Shown here piece after piece: positions 1 through 64,000 of a DNA stretch of 64,000 bases. The notes beneath the pieces were generated by a model. The model was given only the letters and a program-made list of their open reading frames with translations. It did not search any database and had not been told where the DNA came from. The stretch's first letter is position 1. Every line of letters starts with the position of its first letter. Origin of the DNA: Caldicellulosiruptor bescii DSM 6725 (GTDB lineage Bacteria > Bacillota > Thermoanaerobacteria > Caldicellulosiruptorales > Caldicellulosiruptoraceae); the NCBI RefSeq assembly GCF_000022325.1, contig NC_012034.1, positions 1-64,000 on the forward strand, written 5' to 3'. A program made the translations under genes and the position numbers.

Positions 1-44
1 AAAAAGTGAGAATTTCAAACTACATAAAAAGGGTGGATATTCAC

Positions 45-1409
45 ATGGTAGAATATGACGTGAACGAAGTGTGGGAAAAGATAAAGGAGGCTGTGAAAAA
101 AGAAATAAATCCAAGTCCGACAGATATATCATATAACACATGGTTTGAATCGCTTGTACCTCTTTGTTTTGACGACAATGATACATTGATTTTAAAAGCA
201 TTTGCTGATTTTCACAGGGATATAGTAATAAACAGGTATTCACTTGTCATTTTAAATGCTATAAGGCAGCTATTTTCACCGCATCTCAGCATAAAAGTAA
301 TTCTTCCTGATGAGGTTGAAAAGTACAAAAGGTTTCTAAAACCAAAGCAAGACGAAAAACCAGAGATAGTAACACAGCTAAATCCCAAATATACTTTTGA
401 AACCTTTGTTGTTGGGAACAACAACAGACTTGCACATGCCGCAGCACTGGCCGTGGCAGAAACACCACCGGGTGAGAGAACCTATAACCCACTTTTTATT
501 TATGGCGGTGTCGGGCTTGGAAAGACTCATCTTATGCATGCAATAGGTCATCACGTTTTAAAGCTTTATCCTGGCACAAAGGTTATGTATGTTACATCAG
601 AGATATTCACAAACGAGCTTATAGCCGCAATAAGAGATGAAAAGACAGACGAGTTTAGGCTCAAGTACAGAAACGTCGATGTTCTTTTAATTGACGACAT
701 TCAGTTTTTAGGCGGAAAGGAAAGAACACAAGAAGAGTTTTTCCACACCTTCAACACTTTGTATGAGGCAAACAAGAAGATAATACTTTCATCAGACAGG
801 CCACCAAAAGAAATAAACACCTTAGAAGACAGGCTCCGCTCTCGTTTTGAATGGGGACTTATAACAGACATTCAGCCGCCAGACTTTGAGACGCGAATAG
901 CAATTTTGAGCAAAAAATGCCAGCTTGAAGGAACACCTGTGCCACAGCATATTTTAGAGTTTATAGCATCAAAGATTGAAACAAACATAAGAGAACTCGA
1001 AGGTGCTCTCAATAAAATTCTTGCATATTCAAAGCTAATGGCTCCTGATAAAGAAATAACATTAGATCTTGCTGAAAAGGCTTTGAAAGAGTTTATCGAC
1101 ACAAACACAAAAAAAGAGCTCACAATAGAGGATATCCAGGCAGAAGTTGCAAGCTATTTTGGTATTCGGCTTGAAGATTTTAAATCATCAAGAAGGTCAA
1201 GAAACGTAGCATTCCCGCGACAGATAGCTATGTATTTAGCAAGGGAACTTACAAATGTATCGCTTCCTAAAATAGGCGAGGCGTTTGGCGGAAAGGACCA
1301 CACTACAGTACTTCATGCCTGTGAAAAAATCAAGGAACTTATCAACACAGATTCAAACACAAAAAATACTGTTGAAACAATCAAAAAAAGACTTATCCAC
1401 AGAGAATAA
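45..1409 (+). CDS. dnaA: chromosomal replication initiator protein DnaA
   Basis: DnaA binds 9-bp DnaA boxes at oriC, melts the origin and helps load the replicative helicase. The 454-residue product has the family's usual length. It carries an N-terminal helicase-interaction domain, an AAA+ core with Walker A GGVGLGKTHL and Walker B LLIDDIQFL, and a C-terminal DNA-binding domain with the KDHTTVLHACEKI signature. The reading frame is open upstream to a GTG at position 6, but ATG 45 sits 8 bases after GGGTGG (31-36) and gives the normal N terminus MVEYDVNEVWEKI, so I chose it. DnaA-box-like sequences lie near its 3' end and just downstream, and dnaN follows, the canonical bacterial origin arrangement. 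The upstream promoter is outside the window. Confidence 0.97.
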   Translation: MVEYDVNEVWEKIKEAVKKEINPSPTDISYNTWFESLVPLCFDDNDTLILKAFADFHRDIVINRYSLVILNAIRQLFSPHLSIKVILPDEVEKYKRFLKPKQDEKPEIVTQLNPKYTFETFVVGNNNRLAHAAALAVAETPPGERTYNPLFIYGGVGLGKTHLMHAIGHHVLKLYPGTKVMYVTSEIFTNELIAAIRDEKTDEFRLKYRNVDVLLIDDIQFLGGKERTQEEFFHTFNTLYEANKKIILSSDRPPKEINTLEDRLRSRFEWGLITDIQPPDFETRIAILSKKCQLEGTPVPQHILEFIASKIETNIRELEGALNKILAYSKLMAPDKEITLDLAEKALKEFIDTNTKKELTIEDIQAEVASYFGIRLEDFKSSRRSRNVAFPRQIAMYLARELTNVSLPKIGEAFGGKDHTTVLHACEKIKELINTDSNTKNTVETIKKRLIHRE

Positions 1410-1607
1410 TAACATGTGGATAACTTTGTGTGAATTTCAATTTTCACATGTGAATTTAGTTGAAAACTTTAAAATTTATCAACAGGAATATATACATCCA
1501 AAACCTCAAATTTCACAAGCTTTTGACACTGTTATTAACTTATCCACAGCTATTACTGTGAATACTACTGAGAGTTTTATTTGGTAGTATGTATCTGAAA
1601 CTCCCAC
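1390..1607. other. probable chromosomal origin (oriC): DnaA-box cluster between dnaA and dnaN
   Basis: Consensus DnaA boxes TTATCCACA are visible at 1393-1401 (+), 1415-1423 (reverse orientation) and 1540-1548 (+), with a one-mismatch box TTATCAACA at 1476-1484 and another inside dnaA at 1339-1347. The region between them is very AT-rich and holds a perfect 12-bp palindrome TTCACATGTGAA at 1443-1454. Position between dnaA and dnaN fits a Firmicute origin. I did not locate the unwinding element with confidence. The remainder up to 1607 is non-coding. Confidence 0.85.
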
Positions 1608-1628
1608 ATGAAAAAAGGAGGGAAAAAA

Positions 1629-2735
1629 ATGAGGTTTATTGTGGATAAAGAAGTTTTACAAGATAATATTTCCAAGGTAATACCTGCTGCAGCATCAACA
1701 AAGGTAACATCAATTTTAGAGTGTGTATTAATCGAAGCGGAAGATAGAATAATATTTACCACAAACGATATGAAAATGCAGATGCAAACAGAATTTGAAG
1801 CAGAGATTTTAGAAAGAGGATCAGCACTTTTAAAAGCAAAACTTCTTTCTGACATAGTCAAAAAACTGCCAAGCGGTGACGTGGAAGTTATAAGGGAAGA
1901 AAACGAGGTAAAAATCAGAAGCCAGAAGATAGAGTTTAGGCTTCCTACTCTTGAACCGCTTGATTTTCCAAAGATGGACAGAAAACCTTCTGAGAGTTTT
2001 TGCGAGTTTGTTGCAAGCGAGTTTGTTGATGCTGTTGACAAGGTAATATTCGCAACCTCAAAAGATGAGACAAGACCAACATTTACAGGCGTGCTCTTTG
2101 AAAAAGAAGATGATGATTTTGTCAATCTTGTTGGGATGGACGGGCACAGACTTGCAATATGCAAAATAAAACCAGTTGCGGTTGAAGGAAGTTTTTCGAA
2201 GATTGTGCCTGCTGAAAACTTGGATGATATCACAAAGATAGTGGACATTGAAGAGCCAGAAAAGGTAAGAGTATCATTTTTTGAAAACCAGGCAACATTT
2301 GAGATAGGTTCAACAACGGTGATACTTACACTTATTTCCGGAAAGTTTTTCGATTACAAAAGTGCAATCCCAACAGAGTATTCAACCAAAATTTCAATTT
2401 CATCTGATGTTTTAGAAAGCACACTTGAAAGAGCTTCAATAGTGTCAAAAGATGAAAAAACCAACATCCAAGCTGTCATATTTGAGACAAACGGTATGAT
2501 GTTCACAGTAAAATCTGTGTCTGCTGATGGAAGGTATGAAGAAGATGTGCTTTGTTCAGTCGAAGGTAAAGACATCAGAGTTGGATTTAATGTCAAGTAT
2601 TTCTTAGACGTTTTGAAAGAGCTTGATGGTGAAATAAACCTGTTTATAACATCGCAGACAAGCCCTTCAATTGTGCAAAAGCCAGACGACCCTAACTACA
2701 TCTACCTTGTTCTTCCTATAAAGATGCCAGAGTAA
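1629..2735 (+). CDS. dnaN: DNA polymerase III beta subunit (sliding clamp)
   Basis: The ring-shaped processivity clamp of the replicase; two copies encircle DNA and tether polymerase III. The 368-residue product matches the family length. It starts MRFIVDKEVLQDNI and ends with the characteristic tail YLVLPIKMPE, where the conserved clamp C terminus lies. ATG 1629 is preferred to ATG 1608 because the ribosome binding site AAAGGAGGG (1613-1621) lies between them and the conserved N terminus begins at MRF. It follows the origin and precedes recF by 25 bases. The small S4-domain gene (yaaA) often found between dnaN and recF in Firmicutes is absent here. Confidence 0.97.
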   Translation: MRFIVDKEVLQDNISKVIPAAASTKVTSILECVLIEAEDRIIFTTNDMKMQMQTEFEAEILERGSALLKAKLLSDIVKKLPSGDVEVIREENEVKIRSQKIEFRLPTLEPLDFPKMDRKPSESFCEFVASEFVDAVDKVIFATSKDETRPTFTGVLFEKEDDDFVNLVGMDGHRLAICKIKPVAVEGSFSKIVPAENLDDITKIVDIEEPEKVRVSFFENQATFEIGSTTVILTLISGKFFDYKSAIPTEYSTKISISSDVLESTLERASIVSKDEKTNIQAVIFETNGMMFTVKSVSADGRYEEDVLCSVEGKDIRVGFNVKYFLDVLKELDGEINLFITSQTSPSIVQKPDDPNYIYLVLPIKMPE

Positions 2736-2760
2736 AGCATTTTTTAGAGGTTGTAAGAGT

Positions 2761-3822
2761 ATGAAGATAAAAAGCATTTACGTTGAAAATTTCAGGGGTT
2801 ACAAACAAAGGTTTTTTGAGTTCAAAGATAAAATGAATTTAATTGTCGGTAATAATGCCTCAGGAAAGACTTCTCTTCTTGAGGCTCTATATTTTTGTAT
2901 GTGTGGAAAATCTTTTAAAAGTCGAGATATAGATGCAATAAACTTTGATTCTTTCTATTTCAAGCTTGAGATGTTGGCCGAGGTTGGAGACACTGAATAT
3001 AATGTTTTCTGTTATGTAGATAAAGCCTTAGATAAGAGAATAATGATAAATGATAAGAAAATAAAGAAATTGTCTGAGCTGATAAGTACATTTAAATTTG
3101 TCTTTTTTGAGCCAGATGCAACAGAACTTATAAAACATCAGCCAAAACTGAGGCGCAGATTTTTAGATATGGAAGTTACAAAGCTTTACCCTTACATGAC
3201 AAAAGTTTATTCAGAGTACCACAGAGCACTTCTTTCACGAAACGCGTTTTTGAAAAGTTATGATAAAAAGGATATAATAGATGTGTACGATATGCAAATA
3301 AGTCAGCTTGGATTTTTAATTTTTCAAAAACGACAGGAGGTTATAAATAAACTATCCATTGAAGCGCAAAAGATATTTAGTTTAGTGTTTGAAAACAAAT
3401 CAATGCTTGAACTTAAATATATGCCATCAATTGCTGCTTCAACCGAGAAAGAATATTACAAAGAGATAAAAAAGAATATTGAGAAAGATTTGAGTCTTGG
3501 ATATACAACAAAAGGTGTTCACAGAGATGACTTTGAGATTTTGATAGATAAAAAACCGGCAATAAATTTTGCATCTGAAGGACAGATAAAACTTGCGGCA
3601 GTCTCAGTTGTGCTTGCAACTTCTCTTCTTTATTCGGAGCCTGTGCTAATTTTAGACGATGTGTTTTCTGAGCTTGATAGTTTTAAAAGAAAAAATCTTG
3701 TGAAATTTATAAGCCAATACCAGTCGTTTGTGACATCTGCAGAAGATTTAAGTGTTCTTGAAAGAGAAGAAATACTGGAGTTTGGCAGTGCAAACTTGAT
3801 TTTTCTTGAAAGAAGTATGTAA
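2761..3822 (+). CDS. recF: DNA replication and repair protein RecF
   Basis: SMC-like ATPase that helps load RecA at single-strand gaps and stalled forks. The 353-residue product begins MKIKSIYVENFRGY, with Walker A GNNASGKTSL near residues 30-39 and a C-terminal Walker B LILDDVFSELD. The GYTTKGVHRDDFEI block and the FASEGQIKLAAVSVVLA signature region are typical RecF. It lies 25 bases after dnaN, so it is probably co-transcribed with it, and precedes remB and gyrB as in many Firmicutes. Confidence 0.96.
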   Translation: MKIKSIYVENFRGYKQRFFEFKDKMNLIVGNNASGKTSLLEALYFCMCGKSFKSRDIDAINFDSFYFKLEMLAEVGDTEYNVFCYVDKALDKRIMINDKKIKKLSELISTFKFVFFEPDATELIKHQPKLRRRFLDMEVTKLYPYMTKVYSEYHRALLSRNAFLKSYDKKDIIDVYDMQISQLGFLIFQKRQEVINKLSIEAQKIFSLVFENKSMLELKYMPSIAASTEKEYYKEIKKNIEKDLSLGYTTKGVHRDDFEILIDKKPAINFASEGQIKLAAVSVVLATSLLYSEPVLILDDVFSELDSFKRKNLVKFISQYQSFVTSAEDLSVLEREEILEFGSANLIFLERSM

Positions 3823-3853
3823 AAAAATTTTTTTTTAAGGATGTGTAAAGAGG

Positions 3854-6087
<2,234 letters not shown>

Positions 6088-6104
6088 AAAAGAGGTGTTT
6101 CAAA

Positions 6105-6282
6105 GTGGAAGTTGCGAAAAAAATTTATGAAGAAGTTATAAAACTGCCTGAAGAGACTCAGAGAGAAGTTTTGGATTTTATTGAATTTAAAAAAAATGAA
6201 ATGGAAAAAAAATATAGAAGAAATAATTGATAAAGTTATTGAAGAAAATTACGAGATATTAAAGGAGTTAGTCGATAAATGA
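6105..6282 (+). pseudogene. small antitoxin-like gene (DUF2281-like) with a frameshift at an A8 run
   Basis: GTG 6105 follows AGAGGTG and opens a 41-residue frame containing KLPEETQREVLDFIEFKK, close to the start of DUF2281-type antitoxins. It stops at 6228-6230. An eight-A run at 6205-6212 lies just before. Adding one A joins this frame to NIEEIIDKVIEENYEILKEL, ending at TGA 6280-6282, giving a product of about 59 residues. The stop overlaps the ATG of the next small frame (ATGA), as in a toxin-antitoxin operon. The frame break could be decay, a sequencing error or slippage. Confidence 0.5.
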
Positions 6283-6341
6283 TAATGTTGAGTATTGAGG
6301 ATGTATTGTTGATTGCTAAAAAATTAATAGAAAGATTTTGA
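6279..6341 (+). pseudogene. truncated Doc/Fic-like toxin start
   Basis: A 20-residue frame, beginning MIMLSIEDVLLIAKKLIERF and then stopping. It resembles the first residues of Doc-type (death-on-curing) toxins, whose N terminus typically reads x-LTVEDVLxIHxxLIERF. It overlaps the antitoxin-like frame by ATGA. Everything after the first helix is missing, and the structured element at 6350-6452 begins 9 bases later. The match is short, so the identification is tentative. Confidence 0.3.
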
Positions 6342-6349
6342 GTGGCTAT

Positions 6350-6452
6350 GGCTTTCCCAAATACCGCCTGCTGGGGATGGGGAAGCCTTGATTTGGCGGA
6401 CTACAAATACCCCAGCCGTCAAACTTGTGCTAATGTGCACAGTTTGATTGAC
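6350..6452 (+). ncRNA. putative structured RNA element with pseudoknot potential upstream of gyrA
   Basis: Richer in GC than its surroundings and full of complementary segments. GGCTTTCCC (6350-6358) pairs with GGGGAAGCC (6379-6387), with one G-U pair. The 20-base loop contains CCGCC (6364-6368) and CTGGGG (6371-6376), which are exactly complementary to GGCGG (6395-6399) and CCCCAG (6410-6415) downstream, an interleaved, pseudoknot-type order. A third hairpin pairs TCAAACTTGTGC (6419-6430) with GCACAGTTTGA (6437-6447), with one bulged base. gyrA starts 17 bases later. It could be a cis-regulator of gyrA, or the RNA-bearing end of a lost IS200/IS605-type element; I do not recognise a known class. 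Confidence 0.45.
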
Positions 6453-6468
6453 CAGGAAAAATTAAAGC

Positions 6469-8898
6469 ATGGAAGAGCTCGATTTTAGGATAATTCCTGT
6501 TGAGATACAGGAAGAGATGAAACGAAGTTATATAGACTATGCAATGAGCGTAATTGTATCTCGTGCCCTGCCAGATGTGAGAGATGGCTTAAAGCCTGTT
6601 CACAGAAGAATACTTTATGCAATGAACGAGATAGGTCTTACACCTGACAAGCCTTACAGAAAATCTGCAACAGTTGTCGGGCATGTTCTTGCCAAATACC
6701 ATCCGCACGGCGATGCTGCTGTGTACGAAAGCCTTGTTCGAATGGCACAGGACTTTTCCATGCGCCATCCTCTTGTTGACGGGCATGGAAACTTTGGGTC
6801 GGTTGACGGCGACCCGCCTGCTGCTATGCGTTACACTGAAGCGCGAATGAGCAAAATTGCTCTTGAGATGCTTCGCGACATTGAAAAAGAGACAGTTGAT
6901 TTCATGCCCAACTTTGATGAATCGGCAAAAGAACCAAAGGTTTTGCCATCAAGGTTTCCTAATCTTTTGGTAAATGGCAGCCAGGGAATTGCGGTTGGTA
7001 TGGCAACAAACATACCGCCTCACAACCTTGCAGAAGTGATTGACGCAATTGTGTATCTCCTTGACAATGAAAATGCAAGTTTAGATGATATAATGAAAAT
7101 AATCAAAGGGCCTGATTTTCCAACAGGCGGGTATATCATCGGCAAAAAGGGTATAAGGGATGCTTATGCAACCGGAAAAGGAAAAATTATCGTACGGGCG
7201 AAAGCAACAATTGAGCAGACCTCCAAGGGAAGACAGAGATTAGTTGTTACAGAACTTCCCTATATGGTCAATAAGGCAAGGCTTATTGAAAAGATTGCCG
7301 AGCTTGTTCACGAGAAAAGGATAGATGGAATTTCTGATATAAGAGATGAGTCTGACAAAGAAGGTCTTAGGATTGTAATTGAAATAAAAAAAGATGCGGA
7401 TGCAAATGTAGTTTTAAAACAGCTTTACAAGAACACCCAGCTTCAGGACAGCTTTGGCATAATCATGCTTGCGCTTGTTGACAACCAGCCAAAAGTTCTC
7501 ACTCTTATGGATATGCTAAATCTTTACATTGAACATCAAAAAGAGGTAATTGTTAGAAGAACAAAGTATGACCTCAAAAAAGCAGAAGAAAGAGCTCACA
7601 TTTTAGAAGGGCTCAAGAAAGCTCTTGACCACATAGATGAGATAATCTCAATCATTAGGTCATCCAGAACAGTAAATGAGGCAAAAGAAAGGCTCATTAG
7701 CAGATTTCAGTTTACAGAGGTCCAAGCTCAAGCAATTCTTGACATGAGACTTCAGCGCTTAACTGGCCTTGAGCGGCAAAAGATTGAAGAAGAGCTTGCA
7801 GAGCTAATCCGTATGATAGAATATTACAAAAACGTGCTTGCAAGTGATGCGATGGTAAAGGAAATTATAAAAAAAGAGATTTTGGAGATAAAAGAAAAGT
7901 ACAAGGATGAGAGAAGGACAAAGATAATCCAAGATGAACATGAAGACTTTGAGGAAGAAGAGCTGATTCAAGAGCAGGAAACTGTAATCACACTTACCCA
8001 TTTTGGGTATATAAAACGGCTTCCTCTTGACACGTACAAGAGCCAAAAACGAGGTGGTAGAGGCATCACAGGAATATCAACAAGAGAAGAGGATTTTGTT
8101 GAAGATGTCTTTGTCACAACAACACACCACTATATACTCTTTTTCACAGACAAAGGAAGGGTATTTCGCTTGAGAGCATATGAAGTGCCCGAAGGTTCGC
8201 GCCAGGCAAAAGGCACTGCGATTGTCAACCTCATTCAGATTGGCAAGGACGAAAAGATTACTGCTACTATGGCTGTAAAAGACTTTAAAGAAGGCTATCT
8301 TATGATGTGTACCAAAAACGGTACAATAAAGAAGGTGCTTTTGAGCGAGTTTGAAAACACAGGCAAGTCAGGTAAAAAAGCAATAACCCTTGCAGATGAT
8401 GATAGCCTTGTTGATGTAAAACTCACATCTGGAAACGATGAGATTGTGCTTGTATCGAGCAATGGATACTGTGTTGTGTTCAACGAAAACGATGTAAGAA
8501 GTATGGGAAGGTCTGCACAGGGTGTAAAAGGTATGACGCTGGAAGATGGCGATTTTATTGTTGGAATGGAAAAAGCAAGCGATGGAAAGTATCTTCTTTG
8601 CGTCACAGAAAACGGGTTTGGTAAAAGAAGCGAGATTGAAGAGTATAGAAAAACAAAGCGCGGTGCAAAAGGTGTACTTACTTACAAGGTAACAGAAAAG
8701 ACAGGTAGAATTGTTGATATAAAGATGGTAAATGATGAGGATGAGATAATGCTTTGCTCAACAGAAGGGATTTTTATAAGGCTTGAGGTTTCTCAAATTC
8801 CAGTTCAGGGAAGAAATACACAGGGTGTTAAACTTATGCGAATTGATGGAGATAATATAAAAGTTTCATCAATTGCAAGGATAAGGGTTGATGAGTAG
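6469..8898 (+). CDS. gyrA: DNA gyrase subunit A
   Basis: Cleavage and religation subunit of gyrase. The 809-residue product has the N-terminal winged-helix/tower region with [14 protein letters not shown] and the catalytic tyrosine in [10 protein letters not shown]. The C-terminal beta-pinwheel carries a GyrA-box-like QKRGGRG, which separates gyrase from topoisomerase IV. It begins at ATG 6469; only a weak CAGGAAA ribosome site precedes it, and the structured element at 6350-6452 occupies the leader. A strong terminator follows. Confidence 0.97.
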
Positions 8899-8924
8899 AA
8901 AAATTGAATAATATGCAACGTATA

Positions 8925-8967
8925 AAGCCACAGATAGCTCCAAGTAAAAATTATCTGTGGCTTTTTT
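8925..8967 (+). terminator. rho-independent terminator after gyrA
   Basis: A perfect 12-bp stem, AAGCCACAGATA (8925-8936) with TATCTGTGGCTT (8952-8963), has a 15-base loop and ends in a T run. Confidence 0.93.
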
Positions 8968-9089
8968 AAATTCAATAATTTAAGTTTATTAATTTTGGTA
9001 TTTTCAACTTAAGCATAAATTATTTTGCTATGGGTAACTTTTTTGTCAATAAAAAAGGCAAAATATTTCAACAAACCTTTTTTATTTTC

Positions 9090-9098
9090 TGATATAAT
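9090..9098 (+). promoter_or_regulatory. extended -10 promoter for the beta-propeller gene
   Basis: TGATATAAT (TG at 9090-9091, TATAAT at 9093-9098) is an extended -10 in the AT-rich gap, about 89 bases before the gene. No convincing -35 was seen. Confidence 0.5.
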
Positions 9099-9186
9099 AT
9101 TTGTAGTTATGTAATTGAATTGTAATAATAACAATTTAGCATTTTATGCGTTTTAAAATTAAAAAAGTTTAAAGGAAGTGCTGTGG

Positions 9187-11097
9187 ATGATGAAAAAACG
9201 TTTTTTAGGAATGATGGTAGCTTTATTTATAATATTATCTTCTGGTATCAATTTTGTCATGTCAGACCAGTCGAAACCAAAAAGCTTTCTACAAAAAGTA
9301 GGAACTTTTAGCAACTTTAAAAAACTTGTTGATGAAGCTCTGAAAAAAAATCCATACATGGGATCAGGGGAAAATATAATGTATGAATCAGCACCAGATT
9401 TTGTTATAAAGGGTGAAAATAAAGAGGGTTCTGAGTCTTTTTATTCACAGACAAATGTGCAGGTTATGGGCGTTGATGAAGCTGATATTGCAAAGACAGA
9501 CGGGCAGTATATATACATTGCAAAACCATATCCAAAGATAAAAGATAATGGAATTGTAATTGTTAAAGCTTATCCACCTGAGGAAATGAAAGTTTTATCT
9601 AAAATTAAATTGAGCGATGAGTTCTATCCAGAAGAATTTTATGTTGATGGCAGGTATCTTGTTGTTATTTGTGAAAAAGAAAAGATTGTAGATAGGGAAC
9701 CTGTTATTCAAAAAAATAATTTTCCTGATATCGATACAAAGAAAATAAAAGTTTATGTGCCATATCAGTTATTGATAGAGACGTATTGTATTGTTTATGA
9801 CATTTCTGACAAATCAAATCCTAAGGAAATAAGAAGGGTTTCAATTTCGGGAAGATATCTGACATCAAGGAAAATAGGAACAAGTCTTTACATTGTGATA
9901 GAAAAGCAATTCCCATATAGAATTTACGCTAATAAATCCTACTCTGAGCAAGATTTCAAACCATACTTTTCAGATAGTATTACAGGTAGTTCAAAAAAGA
10001 TATATATAAACTTTGACAGAATAAAGTATATTCCAGATTTTATAAACTGTAGCATTACTGTTATTGGAAGTTTCGATATTGAGTCAAAAGATAAAATTTG
10101 TGTTGAGTGTGTGCTTGGTGGAGGGAATATAGTTTACTGTTCGCAAGAAAATCTTTATTTGTGCTCTGAAGTAATAAAAAAAGTTTACTGGCCTGAAAAA
10201 TGGGAAGATAATACAAGACCATGGTATAGTTATGTAAGAAAAACAATGATTAGCAGATTTGAACTTTCAAAAGGGAAAATTAATCTTGAGGCAGCAAGTG
10301 TTGTCAGTGGAAAAGTGTTGAATCAATTTTCAATGGATGAACAAGATGGTTATTTCAGAATTGCAACAACTGGTGAAAGGCTTTATTTTCCAGAAAAAAA
10401 TTACGATTATTTTAATGCTGTGTATGTTCTTGATAAAAACTTGAGAGTAGTTGGGAAGATAGATAATATTGCAAAAGGAGAAAGAATATATTCAGCAAGA
10501 TTTATTGGAAAAAGACTATATCTTGTTACCTTCAAAGAGCTTGACCCATTTTTTGTAATTGACCTTGAAGACCCTCATAATCCAAAAGTGCTTGGGTATC
10601 TTAAAATTCCAGGATACTCAACATATCTTCATCCATATGATGAAAATCACATAATAGGATTTGGCAGGGATGCAGAGGATTTAAATGAAGAATATGCAAT
10701 TCCTTTAGGACTGAAAATTGCAATGTTCAATGTTGAGGATGTAAAAAATCCAAAGGAGCTGTTCAAAATCATAATTGGGGGCAAGGGTACTTATTCTGAA
10801 CTTCTTAATAATCACAAAGCGCTTTTGTTTGATAAAAGTAAAAACATTTTTGCATTCCCTGTAGAGGTTTACGACAAAAAAGGGCATAACTTCACAGGTG
10901 CTTTTGTATATAGCATAGATTTGAAAGAAGGTTTTGTTTTGAGGGGCAAGATTTTGCATGAAATTGGTGATGGATATTGTGAGGAGATAGACAGGCTTTT
11001 GTATATTGGTGATGTGCTCTACTCAGTTTCAAACTCAATGATAAAAGCAAGCTCTCTTGAAAGCTTCAAGGAGATAGCAAGGTTGAGGTTGGATTGA
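9187..11097 (+). CDS. secreted beta-propeller domain protein (Beta_propel family)
   Basis: A 636-residue exported protein of unknown function. It has a basic N terminus and a hydrophobic signal segment (about residues 5-25). Next comes the hallmark of the bacterial/archaeal Beta_propel family, TNVQVMGVDEADIAKTDGQY, and then repeated propeller blades such as GKRLYLVTFKELDPFFVIDL and PHNPKVLGYLKIPGYSTYL. The frame is open from GTG 9178, but AAAGGAAG (9171-9178) positions ATG 9187 best. It is a single-gene unit after the gyrA terminator. No catalytic residues are evident; the family is usually surface or periplasmic. Confidence 0.85.
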   Translation: MMKKRFLGMMVALFIILSSGINFVMSDQSKPKSFLQKVGTFSNFKKLVDEALKKNPYMGSGENIMYESAPDFVIKGENKEGSESFYSQTNVQVMGVDEADIAKTDGQYIYIAKPYPKIKDNGIVIVKAYPPEEMKVLSKIKLSDEFYPEEFYVDGRYLVVICEKEKIVDREPVIQKNNFPDIDTKKIKVYVPYQLLIETYCIVYDISDKSNPKEIRRVSISGRYLTSRKIGTSLYIVIEKQFPYRIYANKSYSEQDFKPYFSDSITGSSKKIYINFDRIKYIPDFINCSITVIGSFDIESKDKICVECVLGGGNIVYCSQENLYLCSEVIKKVYWPEKWEDNTRPWYSYVRKTMISRFELSKGKINLEAASVVSGKVLNQFSMDEQDGYFRIATTGERLYFPEKNYDYFNAVYVLDKNLRVVGKIDNIAKGERIYSARFIGKRLYLVTFKELDPFFVIDLEDPHNPKVLGYLKIPGYSTYLHPYDENHIIGFGRDAEDLNEEYAIPLGLKIAMFNVEDVKNPKELFKIIIGGKGTYSELLNNHKALLFDKSKNIFAFPVEVYDKKGHNFTGAFVYSIDLKEGFVLRGKILHEIGDGYCEEIDRLLYIGDVLYSVSNSMIKASSLESFKEIARLRLD

Positions 11098-11182
11098 AAG
11101 AGTAGATGATAAAAAACAAGAGACCCCCTTGGGTATTCCTGCAAAGGGATGAAATTCGAAGTTGCAAGGAGGTAGAGGAATA

Positions 11183-11934
11183 ATGAAAGTTAAGAAAAAG
11201 AAGATAGGTAGTGTTATTATGATTTTTGCAATATTGTTGAGCGTTATTGTTCCAGTTTTAACGGCTACATATCAAAGTAAAAGTTATTTAGAAACTACAT
11301 AATTAAGTAAATTAGAGAATAACATAATTCAAATTGCTGCTGTAGTTTTCATTCCTTAGCCCTAAAGAGAGATGGCACAGTTTGGGCTTGGGAAAGTAAT
11401 AAAGATGGTCAGCTGGGGAATAGAGGTGCTGGTGTGAATATTCCATTGTTCCTGTTCAAGTTAAAGGGTTAAAAGATATTGGGACAATTGCGGCAGGGGA
11501 CAGTTATACCTTAGGGCTAAAAAAAGATGGAACAGTTTGGTGTTGGGGATTAAATGAAAGTATTCAATTCATAAATGGCAGTAATAGAGATTTTTCTGTT
11601 CCTTTCCAAATCAGAGGTTTAAAAGATGTGGTTGCAATTGGCGCTGGCAAAGATTATTCTTTAGCGCTGAAGGAAGATAGTACCGTTTGAGTGTGGGAAT
11701 GTAAATATAATTATTACGAACAATTGAGGAGAGGTACCGATGAATACTCCCCTGTTCCAGTCTAAGTCGAAGGATTAAAAAATGTGGTAGCAATTGCACC
11801 TGGTGAATGGCATTCCTTAGCACTAAAAAAAAGACGGCACAGTATGGGCTTGGGGAACAAATGGCAGAGGTCAATTGGGGAATGGTGGTGTTGGTGTCTA
11901 TTCACCTATTCCTGTCCCAGTCGTTATTAAATAG
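11183..11934 (+). pseudogene. RCC1-repeat secreted protein, degraded
   Basis: ATG 11183, after a perfect AAGGAGGT site, starts a signal-peptide-like sequence (MKVKKKKIGSVIMIFAIL) that stops at 11300-11302. Beyond it, different frames encode successive RCC1 repeats: HSLALKRDGTVWAWE, then AGDSYTLGLKKDGTVWCWG, then GAGKDYSLALKEDSTV, then GEWHSLALKK and DGTVWAWGTNGRGQLGNGG. In-frame stops (for example within STV-stop-VW) and at least two frameshifts, one at an A run near 11825, break it. It ends with TAG at 11932-11934. Intact relatives would be secreted seven-bladed propellers. I am confident it is dead. Confidence 0.85.
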
Positions 11935-12132
11935 TGTGAAATGATGTGATAATCATTGAATTAAAACCTTAGTATAATTGTATGATTAGCAAAATGGGGT
12001 AATATAATTTGTAGTTTATAATAAAGATTTTGCAATAAAATACAATAGAATCCTGGATAAAAACGAAATTTTAAAATTTTGTTTGCAATATATAGGTAAA
12101 ACTCAATAGAACAAAAGCTATATATTGTAAAA

Positions 12133-12175
12133 AAGGGGTTATCCAATTATTTTTTTGGAACAGCCCTTAATTTTT
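12133..12175 (+). terminator. terminator-like hairpin after the RCC1 pseudogene
   Basis: AAGGGGTTATCCAA (12133-12146) and TTGGAACAGCCCTT (12155-12168) pair at 11 of 14 positions, followed by AATTTTTTG. Confidence 0.4.
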
Positions 12176-12553
12176 TGTAATACTTTCTTCTTCGTATTTT
12201 TAAGGCAACAAAATATAAAATTATTGAATAAAAGATATAACCATTGAAAGAAAAAATAGTTAATACGAAAAATTAAAAAATATCCTTTCTCATTTTGCAA
12301 CGGATACAGAATTGACGGGAGAGAAATATTTAGCCAAAGGGATATGTGCAGGCTATGGTTTTTAAAAGTGATAAAAACTTAATTTACTTGGTTACAGGAA
12401 AAGTGAAGAAAAATGACCTTGGCATGGGAATTTACATTTGCGAATAAACATGATAGTCAACAATTTCTTTTCAAACATTTTCCCACTTTTTTTGTTACGG
12501 CAAATACTCTTCTAACTATGCAAGAAGTTAACGTTAATTTAACAATAATATGG

Positions 12554-12582
12554 TTGACATTTTTTGCATTATTGTATAAAAT
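12554..12582 (+). promoter_or_regulatory. promoter of the SLH-RHS gene
   Basis: A perfect -35 TTGACA (12554-12559) is followed, with 17-bp spacing, by TAAAAT (12577-12582), or with 15-bp spacing by TATAAA (12575-12580). The gene starts about 60 bases downstream. Confidence 0.6.
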
Positions 12583-12643
12583 ACTACCCGAGTATATAAA
12601 TTAGTTTAAATAAATCAATTATTTTTGATGGGGGTAGATACAA

Positions 12644-15600
12644 GTGAGATTTCCAAAGAAATTGAGAGTATTGTTAACATTTCTTATTCTTTTAATCTTC
12701 ACCCTTAATACAAATCTATATGTCTTTTCACAAAGTAGTAATCTCAAGAACCAAGAGTCAAATTACAAAGATTTAATAGGACACTGGGCAGAGGATGAAT
12801 TTAGATGGTTGATAGAGAAGGGAATAATTAGTGGAGTGAAGGCAAATGGAGTAATGTTAGCAAAGCCAGATGAGAAGTTAACAAGAGCGGAAGCTGTTGT
12901 GATTATACTAAGAACTATATTTGAGAAGGAGCTTCTTGAGGAGGAAATAAAGAAATTAAAAGAGGATAGTTTTAAAGATATTTCAAATCATTGGAGCAGA
13001 GATTACATAAATGTAGCTGCGAGATATGGTTTGGTTAAAGGTTATTCAGACAAGACATTTAGACCAAATCAGAGAATTACACGTGAAGAGTTTGTTTTAA
13101 TGGTGATAAGGGTGAGCAAATATAGGGAGCAAGCAGCAAGTGAGGGCAAGCAAAACGATAAGAAGGTAAAATTTAAAGATGTGAGTGTTAACAATTTTGG
13201 ATATAACGAAATAATTTTTGCAGTTGAGAAAGGCTTGATCAAAGGCTATAGCGATGGTACATTTAGACCAAGAAGTTATATAAGCCGAGCAGAAGCAGCA
13301 GTAATAGTTGCAAGGGCATTGAAAGCGGATTTATTCATTACCTATAGAGCAAAGAAGCCTCAAATAACTAAAGAAAATGCGAGCGAATTTTTTGAACTTG
13401 TTGTTGATAAAGAGGAAGTAGGTATAATAGAAAAGGCGAAGCTCACACTAAAGAGCAAAGTAAAGGGTGTCAAGTTTACAGCAGAGTGGAAGGCAAGTGG
13501 TGGTAAACTTGAGGTAGCTAAAGATAATCAGAGTGCGATTTGGAGCCCGACAGATGCAGAAGAGGGTAAGAATTATATTGTGACTGTTGAAGTAACCATC
13601 CTGACAGATAATGGGGAAAAGATAAAAATACAAAAGGTTGCAAGGATACGAGTGAACGAGGGCGTCCAACTGACAAAGAATGAAAACATAGAAGAACCGG
13701 TGAATAAAATAGATCCATTATTTACCCAAAGAGAATCAAACAATTTAGTTCAAGAAAATTCTAGTTATAGCCCATTAGAAGAAAAACTTTCAGCGCCAAT
13801 ATTGAAAATAGCAAAAAAAGGTGAGTATGTAGAGCTTACTTGGAATGAGGTAAAAGGTGCAAGGAGTTACATTGTAAAAAGAGGGAAGGTAAGCGGGGAG
13901 TATGAGGTATTGGCAAGCGGAGTTATTACTACGGCGTATATTGATGGTCCTATGGATGGAAAAACAACGTATTACTATGTGGTTGCAGCAGTGGGAGCAA
14001 ATGGTACGACCAGTATGAATTCAAATGAGGTAGTGTACAAAGCACTGCCACAATCACCAAAGTTATTTGGGACATACAATGGGACAAGTGCACGTCTTAC
14101 ATGGACGAAAGCGAATGGAGCAGAGAGGTATACTCTTTACAGGAGCACAGTCAGTGGAGGACCATACTATGCAATTGCAGAAAACTTACTTACCAATGTG
14201 TTTGAAGATACTAATTTGACATCAGGTACAGTGTATTACTATGTAGTAAAAGCCATTAACGAATTAGGAGAAAGTGAATACTCAAATGAGGTAGCGATGG
14301 GGGAAGGAGTTACAGTTGCAGCTAAATTTAATCCTGATGACGACGAGGATGGAGATGGGTTGACAAATGTAGATGAGTTAAAATATGCAACAAGTTTGAA
14401 GAAGAATGATAGTGATGGAGATGGGTTGAGTGACGGTTATGAAGTAAAGAAAGGAACAAATCCATTAGTACCGGATACAGATAATGACGGGATATATGAT
14501 GGAGCAGAGGTTGTGATGGGAACAGACCCATTGACAAAGAATCCTTTGACAAGTGCCGAGAAATATGCGGTATCGGAAGATGGTAAAGTTTTTGTAAGAG
14601 CACTTTCTGATGCAAATATTTTAATAGCTCCCTTACAGGTAAAGAGGTCTGACAATGTGTTTATTAACTCATTGAAAGGAATAGTAGGTAAAGCGATAGA
14701 GATAACTGCAGGGGGATTTGATATAAAGAAGGCAGAGATAGTAGTGAACTATGATGAAGCAGAACTTAATGGTGTAGAAGAGAATAATTTAATGCTGTAT
14801 TATGTCAATTATGACAAGAAGATATTAGAGCCGTTAGAAGATGTTGTAGTAGATACAGTGTATAATCGAGTTTCGGGTAAGACAGAGCATTTTAGCACAT
14901 TTTTACTTGGTGATAAGAATATGCCAGTTGATCTTTCCAAAGTAGATATTGTGTTTGTACTTGACAACTCAGGTAGTATGTCGTCTAATGACCCAAATTA
15001 TTACAGAATAGAAGCAACAAAGAAATTTATACAAAATATAGATGAACTTAACAATAGAGTTGGGTTAGTAGATTTCGATAGCTCTGTAAGTGTTAGATCA
15101 AATTTGACATCTGACAAGAGCAAATTGTTACAAGCCCTAAATGCGATGAGATGGACAGGTGGTTCTACGAATATAGGAGGAGGATTGAAAGCTGCGCTGG
15201 GATTATTCGACCAAGAGCAATCTAAAAAGATAATAGTACTTTTATCAGACGGATATCACAACACAGGAATTCATCCAAACGATGTACTACCAGAATTAAT
15301 AAAACAAGAAATAGTAGTAAATACCATCGCATTGGGTAAAGATTGTGATAGGGAGTTATTACATGATATAGCTGATAAGACAAAAGGAGGCTATTTTTAC
15401 GTTGATAATACAGGAGGACTTTCTCAAGAAGATGTAGACAAGCAAATAGAGCTAATATACGAGAAACTAACTAAATGGATAACCCTTCAAAAGGAAGCAG
15501 AAAAGAATCTCAAACCTCAAGAAGTGTTAAGTATAGAGTACAATGATGTAGGTTTAGACAATGAAGAGTTTCATAAATGGATAACCACAGCTATGACTAA

Positions 15601-18600
15601 TTTACTTACGGGAAATTATATGGAAGAGTTTGATGATATTAGTATAGAGGGGAATGGTCCTGAGTTTAAATTTGTGAGGTATTACAATTCTTTTGCTAAT
15701 CAACAAAAGACGATAATAGGTAAAGGTTTTAGAACCAATTTTGACAGCAAGCTTACAAAGGTAGCGGGAGTCGGAATAGTCCAAGCAGGGGTATTGAATG
15801 TAAGAGAAGGACCGAATGTAAATACCAAAAAGATAGGGTATTTGACTAAGGGGACAAAGGTGCAGATTGAAGAGGATGGCAACAAGAACGGCAGTGGTTG
15901 GCACAGAATTGTGTATAAGGGTAAATCTGCATATATTTGCGCAGCATATGTCAAAGAGCTAAACAATGGAATTGAAGTAACATATCCAAGTGGTAGTATG
16001 ATAGTATTTGTGGATGATAATGGAGATGGGATTTACTTGTCAGACAGTAACAAAGCTGACAAGGTAGTTTTGTCAGGTAATGAATATATATTGATACAAA
16101 GAGATTTGACGAGATATGTTTTTGACAAGAGTGGAAAACTTATCAAAATTGGTGATAGAAATGAAAATTACATTACTATTGAGTATTCTGGTGAAAAGAT
16201 ATCTGCGGCAAGAGATGTTTTTGGCAGAAAATTAGAATTTATCTTTCAAGGGGATAACCTGGTATGTATAAGAGAGAACATCAAGGGTAAAATAGGTAGG
16301 AAAGTAGAATTTGTATATGATGACAAGGATAGACTAATAAAAGTAATTGGGGTTGATGGCGCAGAGACAAGATATGAATATGATGAGAAAGACAGACTCA
16401 AGAGGATAATTGATGCGAACGGGCACCAGGTGGTAAGGAATGAATATGATATTTTAGGTAGGATAGTGAGGCAATACGACGGGGAAGATATAATCAGATT
16501 TTTCATATACGATGATGAAGACAGAGTAAGATATTATATAGACGAAAATGGTAATGAGAGTATGGTAGTATTCAATGAAGAGCTAAAACCAATAAAAGAG
16601 AGAAATGCATTGGGTGGGGGTTGTGACTACAAGTATGAGATTAATGACGGTTCAAAGTGGATAGACGTGACAACTCCTGATTTGGATAAGGATGTAGTTG
16701 TGAGCGGTCTTACACGGGAAAAATATCAAGAGCTGAAAGAGAAAGGTAGCATGACAAAGCAGGTCACAATTCAGATAATAAAGACTTCTCCTAGTTTAGA
16801 AACAGCAAAGACTACACAAATATACGATGGACGTGGCAATATTATCCAAGTGATAGATGCTTATGGTAATTCAATAAAAATGAAATATGATAACAATAAT
16901 AATTTAATTGAGCAAACAGACAGGATTGGTGCTACTACCAAATATATTTATGATGCCGAGGGTATAAATTTAATTGAGAAAATTGATCCACTTGGAAACA
17001 AGGAAAGATATGAATATTATTCTATAAATTCGGGCATAAAACTCAATGGTTTACTTGCAAAGTATATAGATAAAAATGGGAATGAGACGAGATACTATTA
17101 TGAAGATGAATATAACAATTTAACACGAGTGGTTGACGCAGAAGGTTATGAGACAAAATATGAATATGACCAGTTAGGCAGAAAAATAAAAGAAATAAAT
17201 GAAAGAGGATATGTAACAAGGTTTGAGTATGATCCAGAAGGCAGAATTACAAAAGAAATAGACGCGTTTGGTAAAACAAAAGTATATGTATATGACAAAG
17301 TAGGTAATTTAATAGAAGAAATCGATCGCCTTGGCAACAAAACAAGATATGTATACGATGATAAAAACAGGCTTATAAAAGAAATTGATGCGATGGGTGG
17401 AGAGTATCAATACTTTTATGATCCTGTAGGGAACAAGATAAAGGAGATAGACCCTGAAGGAAGAGTAACCAAATATACTTATGATGAACTGAACAGACTT
17501 GTTGAGATAGAAGATGCAGAAGGCAATAAAACCAAATTCAAGTATGATTTAGCAGGCAGGAAAATATCAGAGGTAAATGCCTTAGGAAAAGAGACAAGAT
17601 ATGAATATGATTTATTAGGAAGACTTACGAAAGTGATTGATCCTTTAGGTAAAACCCGAAGTTACCAATACAATGCTGAAGGGTATAAAATATCAGAGAC
17701 GAATAAAAATGGTGCCACTACTTCATATGTATATGATTTAGCAGGAAGGTTAATAACAGCATATTATCCAGATGGAACTAGAAGGAGCTATAACTACGAT
17801 AATAATGGCAATGTAATCAGTATCATCAATCCAAAAGGATATGTGACAAAATACTACTACGACAAATTAAACAGGGTAATCAAGGTAGAAGACAGCAACG
17901 GCAAAGCAGTAACATATGAGTATGACGGTTGTGGAAATGTAATTTGCTTTAAAGACAAAAAAGGAAGAGAAACAAGGTACGAATATGATGCTCTTGACAG
18001 AGTAAAAAGAGTAATAGCACCAAACGGAGCACAAACAGAGTATGAGTACGATGCAGAGGGCAGAGTTGTCAAGGTCACAGATGCAAAAGGAAGAAGCGAG
18101 GAATATATGTATGATGAGCTTGGTAGAGTTGTTGTATATAAGGACAAGTTAGGAAATGTAATCAAATACGCATATGACAAGGTGGGTAATAGAACACAGC
18201 TTATTGATAGAAGAGGAAATGCAACAAAGTATGAGTATGATAAATTGAATAGGGTAGTAAAGGTGATTGACGCGTATGGAAATGAAAGTAGGCTGGAGTA
18301 TGATGCTGTTGGGAATAATATAGCAAAGACAGACAGAAGAGGAAACACAACAAAGTATGAATATGATGCAAATAACAGACTAGTGACAATAATTGATCCA
18401 TATGGAAATAAGATTAGATTTGAGTATGATGGAGAAGGCAATGTAATATGCAGAATAGATGCAAGAGGGAACAGAATGTATTATAGTTATGATGGATTGA
18501 ACAGGTTGAGGACTGTACAAGACAACGATGGCAGGAAAACTGTTTATGAATATGATGAGAATGGGAATATAGTAAAGATAATACGACCAGACGGCAAGTA

Positions 18601-21600
18601 TGTAACCTACAGGTATGACAGTTTGGACAGGTTGGTAAGAGTTACACAAGAGAATGGAGCTGTGACAGAGTATAGGTATGACGAAGAGGATAATTTAATT
18701 GAGGTCAAGGATGGGAATGGCAATATAACAAGGTATGAATACAATGAGATAGACAGACCTGTCAAAGTAATAGATGCAATCGGCAATGAAGAAAGATATA
18801 GCTATGACTTAGTAGGGAATATAGTATATGCGATAGACAAGAATGGAGTTAGGATAGAGTACAGCTATGACCAACTTGACAGGGTAGTGCATGTTAAAGC
18901 TGGCGGAGTAGAGGTGAGATATAGTTATGATGAGGAAGGCAACAGAGTCCAGATGTCAGACAAAACAGGGATAAACAAATATGAATATGATAAGCTAAAT
19001 AGGTTGATAAGGAAAATATACCCAGATGGCAAGAGTATAGAATATGAATACGACCAAGAAGGTAATGTAATAAAGGTAAAAGACCCGAGCGGATATGTGA
19101 CGCAATACAAGTATGATAAGATGAATCGGCTTGAAGAGGTGATAACCTCAGATGGTAGCACAAGATATTCATACGATGAGAATGGAAATGTGAAATCAAT
19201 AGAGTATCCGAATAAGCTGAAGTTTGAGTACGAATATGATAGCAGGAACTTACTTAAAGGATTAGTGGTTACAGCGAGAGATGTTGTAAGGAATGAGATA
19301 GATAAGTATTATACTCCTAGCAGTGTGATAGAACAAGGTGGTGGCACAAGCACATATATTTACAAGTATGAATATGGATATGATGACAATGGCAATATGA
19401 TATACAAACAGGAGCCTATAGGTAGGACAGAGTACAAGTATGATGAGGTAGGTAGAGTAGCTGAAGTCAAAGATAGATTTGGACGATTAACTCGATATGA
19501 ATATGACAATGTAGGCAATAGAATAAAGGAGATAGTAGAGGTCCCGACAGGTATAAGCAGAGATAGTCTTAATTCTGAAGGGCTGAATATTAGATACGAT
19601 TATGGAGAAGTATACAGCGTTGAGAAGACTTACACATATGATAAATTAAATAGACTATTGAGCATTGAATCTCGAGACAGAGAAGGGAATATTGTAGGTG
19701 TTAACAGCTACGGCTATGACAACAATGGGAATTTGATAAGAGCAGAGGAAAGATGGCGCACAAGAGTATACAAGGGTCAGGGAAGCAAAGTAGTTGCAAA
19801 AGAGATAGAAAAGCAAGATTTACAGACTGTATATCAAGATGCATATACTGCAGAGAATGTTCAGGTACAGACAAGCGTATATAACTCAGCATATAGTTTG
19901 GACAATAGCACAGTAGTGATTTCAGTATATGATAGTGTGTACAATAGTGCATACAATTTACAAAATTCAAGTTCTGAGCAGAGTATTACTGTAAAAGACG
20001 TAGTTTACGAGACGGTATATGAAGATGTTTATGAGATAGAAGAGAAGATTAAAGTAAGTGAATTTAGATATGATGAGCTTGGCAGGATGGTATGGGCAAA
20101 GGTTGACAATAATGTGGTAGAATTTGAATACGACGGAGATGGGCTCAGAACAAAGAAGATAACAGCAAATGATGTAAAAACATACTACTGGTCTGGCAGC
20201 AATCTTATTTATGAAAGCGATGCAACGGGCAAAGGATTCAGCAGCATATGGGGCTTGAGTATGATAGGAAGGACGGACGGTAGTAATACAGAGTATTTTA
20301 TGAAAGATGGGCATGGAGATGTACTTATCACGTTTGACAAAAGTGGGCAGAGGAAGAATATATATGAATATGATTTGTATGGTAATGTAATAAAAGAAAT
20401 AGAGACAGGGCAAGAGAACCCGATAAGATATGCTGGATATTACTATGACAAGGAATTAGAATGGTATTATTTAAAGACAAGGTATTACGATAGTAGGATA
20501 GGGAGGTTTGTGAAAGAGGATGGCATAAAGGGAGATATAACAGACCCAGAAAGTTTGAACCTATACACTTACTGTACAAACAATCCTGTGAATTTATATG
20601 ATCCGGATGGAGAGTTTGCGATAGTGCCACTGTTAGTAGGATTAGCAGTGCAGACTGTAAGTGGAGTATTGTTAGATTATATAATAGATAGGAAAAATTT
20701 CAATCTTTGGAAGAGTATTGGAACAAATTTAGTAGTGTCAATGGTTGGTATAGTAACAGGAGGAATAGCAAGTTCAATAAAGCTTGGTACAAAAATAACT
20801 AAAGTTGCACCGAAAGTAGCAAAACTAACAGAAAGATTAGTAAGATGGGGAAGTGAAAAAGCTGTTAAAAAACCTAACTCTAAGGTTGCAAAATTTATAA
20901 ATAAATTTACAGAAGATGTTGCAAAACCTTTTATTGATAAATTAGGCACTCCAAAGACATGGGTTATGGCTGGGTTAAAAGCACTGACCCAAACAGGTGC
21001 GGATGCGACGATAGATATGATATCTGGTGAAAAAGTTACCGCAGGATCAATTTCTCTCGATATACTTTTGAGAACTGCATTTGGTGCGTTTGGCTCAGCA
21101 ACAGGAAACGTGAAACTATTTGGAGGTGGATTGAGGAGAATATTTAAATTACCTCCCTCTAAGAAAGCGGAAAGTTGGGATGCTGCTGCTAAAAGAGTAG
21201 TTGCAAAATATTTGATAGAAGATTTAGAGGCGGGATTATCAAATTTTGGCAAAAAGTGTTCACTTGATGCATTAAAGGGTATTAACTTAGGAAGGATATT
21301 GGGACGAGCAGGAAGAAAGTTTACAAAATATATAGTAAATAAATTGGAAATGCAAAAGTATTCAATAACAAATGTTTCAGGGATCCAAGGGGAAAGTGGT
21401 GGAGGAGTATTAGACGAGTTTATTGTTCAAAATAATAAAAAAACAGGCGAGGATGTAAAATGGACAAGAGGAAGTGGAGTAAGTAGTCCAGCGACAATTG
21501 GTATCTGGGGCACTGCAGGTGAACATGAGGTTGGACAAATAAAAGGAGTAGCAGCACAAGGATTGAATTTTAGCTGGAGCATACAATCAAAGATGGGAGC

Positions 21601-21727
21601 TGATTTAAACTTAGGGGCGGTAAGAGGAGGCGAGCCGAGGACGCCGACAGTAGATTTAAAATTCGGCTATATGGCACCTATGAGAAGGATGATAGTGCCG
21701 AGGGTAGGCAGGGTATTAGCATATTGA
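12644..21727 (+). CDS. giant SLH-anchored RHS/YD-repeat surface protein, candidate polymorphic toxin
   Basis: A 3027-residue exported protein. Order: signal peptide (1-30); three SLH domains (about 40-230; motifs GHWAEDEFRWLIEKGII, YSDKTFRPNQRITREEF, YSDGTFRPRSYISRAEA); an Ig-like stretch; two fibronectin-III domains (about 383-550); a DGDGL/DTDNDG calcium-binding thrombospondin-3-like segment (about 564-633); a vWA domain with MIDAS DNSGSMS near 770; an SH3b domain (about 1041-1105); several dozen YD repeats (about 1125-2590); the RHS core GYYYDKELEWYYLKTRYYDS (about 2600-2656); and a distinct C-terminal region (2657-3027) of unknown fold. SLH domains bind cell-wall pyruvylated polymer. RHS shells in known polymorphic toxins encase a C-terminal toxin. 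The GTG start follows GGGGG. The tip has no toxin motif I recognise; that it is a toxin is inferred from the family. Confidence 0.88.
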   Translation: MRFPKKLRVLLTFLILLIFTLNTNLYVFSQSSNLKNQESNYKDLIGHWAEDEFRWLIEKGIISGVKANGVMLAKPDEKLTRAEAVVIILRTIFEKELLEEEIKKLKEDSFKDISNHWSRDYINVAARYGLVKGYSDKTFRPNQRITREEFVLMVIRVSKYREQAASEGKQNDKKVKFKDVSVNNFGYNEIIFAVEKGLIKGYSDGTFRPRSYISRAEAAVIVARALKADLFITYRAKKPQITKENASEFFELVVDKEEVGIIEKAKLTLKSKVKGVKFTAEWKASGGKLEVAKDNQSAIWSPTDAEEGKNYIVTVEVTILTDNGEKIKIQKVARIRVNEGVQLTKNENIEEPVNKIDPLFTQRESNNLVQENSSYSPLEEKLSAPILKIAKKGEYVELTWNEVKGARSYIVKRGKVSGEYEVLASGVITTAYIDGPMDGKTTYYYVVAAVGANGTTSMNSNEVVYKALPQSPKLFGTYNGTSARLTWTKANGAERYTLYRSTVSGGPYYAIAENLLTNVFEDTNLTSGTVYYYVVKAINELGESEYSNEVAMGEGVTVAAKFNPDDDEDGDGLTNVDELKYATSLKKNDSDGDGLSDGYEVKKGTNPLVPDTDNDGIYDGAEVVMGTDPLTKNPLTSAEKYAVSEDGKVFVRALSDANILIAPLQVKRSDNVFINSLKGIVGKAIEITAGGFDIKKAEIVVNYDEAELNGVEENNLMLYYVNYDKKILEPLEDVVVDTVYNRVSGKTEHFSTFLLGDKNMPVDLSKVDIVFVLDNSGSMSSNDPNYYRIEATKKFIQNIDELNNRVGLVDFDSSVSVRSNLTSDKSKLLQALNAMRWTGGSTNIGGGLKAALGLFDQEQSKKIIVLLSDGYHNTGIHPNDVLPELIKQEIVVNTIALGKDCDRELLHDIADKTKGGYFYVDNTGGLSQEDVDKQIELIYEKLTKWITLQKEAEKNLKPQEVLSIEYNDVGLDNEEFHKWITTAMTNLLTGNYMEEFDDISIEGNGPEFKFVRYYNSFANQQKTIIGKGFRTNFDSKLTKVAGVGIVQAGVLNVREGPNVNTKKIGYLTKGTKVQIEEDGNKNGSGWHRIVYKGKSAYICAAYVKELNNGIEVTYPSGSMIVFVDDNGDGIYLSDSNKADKVVLSGNEYILIQRDLTRYVFDKSGKLIKIGDRNENYITIEYSGEKISAARDVFGRKLEFIFQGDNLVCIRENIKGKIGRKVEFVYDDKDRLIKVIGVDGAETRYEYDEKDRLKRIIDANGHQVVRNEYDILGRIVRQYDGEDIIRFFIYDDEDRVRYYIDENGNESMVVFNEELKPIKERNALGGGCDYKYEINDGSKWIDVTTPDLDKDVVVSGLTREKYQELKEKGSMTKQVTIQIIKTSPSLETAKTTQIYDGRGNIIQVIDAYGNSIKMKYDNNNNLIEQTDRIGATTKYIYDAEGINLIEKIDPLGNKERYEYYSINSGIKLNGLLAKYIDKNGNETRYYYEDEYNNLTRVVDAEGYETKYEYDQLGRKIKEINERGYVTRFEYDPEGRITKEIDAFGKTKVYVYDKVGNLIEEIDRLGNKTRYVYDDKNRLIKEIDAMGGEYQYFYDPVGNKIKEIDPEGRVTKYTYDELNRLVEIEDAEGNKTKFKYDLAGRKISEVNALGKETRYEYDLLGRLTKVIDPLGKTRSYQYNAEGYKISETNKNGATTSYVYDLAGRLITAYYPDGTRRSYNYDNNGNVISIINPKGYVTKYYYDKLNRVIKVEDSNGKAVTYEYDGCGNVICFKDKKGRETRYEYDALDRVKRVIAPNGAQTEYEYDAEGRVVKVTDAKGRSEEYMYDELGRVVVYKDKLGNVIKYAYDKVGNRTQLIDRRGNATKYEYDKLNRVVKVIDAYGNESRLEYDAVGNNIAKTDRRGNTTKYEYDANNRLVTIIDPYGNKIRFEYDGEGNVICRIDARGNRMYYSYDGLNRLRTVQDNDGRKTVYEYDENGNIVKIIRPDGKYVTYRYDSLDRLVRVTQENGAVTEYRYDEEDNLIEVKDGNGNITRYEYNEIDRPVKVIDAIGNEERYSYDLVGNIVYAIDKNGVRIEYSYDQLDRVVHVKAGGVEVRYSYDEEGNRVQMSDKTGINKYEYDKLNRLIRKIYPDGKSIEYEYDQEGNVIKVKDPSGYVTQYKYDKMNRLEEVITSDGSTRYSYDENGNVKSIEYPNKLKFEYEYDSRNLLKGLVVTARDVVRNEIDKYYTPSSVIEQGGGTSTYIYKYEYGYDDNGNMIYKQEPIGRTEYKYDEVGRVAEVKDRFGRLTRYEYDNVGNRIKEIVEVPTGISRDSLNSEGLNIRYDYGEVYSVEKTYTYDKLNRLLSIESRDREGNIVGVNSYGYDNNGNLIRAEERWRTRVYKGQGSKVVAKEIEKQDLQTVYQDAYTAENVQVQTSVYNSAYSLDNSTVVISVYDSVYNSAYNLQNSSSEQSITVKDVVYETVYEDVYEIEEKIKVSEFRYDELGRMVWAKVDNNVVEFEYDGDGLRTKKITANDVKTYYWSGSNLIYESDATGKGFSSIWGLSMIGRTDGSNTEYFMKDGHGDVLITFDKSGQRKNIYEYDLYGNVIKEIETGQENPIRYAGYYYDKELEWYYLKTRYYDSRIGRFVKEDGIKGDITDPESLNLYTYCTNNPVNLYDPDGEFAIVPLLVGLAVQTVSGVLLDYIIDRKNFNLWKSIGTNLVVSMVGIVTGGIASSIKLGTKITKVAPKVAKLTERLVRWGSEKAVKKPNSKVAKFINKFTEDVAKPFIDKLGTPKTWVMAGLKALTQTGADATIDMISGEKVTAGSISLDILLRTAFGAFGSATGNVKLFGGGLRRIFKLPPSKKAESWDAAAKRVVAKYLIEDLEAGLSNFGKKCSLDALKGINLGRILGRAGRKFTKYIVNKLEMQKYSITNVSGIQGESGGGVLDEFIVQNNKKTGEDVKWTRGSGVSSPATIGIWGTAGEHEVGQIKGVAAQGLNFSWSIQSKMGADLNLGAVRGGEPRTPTVDLKFGYMAPMRRMIVPRVGRVLAY

Positions 21728-21737
21728 TAAAGAGTAG

Positions 21738-21775
21738 TGCTCTCCTACAGGTTTATTTTTAGCTGTAGGAGAGCA
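21738..21775 (+). terminator. hairpin after the rhs gene (terminator or attenuator)
   Basis: A perfect 13-bp stem, TGCTCTCCTACAG (21738-21750) with CTGTAGGAGAGCA (21763-21775). The following T tract is weak (TTTATACATTTT), so it may only partly terminate transcription before the next genes. A diverged copy occurs at 26489-26527. Confidence 0.65.
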
Positions 21776-21837
21776 TTTATACATTTTGTCTTTGAAAAAG
21801 TTTAGTTTGGGATTAAAAGGAGAAAAGAGGGAAGAGC

Positions 21838-23085
21838 ATGGAGAGTAGAGAGAGGGTAGTGAAAGCGCTGAATAAGCTAATAAAGGCATTGGCAGTAATT
21901 TGGTTAGTGTTAATTGTTCTGAGGCTTATATGGTATTTTGCAGACATAACTTATATATTTGAGAGATTATCGATAGATACGACAGATGTTCTATCATTGT
22001 TCTTGGAACAAACAATAGGTTCTTTTTTGGCTTATAGTGTGGCTATATTGATTGTAGCTTTATTTACTGTAGTGTTATTTTTTTTATTAAGTTCAATAAT
22101 TACGGTGTTGATTGCTGGTTTCACAACAACAATTTCAGAAAAGATTGAAGCAATTTTTGTCAAGAAGGAATTTGGTGCGATGCAGGTAAATGAAGAAGTA
22201 ATTGAAGCTAGTTTAGATATAGATGAAGAGATTTATATTGATAGGAGTAAGAGGAAAATAAGCGTATTTGGCAGATATGAAAAGGCCAAAAAAACGGATT
22301 CACTTTTAGGAGCGGAGCACAGGATTGATGGAGAGTTTTTTATTTTTAAGTGTATTAAAGTGAAAGGAGAAAAATTATATTTACCGTACTCATTAATTGA
22401 AAATAGATATGTAAACGGATATGTTGTAGGTAAGAATATATCATACTACTGTGATGGCAATGAATCAGAAAGAATGTTATTGGTAGACGCAATTAAAGAA
22501 GAAATAATAGAAAATGAAAAAGAGCATGTTGAAGAAAAAATTTGTGGTGAAATTCTAGCAGAAAAATGTGCTAAAGCTGCTGCAAAGTTAATTAAGAGTA
22601 TAACAGAAGAAAGTTTTGATACTGAACCAAGATTTAAGGATATAGTACTAACGTTATTAGTTACAGGGGTATTTTTAATAACAAATTTTGTGTCTTGGTT
22701 GATATCTAAGATAGCAAGTAGTGAGATAAATTTGCAAGGAATATTATGGATTATAAATATAATGATTTTAGTGTTAATATTAGTACTTTACGTAGTTAAG
22801 AGATTTTATGAAAAAGAAAAACCGCTTAAGTTTGATATAGAGATAGATAAGGTACATGTAATATTTTGTGAAAGTTCTGAAGGAATAATAGAAACAGTAA
22901 TAAAAGAAAAAGAAGCATTTGTAAAAGATGAATACATAGTGTTAGTAAAAAAAGGAGATGAAGAAGGCGAGAGATTTTTGGGGAAATTAAAAGAAGAAAA
23001 AGAAAAAGGATTGTATGAAGTAAGATTAATATATGGTACCAAAAAAGAGAACAAAATAAAGTATTGGGTAAAATTAAGGAGTTGA
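21838..23085 (+). CDS. family A membrane protein, copy 1 (A1), unknown function
   Basis: I do not recognise this 415-residue protein. Hydrophobic segments lie near residues 15-38 and 58-95, and a pair near 260-330, around charged cytoplasmic-looking regions. A block in the first half, EFFIFK...LYLPYSLIENRYVNGYVVGKNI, is shared with A2 and with the first part of the fusion protein at 27777-29891. The start at ATG 21838 follows AAGAGGGAAGAG. It lies directly downstream of the rhs gene, where immunity genes of polymorphic toxins usually sit, and 8 bases before B1. Its first 36 residues are nearly identical to A2, after which the two diverge sharply. Immunity or accessory function is inference from position only. 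Confidence 0.7.
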   Translation: MESRERVVKALNKLIKALAVIWLVLIVLRLIWYFADITYIFERLSIDTTDVLSLFLEQTIGSFLAYSVAILIVALFTVVLFFLLSSIITVLIAGFTTTISEKIEAIFVKKEFGAMQVNEEVIEASLDIDEEIYIDRSKRKISVFGRYEKAKKTDSLLGAEHRIDGEFFIFKCIKVKGEKLYLPYSLIENRYVNGYVVGKNISYYCDGNESERMLLVDAIKEEIIENEKEHVEEKICGEILAEKCAKAAAKLIKSITEESFDTEPRFKDIVLTLLVTGVFLITNFVSWLISKIASSEINLQGILWIINIMILVLILVLYVVKRFYEKEKPLKFDIEIDKVHVIFCESSEGIIETVIKEKEAFVKDEYIVLVKKGDEEGERFLGKLKEEKEKGLYEVRLIYGTKKENKIKYWVKLRS

Positions 23086-23093
23086 ATTGAGAC

Positions 23094-23876
23094 ATGAGCA
23101 AGATATTAGTGAAAGGTGTAAAAAATCCAATATATAACAGATTGCGTATTAAGTCATATTTGGTAAGTTTCAAAGTTTTGATAGTAGTTGTTACTATAAT
23201 TATTGCTTTTTTGCTTATTAACTATGCAACTGATTGGGTTAATAGAATTGGATTGGATGTAGATGAAAAAACAAGGTCGTTTATAAATACATTGGCTTTT
23301 AGTTTATCGCTAGATATCTTATCCCCATGCTCTATCGATGACACTATTTTGGGATACCCTATTACAGAAGCTATTTTCACACCAATAATATACATGGTTA
23401 CTTGGTTTAAGGGTGATAGCAAAGAAAAAATAGAATATTTTTCAAGAAATAAATCAGTAATAGAACTGCTGTTGAGCAAGCTTCAATATGTTTTAATGGA
23501 CAACTCTCCAGAGGAAAATTTTATGAATTGGGTGAAATCGAAAGATATAGATTTAAAAAAATATGAAAAGGAAGATATTTTAACGTTTTATTGGGCATTC
23601 CACTTTTTAGATGTCAATGTAATAGTAGTGATATTCAGTACTGTAGTGTTGATAGGATGTATTGGAGCACCAGTAAGTGTATTAGTATTTACATTAATAT
23701 TCAGCATATCTACGTTAATAGAGGATATAAGAGATTTGGTCTTTAAGAGAAGAGAAGCAATTTTAAGGGGAGAGGAAGGAATTGAAGATGAAGATGAAAG
23801 GAAGATATATGAGAAAATAAAAGAAGAGATAAAAATAGCAATTTATAAGGAAGAAGAAGCAAGAAATCAAAGTTAG
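23094..23876 (+). CDS. family B membrane protein, copy 1 (B1), unknown function
   Basis: A 260-residue protein with one N-terminal hydrophobic segment (about 25-45), one or two near residues 175-215, and a highly charged C-terminal tail (EEGIEDEDERKIYEKIKEE). It carries the B-family signature YWAFHFLDVNVIVV, present as FWAFHFLDMNVI in B2 and FWSFHFFDINIV in the fusion protein. The start at ATG 23094 is 8 bases after A1 stops, with AAGGAG upstream, so A1 and B1 are an operon. No known domain is recognised. Confidence 0.7.
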   Translation: MSKILVKGVKNPIYNRLRIKSYLVSFKVLIVVVTIIIAFLLINYATDWVNRIGLDVDEKTRSFINTLAFSLSLDILSPCSIDDTILGYPITEAIFTPIIYMVTWFKGDSKEKIEYFSRNKSVIELLLSKLQYVLMDNSPEENFMNWVKSKDIDLKKYEKEDILTFYWAFHFLDVNVIVVIFSTVVLIGCIGAPVSVLVFTLIFSISTLIEDIRDLVFKRREAILRGEEGIEDEDERKIYEKIKEEIKIAIYKEEEARNQS

Positions 23877-23919
23877 TAAAATAGGGATAAATAAAAATAT
23901 TTTCTTTGACATAGAAAAA

Positions 23920-24190
23920 ACAAAATAGAATAGAAAGCGAGACAAGCAAGAAAATATGCGTGTGGGGACTAACTTTTGTAGCAATTAAGGCATCTATTAT
24001 GTATGTATCGGCATTTATATTGTTAATATATTCTTTGTATCCATTTTTACATGAACATGTTATTAATATACTTAAAAAGGGAATAAAAGAAGAGTCAAGG
24101 CTAATAAGTATATGGCTTGTAATGGTTATAATATCTTATCTTCTTAAAAGGTATGACATTATAACTAGGTCTGATGAAGGGGATTTATGA
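23920..24190 (+). pseudogene. family C membrane protein remnant (C1), 5'-truncated
   Basis: The frame from about 23927 reads RIESETSKKICVWGLTF, then ASIMYVSAFILLIYSLYPFL and DEGDL. It aligns with the second half of C3 (29915-30358: RIESESAKKLCV, ASIMYVLAFFVLAYFLYPFL, DEGDY). An in-frame stop lies just upstream and the first 60 or so residues are absent. The only possible start in the window, GTG 23960, has no ribosome site. It is the dead third gene of an A-B-C module. Confidence 0.65.
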
Positions 24191-24229
24191 AAATTGACAT
24201 TAGAAGAAAATTAAGAATTCTAGTATAAT

Positions 24230-24422
24230 GCACCTATGAGAAGGATGATAGTGCAATATTATATTTTGTTTTTGATAAAGTTTAGTTTGGGATTAAAAGG
24301 AGAAGAGAGGGAAGAGCATGGAGAGTAGAGAGAGGGTAGTGAAAGCGCTGAATAAGCTAATAAAGGCATTGGCAGTAATTTGGTTAGTGTTGATTGTTCT
24401 GAGGCTTATATGGTATTTTGCA
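24230..24422 (+). repeat. duplicated rhs 3'-end scrap and A-gene 5' block
   Basis: Positions 24230-24254 repeat exactly 25 bases of the end of the rhs coding region (21674-21698). After a gap, 24277-24422 is nearly identical to 21797-21942, covering the leader and first 35 codons of A1 (offset 2480 bases, only a few mismatches). It marks the junction of a tandem duplication or a gene-conversion tract. Confidence 0.85.
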
Positions 24423-25628
24423 GATATAGCGTATGTGAGCGAAAGAATAACAGGGGATTCATCAGATGGTATTATAGTATTTTTTAAGCAGATATTTTTG
24501 TACATTCTTTTTTTGGGTTTAGTAGGAGTAATATTACCGTTTTTCATTTTTTCTGGGGGAGGGTATATTCCATATTTAGCATTGTATGAACTGTTGACAA
24601 TTTTTAAAATAATAGTTGTAGTAACTGTAGCAGTTGTGGTAAGGAAGTTTTGGGTTGTAAATAAATATTTTGAGACAACAGCGTTTAAGAGAGATTTTTT
24701 AGTGAATAGTAGCAAAAAAGAAATAGTACTAATATTAAAATGTGACGAATCATATTGTAAATATAAAACAGAAGAAGAGTTTTATATTTTTAAGAGAATT
24801 GTGACTGAAGGAGGAGGAGAGATATATTTACCTTACTCTGTAATAGAAGATAGATATGTAGATGGATATGTTATAGGCAAAAATATATGGTATCATGAAG
24901 AAGATTCAGGTAGAAAAATATTGATAGAAGAGTTATTAGAAGAAAAAATAGTAGAAAATAAAGAAAATAAAAAGGAACAAGCTGAAGAGAGAATTAATGA
25001 AGAAATATTAGCAGAAAAAGTGGCAAGAGCTGCTATAAAATTGCTTAAATTAAGAAGGCAAGAGAAGACAATGGTCAGTTGTAGTAATGTTTCACCCATT
25101 TATTATGTAACAGCTTTAGGTAATTCAAGAGGTTTTTTTGCGAAAATAATTCCATCGTTAATTGTAGGCTCGTTAATTGCGGGGATATTTGTAACAATAG
25201 AATTTACATATTGGTTAATACAGGATATAACGAATAGTAGTCGTATAACCGTACACAAGATCATATGGATTATGAGTATGCTACTGATGGTAATGCTATT
25301 AGCAATTTTTGTGGTCAAAGGTTTTTATAAAAGAGAAAAAAAAGATGAAGAAAAACTTAACATAGAAATAGTAAAAATACCAGTGATACTATACAGGGAA
25401 AATAAGAAAGCTGAGGTAAAAGAAGGAGGTATATTTGTAAAAGACGACGAAAATATAGTGTTAGTGAAAAAGGGAGACAAAGAAGTTGAAGAGCTTTTGA
25501 GTGAATTAAAAATAAAAAAAGAAAGAGTAGAAGGATTGTATGAGGTGAGATTAATAAGTAAGTATTCTTCTGATGAAGAAGTAAAAAGCACGCTATGGTG
25601 CTTGGTAAGAATAGGTGGTGAAGCTTAA
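24318..25628 (+). CDS. family A membrane protein, copy 2 (A2), unknown function
   Basis: A 436-residue paralogue of A1. The N terminus MESRERVVKALNKLIKAL is identical to A1 for about 36 residues. The rest is only distantly similar but keeps EEFYIFKRI...IYLPYSVIEDRYVDGYVIGKNI and the paired hydrophobic segments near residues 275-335. The last third has the VKDDENIVLVKKGDKE-like block, also in A1 (VKDEYIVLVKKGDEE). ATG 24318 follows AGAGGGAAGAG. It is coupled to B2, which starts 3 bases after its stop. The role is unknown; membrane location is inferred from hydrophobicity. Confidence 0.7.
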   Translation: MESRERVVKALNKLIKALAVIWLVLIVLRLIWYFADIAYVSERITGDSSDGIIVFFKQIFLYILFLGLVGVILPFFIFSGGGYIPYLALYELLTIFKIIVVVTVAVVVRKFWVVNKYFETTAFKRDFLVNSSKKEIVLILKCDESYCKYKTEEEFYIFKRIVTEGGGEIYLPYSVIEDRYVDGYVIGKNIWYHEEDSGRKILIEELLEEKIVENKENKKEQAEERINEEILAEKVARAAIKLLKLRRQEKTMVSCSNVSPIYYVTALGNSRGFFAKIIPSLIVGSLIAGIFVTIEFTYWLIQDITNSSRITVHKIIWIMSMLLMVMLLAIFVVKGFYKREKKDEEKLNIEIVKIPVILYRENKKAEVKEGGIFVKDDENIVLVKKGDKEVEELLSELKIKKERVEGLYEVRLISKYSSDEEVKSTLWCLVRIGGEA

Positions 25629-25631
25629 AAG

Positions 25632-26405
25632 ATGAATAGGATAGTAGTAAGAGACATAGAAGACAAAAAAGGAAAAAGCACTATTACAAAGATTAGTACA
25701 TTGCAAAAAGCTGTAGTGTTAGTTGTTGCTGTAATTTTTACTTTCTTATTATTCAAGTACGCAAAAGAGGTAGTTAATAGGAATGAGCTAAATGTGGATG
25801 ATAGGATAAGGCCTATTACAAAAACATTAGTTTTTGGATTATCAATAGAACCTGGGTTTATAGGTAATGAACTTTTTGACTTTCCTACTGTGGGATGTTA
25901 TAGTTTGATTGCATTTATATGGCGGCACGTAACGGAAGATGACAAAATTACTCTTTCAGAAAATTTAATAGAATTGACCTCAAAAGAAAAACAGGCAATA
26001 GAAATGATGTTGAAAAAACTTAACTATATTTTATTGGAAAATCCAAAAGAAGCTTTTATGAGATGGATTAAATCAGAGAATATTAAAATGAACAGAAAAG
26101 AGTATAAATATGATATTTTAGAAGATTTTTGGGCATTTCATTTTTTAGATATGAATGTAATATTTATCGGAGTTAGTATTATAAGTTTTATTTTTTGGAC
26201 TACATATGCATTTTGCAATATGTTATTTTTAATTATAGTAACTATGGTAGAGTTTGTAATAAACTTGTGGGTAGTAATTTTGAAGAAAGAAGAAGGAGTA
26301 GAAGATGAAGAAGAAAGAGAGATATATGAGATGATAAAAGAAGAAGTAAGAAAAATAATTTATGATGGAAAAGAAGCAAGAAATTTAAGACAGGAAAGCA
26401 ATTAA
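25632..26405 (+). CDS. family B membrane protein, copy 2 (B2), unknown function
   Basis: A 257-residue paralogue of B1, with an N-terminal hydrophobic segment (about 20-40), the signature FWAFHFLDMNVIFIG, a C-terminal hydrophobic region, and an acidic tail (EEGVEDEEEREIYEMIKEE) like that of B1. A PKEAFMRWIKSENI block corresponds to PEENFMNWVKSKDI in B1 and PKEEFIKWTKFIE in the fusion. It begins 3 bases after A2, so it is co-translated with it. No C gene follows; instead there is a copy of the rhs tail and then an insertion sequence. Confidence 0.7.
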   Translation: MNRIVVRDIEDKKGKSTITKISTLQKAVVLVVAVIFTFLLFKYAKEVVNRNELNVDDRIRPITKTLVFGLSIEPGFIGNELFDFPTVGCYSLIAFIWRHVTEDDKITLSENLIELTSKEKQAIEMMLKKLNYILLENPKEAFMRWIKSENIKMNRKEYKYDILEDFWAFHFLDMNVIFIGVSIISFIFWTTYAFCNMLFLIIVTMVEFVINLWVVILKKEEGVEDEEEREIYEMIKEEVRKIIYDGKEARNLRQESN

Positions 26406-26440
26406 ACAGCCGGAATGTAATAGTATGAAAGTGAGTTGAA

Positions 26441-26545
26441 ATGATAGTTCCGAGGGTAAGCAGGGTATCAGTATATTGATAAAGAGTGATGCTCTCCGGC
26501 AGGCTCATTTGAGCTGTTGGAGAGCATTTGCACATTTTGTTTTTT
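26441..26545 (+). repeat. second copy of the rhs 3' tail with its hairpin
   Basis: Positions from 26441 align with 21689-21790: the last codons of rhs (ATGATAG..CCGAGGGTA), its stop and the hairpin. The hairpin here is ATGCTCTCCGGCAG (26489-26502) with CTGTTGGAGAGCAT (26514-26527). Bases that differ from the first copy stay paired, through G-U pairs. No coding frame precedes it. Confidence 0.8.
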
Positions 26546-26564
26546 TACAGAATTTAGAGACTTG

Positions 26565-27690
26565 TCAAGAATTTTGTGTTTCCAATTTATAACGTAAGTT
26601 GTAAAGTTGGGTTATGTTATTGATGCATTTTCTAATACTGGGAACTCCATTTTTCCATTTTGTGCGGCGTAAATTCTCACGTTGTAAGTAAATATTAATT
26701 TCTAAAACATCAACAGACTGAAAATACCCACCTGAATTTACTCTGATTTTTTCAATTATACTGTTGATACTTTCAACAGCGTTTGTGGTGTAAATATGTT
26801 TTCTTAATTCTTCAGGATATTTCATATGGGCAAGATAGAACTCTGCTTTTTCGGATATTCCCTTAACGAAGCGGGGATATTTTACAAGGTATTCTTTACA
26901 AAGTTCTTTAAATTTCAATACAGCTTCGTCAAAATCGGAGGAAGAAATTCTAAGTCTGTCTAAACTCTTGTTAAAAGCTGAAGCATCTTCTTTTGTCATA
27001 TGTTTTCTGACATTACGTTGGAGGTGGACAAAACACAGTTGATGGTCAGCAAGAGGATAAGCAAGTTTGACAGCATCTATAATACCAGGGAAGTCATCAC
27101 TTATGACAATTAGAATCTCTTTTAGCCCTCTTGTAATTAAGTCTTCAAATACTTTCATCCAATCAGCTTTATTTTCTTTGCCGAAGAAAGTGTAGACACC
27201 GAAAATGTCTTTTTTACCTTCTAAATCGATACCGAGGACAACATAACAAGTAGCCTGTTTAACCTTAGAATTATCTTTGATTTCACAGTGGTAACCATCA
27301 ATAATAAGTGCGAAGGCACTTGAAGGTAATTCTCTTTGTTTGAATAATTGAAGTTCATTTTTGAGGTCTTCTTTGATTTTTAGGATTTTGCTTTTGGAAT
27401 AAGGAAGATTTAAGTTTTTCAATGTTTGAACAAGGGAATGCTCAAGAATAACCATTGACATACTTGCGACATAAGAAGGTCGGTGTACGAACTATCAACT
27501 CTTTTGTAGCGAAAAGAAGAGGATAGAAGGTCGGAAATTACCAGTACGTGTGCGAGGAACAGAGATTTCAAGACTGCCAACAGGTGTTGCAAGTTTTCTA
27601 TCGTAAAAACCATTGCCTTTGTCATTATCATTTTTAGCAAGGTACACTGATCTTTCCGATAACATAAAGCTATCGAGCAAGTTTTCTAAG
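26565..27690 (-). pseudogene. IS256-type (mutator) transposase, frameshifted
   Basis: The intact C-terminal part (27461 down to 26565) carries the DDE residues in IIDGYHCEI, ISDDFPGI and NAVESINS. Upstream the protein continues in two other frames: SFMLSERSVYLAKNDNDKG ... RTRTGNFRPSIL, then YKRVDSSYTDLLMSQV. At least two frameshifts therefore break it, and the first 70 or so residues are missing. A terminal-repeat-like GAGACTTGTCAAGAATTTTG lies just beyond the 3' end. It sits between B2 and the A-B fusion gene and is surely inactive. Confidence 0.88.
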
Positions 27691-27776
27691 AGACAGCCTC
27701 AGAAAGTTGTTTTTTAATGGACTGAAATAGGAGAAAAGTAAATTAAAGGATATTGTGAGGTGAGAGAAAATTAGAG

Positions 27777-29891
27777 ATGTTCGAGAAAGAGAGAGTAATA
27801 AAGAGAATGTTGATAGTATTAGGTACAGCGTTGTTAGGAATATTCATGGTAAGATTTATATTGTATACAACAGATTTGCTTGAGTTGGGGTTAAGAACAA
27901 ATACTGACAGTTTAAAGGTATGGGGGATAATAGGTGGACAGCTTTTTTTGTTATTGGGAAGTTTTTTACTAGTGACAGTTGGAATACCAGGTGTAATTTA
28001 TTTTATAATTAAGTATTTTATACTTCTTATTGCGATTTATATTATTCACTGTTCAAAATATCTGATAAAATTAGTAATATTTATTGCAAGACTTCCTTTC
28101 AGAATATTAAAAATAGATACAGTGTCTGATAAGGATCTTAGGAATACCAATTTGTTGCGAGAAGGTTTAGATGATTATAATATAGTTGGCAAAATATATG
28201 GGGAGAAAGAATATGGGAATAAACTGGAAAAAGAGTATTATATATTTAAAAGATTTAATATACCTAATGGCGGATGTGTATATATTCCATATTCAGTTAA
28301 TAAGAATAAGTATATAAACGGATATGTAATAGGGACAAATATTAATTTAGATATAATTCCATATAGACCATATGGAAGAATTATAAAAACCAAGAAGAAA
28401 ATTTCTCGATGCATAGATGAAAAAATAATTAAGGAGGAAAGAAAACCAATTAGTTTAGATGAAGCATGTATAAAAAAGATGTGTGAGAACCTTGCGAAGG
28501 AAGAGATAAACTTACTAAAAGAGAAGAGTAAAAGGGAAGTAGATATTAGAGGTCTCTTTTATATATCACCAATACCTATGTTAATATTAGCGGTAATTTT
28601 GGGTATGTGGGTTATTTTGGAGTATATGTGGAATTTGATACCGTATATAGGTGAAAGAAATTTACTGACAGCAATATGGTTTATAACATGTAGTATAGTG
28701 GTAATTCTAATGGTAGTAATTATGATATGGTTAATCAAAAGGTTTAAAAGAGCAGTTGGTTCTTTAGTAGGTAGCAAAGAGGATGAAGAATGGAATGGGG
28801 ATTATATTGAAATAGAGGGTATAAACAAATGTTTAATTGGAGTAAGAAATGCAAAAGAGATGAGAGAAGAAGGAGAGCTTTGGCTTGAAGGTGGAGAAAT
28901 AGTATTGGTTGAAAAAGAATATTATGAGAGCGGAGAGTTTTTTAATAGTGAGTTATATAAATTGGAGGAATATACATTAGATGATATATATGAGATAAAA
29001 TTAATTAGAGAAAAAGAAAAAGATATAAGTGAATTACCTATAAGAAAAGAAAGTAAGCTGAGAAAATGGATAAGGTTGAAAGGCAGAGGGAATATTGAAT
29101 TAGGGGAGAAAATAAAGATAAATCTGAATGAAGCAGAAAAGAAATGTGGTAGAGTATTAGAAGAACTAAAGAGTATGTTTAAAAAAGTTGTAGAGAAAAA
29201 ATTTAAAACCTGGGTAATTACAATTATAATTAATTCGATTATGGTTGTGTTGGTGGCAATGTTGATGACTGCAGGATATGCTAAAGATTGGGCAGAGAAA
29301 AATATAAATTGGCAAGACGTTGAAGAAAAAGGTTTTGGGAAGACATTAGCATTTGAGTTGTCACTAACAGATTCAGATGTAGGCTATCCGAGTGAATCAA
29401 TAGTAGAATTTCCATTTGTACCACCAGCAGGGACATTTTTAGAGCCTGTGAGAGATATTTTGGCAGAACAAGAGGTGCTGAAGATACATACTATAAGTAA
29501 TATACTGCTTAACAAATTAAATTTTATTTTAGGTGGTAATCCCAAAGAAGAATTTATAAAATGGACTAAGTTTATAGAAACATTTCCTAATGCAAAGTTA
29601 TACAATAGTAGATATAAAGGAGAAATACTGAAGGGTTTTTGGAGTTTTCATTTTTTTGATATTAATATAGTAATAGTTATGTTAGGACTAATTGGGTTTC
29701 TATTTGGTGTTGGAAGTGTGCTGATGGAAATAATATTGCTCTTTTTGAGAGCTTTCCGTATACCTGATATATTTTTTAGATTAGCAGTAAAAAAGTATCA
29801 AAAAAAGATTAGAGATAAAATAAATGGTGAAGCATATGATTTTGTCTACAGAGTATTAGAAAGCGAGATAATAGAAATGGGTGAAAAATAG
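27777..29891 (+). CDS. A-B fusion membrane protein, unknown function
   Basis: A 704-residue protein. The first 440 or so residues match family A (EYYIFKRFN...VYIPYSVNKNKYINGYVIG; hydrophobic segments near 11-34, 51-90 and 261-322). Residues from about 465 match family B (hydrophobic 479-503, SLTDSDVGYPSESIVEFPF, PKEEFIKWTKF, FWSFHFFDINIVIVML). The A and B genes are thus joined in one chain, strong evidence that they act together. The start at ATG 27777 follows GTGAGGTGAGAG. The C-family gene follows after 23 bases. It lies downstream of a broken IS256 transposase. No known domain is recognised. Confidence 0.75.
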   Translation: MFEKERVIKRMLIVLGTALLGIFMVRFILYTTDLLELGLRTNTDSLKVWGIIGGQLFLLLGSFLLVTVGIPGVIYFIIKYFILLIAIYIIHCSKYLIKLVIFIARLPFRILKIDTVSDKDLRNTNLLREGLDDYNIVGKIYGEKEYGNKLEKEYYIFKRFNIPNGGCVYIPYSVNKNKYINGYVIGTNINLDIIPYRPYGRIIKTKKKISRCIDEKIIKEERKPISLDEACIKKMCENLAKEEINLLKEKSKREVDIRGLFYISPIPMLILAVILGMWVILEYMWNLIPYIGERNLLTAIWFITCSIVVILMVVIMIWLIKRFKRAVGSLVGSKEDEEWNGDYIEIEGINKCLIGVRNAKEMREEGELWLEGGEIVLVEKEYYESGEFFNSELYKLEEYTLDDIYEIKLIREKEKDISELPIRKESKLRKWIRLKGRGNIELGEKIKINLNEAEKKCGRVLEELKSMFKKVVEKKFKTWVITIIINSIMVVLVAMLMTAGYAKDWAEKNINWQDVEEKGFGKTLAFELSLTDSDVGYPSESIVEFPFVPPAGTFLEPVRDILAEQEVLKIHTISNILLNKLNFILGGNPKEEFIKWTKFIETFPNAKLYNSRYKGEILKGFWSFHFFDINIVIVMLGLIGFLFGVGSVLMEIILLFLRAFRIPDIFFRLAVKKYQKKIRDKINGEAYDFVYRVLESEIIEMGEK

Positions 29892-29914
29892 TATAAGAAG
29901 GGAAGCAGTTTGTT

Positions 29915-30358
29915 ATGGCATGCAAAATTTCGGACATGATTAAGGGTTCGATAAAAGTTATGATGGGAATTTATATATCTTTATTAATAGTTTTCTTTTT
30001 ACCAGTTAAACTGCCATGGAAAGAAAATCATAAGTTGTTGATTTTTATATTAGCAATCAGCACAAGTTTGTGGATATTATCTTTAATTTTAGGAAGAATA
30101 GAGAGTGAATCAGCAAAAAAATTATGCGTATTATTTTTGAATATTGTAGCATTTACAGCATCTATAATGTATGTATTGGCCTTCTTTGTATTAGCATATT
30201 TTTTATATCCATTTTTATTTAGAGCTGTAATTAAAATATTTAGTTGGGGAGCGCACAGTGTTGAAAGATTTCTAATTATATGCATTATATTAGTATTAAT
30301 TGCAGGTGTTATTAAAGAAAAAGATGAAGGAGATTATTTTGATAGTGATTATTTATGA
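29915..30358 (+). CDS. family C small membrane protein (C3), unknown function
   Basis: A 147-residue protein with about four hydrophobic segments (roughly residues 17-33, 40-61, 74-102, 119-136) and an acidic tail KEKDEGDYFDSDYL. Its second half is homologous to the C1 remnant at 23920-24190. It starts 23 bases after the A-B fusion with AGAAGGGAAG upstream, so it completes the module. Its size and topology suggest a small integral membrane partner of A and B; nothing more can be said. Confidence 0.65.
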   Translation: MACKISDMIKGSIKVMMGIYISLLIVFFLPVKLPWKENHKLLIFILAISTSLWILSLILGRIESESAKKLCVLFLNIVAFTASIMYVLAFFVLAYFLYPFLFRAVIKIFSWGAHSVERFLIICIILVLIAGVIKEKDEGDYFDSDYL

Positions 30359-30607
30359 GAGAATTAGGTCAAGTCCAAATTTTTGTGTAAAATCCCCTTT
30401 GGTTAGAATATAAGCTTTTTAGTAGGGTCTGTAAATAATTTTGTGTATTTAAATTAAACCAACCTTCTTGGTAAGAAATCATTCAAGGATAAGCTTGTCT
30501 ACCTTCTATTTTTTAGTATTACCATTTTAAAAATTTTTATGCATAAATTTTTAAAATCCTGGACAAAATTTAATACTGGGCTGTTTTGCTCTGTTTTTAT
30601 TTGTTGC

Positions 30608-30637
30608 TTTAAACTGCTTCCATGGAAGCAGTTTAAA
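30608..30637. repeat. perfect 30-bp palindrome
   Basis: TTTAAACTGCTTCCA (30608-30622) is followed immediately by its exact reverse complement (30623-30637). It lies inside the deleted part of the IS256 element; a second near-palindrome, rich in A/T, is at about 30523-30557. Confidence 0.8.
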
Positions 30638-30683
30638 ATGCGAACTGGTAATCGCTATCTACTTTATATACTCTTTCAAACGC

Positions 30684-31411
30684 TCAGGATACATTATCAA
30701 AAGCTGATTTAATATTATATCCCAATTTCTGTACCTCTGTTTTCAAGTCATTCAAAACACCCAACCAGAATTTAGAGCTTTCACTCTCTCCAATCCATAT
30801 CCCTAAAACATCCTTATATCCTTCAATGTTAACACTTAAAACAACATAGGCAGCTTTATTTACAATTTTACCCTCATCTTTTATCTTGTAATGAATCGCG
30901 TCCATGAAAATAAACGGATATATCTTTTCCAAAGGTCTATTTTGCCATTCTCTTATCTCAGAAATAATTTTCTCTGTAATTTTGCTAACCATTTCGCTAG
31001 ATATTTCGATACCATAAAATATCTTTAATTTGCTCATGAATGTCTCGTGTTGTCATTTCTACAGAAATACAGGGCTATAATTTTGTCTTCAATCTCTGAA
31101 ATATCTCTTTTGTACTTAGGAATTATCTTGGGTTCAAATTCGCCTTCTCTATCCCTTGGAATATCAAGTTCCATTTCACCAAACTTGGTTTTGACAGTCT
31201 TTTGACTATAACCGTTTCGTGAATTTGTTGTCTGCTTGTTTTTGACATCATATTTTTCGTAACCTAAACTTTCTTCAATTTCTGCTTCTAAAAAGCTTTG
31301 TAGTAAGTCTTTGAATAGATCCTTCAAGCTTTCATAAATGTCGCTTACACTCTGGATGTTATTTTTTCTTATGAATTCGAGTAATTGTTCTTTTGATAAA
31401 ACATTTTCCAT
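30684..31411 (-). pseudogene. IS256-family transposase, frameshifted and C-terminally deleted
   Basis: The N-terminal piece (31411 to 31034) has the family features SVSDIYESLKDLFKDLLQ, EESLGYEKYDVKNKQTTNSR and DIPRDREGEFEPKIIPKY. It shifts frame near 31035 into SEMVSKITEKIISEI and FIFMDAIHYKIKDEG, which holds the first catalytic aspartate. The chain stops at 30684, before the second aspartate and the glutamate. The gene is therefore inactive. It differs from the transposase at 26565-27690 and is a separate insertion. Confidence 0.88.
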
Positions 31412-31519
31412 AATAAAAGCCTCCCACTTGGTTATTTTTGTTTATATTCTGATTCTTACCAAGAAGGAGGCTCTTATGCTTTACACAAAATTATTTATAG
31501 TCTCGTTATGAACGAAAAT

Positions 31520-33979
31520 TCATCTTTTTTTCCTAATTACGCCGACAACTTTTCCAACTATACGAAGTTCCCCTTCTTTGATGTTTATTGGCTCATATTT
31601 GCTGTTTTCGGGAATGAGCAGGACTGTGCTTCCCATTTTGCAAAATCTTTTCACAGTTATTTCACCGTCAAGCCATGCAATAACAATATCTCTGTTTTCC
31701 GCAGTATTGCATTTTTGCACAATTGCAATGTCTCCATCTTTTATATTTGCTTCCACCATACTATCGCCCTTAACTTTAATAGCAAAATATCTTTCAGGGT
31801 CAGAGATAATAGAAGTCGGCAGGGCAACCTTACCAATTGCCTCATCAGATGTTTCAACGGGTGTTCCTGCTGCAACCTTTTCATAAAGGTTTATCGTGAG
31901 CACATCTTCTGATTTTATCTCTATGAGATGTCCATCTTGAACTAAGTCAATATGTCCTGTGTCTACCAATTTTCTGAGTCTGTAAGTTTTTGACCTTCTG
32001 AAATCTACAACCTCATATTCTTCAATTTGAGAAGGAAGCATACTTATATCAAAGTGAGGAAAATCGTCAACAATTTCAAATCTGCTGTCAAATATTAAAA
32101 TGCTGTTTCCATCTGTTACAACTCCAAAAGAACATCTTGGAACCACATTCAAATAACTTTTCAGCTGCTCTGCCCCCTGACCTATTCCAGAAAGATATGG
32201 TTTTACCTCAAAAATGATAAATGGTACCTTTTCTTTATTTGAATCATACCTGAACACAACAACATCCACAAATGCAGGTTTTGAAAATACGTTTATCCTG
32301 TACTCAACATCAATCAACTCTTCAGGGTATTTATAAGTTTCAATAAGTTCATTTATAAGCCACTGGCGAACCTCTTCTTCTTTGCAGTAGATATCCCTGA
32401 TTTTGTTTATGTATCTGTAATCATCAATCCTCAGCTTGTAAAAACTGCGAAGATTGCATTTAGAATCAATTCGAAGAAGTTTTGTATTAAGCTCGCTCAA
32501 AAATTTTGATGGTTTTCTTGAGCAGCACAAATACAGCCTTTCGTTTGCTCTTGTCATACCAACGTAAAAGAGCTTTTTGTCAGTTGTCTCTTGCAGCTTT
32601 GCAACCTCATTGTCTTCGCATGATGAGTATGGAATGATGTTGCTATTAAGTCCAATGATAAAAACCACTTTGAATTCCAAACCTTTTATAGAGTGCATGG
32701 TGATAAGCCTTATACCCTCTTCTTCAAAGTTTTCACCCGAATCTGAGTTTAAAAATATGGCTTTCAGCCCTTTTGAAGAGACATAATTGTAAAAAGACTC
32801 CAAATATTTTCTATTTTTACAAATCACTGCAATATCTTTTAGTTGAAATTCAAATGCTAAGTTGTTCACAATTTCATTGTAGACAAACTCTGCTTCTTGT
32901 TCTTCGGTTTGGAAAATCTTTAGTACAGGCAAAGGTCCTTGCTTGTCTATTAAAGCAGGTTTTACAAAATTTTCATCTTCTATTATTTCTGGTGTCTTTT
33001 CTATTAAGCTATATGCAAGATTTGCAATCTGGACAGTTGTCCTGTAGTTTTTAGACAGCGTATAGCTTTTTCCTGTCATGTCAAATCCAATGCTTGCAAA
33101 CGACCTTCCCCTGATAAGCCATGAGTGTGTGTAAATGCTCTGGGCTGTGTCTGCAATAAACATTATGCTGGAATAGCTTTTTTCGGAGTTATAAAGAAGC
33201 TTTAAAATTTCTAATTGAACTTTTGTGAGGTCTTGACTTTCATCTATTATAATGTGCGTATATTTTGTAATCTTGTGTTCGTTTGCTTTCAAATAATCCA
33301 GTACAATCAAAGCCATGTCTTTAAAATCGACAAGTCCATTTTCTTTTAAAAGCGAGGTATAAAGCTGCATAAGTTCAAATATAGCTTTTCTTGTTTCTGA
33401 ATTCTTTGCTATCTTCTGAGGTATGTCTTTCTGATTTTGAACTGTTCTACCTATCCTATCAGTGCTCTGATATTCCTCTAATTCTCTTATATTACATGAT
33501 TTTATCCACTCAATCTCATCTAAAAGAAAATTGGCAAAAGAAAGGTCTATATATTGAACCTTTGGGTATTTTTCTTTGATCTTAACAATTGCCTGATTGA
33601 GAAAATTATATTTTGTAGCCTTGTTGTTGACAATCTCAAGTTTTTCGCCAGAATATTCTTTGTATTCCTGGAAAAATCCATAGATTATGCTGTCAATTGA
33701 AGCTATCTTAACCTTATCCTTGTTGTCATTTACCAGAGCATCAAATGAAATATATGCATCTTCCAACTTGTTATAGAGGTATTTCAAATAATTTACCAGA
33801 GTTTTGTTAAAAGTTACCATTAGAATTTTGTCATCGGGCGCAAAGCAATATTCATTTAGAAGATAAACTACTCTGTATATTGCAACTGTTGTTTTTCCAG
33901 AACCTGCAACACCTTTTACCAGCATATGCCCATTTGGTTTTGCCTGAGACAGTTTCTTCTGCTCAATGTTCAAATTCAC
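31520..33979 (-). CDS. UvrD-like helicase / HSDR_N-type nuclease / LexA-like S24 peptidase fusion
   Basis: An 819-residue three-part protein. Residues about 1-535 are a superfamily 1 helicase: Walker A GVAGSGKTT (23-31), Walker B IIDESQDLTK, TMHSIKGLEFKVVFI, and motif VI YVGMTRANERLYL. Residues about 542-632 resemble the type I restriction HSDR_N domain, a PD-(D/E)XK fold, with VDVVVF (D572) and FEVK (591-593). The C terminus is a LexA/UmuD-like S24 domain with a cleavage-site-like VAAGTPV (A704-G705), nucleophile Ser in GDSM (740) and Lys in TVKRF (777). The Ser-Lys gap of 37 equals that of E. coli LexA. GTG 33979, after GGGGGT and downstream of a good promoter, is preferred to the frame opening at 34054. 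It may be a damage- or phage-triggered DNA-processing enzyme; the function is inferred. Confidence 0.85.
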   Translation of the reverse strand: MNLNIEQKKLSQAKPNGHMLVKGVAGSGKTTVAIYRVVYLLNEYCFAPDDKILMVTFNKTLVNYLKYLYNKLEDAYISFDALVNDNKDKVKIASIDSIIYGFFQEYKEYSGEKLEIVNNKATKYNFLNQAIVKIKEKYPKVQYIDLSFANFLLDEIEWIKSCNIRELEEYQSTDRIGRTVQNQKDIPQKIAKNSETRKAIFELMQLYTSLLKENGLVDFKDMALIVLDYLKANEHKITKYTHIIIDESQDLTKVQLEILKLLYNSEKSYSSIMFIADTAQSIYTHSWLIRGRSFASIGFDMTGKSYTLSKNYRTTVQIANLAYSLIEKTPEIIEDENFVKPALIDKQGPLPVLKIFQTEEQEAEFVYNEIVNNLAFEFQLKDIAVICKNRKYLESFYNYVSSKGLKAIFLNSDSGENFEEEGIRLITMHSIKGLEFKVVFIIGLNSNIIPYSSCEDNEVAKLQETTDKKLFYVGMTRANERLYLCCSRKPSKFLSELNTKLLRIDSKCNLRSFYKLRIDDYRYINKIRDIYCKEEEVRQWLINELIETYKYPEELIDVEYRINVFSKPAFVDVVVFRYDSNKEKVPFIIFEVKPYLSGIGQGAEQLKSYLNVVPRCSFGVVTDGNSILIFDSRFEIVDDFPHFDISMLPSQIEEYEVVDFRRSKTYRLRKLVDTGHIDLVQDGHLIEIKSEDVLTINLYEKVAAGTPVETSDEAIGKVALPTSIISDPERYFAIKVKGDSMVEANIKDGDIAIVQKCNTAENRDIVIAWLDGEITVKRFCKMGSTVLLIPENSKYEPINIKEGELRIVGKVVGVIRKKR

Positions 33980-34025
33980 CAAGATTACCCCCACACAAAA
34001 ACAAACGTTTTTTATTTTTGATATT

Positions 34026-34054
34026 ATTATAAACCAATTTTGTATTCTTTGCAA
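34026..34054 (-). promoter_or_regulatory. promoter of the helicase-S24 fusion gene
   Basis: On the minus strand, TTGCAA (34054-34049), a 17-base spacer and TATAAT (34031-34026). The implied transcript start near 34018 excludes the ATG at 34054 and supports GTG 33979. No clear Gram-positive LexA operator was found. Confidence 0.6.
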
Positions 34055-34235
34055 ACAAAATCCATAGCAAGAAAGGAATATTGCAAATGAGAGGAGAAAA
34101 AATCATTTCAATTTTGCAATTTATACAAATTTGAAGAGAATAAAAAATAAAAATTCGTTTATTAATTTGTGTTTATAAGTCTTTTCACGATGGTATTAAT
34201 AAATTGGACAAAAAAGTTTTAAAGGAGTGGTTATA

Positions 34236-34898
34236 ATGGAAAATACAAACAGAATCCCGCTGCTTGGAGAGAAGTTTCCGAGCATGACGGTAAAAACAAC
34301 TCATGGTGTGAAAAAGCTTCCTGATGACTATGCAGGAAAATGGTTTGTGCTCTTTTCGCATCCAGGCGACTTCACACCAGTTTGCACAACAGAGTTTGTA
34401 GCCTTTGCAAAAAAGGCTGAAGAATTCAAGAAACTAAATAGCGAGCTGATTGGCCTTTCGGTTGACCAAGTTTTTGCTCACATAAAGTGGATTGAGTGGA
34501 TAGAAGAAAAGCTTGGTGTAAAAATTCCGTTCCCTGTCATTGCAGATGAGCTTGGGAAAGTGGCAACCACTTTGGGAATGCTTCATGAGGCAAAAGGGAC
34601 AAACACCGTCAGAGCTGTTTTCATAGTAGATGACAAAGGAATTTTAAGGCTTATGATGTACTATCCTCAAGAGGTTGGAAGAAACATTGACGAGATACTA
34701 AGAGCGCTAAAAGCATTGCAGACATCAGACCAAAACGGTGTTGCATTGCCAGAGAACTGGCCAAACAACGGGTTGATTGGCGACAAGGTAATAATTCCAC
34801 CTGCTGCAACAGAAGACTTAGCAAAAGAAAGACTTCAAAAAGCTAAAGATGGCGAGATTGAGTGTTTTGACTGGTGGTTTTGTTATAAGAAGCTGTAA
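34236..34898 (+). CDS. peroxiredoxin (archaeal-type, Prx6 subfamily)
   Basis: A 220-residue thiol peroxidase that reduces hydrogen and organic peroxides. The peroxidatic cysteine is C50 in [12 protein letters not shown], and two C-terminal cysteines, C210 and C216, lie in CFDWWFC. This matches the C50/C207/C213 layout of the Aeropyrum enzyme. ATG 34236 follows AAAGGAG by 8 bases; the upstream GTG 34227 overlaps that site and was rejected. A terminator follows, so it is monocistronic. A 75-base copy of its 3' end lies at 36727-36801. Confidence 0.93.
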
Positions 34899-34912
34899 AA
34901 TAAATAGCTTTG

Positions 34913-34955
34913 AGAGAGGCTATCCAAAAGGAGAGTGGATTGCCTCTCTAATTTT
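34913..34955 (+). terminator. terminator after the peroxiredoxin gene
   Basis: AGAGAGGC (34913-34920) pairs with GCCTCTCT (34942-34949), and inner ATCC pairs with GGAT. AATTTTG follows. Confidence 0.7.
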
Positions 34956-35139
34956 GTGTTTTTGAAGTATGAATTTTTTGCTAAAAGTAAGGATTAGATT
35001 ACTAACCAAGTATTTAAAATTTTAAAAGGAAAAAATATTTATAGAATTTAAGATAAAACCTTACTCTTGGTAAAAGTAAAAAAATGATATAAAATAATAA
35101 GTAAAAAATAAAAAGAAGAAAATTTGAGGAGTGTTTTTT

Positions 35140-35721
35140 ATGTATTTACCTAAAAAAGAAGAGATTTACACTTATGAAGATTATTTAAACTGGCCAAATG
35201 ATCAAAGGATAGAATTAATTGACGGCAAGGTTTATTTAATGGCTCCTCCATCCACAATTCATCAAAGAATATTAAGAGAACTATTTATAAACTTTGCAAT
35301 GTATCTTAAGGGCAAGCAGTGCGAAGTATTTAGTGCGCCTTTTGGAGTAAGGTTTCCTTCTGCAAATGAAAAAAACAATGAAGAAATAAAAACAGTTGTA
35401 GAACCTGATATTGTAGTAGTCTGCGACAAATCAAAAATAGACAATGAAGGATTAAAAGGTGCTCCTGATTTGATTGTTGAAATTACCTCACCTTCAACTG
35501 CAAGTAAAGATAAAATAGAGAAATTTAATTTATATGAAAAGCATGGAGTAAAAGAATACTGGATAGTTGAACCTGAAAATAAAATTATAAGTGTATTTAC
35601 TCTACAAGAAAATGGTCGATATGGTAGACCTGATGTATACACTGTAGGCAATAAAATCAAAGTTTCTATCTTTGAAGATTTAATAATAAATTTAGATGAA
35701 ATTTTTGGAGTTGTAGAATAA
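35140..35721 (+). CDS. Uma2 family endonuclease (DUF820), copy 1
   Basis: A 193-residue member of the Uma2/DUF820 family, which has a PD-(D/E)XK nuclease fold and no settled role. Visible motifs are EPDIVVVCDKSK, APDLIVEITSPST and KEYWIVEPENK, placing the acidic and Glu-x-Lys-like positions of the family. ATG 35140 is 9 bases after GAGGA; the frame opens at GTG 35131. It is about 45% similar by eye to the protein at 47258-47833. Such genes multiply in cyanobacteria and in thermophilic Firmicutes. Confidence 0.85.
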   Translation: MYLPKKEEIYTYEDYLNWPNDQRIELIDGKVYLMAPPSTIHQRILRELFINFAMYLKGKQCEVFSAPFGVRFPSANEKNNEEIKTVVEPDIVVVCDKSKIDNEGLKGAPDLIVEITSPSTASKDKIEKFNLYEKHGVKEYWIVEPENKIISVFTLQENGRYGRPDVYTVGNKIKVSIFEDLIINLDEIFGVVE

Positions 35722-35782
35722 TTTTTATATCCATCTCTTTATTCTTTCGAATATTGTTTATTATCAATTGATGTTTATTTTT

Positions 35783-35905
35783 GAAGTCTTATTTGATTTT
35801 TGGGATTTAGTTTTCGAAATAAGGAAGATTTAAGTTTTTCAAAGTTTGAACGAGGAATTGCTCAAGAATAATCAATTGTTGGCTAAAGACATAAGGATTT
35901 ATTTT
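35783..35905 (-). pseudogene. scrap of IS256-type transposase
   Basis: Positions about 35783-35905 match 27358-27480 within the transposase pseudogene; for instance AATAAGGAAGATTTAAGTTT is shared exactly. It is a short internal fragment, broken by stops. The rest of the gap 35722-36027 holds nothing else I recognise. Confidence 0.75.
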
Positions 35906-36027
35906 AAGAATTTGTTGCTTAAAATTCATCTACAGTATCTTGACACTAACATAGGCAAATATAATGTTGAAATTGATAGCTAATCTTATTATAATCAAAA
36001 TAGCTATATTTAAAAGAGGTGATAATC

Positions 36028-36267
36028 ATGGTAGTAAATGCTACCGAATTTAAAATGAGAGTTGGAAAATATTTAAAGATGGCAGAAAAAGAAGAAATAA
36101 TTATAACAAAGAATGGTAAGGAAGTAGCAAAGATTGTTCCTATAAAAAAACAAGGCACACCAAATGCCGATTTTCTATATGGGCTTATGGAGAATTATCC
36201 AAATAAAGAGGTGACAATAAAACAAATAAGAGAGGAAAGGATAAAAAAGTATGAAAGTTCTTATTGA
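36028..36267 (+). CDS. Phd/YefM-type antitoxin
   Basis: A 79-residue antitoxin with the Phd/YefM N-terminal pattern VNATEFKMRVGKYLKMA followed by IIITKNGKEVAKIVP. These proteins bind their own operator and neutralise the partner toxin. ATG 36028 follows AGAGGTGAT; the GTG at 36019 overlaps that site. It overlaps the toxin gene by 17 bases, the usual antitoxin-first coupling. Confidence 0.88.
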   Translation: MVVNATEFKMRVGKYLKMAEKEEIIITKNGKEVAKIVPIKKQGTPNADFLYGLMENYPNKEVTIKQIREERIKKYESSY

Positions 36268-36685
36268 TACAAATATTATTCTGGATGTTATTTTTAAAAG
36301 GTCTCCCTTTGAAAAAGATTCATACAAAGTTTTAAAGTATGCTGAAGAAGGACTTATTGAAGGCTACATTGCTTCGTTTGTTGTCACTGACCTTTATTAT
36401 TTTATTGCAAAGGAATTGGGAAATGACAAAGCAACAAAAGCAATAAAAGGACTTTTAAACATTGTTAAATTGGTTTCAGTAACAAAAAAAGACATTGAAA
36501 AAGCCATGGAAAGTTCGACTATAAATGGTCTTGAAGATGCCTTGCAGATTCAATGTGCTAAAAAAATAAAAGCAGACTTTGTTATCACGCGTGATAATAA
36601 ACTTAAAAAACTTACAATGGAAGCTATTTCACCTTCTGAGTTTGTTGAAAGATTACAGAAAACTGACCTTAAAGATTTTCTTTAG
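36251..36685 (+). CDS. PIN-domain ribonuclease toxin (VapC-like)
   Basis: A 144-residue PIN-domain protein. The first catalytic aspartate is in VLIDTNIILDVI (D6), the middle acidic residues are in NGLEDALQIQCA, and the last is in FVITRDNKLKKL. VapC toxins cleave RNA, often tRNA. It is translated from ATG 36251 inside the 3' end of the antitoxin gene. The pairing of a Phd-type antitoxin with a PIN toxin is common in Firmicutes. Confidence 0.88.
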   Translation: MKVLIDTNIILDVIFKRSPFEKDSYKVLKYAEEGLIEGYIASFVVTDLYYFIAKELGNDKATKAIKGLLNIVKLVSVTKKDIEKAMESSTINGLEDALQIQCAKKIKADFVITRDNKLKKLTMEAISPSEFVERLQKTDLKDFL

Positions 36686-36726
36686 ATGATAACGTCTATA
36701 TTTCGAAAGTTCCAGAAAACTGTCAT

Positions 36727-36801
36727 AAAGAAAGACTTCAAAAAGCTAAAGATGGCGAGATTGAATGTTTTGACTGGTGGTTTTGTTATAAGAAGCTGTG
36801 A
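36727..36801 (+). pseudogene. duplicated 3' fragment of the peroxiredoxin gene
   Basis: Differs from 34824-34898 at only two of 75 bases, one of them changing the TAA stop to TGA. It encodes [18 protein letters not shown] and the final CYKKL. There is no start or upstream coding sequence. Confidence 0.92.
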
Positions 36802-36825
36802 GAATACTTTAAAGAAGTATATCAA

Positions 36826-36858
36826 GAAAGGGCTGCTCAATATATGAGCAGCCCTTTC
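36826..36858. terminator. strong hairpin at the end of the minus-strand nuclease gene
   Basis: A perfect 14-bp stem, GAAAGGGCTGCTCA (36826-36839) with TGAGCAGCCCTTTC (36845-36858), loop ATATA. It touches the stop codon of the minus-strand gene. The T tracts are weak on both sides. Confidence 0.65.
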
Positions 36859-37453
36859 AGTTTGGAAACAATTTGCGTTTTCTAAAAACGTCTAAACGCT
36901 GTTGAAATTCATGTTCAGACCAAACAAAAATTTTATCAAAAAGTTTGCTCTTTAATATGTAGTCTGTATTTAAAGTTAATGATTTTTTATCAGAGTTTAA
37001 TTGTGATTTTTTCTTTATATGAGCGTGAACAGAAAAATTTTTACTATATAAAATGTGTTTTTCTGAGTTATATACGATTATAAAACATTTGTTTAAATTC
37101 CATATATCTCTAAAAGTAACATTAATTTTAAGCCGATTAGAAATAATTTCAGGAATAACAAATAATATACTTTCATATAATTGTAATTTCAGACGATGTT
37201 TTTCATTATCATTGATTTCTCCACTTTTAAACTCTATGATAACTAATCCTAATTCTTTATCGAACCATAACCCATCTGCCACACAACAGCCTATTTTTGT
37301 TATCTCCGACTGAATTTTTTCTAAATTAATAACAAGAAAATTCGTATCATTGCACAGAACAGTTTTTTGTTTACTTTTACTTATTGTGGCTAAATGAGTA
37401 AAAAAGTTAGATTTAATTTGAGAAAAAGCTTCAATACATTTTTCAATTTCCAT
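36857..37453 (-). CDS. putative PD-(D/E)XK nuclease, partner of an ATPase
   Basis: A 198-residue protein that I do not assign to a named family. Residues 60-91 read D60-GLWF, LGLVIIEFKSG (E74-x-K76) and KLQLYES (Q91), which fits the PD-(D/E)XK nuclease core (D...ExK...Q). Its ATG at 37453 lies inside the end of the upstream ATPase gene (11-base overlap), so the two are translated together. The pairing resembles two-gene antiphage systems that combine a RecF/OLD-like ATPase with a nuclease. Function is inferred from motif and neighbour. Confidence 0.6.
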   Translation of the reverse strand: MEIEKCIEAFSQIKSNFFTHLATISKSKQKTVLCNDTNFLVINLEKIQSEITKIGCCVADGLWFDKELGLVIIEFKSGEINDNEKHRLKLQLYESILFVIPEIISNRLKINVTFRDIWNLNKCFIIVYNSEKHILYSKNFSVHAHIKKKSQLNSDKKSLTLNTDYILKSKLFDKIFVWSEHEFQQRLDVFRKRKLFPN

Positions 37454-38738
37454 TCATCATATCCCTCTCTCTTATTTCTTCTAATTTATCAAAAGGGAAT
37501 GAAAGAAGTTCATAAACTTTTTCTAATTGTTGATTTACATTTTCAAAAACTACAAAGTGCGGTTCTTTCTTTGTTGCTAAATAAAAATTTGTCTTATGTT
37601 CAATTTTATAATGTTCACTAAAAACTTCAATAGCTTCAATAAAATATGGGCTATGGGAAATTAACAAAATGTTAGCTTCTAATTCTTTGACGAATAATGT
37701 TAAAAGTTCTGCGCAGTCTAACTGCCATTTAGGATGCAGATGAGTTTCAGGTTCATCGATTATTAATAGAGATTCTCTTGATATATAGCCATTTTCATAT
37801 AACAATCTTAGAACTATGAATACTTTTAAACCAGATGCCAAGTTTTCTATTTTTATATTTTTCCCATTGATATTATATTCCAAAATTTTACCATCAATTT
37901 TCTTGACAATGTTTCCTGTAAGAACATTTCTAAAAATGTTCTCAATAGGTTCTAGATTATGTTTCTTTGTATTCAAATATAAGCCTAAGATATTCTCATT
38001 TGGTATTTTAAAAAAAATTTTCGATTTTAAATTATTTCCATGAGTACTAAAATCAAAAGGATCGAAAGGAAAAATATCAATAGCTAAAGGAAAAGCATCT
38101 ATAGCTAAATCTAAAAAAGTAGCATCTTTGAAAGATAAAAAATCATTAATAAAACATTCTGATATTGAATTTTCAACAATACTGATAAATGCTTCGTTTT
38201 CATCTTCTTGACAAATAATTATTTGTGCAGGTTTTTCAAAAAAAAGATTATTTATCTGTCCGTAAAATTCTCTATTTAAAATCTTGTCAAGAGCAAATTT
38301 TTTAAGAGTTTCTTTATCTTCTAATAAGTTAATTTTTTCTATTGCTTGATTGATATATTTCACAATTTCTTTTTCTAAGTTTTTGTCAATGCCATTTGAA
38401 TTTTCTACTGCATTTTTTAATTCCATGAGCCATGAAAGTAATTCATTGTTTTTTCCGAAGGCAAGAAAATCATCAAGAATTAGATTTCTAAATTTTCTTT
38501 CAAAAGGAATTTTAACCATCCTTATTAATTTAAATATTCTTATCAAGTCATCTCTAAATATTTGTACTTTATATTTTTCCATGTTTTTCATAAAATCATT
38601 AAAGCCAAAATAAATAGTAAATAAAATTTTACCAATTGTAGTTTTCCCAGTGTCATTTTCGCCTGTTAACACGGTTAGTCCGTTTAACTTTATATTAGCA
38701 GTTTCAATAATTCCTACGTTTTTTACTGATAATTCCAT
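37443..38738 (-). CDS. RecF/OLD-like AAA ATPase, partner of the small nuclease
   Basis: A 431-residue SMC/ABC-type ATPase. Walker A GENDTGKTT is at about 26-34, Walker B is in LLIIDEPETHLHPKW, and the switch histidine is in LLISHSPYFIEA near the C terminus. A long insert of about 250 residues separates the halves. There is no TOPRIM nuclease domain, unlike OLD or Gabija GajA. The start at ATG 38738 follows TGAGGTG and a well-formed promoter. It is the first gene of a two-gene operon with the nuclease-like protein. Confidence 0.8.
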   Translation of the reverse strand: MELSVKNVGIIETANIKLNGLTVLTGENDTGKTTIGKILFTIYFGFNDFMKNMEKYKVQIFRDDLIRIFKLIRMVKIPFERKFRNLILDDFLAFGKNNELLSWLMELKNAVENSNGIDKNLEKEIVKYINQAIEKINLLEDKETLKKFALDKILNREFYGQINNLFFEKPAQIIICQEDENEAFISIVENSISECFINDFLSFKDATFLDLAIDAFPLAIDIFPFDPFDFSTHGNNLKSKIFFKIPNENILGLYLNTKKHNLEPIENIFRNVLTGNIVKKIDGKILEYNINGKNIKIENLASGLKVFIVLRLLYENGYISRESLLIIDEPETHLHPKWQLDCAELLTLFVKELEANILLISHSPYFIEAIEVFSEHYKIEHKTNFYLATKKEPHFVVFENVNQQLEKVYELLSFPFDKLEEIRERDMMNGN

Positions 38739-38769
38739 TTAATTCACCTCAAATTTGTTTGCTTCTCTT

Positions 38770-38798
38770 ATTATACATTATAATTATTGACTATTCAA
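38770..38798 (-). promoter_or_regulatory. promoter of the ATPase-nuclease operon
   Basis: On the minus strand, TTGAAT (38798-38793), a 17-base spacer and TATAAT (38775-38770), 32 bases before the ATG. Confidence 0.65.
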
Positions 38799-38838
38799 TG
38801 AAGTTTTAGACAGCTATAAATATTGTAATTTAGGATAT

Positions 38839-39138
38839 CTAAAATTTTTTCAAAATCACATTTAACCACTTTTCATTTTCTTTGCCCTTTCGGACATCGT
38901 TTGTTATCAAAATTTCCAATATTTCAAAGTATGCAAGATTTTTTATTAATTCAGAAAAAGACTTTTCATCATAATAGTTAAAAAACCTACCGTCATCCCT
39001 ATATTCTTCTTTATCTCCATATTTAAATGACGCATACAGAACACCATTTGGTTTCAAAGCACGGTAGATTTTATATAATACATCAATAACATTTTGACAA
39101 TCCTCAAGCTTTAAGTATAAAATAAAACTATCAACCAA
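38839..39138 (-). pseudogene. C-terminal fragment of a class I SAM-dependent methyltransferase
   Basis: The 99 visible residues, with VIDVLYKIYRALKPNGVLYA, SFKYGDKEE and RFFNYYDEKSFSELI, match the second half of small methyltransferases. The SAM-binding N-terminal half (with its GxGxG loop) is missing, and an in-frame stop lies just upstream. The sequence breaks off 27 bases before the trpB start, so the gene was probably cut by the rearrangement that placed trpB here. Confidence 0.75.
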
Positions 39139-39165
39139 AACTCAAGATGAGAGGAGAAAGATAAG

Positions 39166-40521
39166 ATGAGAGAGGAGTTTTACAAGGTCTTTTTAACTGA
39201 AGATGAGATACCTCATAGCTGGTATAACATCACTGCTGATTTAAAAACACCACTTGACCCGCCGCTTGACCCATCAACAAAAGAATTGATTGACCCAAGT
39301 AAACTCAAAGCAATTTTCCCTGAAGAGCTAATAAAACAAGAGATGACAACAGAGGCATTTGTACCAATTCCAGAGGAAGTGTTAGAGTTTTACAAACAGT
39401 ACAGACCAACTCCGCTTATCAGAGCAAAACGACTGGAAAAAATTCTTGATACTCCTGCAAAAATATTTTATAAGTATGAAGGTGCAACTCCATCTGGAAG
39501 CCACAAGTTAAATACTGCTATACCACAGGCATATTATAACAAAAAAGAAGGAATAAAAAGGCTTGCAACAGAGACAGGTGCGGGCCAGTGGGGGTCTGCT
39601 TTGGCAATTGCCTGCAACTTCTTTGGACTTGATTGCACAGTATACATGGTAAAGGTAAGCTACAATCAAAAGCCTTACAGAAGGATATTAATGGAAACAT
39701 TCGGAGCAAAGGTAATACCAAGTCCAAGTGAACTTACAGAGGCAGGAAGAAAAATTCTTGCACAAGATCCGAACTCACCCGGAAGCCTTGGCATTGCAAT
39801 AAGCGAGGCAGTGGAAGATGCCGCAACTCATCCTGATACAAACTATTCCTTAGGAAGTGTTTTAAATCATGTTATTTTGCATCAAACTATAATTGGAGAA
39901 GAAGCAAAACTACAAATGGAAAAGATAGATGAATATCCCGACATAGTTATTGGATGCTGCGGAGGTGGCAGCAACTTTGCAGGAATTAGCTTTCCTTTCT
40001 TGAGGGATAAATTAAGAAATGGAAGGAATGTAAGAGCAATAGCAGTTGAACCTGCGGCATGTCCAACTTTAACAAAAGGTAAGTATACATATGACTTTGG
40101 AGATGTTGCAGGGCTCACACCTCTTCTTAAAATGTACACGGTAGGAAGCCAATTCGTTCCACCAAGTATTCATGCAGGAGGGCTCCGATATCACGGTGAT
40201 TCGCCGATTGTTAGCAGACTTTATAAGGATGGAATAATTGAAGCAAGAGCATATAAACAAAGAGAAGTATTTGAAGCAGCTATTTTATTCGCAAGATCAG
40301 AAGGCATTATTCCAGCGCCTGAATCTGCTCATGCTATCAAAGCTGCAATAGATGAAGCAATCAAAGCACGTGAAGAAGGTGTCAGAAAGACAATTTTAAT
40401 TTCCTTGAGCGGACATGGTAACTTTGATTTAGCTGCATATGATGATTATTTAAACGGCAGGCTTGAGGATATTGAGATTTCTGATGAAGATATTAAAAAA
40501 TCATTGATCAAATTGCCATAA
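39166..40521 (+). CDS. trpB: tryptophan synthase beta chain, TrpB2 type
   Basis: A PLP enzyme that condenses indole with serine to give tryptophan. At 451 residues it has the longer N terminus typical of TrpB2. The PLP lysine is in [12 protein letters not shown], followed by [12 protein letters not shown], a glycine-rich phosphate loop [10 protein letters not shown] and a C-terminal [18 protein letters not shown] 39166 follows GAGGAG. No trpA or other trp gene is nearby; TrpB2 proteins are often encoded apart and may salvage free indole. A hairpin terminator separates it from the convergent WG-repeat gene. Confidence 0.93.
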
Positions 40522-40538
40522 AACAGAAGAAAAAACCA

Positions 40539-40568
40539 AGGGGGCAAGGTTATTTTCCTTGCCCTCTT
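40539..40568. terminator. bidirectional terminator between trpB and the WG-repeat gene
   Basis: GGGCAAGG (40542-40549) pairs with CCTTGCCC (40557-40564), extended by A40539-T40567 and neighbours. T-rich flanks lie on both sides, and the minus-strand stop codon is inside the loop. Confidence 0.75.
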
Positions 40569-42073
40569 AAAACAAGTCCAACCTTTTTTGATTTTTTATC
40601 AATCACAACATAGCCAAATTTGGGGAATTTAAGTGTATATTTATAAAGCTCATAAGCTCTGGAGTTTATTATGGAATCTGGAGCATATCTAAACCTGTAG
40701 GTTTCACTGTCCACAAAAGAATATTGAGAATTCTTAGCTGAAAACTTTACTACAAAACTGCCTTTTGTATCTATAAGCCCTACATAATCCTTTGTAGCAA
40801 CAGCAGCCATCTGAGCAAAAAATGGACCTGCTTGAGTATATTGAGGTTTTATAACAAACTTTCCAGAAGGATTAATATATCCCCATAAATTTGACTTCAT
40901 TACAGCAGCGTATCCTTCAGAAAAGTTTTCTGCTTTATCAAACTGAGGTTTTATAACTACTTTAAAGTTTTTGTCCATAAATCCCCATTTTCCATTTTGT
41001 TTAAAAGCTATTTTTCCTTCGCTGAGTTCTTTTATATCATCAAGTTGAGGCTTAACTACGTATTTTCCGTTTATATCAACAATTCCCCATTTTTTATTTT
41101 TACAAACTGCAATGAAATTGGTAAACCCAATATTTTTGACATTATCATAGTATTCTTTGCTTTTAGTTTGTGTATAACCTTTACTGGTTGCTTTTTGAAA
41201 CACAAGGAAGTATTTATTGCCAATAATTTCGCTGGAAATATAATCAGGTGATGTTTTGTTTGACTCATTTTTACTCAAAGATGTTGCAGGTTTTGATTCA
41301 TTTGCTAACATATTCTTCACAGCTTCTGTAAACTTGCTGTCTGATAAAGCTTCTTCAAAAGAATTATATTTAAAATCTACAAACACATTTCCATCTATAT
41401 TAACAGCTCCGCACTTTTCATCTTTTGATACAAGAATGTATTCTAAATAAGAATTTGGCCATATTCCATCTTTCAAATCAAGAGCATAAAGACAGAACTC
41501 TTTTTTGTTTTCATCTGACAAAGTACACTTGGCATGGGGATTTGGATATTTTCCATTTGGGTTATATGGGAGTACAACCACAAAGTACATTTTGTCAAAC
41601 TGAGGACTGACATAGATTTTTTTATCCAGATTCAAAAAACCGTATTTGCCCTCTTTTTTGCAAAAATATAAATTTAGCCAAGGATTTAAAACCTCAAGAG
41701 AATCTAACTCTGGTTTTACAAGAATTTTGGCGCTTGTATCCACAAAACCTGCTCTGCCATTTTGCCAGATAACAAAGATATCTTTGTAAAATTTATCCTC
41801 AATACCCATTATTGAAGGACTGTCGTAAACTACAGGTTCTATCTTATCAAACTGAGGCTTTAAAAGAACATTGCCAGATGAGCTAAGAATTCCCCATTTG
41901 CCACCTTGAAAATAAGAAATCCAGCCGTTTTCCCAGAACATTACATTTTCAAACTGCGGTTTTATATACACAAACTTTTGAGAAGAGGCTTGCTGAGCAT
42001 GCGCAAAAGTCAGACTGTAAGTGAGCCAGATAAATACCAATACAAGACATATAAAACTTTTAATCCTTCTCAT
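40550..42073 (-). CDS. secreted WG-repeat protein
   Basis: A 507-residue exported protein with an N-terminal signal segment (about 5-30, ending near AHAQQ). It carries about ten WG repeats, such as GKWGFMDKNFKVVIKPQFD, NLWGYINPSGKFVIKPQYT and GGKWGILSSSGNVLLKPQFD. WG repeats are short beta-rich units of unsettled function in many surface proteins. The frame opens at 42088, but GGAGG lies between that codon and ATG 42073, which leaves MRRIKSFICL as a normal signal start. It is monocistronic. Confidence 0.88.
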   Translation of the reverse strand: MRRIKSFICLVLVFIWLTYSLTFAHAQQASSQKFVYIKPQFENVMFWENGWISYFQGGKWGILSSSGNVLLKPQFDKIEPVVYDSPSIMGIEDKFYKDIFVIWQNGRAGFVDTSAKILVKPELDSLEVLNPWLNLYFCKKEGKYGFLNLDKKIYVSPQFDKMYFVVVLPYNPNGKYPNPHAKCTLSDENKKEFCLYALDLKDGIWPNSYLEYILVSKDEKCGAVNIDGNVFVDFKYNSFEEALSDSKFTEAVKNMLANESKPATSLSKNESNKTSPDYISSEIIGNKYFLVFQKATSKGYTQTKSKEYYDNVKNIGFTNFIAVCKNKKWGIVDINGKYVVKPQLDDIKELSEGKIAFKQNGKWGFMDKNFKVVIKPQFDKAENFSEGYAAVMKSNLWGYINPSGKFVIKPQYTQAGPFFAQMAAVATKDYVGLIDTKGSFVVKFSAKNSQYSFVDSETYRFRYAPDSIINSRAYELYKYTLKFPKFGYVVIDKKSKKVGLVLRGQGK

Positions 42074-42226
42074 AAAAATCTCCTCCATTTCACTATTTTT
42101 CTTGCCATGTTTTTCTTCTGTAACATTTAAATCTGCCTAAATCAAATCAATTTGATAAAAAATAACTCTAAGGATATTATAAGCAATTTATCAAATACAT
42201 TCAACCAAAAAGTAAAAAGTGCACAG

Positions 42227-42255
42227 TTAATTTTTAGCATGAAATTTAGTACAAT
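42227..42255 (+). promoter_or_regulatory. probable promoter of the lemA operon
   Basis: TTAATT (42227-42232), 17 bases, TACAAT (42250-42255), about 60 bases before the LemA start. Confidence 0.4.
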
Positions 42256-42316
42256 AAAATAGTGGGTATATAGATACATGTAGTCAAAAAATATAATAGG
42301 AAGGAGAAGTGAAAAA

Positions 42317-42886
42317 TTGAAGAAAAGCACAAAGATCCTTTTAGCTGCTTTAGTTTTGGTTGTAGTAGCTGTTATGTACACCTTTTCGACGTATAATAGC
42401 CTTGTTCGTTTGGCAGAAAATGTTGACAGCAAATGGAGCCAAGTTGAAAATCAGCTGCAAAGAAGGGCAGACCTCATACCCAATTTAGTTAACACTGTCA
42501 AAGGATATGCAAAACACGAAAAAGAGATTTTTGAAACTCTTGCTCAGGCAAGGTCAAAGCTTTTAAATTCCTCAACAGTAGAAGATAAAGCAAAGGCAAA
42601 CGATGAGCTTTCCTCGGCAATTTCAAGGCTTTTGATGATAGTTGAAAACTACCCAAATCTTAAAGCCGACAGAACATTTGTGCAGCTTATGGATGAGCTA
42701 TCTGGTACAGAAAACAGAATTGCGGTTGCAAGAAAGGATTACAACGATGCAGTAAAACAATACAATATGAAAATTAAGGTTTTTCCGAACGTTTTGATTG
42801 CAAGGATGTTTGGGTTTGAAGAGCGCCAGTATTTTCAAGCATCAAGCCAAGCTAAGAGTGTGCCTTCTGTTGACTTTTCGAAATGA
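42317..42886 (+). CDS. LemA family protein
   Basis: A 189-residue membrane-anchored protein with one N-terminal transmembrane helix (about 7-25). The helical LemA domain shows the hallmark NVDSKWSQVENQLQRRADL followed by IPNLVNTVKGYAKHE. The C terminus has FGFEERQYFQAS. The start is TTG 42317, 7 bases after AAGGAGAAG; the nearby GTG reads into a stop. It pairs with the downstream TPM gene, as LemA does in many bacteria. The biochemical role is unknown. Confidence 0.92.
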   Translation: MKKSTKILLAALVLVVVAVMYTFSTYNSLVRLAENVDSKWSQVENQLQRRADLIPNLVNTVKGYAKHEKEIFETLAQARSKLLNSSTVEDKAKANDELSSAISRLLMIVENYPNLKADRTFVQLMDELSGTENRIAVARKDYNDAVKQYNMKIKVFPNVLIARMFGFEERQYFQASSQAKSVPSVDFSK

Positions 42887-42903
42887 AAAGGAGAAGATTG
42901 GTG

Positions 42904-43764
42904 ATGAAAATAAAACCAAGTTTAGTTCTCAGAGTACTTGCAGCAGTGTTTGTAATTGCAGTTTTAAGCCTTCTGTTTGCATCTTTTGCTGAAGCTCTTG
43001 CTCAGATTCCCAAAAAGCCTGTTGAAAATGTCTACATTTTTGACTATGCAGACTTGATTGATAGCTCTGATGAAGATGAAATGAGGGCTTTGGCAAAAGA
43101 GATAGAAGATAAATCAAAAGCAGAGATAGTGGTTGTGACAGTAGAAAGTCTTGGAAACTACACAATAGAAGAGTATGCAAATGAGCTATTCAATAGCTGG
43201 GGAATTGGTGACAAGGATCTTAACAATGGCGTTTTGATTCTTGTCAATAAAGAGAATTTACTTTCAGGCAAAAAAGGAAGAATAAGAATAGAAGTTGGAT
43301 ATGGTTTGGAAGGTGCAATTCCAGATGGAAAGGCAGGCAGGATACTTGACGAGTACGCTATACCTGCATTTGAGAGTAAAGAGTATTCGAAGGGAATAAA
43401 AGATACATTTTTTGCAGTGGCAAGCGAGGTTGCAAATGAGTATGGGATAAAAGTAAATGGGCTTTCAGAGTATGGTGCTTCGAAAGATGTTGCTCAAGAT
43501 AGTTCTTCCACAACAGTCTATGTAGGAGATGAAGAAATAGATATATCTGGATTTGGTGTTTTTATTGTTGTATTTCTGATAATAATCTTTTCACTTATAA
43601 ACAGAAGACAAAGAAGAACATACTGGTGGGGACAAGACCCTTGGGATAAAGACCATCACCATTTTGGTGGGTTTGGTGGTTTTGGTGGCGGTGGTGGCTC
43701 TTCTGGTGGTGGCTTTGGCGGATTTGGTGGAGGGTCATCTGGCGGTGGCGGTGCAAGCAGGTAA
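42904..43764 (+). CDS. TPM-domain membrane protein (YgcG-like)
   Basis: A 286-residue protein with a signal segment (about 5-30), a TPM domain (VYIFDYADLIDSSDEDEMRA ... EIVVVTVESL ... GYGLEGAIPDGKAGRIL), a transmembrane helix near residue 220 and a Gly/Ser-rich tail of FGGFGGGGG type. TPM proteins accompany LemA; some plant relatives act in photosystem repair, and the bacterial role is open. The frame opens at 42883, but AAAAGGAGAAG (42886-42896) precedes ATG 42904, which gives a better signal peptide. The stop lies inside the terminator stem. Confidence 0.88.
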   Translation: MKIKPSLVLRVLAAVFVIAVLSLLFASFAEALAQIPKKPVENVYIFDYADLIDSSDEDEMRALAKEIEDKSKAEIVVVTVESLGNYTIEEYANELFNSWGIGDKDLNNGVLILVNKENLLSGKKGRIRIEVGYGLEGAIPDGKAGRILDEYAIPAFESKEYSKGIKDTFFAVASEVANEYGIKVNGLSEYGASKDVAQDSSSTTVYVGDEEIDISGFGVFIVVFLIIIFSLINRRQRRTYWWGQDPWDKDHHHFGGFGGFGGGGGSSGGGFGGFGGGSSGGGGASR

Positions 43765-43780
43765 AAAGCCTGCTTTTTTT
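43755..43780 (+). terminator. terminator after the LemA/TPM operon
   Basis: AAGCAGG (43755-43761) pairs with CCTGCTT (43769-43775), followed by a T run. The TAA stop is in the loop. Confidence 0.8.
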
Positions 43781-43893
43781 GTTTTATTTTGATTTTCTGA
43801 TATGGTAAAATTAATAAGTATAAAAAGATTTATATTCGAGAGCTTTCAAAATTAAAAGAACACTATTAAAAGAACACTGGAGCTGAGAACAGG

Positions 43894-46800
43894 ATGCAAG
43901 AGCTTGCACAAAAAATATATGATTCAATAACAGATGATATGATGAGAAGACTTGCTTCAAATGATAATGTTTATATTCGCGGAGTGCAGCTTTACAACCA
44001 CAAAAGGGTGAGAAATCCAAAATTTAATCCAGAGCTTATGATAGTCGAAGCAAGGGTAGAAGGTGATACAGGCACTTATAATGTCATGTTAGAACTTGAC
44101 ACTGATATAAAACAAGAAAAAGATAAGATAAAAATAAGCATTTATAAGGTGGGATTTTATTGTGAATGTAAGGCTGCTCAGACGTATAAAGGACTTTGCA
44201 AGCATTCGGTTGCACTTTTAAAAGCTCTCTCTAAAGGCGATGTGGAAGTTGTAGACTATCCAACGCCAATTTTTGAAGAAATCAAAAGGCAGGTATTGGA
44301 AGAAGAAAAACAAAGAAGAAAATCAGAATTTAAGGTGAGGTTAGAAAAAATAAAGAAGGCATATAGCTATGCAGCAACAAGGCTGATATCAGAGACAAAT
44401 ATAAAACCTAATGTAAGTTTGAAAAAAATAATTGAGTCTGTATCTATTGATGTTTTAAATGTAAGGCTCAAGATACACCTTGAGAACATTGGAAAAGAAT
44501 ATTTTGTTAGAGACATAGAATCTTTTTTAGAAGCTTATTTTGAGAAAAATGAATTTCAGATTAGCAAAAAGTTTACATATAATCCGTATATTCACATTTT
44601 TCCAGAAGAAGACAAGGAACTTTTAGAATTTATCTATAAATTACAGAAGATAAAACCAACTATTATCCACAGAGATTATTTTAATATTCCTTATTCTTGG
44701 TGGGATGAATTTTTCAAAATTATCAATGGGCAGGAGATTTTTATTTCCTATGAAGAAGCTCATAGCCAAACAGATGAATATGGAAAAATAAGAGTTGACA
44801 TTCACAGACCAGTTGAAATTGACATTTTTGTCGATTTGGATGGAGAAGAGGCAGTTGTAAAATCTGAGTTTTTGAAAGAGGCAGATATACTTGATTGGAC
44901 AGAACAAGCAAGATTTATAGTATACAAAGATACTCTGACTATACTCAAAGAACCTCAAAACTTTATAATCTATCCACTTCATTACTTTAACGCTGTTGAA
45001 TTTGTAGAGGATGAGCCTCAGGGAGAAATAAGGCTGAATAAAGAAGATTTAAAAGAGTTTATAGCATATACTTATCCTATTGCAAAAGACTGCTGCAAGT
45101 TTGAGATATCACCAAAAGTAAAAGAATTTTTAAACATAAAAGATGATGCGGAACTAAAATTAAAGATTTTGTTTGATACTTATAAAAAAGGAATTTCTGC
45201 GCAAGTGAAATATACAGATGGTTCAAAGGATTTAGAACCCCAAAAAACGGGAATAAAAAGAGATTTAATAAAAGAGCTAAAAATTCATAACATCTTTTTA
45301 GCTTATGGTTTTGATAAAAATCCAGAAGGGTTATATGTTTTAGAAGATGATGAAAAAATTTTTAGCTTTGTGACCGGTGGACTTTCAGCTCTGATGAACA
45401 TTGCAGATGTGTACTATTCAGAGACTTTCAAGAGTTTTAAGATAAAAAAGAAGGCAAAATTCAATGTAAAAGTCAGTTTGAATCATGCATCGATAGAGTT
45501 TTGGCTTTCAGCTGAGGATATTCCGCAGGATGAAGTGCCGGATGTTCTGGCTTCTTTGGAAGAGAAAAAGAAATACCACAGGCTCAAAGACGGTACAATC
45601 CTGCTCTTGAGTGACCCAGAGCTTGAAAATATTCATGAGATTGTAAAAGCGCTTGACATCTCCAAAAAAGACCTCAAGAAAGGAAAAGCGGTTTTCAGCA
45701 AGTTTCATGCTCTTTACTTGGCTGAAGTGCTCGAGAAGTCAAGCATTGGTGTTTCAAAAAATGATGCTTTTGATATTTATGTTCAGAAGATGAAGAGGGT
45801 AGAAGATACCACAATTGAAATTCCTGAACATTTGGATAGTATGCTTAGAGAATATCAAAAAGTTGGTGTGAAGTGGCTTTCGCATCTTTATTTGAATGGC
45901 TTTGGCGGCATCTTGGCAGATGACATGGGTCTTGGCAAGACAGTGCAGGTTTTGTCGTTTATATCAGCATGCAAGGATAAGATAGCAGGACCTTGTTTGG
46001 TTGTTGCGCCGACCTCACTTGTTTACAACTGGCAGCAGGAGACACAAAAGTTTACACCTGATTTAAAAACAGTTGTGGTTGATGGCACTCCTGCAAAAAG
46101 AAGCGAAATCATTGAAAATCTCAAAGATTATGATATAGTGATTACCTCATATTCGCTTTTGAAAAGAGACATTGACCTTTACAAAGACTTAGAATTTTCA
46201 GTTTGCGTGGTGGATGAAGCTCAGCACATCAAAAACCCGCAGTCGCTCAGCAAAGAAGCTGTCAGCAGAATAAACGCAAAATGCTGTTTTGCTTTGACCG
46301 GCACGCCGATAGAGAATAATTTGTCTGAGCTGTGGTCAATATTTGACTTTGTGCTGCCAGGGTATCTTGGCACGCACACAAGGTTTTCTGAGAGGTTTGA
46401 AAAACCGATTGAAAAACAAAATGATGAAAAAGCTTTAAAGCTTCTTCAGAAGATGATAGCACCGTTTGTTCTAAGAAGACTCAAAAAAGATGTTTTGTCT
46501 GAGCTTCCAGAAAAGATTGAGACTAACCTTGAAGTTAATATGACACCTGAACAGGAAAATATATATAAGCTGTATCTTTTGAAGGCAAGAGAGGATATCA
46601 AAAAAGAGATAGATCTAAAAGGATTTGAAAAGAGCAAGATTAAAATATTTTCAATATTTACACGGCTTCGCCAGATATGCTGTCATCCGAAACTGTTTTT
46701 GCAAAACTATGAAGGTTCATCTGGCAAGATTGAACTTTTTGAAGAGATTTTAGAAGATGTTATAGAAAGCGGGCACAGAGTTGTTGTATTTTCTCAATGG

Positions 46801-47232
46801 GTAGAGATGCTGAAGATTTTAGAAGAAAGGATAAAAGAAAAAGGTTTTGAATATTTTTACCTGGACGGGTCAACAAAATCAGAAGAGAGAATTGATATGG
46901 TAAACAAGTTCAACAGTGGGCAAAAACAGGTATTTTTAGTATCGCTCAAAGCAGGCGGATTTGGGCTAAATCTTACTGGAGCTGATGTTGTGATACTGTA
47001 TGACCTTTGGTGGAACCCTGCTGTTGAAAATCAAGCCATGGACAGAGCACACAGGATTGGTCAAGAAAACTCTGTTCAAGTTTTCAGGCTCATTACCAGA
47101 AACACCATTGAAGAGAGAATCTTTGAACTTCAGCAGAAGAAAAAGGATCTTTTTGACAGCATAGTTTCTTCAGCCCAGACATTCCTCACAGAGCTTTCTG
47201 AAGATGAGCTCATGCAGCTTCTTGAAGAGTAA
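43894..47232 (+). CDS. SNF2-family helicase with SWIM zinc finger
   Basis: A 1112-residue Swi2/Snf2-type DNA translocase. An N-terminal SWIM finger (CECKAAQ...GLCKH, C-x-C...C-x-H) lies near residue 90. A bacterial SNF2-associated region of about 500 residues follows. The motor then begins near 650: motif I ILADDMGLGKTVQ, motif II VVDEAQHIKN, ALTGTPIENN, and motif VI QAMDRAHRIGQ. Such proteins remodel nucleoprotein or remove bound proteins; the exact target is unknown. A Uma2 gene follows 25 bases later and may be co-transcribed. Confidence 0.93.
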   Translation: MQELAQKIYDSITDDMMRRLASNDNVYIRGVQLYNHKRVRNPKFNPELMIVEARVEGDTGTYNVMLELDTDIKQEKDKIKISIYKVGFYCECKAAQTYKGLCKHSVALLKALSKGDVEVVDYPTPIFEEIKRQVLEEEKQRRKSEFKVRLEKIKKAYSYAATRLISETNIKPNVSLKKIIESVSIDVLNVRLKIHLENIGKEYFVRDIESFLEAYFEKNEFQISKKFTYNPYIHIFPEEDKELLEFIYKLQKIKPTIIHRDYFNIPYSWWDEFFKIINGQEIFISYEEAHSQTDEYGKIRVDIHRPVEIDIFVDLDGEEAVVKSEFLKEADILDWTEQARFIVYKDTLTILKEPQNFIIYPLHYFNAVEFVEDEPQGEIRLNKEDLKEFIAYTYPIAKDCCKFEISPKVKEFLNIKDDAELKLKILFDTYKKGISAQVKYTDGSKDLEPQKTGIKRDLIKELKIHNIFLAYGFDKNPEGLYVLEDDEKIFSFVTGGLSALMNIADVYYSETFKSFKIKKKAKFNVKVSLNHASIEFWLSAEDIPQDEVPDVLASLEEKKKYHRLKDGTILLLSDPELENIHEIVKALDISKKDLKKGKAVFSKFHALYLAEVLEKSSIGVSKNDAFDIYVQKMKRVEDTTIEIPEHLDSMLREYQKVGVKWLSHLYLNGFGGILADDMGLGKTVQVLSFISACKDKIAGPCLVVAPTSLVYNWQQETQKFTPDLKTVVVDGTPAKRSEIIENLKDYDIVITSYSLLKRDIDLYKDLEFSVCVVDEAQHIKNPQSLSKEAVSRINAKCCFALTGTPIENNLSELWSIFDFVLPGYLGTHTRFSERFEKPIEKQNDEKALKLLQKMIAPFVLRRLKKDVLSELPEKIETNLEVNMTPEQENIYKLYLLKAREDIKKEIDLKGFEKSKIKIFSIFTRLRQICCHPKLFLQNYEGSSGKIELFEEILEDVIESGHRVVVFSQWVEMLKILEERIKEKGFEYFYLDGSTKSEERIDMVNKFNSGQKQVFLVSLKAGGFGLNLTGADVVILYDLWWNPAVENQAMDRAHRIGQENSVQVFRLITRNTIEERIFELQQKKKDLFDSIVSSAQTFLTELSEDELMQLLEE

Positions 47233-47257
47233 TTAAGTATTTCAAAGGGTGATTGTT

Positions 47258-47833
47258 ATGGAAGAAATGCAAAAAAGTGATGTTAACACTTATTCAGATT
47301 TGAAAAGAATTTCTGAAAATCAAGCATATAGCTTGATTGATGGAACTTTGTTTTTGCATGCTGCGCCAAGCTGGCAGCATCAAAAGGTTTTGAAAGAGCT
47401 GATGATCATATTTGGTAACTATTTGAAAGATAAAGACTGCGAAATATTCTCAGCACCATTTGATGTGTTTTTGGAGGCAAAGGATGAACATGAAGTTGAA
47501 AATGCCACAACCGTTGTTCAGCCAGACTTGACTATAATCTGTGACAAATCAAAACTTGCAAAAACAGGGTATATAGGTGCCCCGCAAATGATAATAGAGA
47601 TAACCTCGCCTTCTACAGTTAAGTTGGATAGAGTTTTGAAGTTCAACAAATATGAAGAGGCAGGTGTAAAAGAATACTGGGTTGTAGAACCGGAAAATAA
47701 AATAATCACTTGTTTGGTATTAGAGCCAGACGGCTGCTATGGAAGACCAAAGATGTTTTCAGAAGGGGACATAATAAAGGTTGCTACTTTTCCTGATTTA
47801 GAAGTACATGTGGATGAGATTTTTAAAATATAA
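47258..47833 (+). CDS. Uma2 family endonuclease (DUF820), copy 2
   Basis: A 191-residue paralogue of the protein at 35140-35721. It has VQPDLTIICDKSKL, APQMIIEITSPST and KEYWVVEPENK, giving the same PD-(D/E)XK-like layout. ATG 47258 follows AAAGGGTGA; the open frame from GTG 47249 overlaps that site. It lies 25 bases after the SNF2 gene in the same direction and ends at a strong terminator, so the two probably share a transcript. Confidence 0.85.
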   Translation: MEEMQKSDVNTYSDLKRISENQAYSLIDGTLFLHAAPSWQHQKVLKELMIIFGNYLKDKDCEIFSAPFDVFLEAKDEHEVENATTVVQPDLTIICDKSKLAKTGYIGAPQMIIEITSPSTVKLDRVLKFNKYEEAGVKEYWVVEPENKIITCLVLEPDGCYGRPKMFSEGDIIKVATFPDLEVHVDEIFKI

Positions 47834-47837
47834 CAGC

Positions 47838-47880
47838 GGGGCAAGCAGGTGAAAAGCCTGCCTGCCCAAAATTTTTGTTT
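47838..47880 (+). terminator. terminator after the second Uma2 gene
   Basis: GGGCAAGCAGG (47839-47849) pairs with CCTGCCTGCCC (47857-47867), with a 2-base internal mismatch. AAAATTTTTG follows. Confidence 0.8.
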
Positions 47881-47899
47881 TAAAAAGTTCACTTCTTCT

Positions 47900-48532
47900 C
47901 TAAGCCTGGGACTTTAATCTATCAATAGCACTTCTCAAGCCCGGGATAAAGGCTATTATCAAACACACGGCAAGATCAGGACCAAGATAAGTTGCATTGT
48001 AGATGGCAGAATACACAACCGGACTTGTACCTTTTGGCGCGTATGATGCAAAGAACACAACTCCAGATATAAAATGAAATACAAATCTTCCAAAGCCACC
48101 TGCTAAAATTCCCAAAGGCAGATTCTTTCTAAAAAATCCTGCAAATCCGAGAGCACCAAAGGATAGTGGATAGTCTAAAAGTAGCTGTGCCCAGTGGACA
48201 ACATAGGGGTCTTGTATTAGCTGCAGTATTCCATAAGCCATTCCTGCAACAATACCCGCAAATGGACCAAACATATAAGCATATGCAAAGAGTGGCAGCA
48301 TGCTTGCAGGTGTGATTGAACCGCCCTGTGGCATTCTGTAAAATTTTATAAACGAAAGTATAAACGATAGTGATATAGCTACCCCACCATATACAAGAGC
48401 TTTTGTTGTGAACTTTTGTCGTTTTTGCGCAAGGAACAAAAAGACGCTAATAAATATCAAAACGATGACTATCGCAAGTGAATACCATTTTAGTTTTGCA
48501 AAGTCTTTGAATATGCTTGCAATATAACTCAT
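47900..48532 (-). CDS. thiT: ThiT-like thiamine ECF transporter S component
   Basis: A 210-residue integral membrane protein with about six hydrophobic segments. The signature FYRMPQGGSITPASMLPLFAY, then GPFAGIVAGMAYGILQ and LLLDYPLSFGALGFAG, is typical of ThiT (YuaJ). ThiT binds thiamine and works with a shared ECF energizing module, not encoded here. An extra N-terminal hydrophobic segment is present. The start at ATG 48532 follows AAAAGGAGATG. I saw no TPP riboswitch upstream. Confidence 0.88.
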   Translation of the reverse strand: MSYIASIFKDFAKLKWYSLAIVIVLIFISVFLFLAQKRQKFTTKALVYGGVAISLSFILSFIKFYRMPQGGSITPASMLPLFAYAYMFGPFAGIVAGMAYGILQLIQDPYVVHWAQLLLDYPLSFGALGFAGFFRKNLPLGILAGGFGRFVFHFISGVVFFASYAPKGTSPVVYSAIYNATYLGPDLAVCLIIAFIPGLRSAIDRLKSQA

Positions 48533-48737
48533 CAGCTTTCATCTCCTTTTTTAAAGTTTGCATAAATTTGCGGCTTCAATAATTATATCACAAGAACTAT
48601 CCCTTTGAGATGTAAAAAATAAAGTAGAGAATAGAAACCAAAAAAACAAATGACGGAGCAAAATGATAGTAATATTATGGAGAAGAAGGATATGGCAAAA
48701 TAATTAATGAAGCAAGCTAACATAATTATTTCTATCA

Positions 48738-48765
48738 TTGACAAAAAAATAAAATTTGATAAAAT
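48738..48765 (+). promoter_or_regulatory. promoter of the ABC-MoxR operon
   Basis: TTGACA (48738-48743), a 16-base spacer and TAAAAT (48760-48765), 64 bases before the first gene. The rest of the 297-base gap 48533-48829 is AT-rich with no other recognised element. Confidence 0.65.
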
Positions 48766-48829
48766 GATAGAGAGTAAAAATTGATAAATAATTTCTTAAT
48801 AACAATTTCAAGTGAAAGGGGCAAAATCA

Positions 48830-51214
48830 ATGAAGAAAAGACTTTGCACAGCTTTTGCTGTTATTATTTTTATCTTTTTATGGTATATTCAAATTGCTCC
48901 AGCGGATAGCTTTATAAATATTGAAAATATTGAATATGGAATTGATAATACATTAAAACTCCAAAAAATGGCCGAGGCAAAAATCACTTTGACAAACTCA
49001 AATCCGAACAATTTCAAAGGTAAGGTTTCTTTTGAGAGGTGGATTATTGATAATAATGCGGTTATTATAAACAGAGGTTCTCAGAAGACAAAAATAAAAG
49101 CTTTTTCTTTCTCTAAGCAATTTGAGATAGCAGGCAATTCAAAAAAAGTAATTGCTCTTCCTGTGTTCTTTGGTAATGATGGTGTTAGTGAACAATATTT
49201 TAAAATTTACACTTCTGATGGCAGATTAATTTCTTCAGTTAAAGTAAAACCTAAACCTTTTTATGTAAAAAGCTGTGTGGGAATATTTTCTTATAGAGGT
49301 GCAGCAAGTGACCTTTCGTATGTATTAGAAAATAGCGGAAAAGCTGCAAATGTTGTTATTTTAGACAGCAAAAAATTTCCAACAAGAGAGTCATTGCTTG
49401 AGATGTTTGAATTTATTATCATTCACAACTACAAAACTTCAAATTTGACAGTTGAGCAGTATCAAACTTTAAAGGACTATGTAGCAAAAGGTGGAAATCT
49501 TATAATAACCTTGGGCGAAAATTATCAAAAAAATCTTTCTGTGTTTACAGATGATTTTCTTGTAGGGAGTATTGGCAAGATAAAAACTGGAGATATACTA
49601 CTAAAGAGGGTAAGCAAAAAAGATTATACCCGAAATGTGGTTGGGTCAAACAATCAAAAGGATATAGTACTTAAAAAGATTAAATATGCGGAGTTTGAAC
49701 TTAAAAATGCTGAAATGATAAACCAAAAACACATGCAGAAGATAAGGTATGGAAAAGGGACAGTTCTGGTAACTTCATTTGATCCATTTGATGGACAAAT
49801 GACTGGGGAAGAAAAGAAGCAGATTTTTAACATAATAATTGAAAACATAAACACTAACTTTTACATTCCTTCAAATGCTGTTATGGGATATGCAGGCAAC
49901 AGCCACCTTTACACTGCTGTGAATGTGAAGTGGCCAAACAACACCATAATATTAATACTGATAGCTATATATATTATTTTTGTAAGTTTTGGCAATTACT
50001 TTATTTTAAGAAGACTTAACAAGCGTCACCTGACATGGCAGCTGATTTTAGTTGAAAGTATTGTTTGGACAGCAATAATATTTGGTGCTGCAACTTTTTA
50101 CAGGATAAATCAGCCCAATGTGAATGCCTTGAATTTTATTGTTTATAATTCAGATGGAAAAGGGTATGTGGTGGACAAGTATTATCAGATATTTGCTCCT
50201 TTCAAAACAGACATAAAAATTAAGGGAATAGAAAATCAAAAAATAGAACCGCTTTTGCTTGAATACGAGAATTTGCCAGTGGGTGAAAGTCCAACTAATG
50301 GTTATGAATACTATCCATGGCAAGAAATAGCTTTCAAAGGTTTGACAGCACCTTTTATGAAAAGTATAAAGGATCAAACGGTTTACAAAGTGGATGATAT
50401 TCCTCTTGATGTGAATTTTAACATAAAGGATATGTCAAAGATAACTGTGGAAATAAACAATAGGTCTGACTATGAAATAAAAAATATATTTGTAGTTCTG
50501 TATAATAGCTATGTTTACATAGAAGAATTAAAACCGCACAGCAAGGTCACAAAGACAATCTCAAATGTGTACAGTATGTTGGCAGACGAAATAAGAAACA
50601 CATTTTATAACAATCAGACCCCAAGAATTAGAGATTTCCAACTTATTAACAGAGAAATAGACCTTTTGTACAGCGTTTTGCCCAAGGATTTGTCAAACCC
50701 GTTTTTGATAGGGCATATAGAAAATTACAAAGATGATAAGCTGAACATAAATTCAGAGATTCTAAAAGTCCACAGCGAAGCTGTGTTCAGAAAAGACCTC
50801 GATAGAGTAGCCATTGTTAAAGACAAAAGAATTATTCTCCCAGGTTCTGTTATTCCCAATTTGATAAAAAACACATTCCCAAATGCAAATTACATTACAC
50901 CCAACTATGCAATCTCATTTTATGGCAAGGGTGAATTGGTGCTTGAATATGACCTTTCGGGGTATTTGGACAGAATAGAAAAGGTTTTGATACAAATGCC
51001 AATGCAGTATGGAAGATATAACGTTGAGGAATTTATCTTCAATGTTAAAACACAAAAATGGGATAAGACAAGCTTTGAAAAACCACTTGCATTTGGAAAA
51101 GATGAAATAGAAAAATATTTCCAAGATTACAAAATAAAAATTAGAATTGTTGGCAAAGATGACAGGTCTGTGACTGCCATTCCTCTTATTTCTGCAGAAG
51201 GTGGTGAAAAATAA
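48830..51214 (+). CDS. exported membrane protein with GATase-like domain, first gene of the ABC-MoxR operon
   Basis: A 794-residue protein with a signal segment (about 5-25) and an Ig-like N-terminal region. A class I glutamine-amidotransferase-like fold follows (SCVGIFSYRGAASDLSYVL ... DYVAKGGNLIITLGEN), without an evident catalytic cysteine. Two transmembrane helices lie near 365-390 and 400-423, and then a large extracytoplasmic C-terminal part. The layout is reminiscent of GldG-like partners of ABC-2 exporters. ATG 48830, 9 bases after AAGGGG, is preferred to the open GTG 48812. The next gene starts 1 base after its stop. Confidence 0.7.
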   Translation: MKKRLCTAFAVIIFIFLWYIQIAPADSFINIENIEYGIDNTLKLQKMAEAKITLTNSNPNNFKGKVSFERWIIDNNAVIINRGSQKTKIKAFSFSKQFEIAGNSKKVIALPVFFGNDGVSEQYFKIYTSDGRLISSVKVKPKPFYVKSCVGIFSYRGAASDLSYVLENSGKAANVVILDSKKFPTRESLLEMFEFIIIHNYKTSNLTVEQYQTLKDYVAKGGNLIITLGENYQKNLSVFTDDFLVGSIGKIKTGDILLKRVSKKDYTRNVVGSNNQKDIVLKKIKYAEFELKNAEMINQKHMQKIRYGKGTVLVTSFDPFDGQMTGEEKKQIFNIIIENINTNFYIPSNAVMGYAGNSHLYTAVNVKWPNNTIILILIAIYIIFVSFGNYFILRRLNKRHLTWQLILVESIVWTAIIFGAATFYRINQPNVNALNFIVYNSDGKGYVVDKYYQIFAPFKTDIKIKGIENQKIEPLLLEYENLPVGESPTNGYEYYPWQEIAFKGLTAPFMKSIKDQTVYKVDDIPLDVNFNIKDMSKITVEINNRSDYEIKNIFVVLYNSYVYIEELKPHSKVTKTISNVYSMLADEIRNTFYNNQTPRIRDFQLINREIDLLYSVLPKDLSNPFLIGHIENYKDDKLNINSEILKVHSEAVFRKDLDRVAIVKDKRIILPGSVIPNLIKNTFPNANYITPNYAISFYGKGELVLEYDLSGYLDRIEKVLIQMPMQYGRYNVEEFIFNVKTQKWDKTSFEKPLAFGKDEIEKYFQDYKIKIRIVGKDDRSVTAIPLISAEGGEK

Positions 51215-51215
51215 C

Positions 51216-52148
51216 ATGGCTCTTGTTGAGGTAGAGAGGCTTGTAAAATTTTATGGGAAAAAGAAGGCTTTAGATAACCTCTCATTTGCGGTTGACAGCA
51301 GGCAGATATTTGGTTTTGTTGGTCCAAACGGGGCGGGCAAAACAACCACAATGAAAATCATGTGCGGACTTTTGAGGGCTGACGGTGGAATAGTTAAAAT
51401 TGATGGGATTGATGTTGCTAAAAAGACTAATAAGATTAAATTTCTTATTGGTTATATGCCTGACTTTTTTGGTGTGTATGACAATCTTAAAGTGAACGAA
51501 TATTTGGAATTCTTTGCTTTGGCATATGGTATACGCGGGACAAAGGTGCAAAAACTGATAGATGACCTTTTAGAGCTTGTGAGGCTAACCGATAAAAAAT
51601 ATGACTTTGTTGATTCTCTCTCACGAGGCATGAAACAGAGGCTGTGTTTGGCAAGGTGTCTGATTCACAATCCACTACTTCTCGTTTTAGATGAGCCTGC
51701 ATCTGGTATGGACCCGCAGTCTCGAATTGAGATGAAGGAGATATTGAAAAATTTAAAAGATATGGGAAAGACCATAATAATAAGCTCACATATTCTTCCT
51801 GAGCTATCAGAGCTTTGCACACATGTCGGGATAATAAATGGCGGCAGGATGGTTGCCCAAGGTGATATCAACCAGATTACCCTGCTTGCGCACGGCACAA
51901 AGAGGATTAAGATAAGGTTTGTTGATGGCTTTGATGAGGCTTATATGGTGTTTAAAGAGTTTCCATCGGTTTGTGATATTCAAGTCATTGAAGGTGGGTA
52001 CATTTTGAGTTTTGATGGTGATGACAATGATTTGTTTTTATTGATAAAGAGCTTGATTGACAAAGGTGCAAAGGTATGTGAAGTAAGCACGGTAGAGGGC
52101 AGCCTTGAAGAAGCGTTTATGAAGGTAGTTTTAGGCAGTGAAAATTAG
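51216..52148 (+). CDS. ABC-2 type exporter, ATP-binding protein
   Basis: A 310-residue ATPase with Walker A GPNGAGKTTTMK, a Q-loop region IGYMPDFFGVY, signature LSRGMKQRLCLAR and Walker B LLVLDEPASGMDP. It energises the permease that follows. ATG 51216 begins one base after the preceding stop, with AAGGTGGTG upstream; the frame is open from GTG 51201. Its 3' end overlaps the open frame of the permease. Together with the first gene it resembles Gld/Nos-type ABC-2 systems; the substrate is unknown. Confidence 0.92.
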   Translation: MALVEVERLVKFYGKKKALDNLSFAVDSRQIFGFVGPNGAGKTTTMKIMCGLLRADGGIVKIDGIDVAKKTNKIKFLIGYMPDFFGVYDNLKVNEYLEFFALAYGIRGTKVQKLIDDLLELVRLTDKKYDFVDSLSRGMKQRLCLARCLIHNPLLLVLDEPASGMDPQSRIEMKEILKNLKDMGKTIIISSHILPELSELCTHVGIINGGRMVAQGDINQITLLAHGTKRIKIRFVDGFDEAYMVFKEFPSVCDIQVIEGGYILSFDGDDNDLFLLIKSLIDKGAKVCEVSTVEGSLEEAFMKVVLGSEN

Positions 52149-52185
52149 AAAGATTATTTCAAAAAAACAGGGGAGTGAAAAAGTT

Positions 52186-53079
52186 TTGAAAAACATAAAA
52201 AGATTTATGATGGCCATTTTCTCAAATCCTATTGTCACAAAAGAGATAAAACAGAGGACAAGAGGGCTTAAGTTTTCGTTTACCATTGCTGGGTGGCTAC
52301 TTCTTATGACTCTATTTACAATAATGTTTTTAACATCATATGCTAAGCCGGTTGTTGTGGTAAGTTCCTACAGAGGTTTTTTCACTACCTTTTGTATCTT
52401 ACTTATTTTTCTGTTTGCTGGGTTTTTCGGGCTGTTGGTTGTAATTTTGAGTTCCCAGGCAATTGCAAAGGAAAAAGAAAATCAAACACTTGACATACTT
52501 CTTTCAACGCCTTTGACCAATTTTGAAATTGTTGTTGGGAAGATGATAGCAGCAGCTGGTGAAGCGGTAATACTTTTCTTCTCTGCAGTTCCGATATTGG
52601 TACTTCTATATTTTTATGGTATAACATCTATGGGGAATATCTTGCTTATTATGCTCTATGTTTTTGTGCTCATCCTCTTTTATGGTTCGCTGAGCCTTTT
52701 GTTATCAACAGTTATCAAAAAGAGCATAGCAGCAACTGTGATTGTGGTAAGCATTGTCATTGCCTCTACCATCTTTAGCTATTTTATCTTTTTGACTGGT
52801 GCACAGGTATTGGTTGCCAACTCGCCCCAGCCTGGAAAAGCTCAAAATTTCTGGAGTTTAATATCAATTTCATTAAGCTCAGCTTTTTCTCTAATTGAGC
52901 TTATAAGTATTCGTTTAAATTCAGCTCCAGCTGCTTTTTTTCAATACTCATACAAAATTAAAGGGTATCAGATACACCTTATCATTTGCATAGTTGGAAC
53001 AATATTGAACATTTATTTGAGTGCGCTATTTTTAAGTCCTCTGAGAAGAATCAGAATATTTAGAAGAAAGTCCAATTAG
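52186..53079 (+). CDS. ABC-2 type exporter, permease protein
   Basis: A 297-residue membrane protein with about six transmembrane segments. It begins with a cytoplasmic NPIVTKEIKQRTRGLKFSF stretch typical of ABC-2 permeases, and EKENQTLDILLSTPLTNFE follows the second helix. The frame is open from GTG 52138, overlapping the ATPase stop. AGGGGAG (52169-52175) points instead to TTG 52186, which I chose; the start is uncertain. It partners the ATPase at 51216-52148. Confidence 0.85.
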   Translation: MKNIKRFMMAIFSNPIVTKEIKQRTRGLKFSFTIAGWLLLMTLFTIMFLTSYAKPVVVVSSYRGFFTTFCILLIFLFAGFFGLLVVILSSQAIAKEKENQTLDILLSTPLTNFEIVVGKMIAAAGEAVILFFSAVPILVLLYFYGITSMGNILLIMLYVFVLILFYGSLSLLLSTVIKKSIAATVIVVSIVIASTIFSYFIFLTGAQVLVANSPQPGKAQNFWSLISISLSSAFSLIELISIRLNSAPAAFFQYSYKIKGYQIHLIICIVGTILNIYLSALFLSPLRRIRIFRRKSN

Positions 53080-53095
53080 GTGGGGATGGTAATTT

Positions 53096-54550
53096 ATGCA
53101 TGAAAGTGAAATGCAGATTTTGAGTTTTTTGAAAAAAGTGCAAAGAAGGCAGATACTTTGCAGCCTCTTGACGCGTCTGTGGCAGTGTGTATCTGCTTCT
53201 TTGTCTTTTGTTATTTTGGTAGAAGCTTTATCAAAGATTGTCCCAATGTACTACAAAGCTTTCTACCAGATATTTATTTTGCTGCTGTCTTTAGGCATAT
53301 ATGTAGTTTTTGTTATCTCAAGGAAGCCAACTCTTCAGCACTCAGCACTTATAGTTGACAGTTTTGGCTTGAAAGAAAGGCTGACAACATCATTGGAACT
53401 CATTGGCGTTGATACCGAAATCTCAAGATATATAAAGCAAACAACGGCACAGATTATAAAAAATATAGACATAAAAAAACTGATAAAACCTAAGCTTGAA
53501 AAAAATAAATGGATGTTTGTAGCATCACTTTTCATTGTATTTTTCATTTTAACAAATGTTCAAAGTCCTAAAATGGATGAGGCAAAAAGATTACATCTTC
53601 TGAGCAGCCTTAAGAAAAAGGAAATACTCAAGATAGAAAAGCAGAAAAAAGAGGTGCTAAAAAGTTACAAGCTTAATGAGGTTGAAAAGAGAAAGATTGA
53701 TGAAGTATTGTCAAAACTTAAAAAGGAAATAAAACTTGCCAAAACCAAAAGCGAAATAGAACTTGCAAAGCAAAAGGCATGGTTTTTGCTCAATGATTTG
53801 AAAAATAGTCCTGGAAGCCCCCAGTTTTATTCAGCAGTGGAAAAGTTCAAAAATTCTATTACACAGGACAACAAGTCAGCCCAAAGTGGTACAAAAAATT
53901 TTCTTGCAAATGCTAATACAAAAAGCGACAATAAAAGTGGAAGCTCATCTCCCAGTTCAAATGGACAAAGTAGTGCACAAAAGAGTGAAAATAGTAAGAG
54001 CATCTCTGCTTTTTCCAAAAGTGAAAACTCCCAGGATGCAGGCAGCAGCTTGACTGCATCAAATGATCAAGGACAGGCCCAGCAAGAGCAAGTGCAGTCT
54101 TCCTCTGCCGAGGCAAATGGAACTTCAAACGACTCAGGCTCAGGCGCAAGTGCAAATAGTGTGCAAAATGCATCTGGTCAAGCTAGTGCACCTGGTGGCA
54201 TGCAAGGAAGAGGTGAAGGGATAAGCCAAGTTGATAATTTAAATAACAAAGGCAAAGGGCTTGGTGCAGCCATTCCCAGAACTTCAAATAAAGTACAGAT
54301 GCCTTCCATTTATACAAAAAATCTTCTAAGCCTTGATGCATCTAAAAAGGTTTTGGCGGACATAGGACAGGAAAGTGGAAGAGTATCCCAAAAACAGGGC
54401 ATTGGAGAAAGAGGGCAGAAACTGAGTTTTGACAGGGTTTTTTCACAATACAAACAGGAGGCAAATGAATATATCGAAGCAGATGAAGTTCCTTTATGGG
54501 CAAAGGAAATAACCAAACGGTATTTTGAAAATTTAGAGAACATGAGGTGA
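53096..54550 (+). CDS. membrane-anchored coiled-coil, low-complexity protein (unknown)
   Basis: A 484-residue protein without a family I can name; the place and topology recall DUF4175-type neighbours of MoxR genes. Two hydrophobic segments lie near residues 30-65 and a third near 140-155. A lysine-rich predicted coiled coil (about 175-245) follows. Next comes a Ser/Asn/Gln/Ala-rich low-complexity region (about 255-380) and a conserved-looking C terminus with QYKQEANEYIEADEVP and a basic end. ATG 53096 follows GGTGGGG. It sits between the ABC permease and moxR and is translationally close to both. Confidence 0.6.
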   Translation: MHESEMQILSFLKKVQRRQILCSLLTRLWQCVSASLSFVILVEALSKIVPMYYKAFYQIFILLLSLGIYVVFVISRKPTLQHSALIVDSFGLKERLTTSLELIGVDTEISRYIKQTTAQIIKNIDIKKLIKPKLEKNKWMFVASLFIVFFILTNVQSPKMDEAKRLHLLSSLKKKEILKIEKQKKEVLKSYKLNEVEKRKIDEVLSKLKKEIKLAKTKSEIELAKQKAWFLLNDLKNSPGSPQFYSAVEKFKNSITQDNKSAQSGTKNFLANANTKSDNKSGSSSPSSNGQSSAQKSENSKSISAFSKSENSQDAGSSLTASNDQGQAQQEQVQSSSAEANGTSNDSGSGASANSVQNASGQASAPGGMQGRGEGISQVDNLNNKGKGLGAAIPRTSNKVQMPSIYTKNLLSLDASKKVLADIGQESGRVSQKQGIGERGQKLSFDRVFSQYKQEANEYIEADEVPLWAKEITKRYFENLENMR

Positions 54551-54557
54551 TCAGCAT

Positions 54558-55535
54558 TTGGTTTTGCAGGATATTGAATATACAATGCAGGTTTTAAACA
54601 AAGTAGAAAGCGAAATTTCCAAGGTTATAATTGGCCAGAAGGATGTTATCAGAAAGGTCTTGATTGCCATATTCTGTGGTGGAAACATCCTTCTTGAAGG
54701 ATTGCCGGGCGTTGGCAAGACTCATCTTGTAAAGTCAATTGCAAAGGTGCTGGACCTGAAATTTTCAAGAATTCAGTTTACACCTGACCTCATGCCATCA
54801 GATATTGTGGGAACAAATATAATTTCAAAAGACAAGGACGGAAGTTTGAATTTTACATTCCAAAAAGGTCCTATCTTTGCTAACATAGTATTGGCAGATG
54901 AGATAAACAGAGCAACACCAAAGACGCAGTCAGCACTTCTTGAGGCAATGCAGGAGAAGACGGTCACTGTAATGGGGCAGACCTACAAGCTTGATGAACC
55001 ATTTTTTGTTCTTGCAACACAAAATCCTCTTGAGCAAGAAGGGACATATCCACTTCCAGAAGCACAGCAAGACAGGTTCTTGTTTAAAATTGATGTTCCA
55101 CTTCCAGGCTTTGATGAGATGATAAGGATTGTAAACCTGACGGTGGAAAGTCGAATGCCCGAGCCTCAAAAGGTCATTGAAGGGAAAGAGATAGTGAACA
55201 TAGGCAGAATTGTTCGACAAGTACCCATTGCAAAGCCTGTTTTGGAATATGCAACAAGGCTTGTTTTGAGCACACAGCCGCACATTGAAGAGAACGACAT
55301 TGCAAGAAAGTATCTTAAGTTTGGTGCAGGACCGAGAGCTCTTCAGCACCTTGTTTTGGGTGCAAAAGCAAATGCGCTCTTTGAGGGAAGACCAAACGTT
55401 GCGTTTGATGATATAAAAAGCCTTGCAAAAAGCGTTCTGTGTCACAGGATTGGCTTGAACTTTGAAGCAATATCTGAGGGTCTTACTCAAAGTGACGTTG
55501 TGGATATGATTTTGCAAAGACAAAAAGAGTGGTAG
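54558..55535 (+). CDS. MoxR family AAA ATPase
   Basis: A 325-residue AAA+ chaperone-like ATPase with Walker A EGLPGVGKTHLVK, Walker B VLADEINRATPKTQSALLEA, sensor-1 region FFVLATQNPLEQEGTYPLPE and the C-terminal lid GAGPRALQHLVLGAKA. MoxR proteins act with DUF58 and vWA proteins, which follow here, to mature or insert targets. The start is TTG 54558, 7 bases after GAGGTGA. It overlaps the DUF58 frame. Confidence 0.93.
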   Translation: MVLQDIEYTMQVLNKVESEISKVIIGQKDVIRKVLIAIFCGGNILLEGLPGVGKTHLVKSIAKVLDLKFSRIQFTPDLMPSDIVGTNIISKDKDGSLNFTFQKGPIFANIVLADEINRATPKTQSALLEAMQEKTVTVMGQTYKLDEPFFVLATQNPLEQEGTYPLPEAQQDRFLFKIDVPLPGFDEMIRIVNLTVESRMPEPQKVIEGKEIVNIGRIVRQVPIAKPVLEYATRLVLSTQPHIEENDIARKYLKFGAGPRALQHLVLGAKANALFEGRPNVAFDDIKSLAKSVLCHRIGLNFEAISEGLTQSDVVDMILQRQKEW

Positions 55536-56431
55536 AAAAATTTAAAAAAGTGGTGAGAATTTTGATGTTTGGCGGGCTTGTTGATGACAAAACGCTGAAA
55601 AAACTTAGCACTTTAAAATTTAAATTTGGAATCGAGATAATTTCACAGTTTGAAGGGCAGCAGAAATCAAAAGGGCGGGGAAATTCGCTTGAGTTCAGCG
55701 ACCACAGGGAGTACATGCCGGGCGATGATTTTAGAAAGGTAAATTTTAGGATTTTTGTGGCAACCCAGAGGCTTTATGTAAAGCTTTTTGAACAGGAAAG
55801 ACAGACAACTTATAATTTTTTCATTGACATGTCAAAATCGATGGATTTCGGAAGCAAAGTCAAAAAAGGTGATATGGCAAAAGCGTTAGCTTTTTGCCTC
55901 TCATACATTGCTCTTTCGCGGCTTGACAGTGTCAATATATTTTTGGTGCAGGAAAATGGCATTTTATCATCAGGTTATCTTAAAGGTAAGCAAAGCCTTC
56001 CAAAGATTGTGAGGTTTTTAGAGGATGCTAATTTCGAGGGTACAGCAAATTTTGAAAATATTAAAAATATTTATATTCCAAGAAAAAGCATCTCATTTAT
56101 TTTTTCTGATTTTTTGTTTGAAGGAGCAGCTAAAGTTTTGAAAATGCTTTCTGCAAGGTGCTCTTTTGTATGCTGCTGTCAGATATTAGATGAAATTGAA
56201 GCATATCCTTCATTTGAACATACATTTTGTCAGCTGATTGACAGTGAGAGCGCAAAAGCTATTGATGTGGAGCTGTCAAATAGTTTAATTAAAGAATATG
56301 TTGAAGAGCTGAGAAGGTATCAAAATGGGCTCAAAGAAATTTTAAAAAAGGCAAATGGGAGGTTTTATGAGGTCTTGAGCTCAAGTGCACTTGAAAAAAC
56401 TGTGATGAATATGATTGGAGTGGGAAGATGA
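55529..56431 (+). CDS. DUF58 domain protein
   Basis: A 300-residue protein with the DUF58 hallmark LEFSDHREYMPGDDFRKVNF, then a degenerate vWA-like part YNFFIDMSKSMDFGS. DUF58 proteins are encoded next to MoxR in most genomes and probably serve as its adaptor or substrate. GTG 55529 overlaps the MoxR stop by 7 bases; GTG 55550 is a possible alternative. It ends in an ATGA overlap with the next gene. Confidence 0.9.
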   Translation: MVEKFKKVVRILMFGGLVDDKTLKKLSTLKFKFGIEIISQFEGQQKSKGRGNSLEFSDHREYMPGDDFRKVNFRIFVATQRLYVKLFEQERQTTYNFFIDMSKSMDFGSKVKKGDMAKALAFCLSYIALSRLDSVNIFLVQENGILSSGYLKGKQSLPKIVRFLEDANFEGTANFENIKNIYIPRKSISFIFSDFLFEGAAKVLKMLSARCSFVCCCQILDEIEAYPSFEHTFCQLIDSESAKAIDVELSNSLIKEYVEELRRYQNGLKEILKKANGRFYEVLSSSALEKTVMNMIGVGR

Positions 56432-58248
56432 ACTTTTCACAGCCACTTTTTCTTTTGTTTCTTTTGACAATCCCGATATTAATTTTTTTGTATATGATAA
56501 AACCAAGGCACAAGAAAGTAACCATTCCAAGCACGTTTTTATGGGAGCGATTGAAAAAACAAAAAAGAGTTGTAAAGCCGGCGCAAAAGTTAAGATTCAG
56601 CCTGCTTTTACTTTTGGGGATTTTTGCACTTTTCAGTTTTTCAATGTATCTTGCAGCTCCTAATATATTTATAAAAAATACCCGCAAAAATGTAGTTTTT
56701 GCCTTTGATAATGGTGCTTCTATGAGCTGTGTGGCAGATGATTCTAAGTCATATCTTCAAAAGTCAAAAGAGATAGCAAGAGAGATAATAGATACACTGC
56801 CGGGCACAACAAAGGTCAGCATTGTGACTTTTTCAGACACAGTCGAGATTTTGCAAAAAGAAGGCACGCGCAGCTTTGCCAAGGATGCGATTGACAGGAT
56901 AGTTCAGACGTACTATGTAACAGATGTGAAAAAGAGCTTGAATATTATTTCAAAGCTTTTCAAACCCTCAGATACAACTTTGTTTATATTTACCGACAAG
57001 AATATGCCTCACTTAGAAAATGCAAAACTTTACAAGTTTCCAAAACCAAAAGATAATGTTAGCATTGAAAATATATCTTGTGTCTCAAGAAAAGATGGTT
57101 TTGATGCTCTGGTAGAAATTAAAAACAGAGGAATTCAAAAAGCGAGTTTTGATCTTGAACTTTTTGCAGACAGCAGACTGGTAGGATTGAAAAGCATTTC
57201 CCTTTTGCCAGGGAAAATGGGTACTTTTTTGTTTGAAAATATCAAAGGAAATTACAAGGTTGTGTGGGGGAGAATAAATTATCCAGACGAAGTAACAAAA
57301 GACAATGTCTTTTGGACAGTTTTAGAGCCCTTGATGGCAAAACAAAAAGTTTTGTATGTAGGAAAAGGAAATTTCTTTTTTGAAAAAGTGTGGCTTACTT
57401 TTGATGACGTTGAATTTTATAAAACTCAAGATGTCAAAAACATTGCTGGTGATTTTGATATATACATATTCGACCAGTGCATACCACAAAAGTTTCCTCA
57501 AAAAGGAGCTTTCATATTTGTATTGCCAAAGAACAGCAGTGCCTTGAAGCTTTTAGGGATAAAGATAGGGAAAAATGCAAGCAATGAAGGATATGCAAGG
57601 TTTGTAAAGTCAGCTATTTCACAAAACATTATTGGGATGGATTTTGCTGTGCAAAAGGCTGTGTATATTGATGATAGTGCTTTTGAGCCAGTTGCAAAGA
57701 TAGGTGGCAAGCCAATAATCTCTTTTGGCAGTATCCATAATCATCCGTCAATCCTATTTGGTTTTGCGATAGATAACAGTGACCTGCCTTTGAAGGTATC
57801 TTTTCCAATTTTGATGGCAAACATTAAAAGTGCTTTTGTCAAGAAAAATCAGTTATTTGAAAAGACAGCTTTTTATCCTGGTGAAGAGATAAGAGTTTTT
57901 TCATATTCAGATAAAAAAGCAGATTTGGTACTACCCGATGGGAAAGAAGAAATTGTTGATTTGTCAGGTTATCCCTCAATTCTTCCTAAAAAAGATGTGT
58001 TGGGAGTTTATTCTTTGGTTCTAAATGAAAAGTCAAAAGAGAATTACAAATTTGCAATAAATTTCCCAACCTATGCTCTGGATGATTCGGGCAGTAGAAA
58101 TTTGGCAGAAAATAATACCAACTTTCCAGATGCAGGTAAAATCAATAGCGTGAAAATGCCATATTCTTTGAAAGATATATTTTTGATACTGGCACTTATT
58201 TTTTTGACTTTGGAGTGGATGGTGTTTTTAAATGAGAATAGAGTTTGA
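56428..58248 (+). CDS. BatA/vWA-domain membrane protein
   Basis: A 606-residue protein. Two N-terminal helices (about 5-22 and 56-76) bracket the BatA-like stretch MIKPRHKKVTIPSTFLWERL. A vWA-like domain (VVFAFDNGASMSC; MIDAS only partly conserved) follows, then beta-rich regions and a C-terminal helix near 585-602. Similar proteins couple MoxR to the membrane. The start overlaps DUF58 (ATGA) and the end overlaps the next gene by 17 bases. Confidence 0.85.
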   Translation: MNFSQPLFLLFLLTIPILIFLYMIKPRHKKVTIPSTFLWERLKKQKRVVKPAQKLRFSLLLLLGIFALFSFSMYLAAPNIFIKNTRKNVVFAFDNGASMSCVADDSKSYLQKSKEIAREIIDTLPGTTKVSIVTFSDTVEILQKEGTRSFAKDAIDRIVQTYYVTDVKKSLNIISKLFKPSDTTLFIFTDKNMPHLENAKLYKFPKPKDNVSIENISCVSRKDGFDALVEIKNRGIQKASFDLELFADSRLVGLKSISLLPGKMGTFLFENIKGNYKVVWGRINYPDEVTKDNVFWTVLEPLMAKQKVLYVGKGNFFFEKVWLTFDDVEFYKTQDVKNIAGDFDIYIFDQCIPQKFPQKGAFIFVLPKNSSALKLLGIKIGKNASNEGYARFVKSAISQNIIGMDFAVQKAVYIDDSAFEPVAKIGGKPIISFGSIHNHPSILFGFAIDNSDLPLKVSFPILMANIKSAFVKKNQLFEKTAFYPGEEIRVFSYSDKKADLVLPDGKEEIVDLSGYPSILPKKDVLGVYSLVLNEKSKENYKFAINFPTYALDDSGSRNLAENNTNFPDAGKINSVKMPYSLKDIFLILALIFLTLEWMVFLNENRV

Positions 58249-60940
58249 AAGACCTTTTATTTTACTTGCTGCAGCTGTGCTTGGAGTATTTATTTGGCTT
58301 GTTTCAAGAAGATTTTCAAAAGAAAGTTTGGGTAAAAGATTTGTTGTATGGGTGAGGATTGTTTTAATAACGCTCATAATCCTGGCTCTAAGCGTGCCAA
58401 GCTTGGCAATTTCAACCGACAAAATAACAACAATTTATCTTGCGGATATGTCAGAGAGCAATAGAAAGAACGCAGAAAAAATGAAAGACTTTATTCAAAG
58501 GTCGATAAAGCTCAAAAAATCAAATGAATTGCAGTCAGTTGTTGTGTTCGGGCAGGATGCAAACATTGAGTTTACACCGACTAAGTATCCTAACTTTTCT
58601 GAATTTGGAACGGCTGTAGATAGCACTCAAACCAATATTGAAAATGCAATAAAGTATGCAGTAAATCTATTTGACAAGGATCAACAGAAAAGACTTGTCA
58701 TTCTAACAGATGGGAAAGAGACAATAGGTGAGGCAAAAAATGAAGTAGAACTTCTCAAAAATAATGGAATAGATGTAAAAGTAGTGCTATTTAAAAGTGA
58801 GAAAGAAAAAGATGTTCAATTTTCAAGTTTGAAGATTCCGCAGAAGGTATTTAAAAATCAGGCGTTTTCGATATTTGCCAATATAAACACCACTTTTTCA
58901 ACAAAAGCTCTGCTCAAGATTTTCAGAGACAATGATTTAATTTTCAGCCAGCAGGTGACGCTTGAAAAAGGTGAAAACAGGTTTGTGATAAAGGATAAAC
59001 TGGACAAGGAAGGGGTTTTCAGCTATCAAGGAGAAGTTGAAGCGATAGATGATGAAGAAGAGTCAAACAATGTTGCGTATGCTATGTGTCAGGTAAGAAA
59101 ACCTCAAAAGGTTCTGGTAGTTTATGAGGATATTGATGATGTGAAAAATGTCAAAAATCTTCTTGATTCTTATTCAGCCGATTATGATGCAGTAAAGAGC
59201 GACCAGGCAAACTTTGGGCTTGACAAACTCTTAGGGTATTCTTTTGTGATTTTGTGCAATGTGTCAAGAGAAAGCTTTAGCGATGAGTTTTTAAGCTCTG
59301 TAGAGAAGTATGTGAAGGATTTAGGTGGTGGACTTTTGGTAATTGGCGGCACAAATTCATATGCGCTTGGGAATTATTCTAATTCGGTTTTAGAAAAGAT
59401 GCTGCCTGTCAAGATGGAGATTAAGAACAAAGAAAAGGAAAAGAACATAGATGTTGTACTTGTCCTTGACCATTCAGGCAGCATGGCAGATACAGAAGAC
59501 GCAGGTATTCCAAAATTAGAGATTGCCAAGAGTGCTTCTGCAAAGATGATTGAGCACCTTGAAAGTTCAGATGGTGTTGGTGTGATTGCTTTTGACCACA
59601 ATTATTATTGGGCATACAAATTTGGTAAGATAAGCAAAAAAGAAGATGTGATAGAAAGCATATCAAGCATCGAAGTAGGTGGTGGGACGGCTATAATTCC
59701 ACCCTTGAGTGAAGCAGTTAAAACTCTAAAAAAGTCAAAGGCAAAAAGCAAGTTGATTGTGCTTCTGACTGATGGCATGGGTGAACAAGGCGGTTATGAA
59801 ATTCCAGCCAATGAGGCAAAAAGAAATAACATCAAAATCACCACAATTGGTGTTGGAAAGTATGTAAACGCTACAGTTTTGAGTTGGATAGCCTCTTTTA
59901 CCTCAGGCAGGTTCTATTTAGTTTCCAATCCTTCTGAGCTTGTTGATGTGTTTTTAAAAGAGACAAAAATTATAAAAGGCAAGTACATAAAGGAAAAGAA
60001 GTTTGTCCCCAAAGTGGTTGAGACAAATTCAATAAACTCAGGTTTTTCCTCTTATCCACCGCTTTACGGTTATATCGCAACAACAAAAAAAGACCTTGCA
60101 ACCAGTCTTTTGGTAAGCGACGAGGACGAGCCTATTTTGACAGTGTGGAGGTACGGGCTTGGAAAGGTTGCTGCATGGTGTTCGGACTTGAGCGGCCAGT
60201 GGTCGCGTGACTGGGTTTTGTGGGATAGATTTTCACAGTTTTGGACAAAGCTTTTCAAGTGGTTGGAAAAAGGGGCAGATGACAGCAGCTATGATTTTAA
60301 TGTTCGAAAAGAAAAAGATTTGGTGGTATCTTTGGTAGGCAAGTTCGATGCTGATACCATTGCAACTCTTAAATGCATGTATCCAAACGGCAAAGAAAAG
60401 ACAATTGCAATGAGAAGAACTGCACCAGATAGGTTCGAATCTAAAGTTGATTTTATGCTGGGAAATTATGTATTTGTGGCAACCTTAAGTAATAAGGACA
60501 AATCCAAGGTATCAACGTTTTTCTATTCAGCTAACTACTCTGATGAGTTTAGAGTGGATATAGACAGCAGCAGGTTTGAACAGTTTATCTCCTTATCAGG
60601 TGCAAAAGTTATAAAAAATCCCAATGAGGTGTATGCGGGAAAGCTCAAGAGCACAGAAGAAAAGAGGGATATTAGCAGTTTATTAATAGTTCTTTGTATT
60701 GTATTATTCCTTTTGGAAGTGAGTATTAGAAGATTTGGTCTTTATCCTCAGGTGGAAAGGAGTTTTTTGGCAATATCTTCAGGCTTTAAAAGGATTGCAA
60801 AGCCACATTCACTTAAAAGGGTATGGGATAAAGTATCTTCTTTGAAGAAGAAGAAGAAGAATACTTATGCGAAAAATTCAAAGGAAGCAGAGGTAGTATC
60901 TAATGATACTTTGGATGTTAAAAAACTGAGAAGATTTTAA
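58232..60940 (+). CDS. vWA / GATase-like membrane protein
   Basis: A 902-residue protein with two N-terminal helices (about 8-24, 36-57). A first, degenerate vWA-like region (IYLADMSESN ... LVILTDGKET) follows. Then comes a GATase-like fold (GGGLLVIGGTNSYALGNY) and, inserted, a canonical vWA domain with MIDAS DHSGSMADT and LIVLLTDGMGEQGG. A C-terminal helix lies near 812-832, ending in a basic tail. The layout matches large vWA proteins in MoxR operons. It overlaps the preceding gene and is the last of the eight-gene operon. Confidence 0.88.
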   Translation: MRIEFERPFILLAAAVLGVFIWLVSRRFSKESLGKRFVVWVRIVLITLIILALSVPSLAISTDKITTIYLADMSESNRKNAEKMKDFIQRSIKLKKSNELQSVVVFGQDANIEFTPTKYPNFSEFGTAVDSTQTNIENAIKYAVNLFDKDQQKRLVILTDGKETIGEAKNEVELLKNNGIDVKVVLFKSEKEKDVQFSSLKIPQKVFKNQAFSIFANINTTFSTKALLKIFRDNDLIFSQQVTLEKGENRFVIKDKLDKEGVFSYQGEVEAIDDEEESNNVAYAMCQVRKPQKVLVVYEDIDDVKNVKNLLDSYSADYDAVKSDQANFGLDKLLGYSFVILCNVSRESFSDEFLSSVEKYVKDLGGGLLVIGGTNSYALGNYSNSVLEKMLPVKMEIKNKEKEKNIDVVLVLDHSGSMADTEDAGIPKLEIAKSASAKMIEHLESSDGVGVIAFDHNYYWAYKFGKISKKEDVIESISSIEVGGGTAIIPPLSEAVKTLKKSKAKSKLIVLLTDGMGEQGGYEIPANEAKRNNIKITTIGVGKYVNATVLSWIASFTSGRFYLVSNPSELVDVFLKETKIIKGKYIKEKKFVPKVVETNSINSGFSSYPPLYGYIATTKKDLATSLLVSDEDEPILTVWRYGLGKVAAWCSDLSGQWSRDWVLWDRFSQFWTKLFKWLEKGADDSSYDFNVRKEKDLVVSLVGKFDADTIATLKCMYPNGKEKTIAMRRTAPDRFESKVDFMLGNYVFVATLSNKDKSKVSTFFYSANYSDEFRVDIDSSRFEQFISLSGAKVIKNPNEVYAGKLKSTEEKRDISSLLIVLCIVLFLLEVSIRRFGLYPQVERSFLAISSGFKRIAKPHSLKRVWDKVSSLKKKKKNTYAKNSKEAEVVSNDTLDVKKLRRF

Positions 60941-60966
60941 AATTACTTAAAAAACTTACTTCATTC

Positions 60967-60975
60967 TGATATAAT
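60967..60975 (+). promoter_or_regulatory. extended -10 promoter for purA
   Basis: TGATATAAT (TG at 60967-60968, TATAAT at 60970-60975), about 70 bases before purA. The -35 is weak. Confidence 0.55.
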
Positions 60976-61039
60976 ATTAAAGGACTTTTAATATTTTATT
61001 TAAGGTAAATAATCTTAGCCTATAAAAGAAGGAGAATGA

Positions 61040-62326
<1,287 letters not shown>

Positions 62327-62341
62327 AAGTTATTGCTAATA

Positions 62342-62381
62342 AAAAGCCATCCGAGAATGTAGTTGATTCGGGTGGCTTTTT
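62342..62381 (+). terminator. terminator after purA
   Basis: AAAAGCCATCCGA (62342-62354) pairs with TCGGGTGGCTTTT (62368-62380), including a G-U pair, and leads into T's. Confidence 0.85.
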
Positions 62382-62425
62382 GTGTTACTTTGGCAGCAGA
62401 AAAAGTGTTTTTTTGTGGGAATAAC

Positions 62426-62454
62426 TTAATTTTTTTTGAGATTGGGTGTATAAT
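62426..62454 (+). promoter_or_regulatory. probable promoter of the ABC exporter gene
   Basis: TTAATT (62426-62431), a 17-base spacer and TATAAT (62449-62454), 37 bases before the start. Confidence 0.5.
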
Positions 62455-62490
62455 AAAATTAAATTTTTGAGGAAAAGAGGATGAGAAAAG

Positions 62491-64000
62491 TTGGACTATC
62501 TTAAAAGACTCATGAAGTATTTAGACGACTGCAAACTGTTGGTAGCGGTTGGCCTAATCTTGGCGCTGGCAGGGATATTTTGCAGTATGGCAGTGCCGAA
62601 AGTGTCAAAGCACATCATTGACGATGTTCTTGTTGCAAGGCACTTTGAAAAGCTTTACCATTTTGCTATTATTTTGGCAGGACTTGTGCTTTCAAAGGCA
62701 ATTTTGAATTATTTTCAGAGCTACATATTCGAATACACATCTCAAAAAGCCATCTATAAGCTCAGAGAGCAGCTCTACACAAAGCTTCAATACCAGTCTT
62801 TTGAATATTTTGACAGAGCATCAACAGGAGCTATTATGAACAGAATAGTAGGTGACCTGGAGGCTATTCGAAACTTTTTAAACCAGGGCTTTGTTCAGGT
62901 AATTAGCATAGTCATTACATTAATATTGGCACTTTCTATAATGCTTTCAATGAACCTTTTACTTTCATTTTTGAGCTTAGCAACAACACCTCTTATATAC
63001 TCTAACGTCAAAAGCCTTGCCAAAAAACTTCAGCCAACCTTCAGGGAAATAAGAACATCCTTTGAAAAGCTCACATCAAAGGTGCAGGAGAACATTACAG
63101 GTATAAGAGTTGTCAAAGCGTTTGGAAATGAAGAGCTTGAAAAGAAAAGTTTTGGAAAAGTTGCATTTGAGTTTACAAGCAAAAATATCCAGGCTGCTGA
63201 TATAAGGTCGGTGCACAATCCTCTTGCAAATTTCTTAAATGGCTTAAACTCAGTCATAATCCTTGTGGTTGGAGGGTATTTGGCTATAAAAGGGAAGCTG
63301 TCTATTGGCACGCTTTTTGCATTTGTGAGCTATGTGAACTTGTTCTCTGCACCCATTGGTAACATTCAAAACCTTGTGAACCAGTGGCAAAACGCCTTTG
63401 CATCCTTGGAAAAGGTGTTCGAGGTGCTTGACAGTGAGGTTTTAATTCATAGTCCAAAAAATGCTATTCATCTTAAAAACATCAAAGGTGATATAAAGTT
63501 TGAGAATGTGTATTTCAAGTACAAAGATAAGTTTGTTCTAAAGGGAATAAACATTCATATTCAGCCTGGTGAGGTTGTTGCCATTTTAGGTCAGGCAGGT
63601 TCTGGAAAGTCATCTTTAATAAATCTTCTTGCCAGATTTTACGACCCGACATCTGGCAGGATACTCATTGATGATGTTGATGTGAAAAATGTAAAGCTTT
63701 GTTCACTCAGAAGAAACATTGGAATAATAATGCAGGAGACATTTATTTTTTCTGATACAATTGCTGCAAACATAGCGTTTGGAAAGCCAGATGCAAAAGA
63801 AGAAGAGATAAAATGGGCTGCAAAGCTTGCCCGGGCAGATGAGTTCATTGAAAGGCTTCCAGAAGGGTACTCTACCGTTGTTGGTGAGAGAGGGATAGGA
63901 CTTTCGGGCGGTCAGAAACAGAGAATTGCAATTGCCAGAGCGCTCATATACAACCCAAAAATTTTAGTGCTTGATGATGCAACGTCAAGTCTTGATTTTG
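62491..64000 (+). CDS. ABC exporter half-transporter (membrane + ATPase domains), runs off the window
   Basis: The first 503 residues of a fused ABC exporter. A transmembrane domain of about six helices (from LLVAVGLILALAGIF) is followed by the nucleotide-binding domain: Walker A GQAGSGKSSL, signature GLSGGQKQRIAIARAL, Walker B ILVLDDATSSLDF at the very end of the window. The start is TTG 62491 (LDYLKRLMKYL), after GAGGAAAAGAGG; the ATG 62481 is in another frame and reads into a stop. Such half-transporters often come in pairs; a partner may lie beyond position 64000. Substrate unknown. Confidence 0.93.
   Translation, partial: MDYLKRLMKYLDDCKLLVAVGLILALAGIFCSMAVPKVSKHIIDDVLVARHFEKLYHFAIILAGLVLSKAILNYFQSYIFEYTSQKAIYKLREQLYTKLQYQSFEYFDRASTGAIMNRIVGDLEAIRNFLNQGFVQVISIVITLILALSIMLSMNLLLSFLSLATTPLIYSNVKSLAKKLQPTFREIRTSFEKLTSKVQENITGIRVVKAFGNEELEKKSFGKVAFEFTSKNIQAADIRSVHNPLANFLNGLNSVIILVVGGYLAIKGKLSIGTLFAFVSYVNLFSAPIGNIQNLVNQWQNAFASLEKVFEVLDSEVLIHSPKNAIHLKNIKGDIKFENVYFKYKDKFVLKGINIHIQPGEVVAILGQAGSGKSSLINLLARFYDPTSGRILIDDVDVKNVKLCSLRRNIGIIMQETFIFSDTIAANIAFGKPDAKEEEIKWAAKLARADEFIERLPEGYSTVVGERGIGLSGGQKQRIAIARALIYNPKILVLDDATSSLDF

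Follow-up and report, generated by a model that had tools for sequence, protein, structure and literature searches.

The gene at 31520..33979 on the reverse strand of the window (the whole stretch of 64,000 nucleotides of Caldicellulosiruptor bescii DSM 6725 DNA that was analysed) encodes a protein of 819 amino acids in which a helicase, an HsdR-type nuclease, a beta-rich linker and a LexA-type S24 domain follow one another in a single chain. Both this architecture and the conservation of its catalytic residues are established, and our literature searches found no description of a helicase + HSDR_N + S24 combination. The best reading of the sequence is a LexA-type switch placed on a helicase-nuclease, and the protein is probably an enzyme of DNA processing or antiviral defence, one that would destroy itself upon a damage signal.

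The reading frame opens with a GTG start at 33979, preceded about 9 bases upstream by a GGGGG Shine-Dalgarno sequence, and closes with the stop at 31520. The Pfam models UvrD-helicase (residues 3-284, 8.6e-29), UvrD_C (1.6e-25), HSDR_N_2 (residues 533-641, 2.1e-22) and Peptidase_S24 (residues 698-812, 7e-31) all match above their gathering scores. This bears out the original prediction that one chain joins an SF1 helicase, an HSDR_N domain and an S24 domain; its coordinates, strand and residue numbering were likewise correct. Homologues form a family of 43 full-length members from independent genomes (Clostridia, Bacilli, Desulfosarcina and Fusobacteriota; ~36-96% identity, mostly 36-52%), each with all four Pfam domains. 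Conservation counts given below were taken from the alignment of these 43 rows (A3). An AlphaFold2 model built with the same alignment has a mean pLDDT of 86.6 and falls below 50 at only two segments, 179-185 and, at the predicted cleavage site, 704-711. Broken copies do occur, in genomes G005 and G011, but the recurrence of one set of domains and active sites in 43 independent full-length homologues rules out a chance fusion, a pseudogene or an assembly artefact; given this family and the confident model, the probability of such an origin is negligible.

The motor occupies residues 1-495 (32495..33979; this and all further features of the gene lie on the reverse strand) and was assigned to the UvrD/Rep-type SF1A helicases by Pfam, NCBIfam and Foldseek. 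All motifs of a UvrD-like SF1A core (Walker A, DExQD and III-VI) are present and invariant in the full-length architecture, hereafter the long form. Walker A (GVAGSGKTT, residues 23-31, 33887..33913) is invariant or nearly so across the 43 members, its lysine strictly so, and in motif II (DESQD, residues 246-250, 33230..33244) D246, E247, Q249 and D250 are found in 43/43. Structural comparison of the motor part gave UvrD, PcrA and Rep as best matches, followed by AddA and RecB. Unlike UvrD, PcrA and Rep, with which it shares the SF1A core motifs, the 819-residue protein has no 2B subdomain (the profiles skip ~150-180 positions between residues 388 and 410) and carries an added nuclease and S24 domain.

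The PD-(D/E)XK-like HSDR_N domain of the original prediction was recovered as an HSDR_N_2 nuclease at residues 533-641 (32057..32383), together with the D, ExK and QxxxY residues typical of HsdR. Its core is modelled as alpha-beta-beta-beta-alpha-beta, with D572, E591-x-K593 and Q605xxxY609 (32153..32266) in the expected elements. D572, K593 and Q605 are invariant, and E591 is replaced by valine in a single member (L064). Type I restriction R subunits share this HSDR_N_2 domain and its D, ExK and QxxxY residues, but the motor here belongs to SF1 and is no SF2 translocase. Pfam scans of nearby window genes found neither HsdM nor HsdS, and membership in a type I restriction system was rejected on both grounds.

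A linker of variable sequence (residues 642-697, 31889..32056; modelled strands at 652-699) leads from the nuclease to the S24 domain (residues 698-812, 31544..31888), which was identified by Pfam, by the NCBIfam LexA model and by PDB matches. It exceeds the cut-off of the NCBI LexA equivalog (117.1 vs 110.95 bits) and stays under that of the UmuD model (87.8 vs 110); its sequence matches in the PDB are LexA and UmuD entries, among them 8gms, 8trg and 8gmt. The Ala-Gly site, the Ser-Lys pair and the spacings claimed in the original prediction were all correct on checking. The predicted self-cleavage site A704-G705 (31865..31870; context EKVAA/GTP, cut after the second A) is Ala-Gly in 42 of the 43 members, at LexA spacing, and the catalytic Ser740 (in GDSM, 31760..31762) and Lys777 (in TVKR, 31649..31651) are invariant, so that not one homologue lacks either residue. 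The Gly-Ser distance is 35 residues here and 34 in the LexA of the host (L002), and the Ser-Lys distance is 37 in both. Sequence comparison thus supports a complete LexA-type Ser-Lys self-cleavage domain joined to a helicase and an HsdR-type nuclease. With LexA the domain shares a VAAG site, the dyad, the 37-residue spacing and a passing score for the NCBI model; in contrast to LexA its cargo is a helicase-nuclease, the host encodes LexA separately, and the N-terminal winged-helix DNA-binding domain was absent in Pfam scans of all 43 members. UmuD is a parallel in that a self-cleaving S24 domain is used to control a non-repressor. However, it is a small, free-standing subunit of a polymerase, whereas the S24 domain here is fused to an 80-kDa enzyme and its P2-P1 residues are LexA-like. 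A chain of 819 residues with helicase and nuclease, scoring below the UmuD cut-off, is not UmuD.

C. bescii carries a single copy of the gene. Within its own genus the long form is an accessory gene: it is intact in 4 of 12 genomes, near the start of the chromosome record, and broken in two further copies. The copy in G005 is broken, and in G011 only a C-terminal remnant of HSDR_N and S24 (L012, 1501-2953, a 351-codon frame) is found, at another place. The head-to-head neighbour of this remnant is a yneA-like LysM gene carrying a good LexA box, ATAAACATTTGTTTGAT. Phylum-wide, ~17 of 398 sampled genomes (~4%) have the long form, some of them as broken copies, and a scan of GTDB genomes located ~45 loci, mainly in Clostridia and Bacilli, with others in Desulfosarcina (L077) and in a Fusobacteriia MAG (L091). 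The Fusobacteriota members, L091 and a megaplasmid copy of Ilyobacter polytropus (L171), keep the Ser and Lys and have lost the Ala-Gly site, which indicates that long forms lacking canonical cleavage can exist. Neither the L091 genome nor the Ilyobacter plasmid gave a canonical LexA that scored over the model cut-off. A query with the nuclease region found no viral copy in IMG/VR, and phage records gave no match covering 80% of the 819-residue protein.

Gene neighbourhoods lend circumstantial support to a phage-defence setting of the long form. Neighbours include retron RTs (L079, L090), SIR2 proteins (L057, L072), a TIR-SLOG protein (L073), PDC-S06 (L069) and a GmrSD/HEC-06 type protein (L060); an AbiO/Nhi gene overlaps the start of the long form in L095, and a type IV PLD-DUF3427 helicase lies close to several members. 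PADLOC families matched at 1e-30 amounted to 105 for 142 near neighbours and 28 for 142 control ORFs, the control being a small set, without one-to-one matching, of 14 arbitrary stretches from eight genomes that have the family or are closely related. The control matches were mainly to a kinase-type model and to sigma-54 regulators, one protein each. Several members are situated among ordinary genes, most are solitary, and no general conserved operon partner was found across the members' loci. In two loci an HRDC-NERD gene lies directly 5' of the long form (L057, 7430-8500; L063, 1610-2752, where the two overlap) and is a possible partner nuclease. Recurrent neighbours in L053, L060, L062, L065, L079 and L010, in varying order, are a PLDc-DEAD-DUF3427 helicase (PADLOC type IV REase), a MutT NUDIX protein, HNH_4 and a MazG-like protein.

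PADLOC GajB models match the helicase part of the C. bescii protein, which resembles Gabija GajB and the NERD-UvrD defence helicases in being a UvrD-type helicase found in defence islands. GajB, in contrast, has no S24 domain and works with a separate OLD-type GajA. Membership in Gabija was rejected since no GajA (OLD ATPase-TOPRIM) is adjacent to the gene; 3-5 kb off lies an AAA pair that is not adjacent either and is matched better by families other than GajA. At 36857-38738 of the window, on the reverse strand, an AAA_21/OLD-like ATPase overlaps a 198-aa partner that has no Pfam match, and PADLOC matches to HEC-02A, NsnB and PD-T4-4_A make a two-gene defence unit possible. On the 3' side of the helicase-nuclease gene lies a broken Mutator-family insertion sequence, with a further transposase nearby; the intervals concerned are 30684-31411 and 26565-27461 (reverse strand).

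Between a TATAAT -10 element (34026-34031) and the ribosome-binding site of the gene lies a candidate LexA operator, AAAC-GTTT-GTTT (33999..34010). Its core equals that of the host lexA, recA and uvrB boxes and its flanks differ. Host boxes (lexA, recA, uvrB and a yneA-like gene) follow approximately CTAAAC-N4-GTTYGAA, and a host-specific LexA matrix gave 3.5 for this site as compared with 11.8-16.6 for true boxes and 10.8 for the G004 copy. No convincing LexA box of the Firmicutes type GAAC-N4-GTTC was found 5' of family members. The sequence AAACNNNNGTTT occurs in 8 copies in the 64-kb window, where 2.7 are expected and 0 of 100 shuffles reach 8; the copies are at 25822, 28823, 33999, 37083 and other positions, several of them within genes.

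The direction of the switch had been left open by the original prediction; the Val/Ile-Ala-Ala ends point to OFF. At P3-P1 the scissile bond is preceded by IAA in 21 and by VAA in 16 long forms, i.e. by [IV]AA in 37 of 43, whereas the LexA proteins of related hosts have VTA or ITA, mostly VTA, at the same positions in 19 of 21 (Fisher p ~3e-9, the rows being related and not independent). ClpXP of C. thermocellum degrades fragments ending in VAA and IAA (PMC12203970), and after cleavage of LexA the N-terminal fragment is cleared by ClpXP (PMC10584840). Since VAA and IAA are ClpXP degrons in C. thermocellum, a cleaved helicase-nuclease should be targeted for degradation, and the [IV]AA ends would thereby favour an OFF switch over activation of the UmuD type. 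The same ends could alternatively reflect a preference of the peptidase instead of a degron.

From these features we infer a mechanism that takes in dimerisation, RecA docking, cleavage and ClpXP destruction, along with the polarity of the nuclease and an anti-phage role of the long form. The intact protein would pair via its S24 domain, as LexA does, and bind DNA ends, forks or single-stranded DNA of invading or damaged DNA, where the 2B-less motor would translocate and the HsdR-type nuclease would cut. RecA filaments would form on single-stranded DNA exposed by the enzyme's own activity or by other damage, the S24 domain would dock on such a filament, and A704-G705 would be cut. The freed helicase-nuclease (1-704), ending in Val-Ala-Ala, would be recognised by ClpX and destroyed, and the nuclease would be halted before the host chromosome is ruined. 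We put forward tentatively, as our leading hypothesis, that the gene encodes a DNA helicase and nuclease in one protein, the lifetime of which depends on a LexA-type self-cleaving domain acting mainly as a damage-triggered OFF switch. In favour of this stand the near-complete conservation of Ala-Gly, Ser and Lys, the LexA-level profile score and the model, where just two segments are disordered and the cleavage loop is one of them.

UmuD is a precedent for activation by self-cleavage, and an ON switch of this type, in which S24 keeps the helicase-nuclease inactive until RecA filaments trigger the release of an active 1-704 effector with an abortive or anti-phage function, would suit the neighbours in defence islands and the missing 2B subdomain, which leaves space for another autoinhibitor. 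It would also leave the freed enzyme with a VAA or IAA end, shown to act as a ClpXP degron in a Clostridium and therefore something that an activated product should avoid, while the LexA of related hosts mostly ends in VTA. We thus rank OFF before ON with moderate confidence and consider activation unlikely, if still a serious contender. S24 domains of LexA and UmuD pair and bind RecA filaments, and the domain might therefore serve mainly for dimerisation or for bringing the helicase-nuclease to RecA-coated single-stranded DNA, self-cleavage being incidental or a means of filament release only. The presence of 8gms, 8trg and 8gmt among the S24 matches and the two Fusobacteriota members with Ser and Lys but without Ala-Gly fit such a role; pure docking, however, would not preserve a scissile bond, and almost every member and all short forms (see below) have Ala-Gly, Ser and Lys unchanged, which renders this reading rather improbable. 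No better placed is a housekeeping recombination or repair enzyme, an AddAB/RecBCD-like back-up and no defence protein. The motor's structural likeness to UvrD, AddA and RecB, and the ordinary genes around some long forms and around the short form, speak for it, but the patchy presence in the phylum and in the genus, with its broken copies, and the retron, SIR2 and TIR neighbours speak against it. Defence is ranked before routine repair with moderate confidence.

The long form has a short paralogue of ~475-553 aa (L191, L192-L198, L048, L210-L226). In C. magnum (L191, a 531-codon frame) and in G383 (L048) helicase domain 1 runs straight into linker and S24, with motifs IV-VI and the nuclease missing. 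Among 147 Clostridiaceae genomes the short form is present in at least 75, the long form in at least 22 and both in ~15. The Walker lysine and the first Asp of motif II are kept and the catalytic Glu is often lost (Lys in 11/23), whereas IAAG, Ser and Lys are kept in all short forms. Mean identity in the short form is 69% for S24 and 49% for the helicase part, with S24 more conserved in every pair, as compared with 47% and 49% in the long form. That the short form retains its S24 domain while the helicase decays suggests that the S24 module is the selected part. Quick trees of both parts place the short form as one clade within the long forms and LexA in a separate clade. The short form folds in modelling, with linker and cleavage loop disordered, and in one genus its gene is followed on the 3' side by clpS and then clpA in 7 of 7 genomes. 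S24 self-cleavage in textbook SOS biology controls repressors and one polymerase subunit. These hosts, to which the original prediction had limited known S24 domains, stand, but the statement has to be amended because a second S24 fusion, the short form with its dead helicase, is common in Clostridiaceae. Possibly, though on the doubtful side, the two make up a family of LexA-switched enzymes, the long helicase-nuclease being lost through RecA-triggered self-cleavage and Clp proteolysis, and the short helicase-S24, ATP-binding and hydrolysis-dead, either pairing with it or acting alone as a Clp-coupled damage sensor.

With an S24 switch inside a DNA-degrading motor, a damage signal would control a nuclease directly and post-translationally. 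If the switch turns the enzyme OFF, this would explain why a strong, unspecific helicase-nuclease is not lethal to the cell that carries it; if it turns it ON, the protein would be a RecA-gated effector. A LexA-switched family of two members would, if true, add to LexA, CI and UmuD a further class of post-translational SOS output. The wide occurrence of the short form suggests a whole overlooked branch of LexA-like control in Clostridiaceae: with the NCBI LexA model the long forms tested exceed the cut-off, the short forms tested narrowly miss it, and the Ilyobacter plasmid copy is annotated merely as 'S24 family peptidase'.
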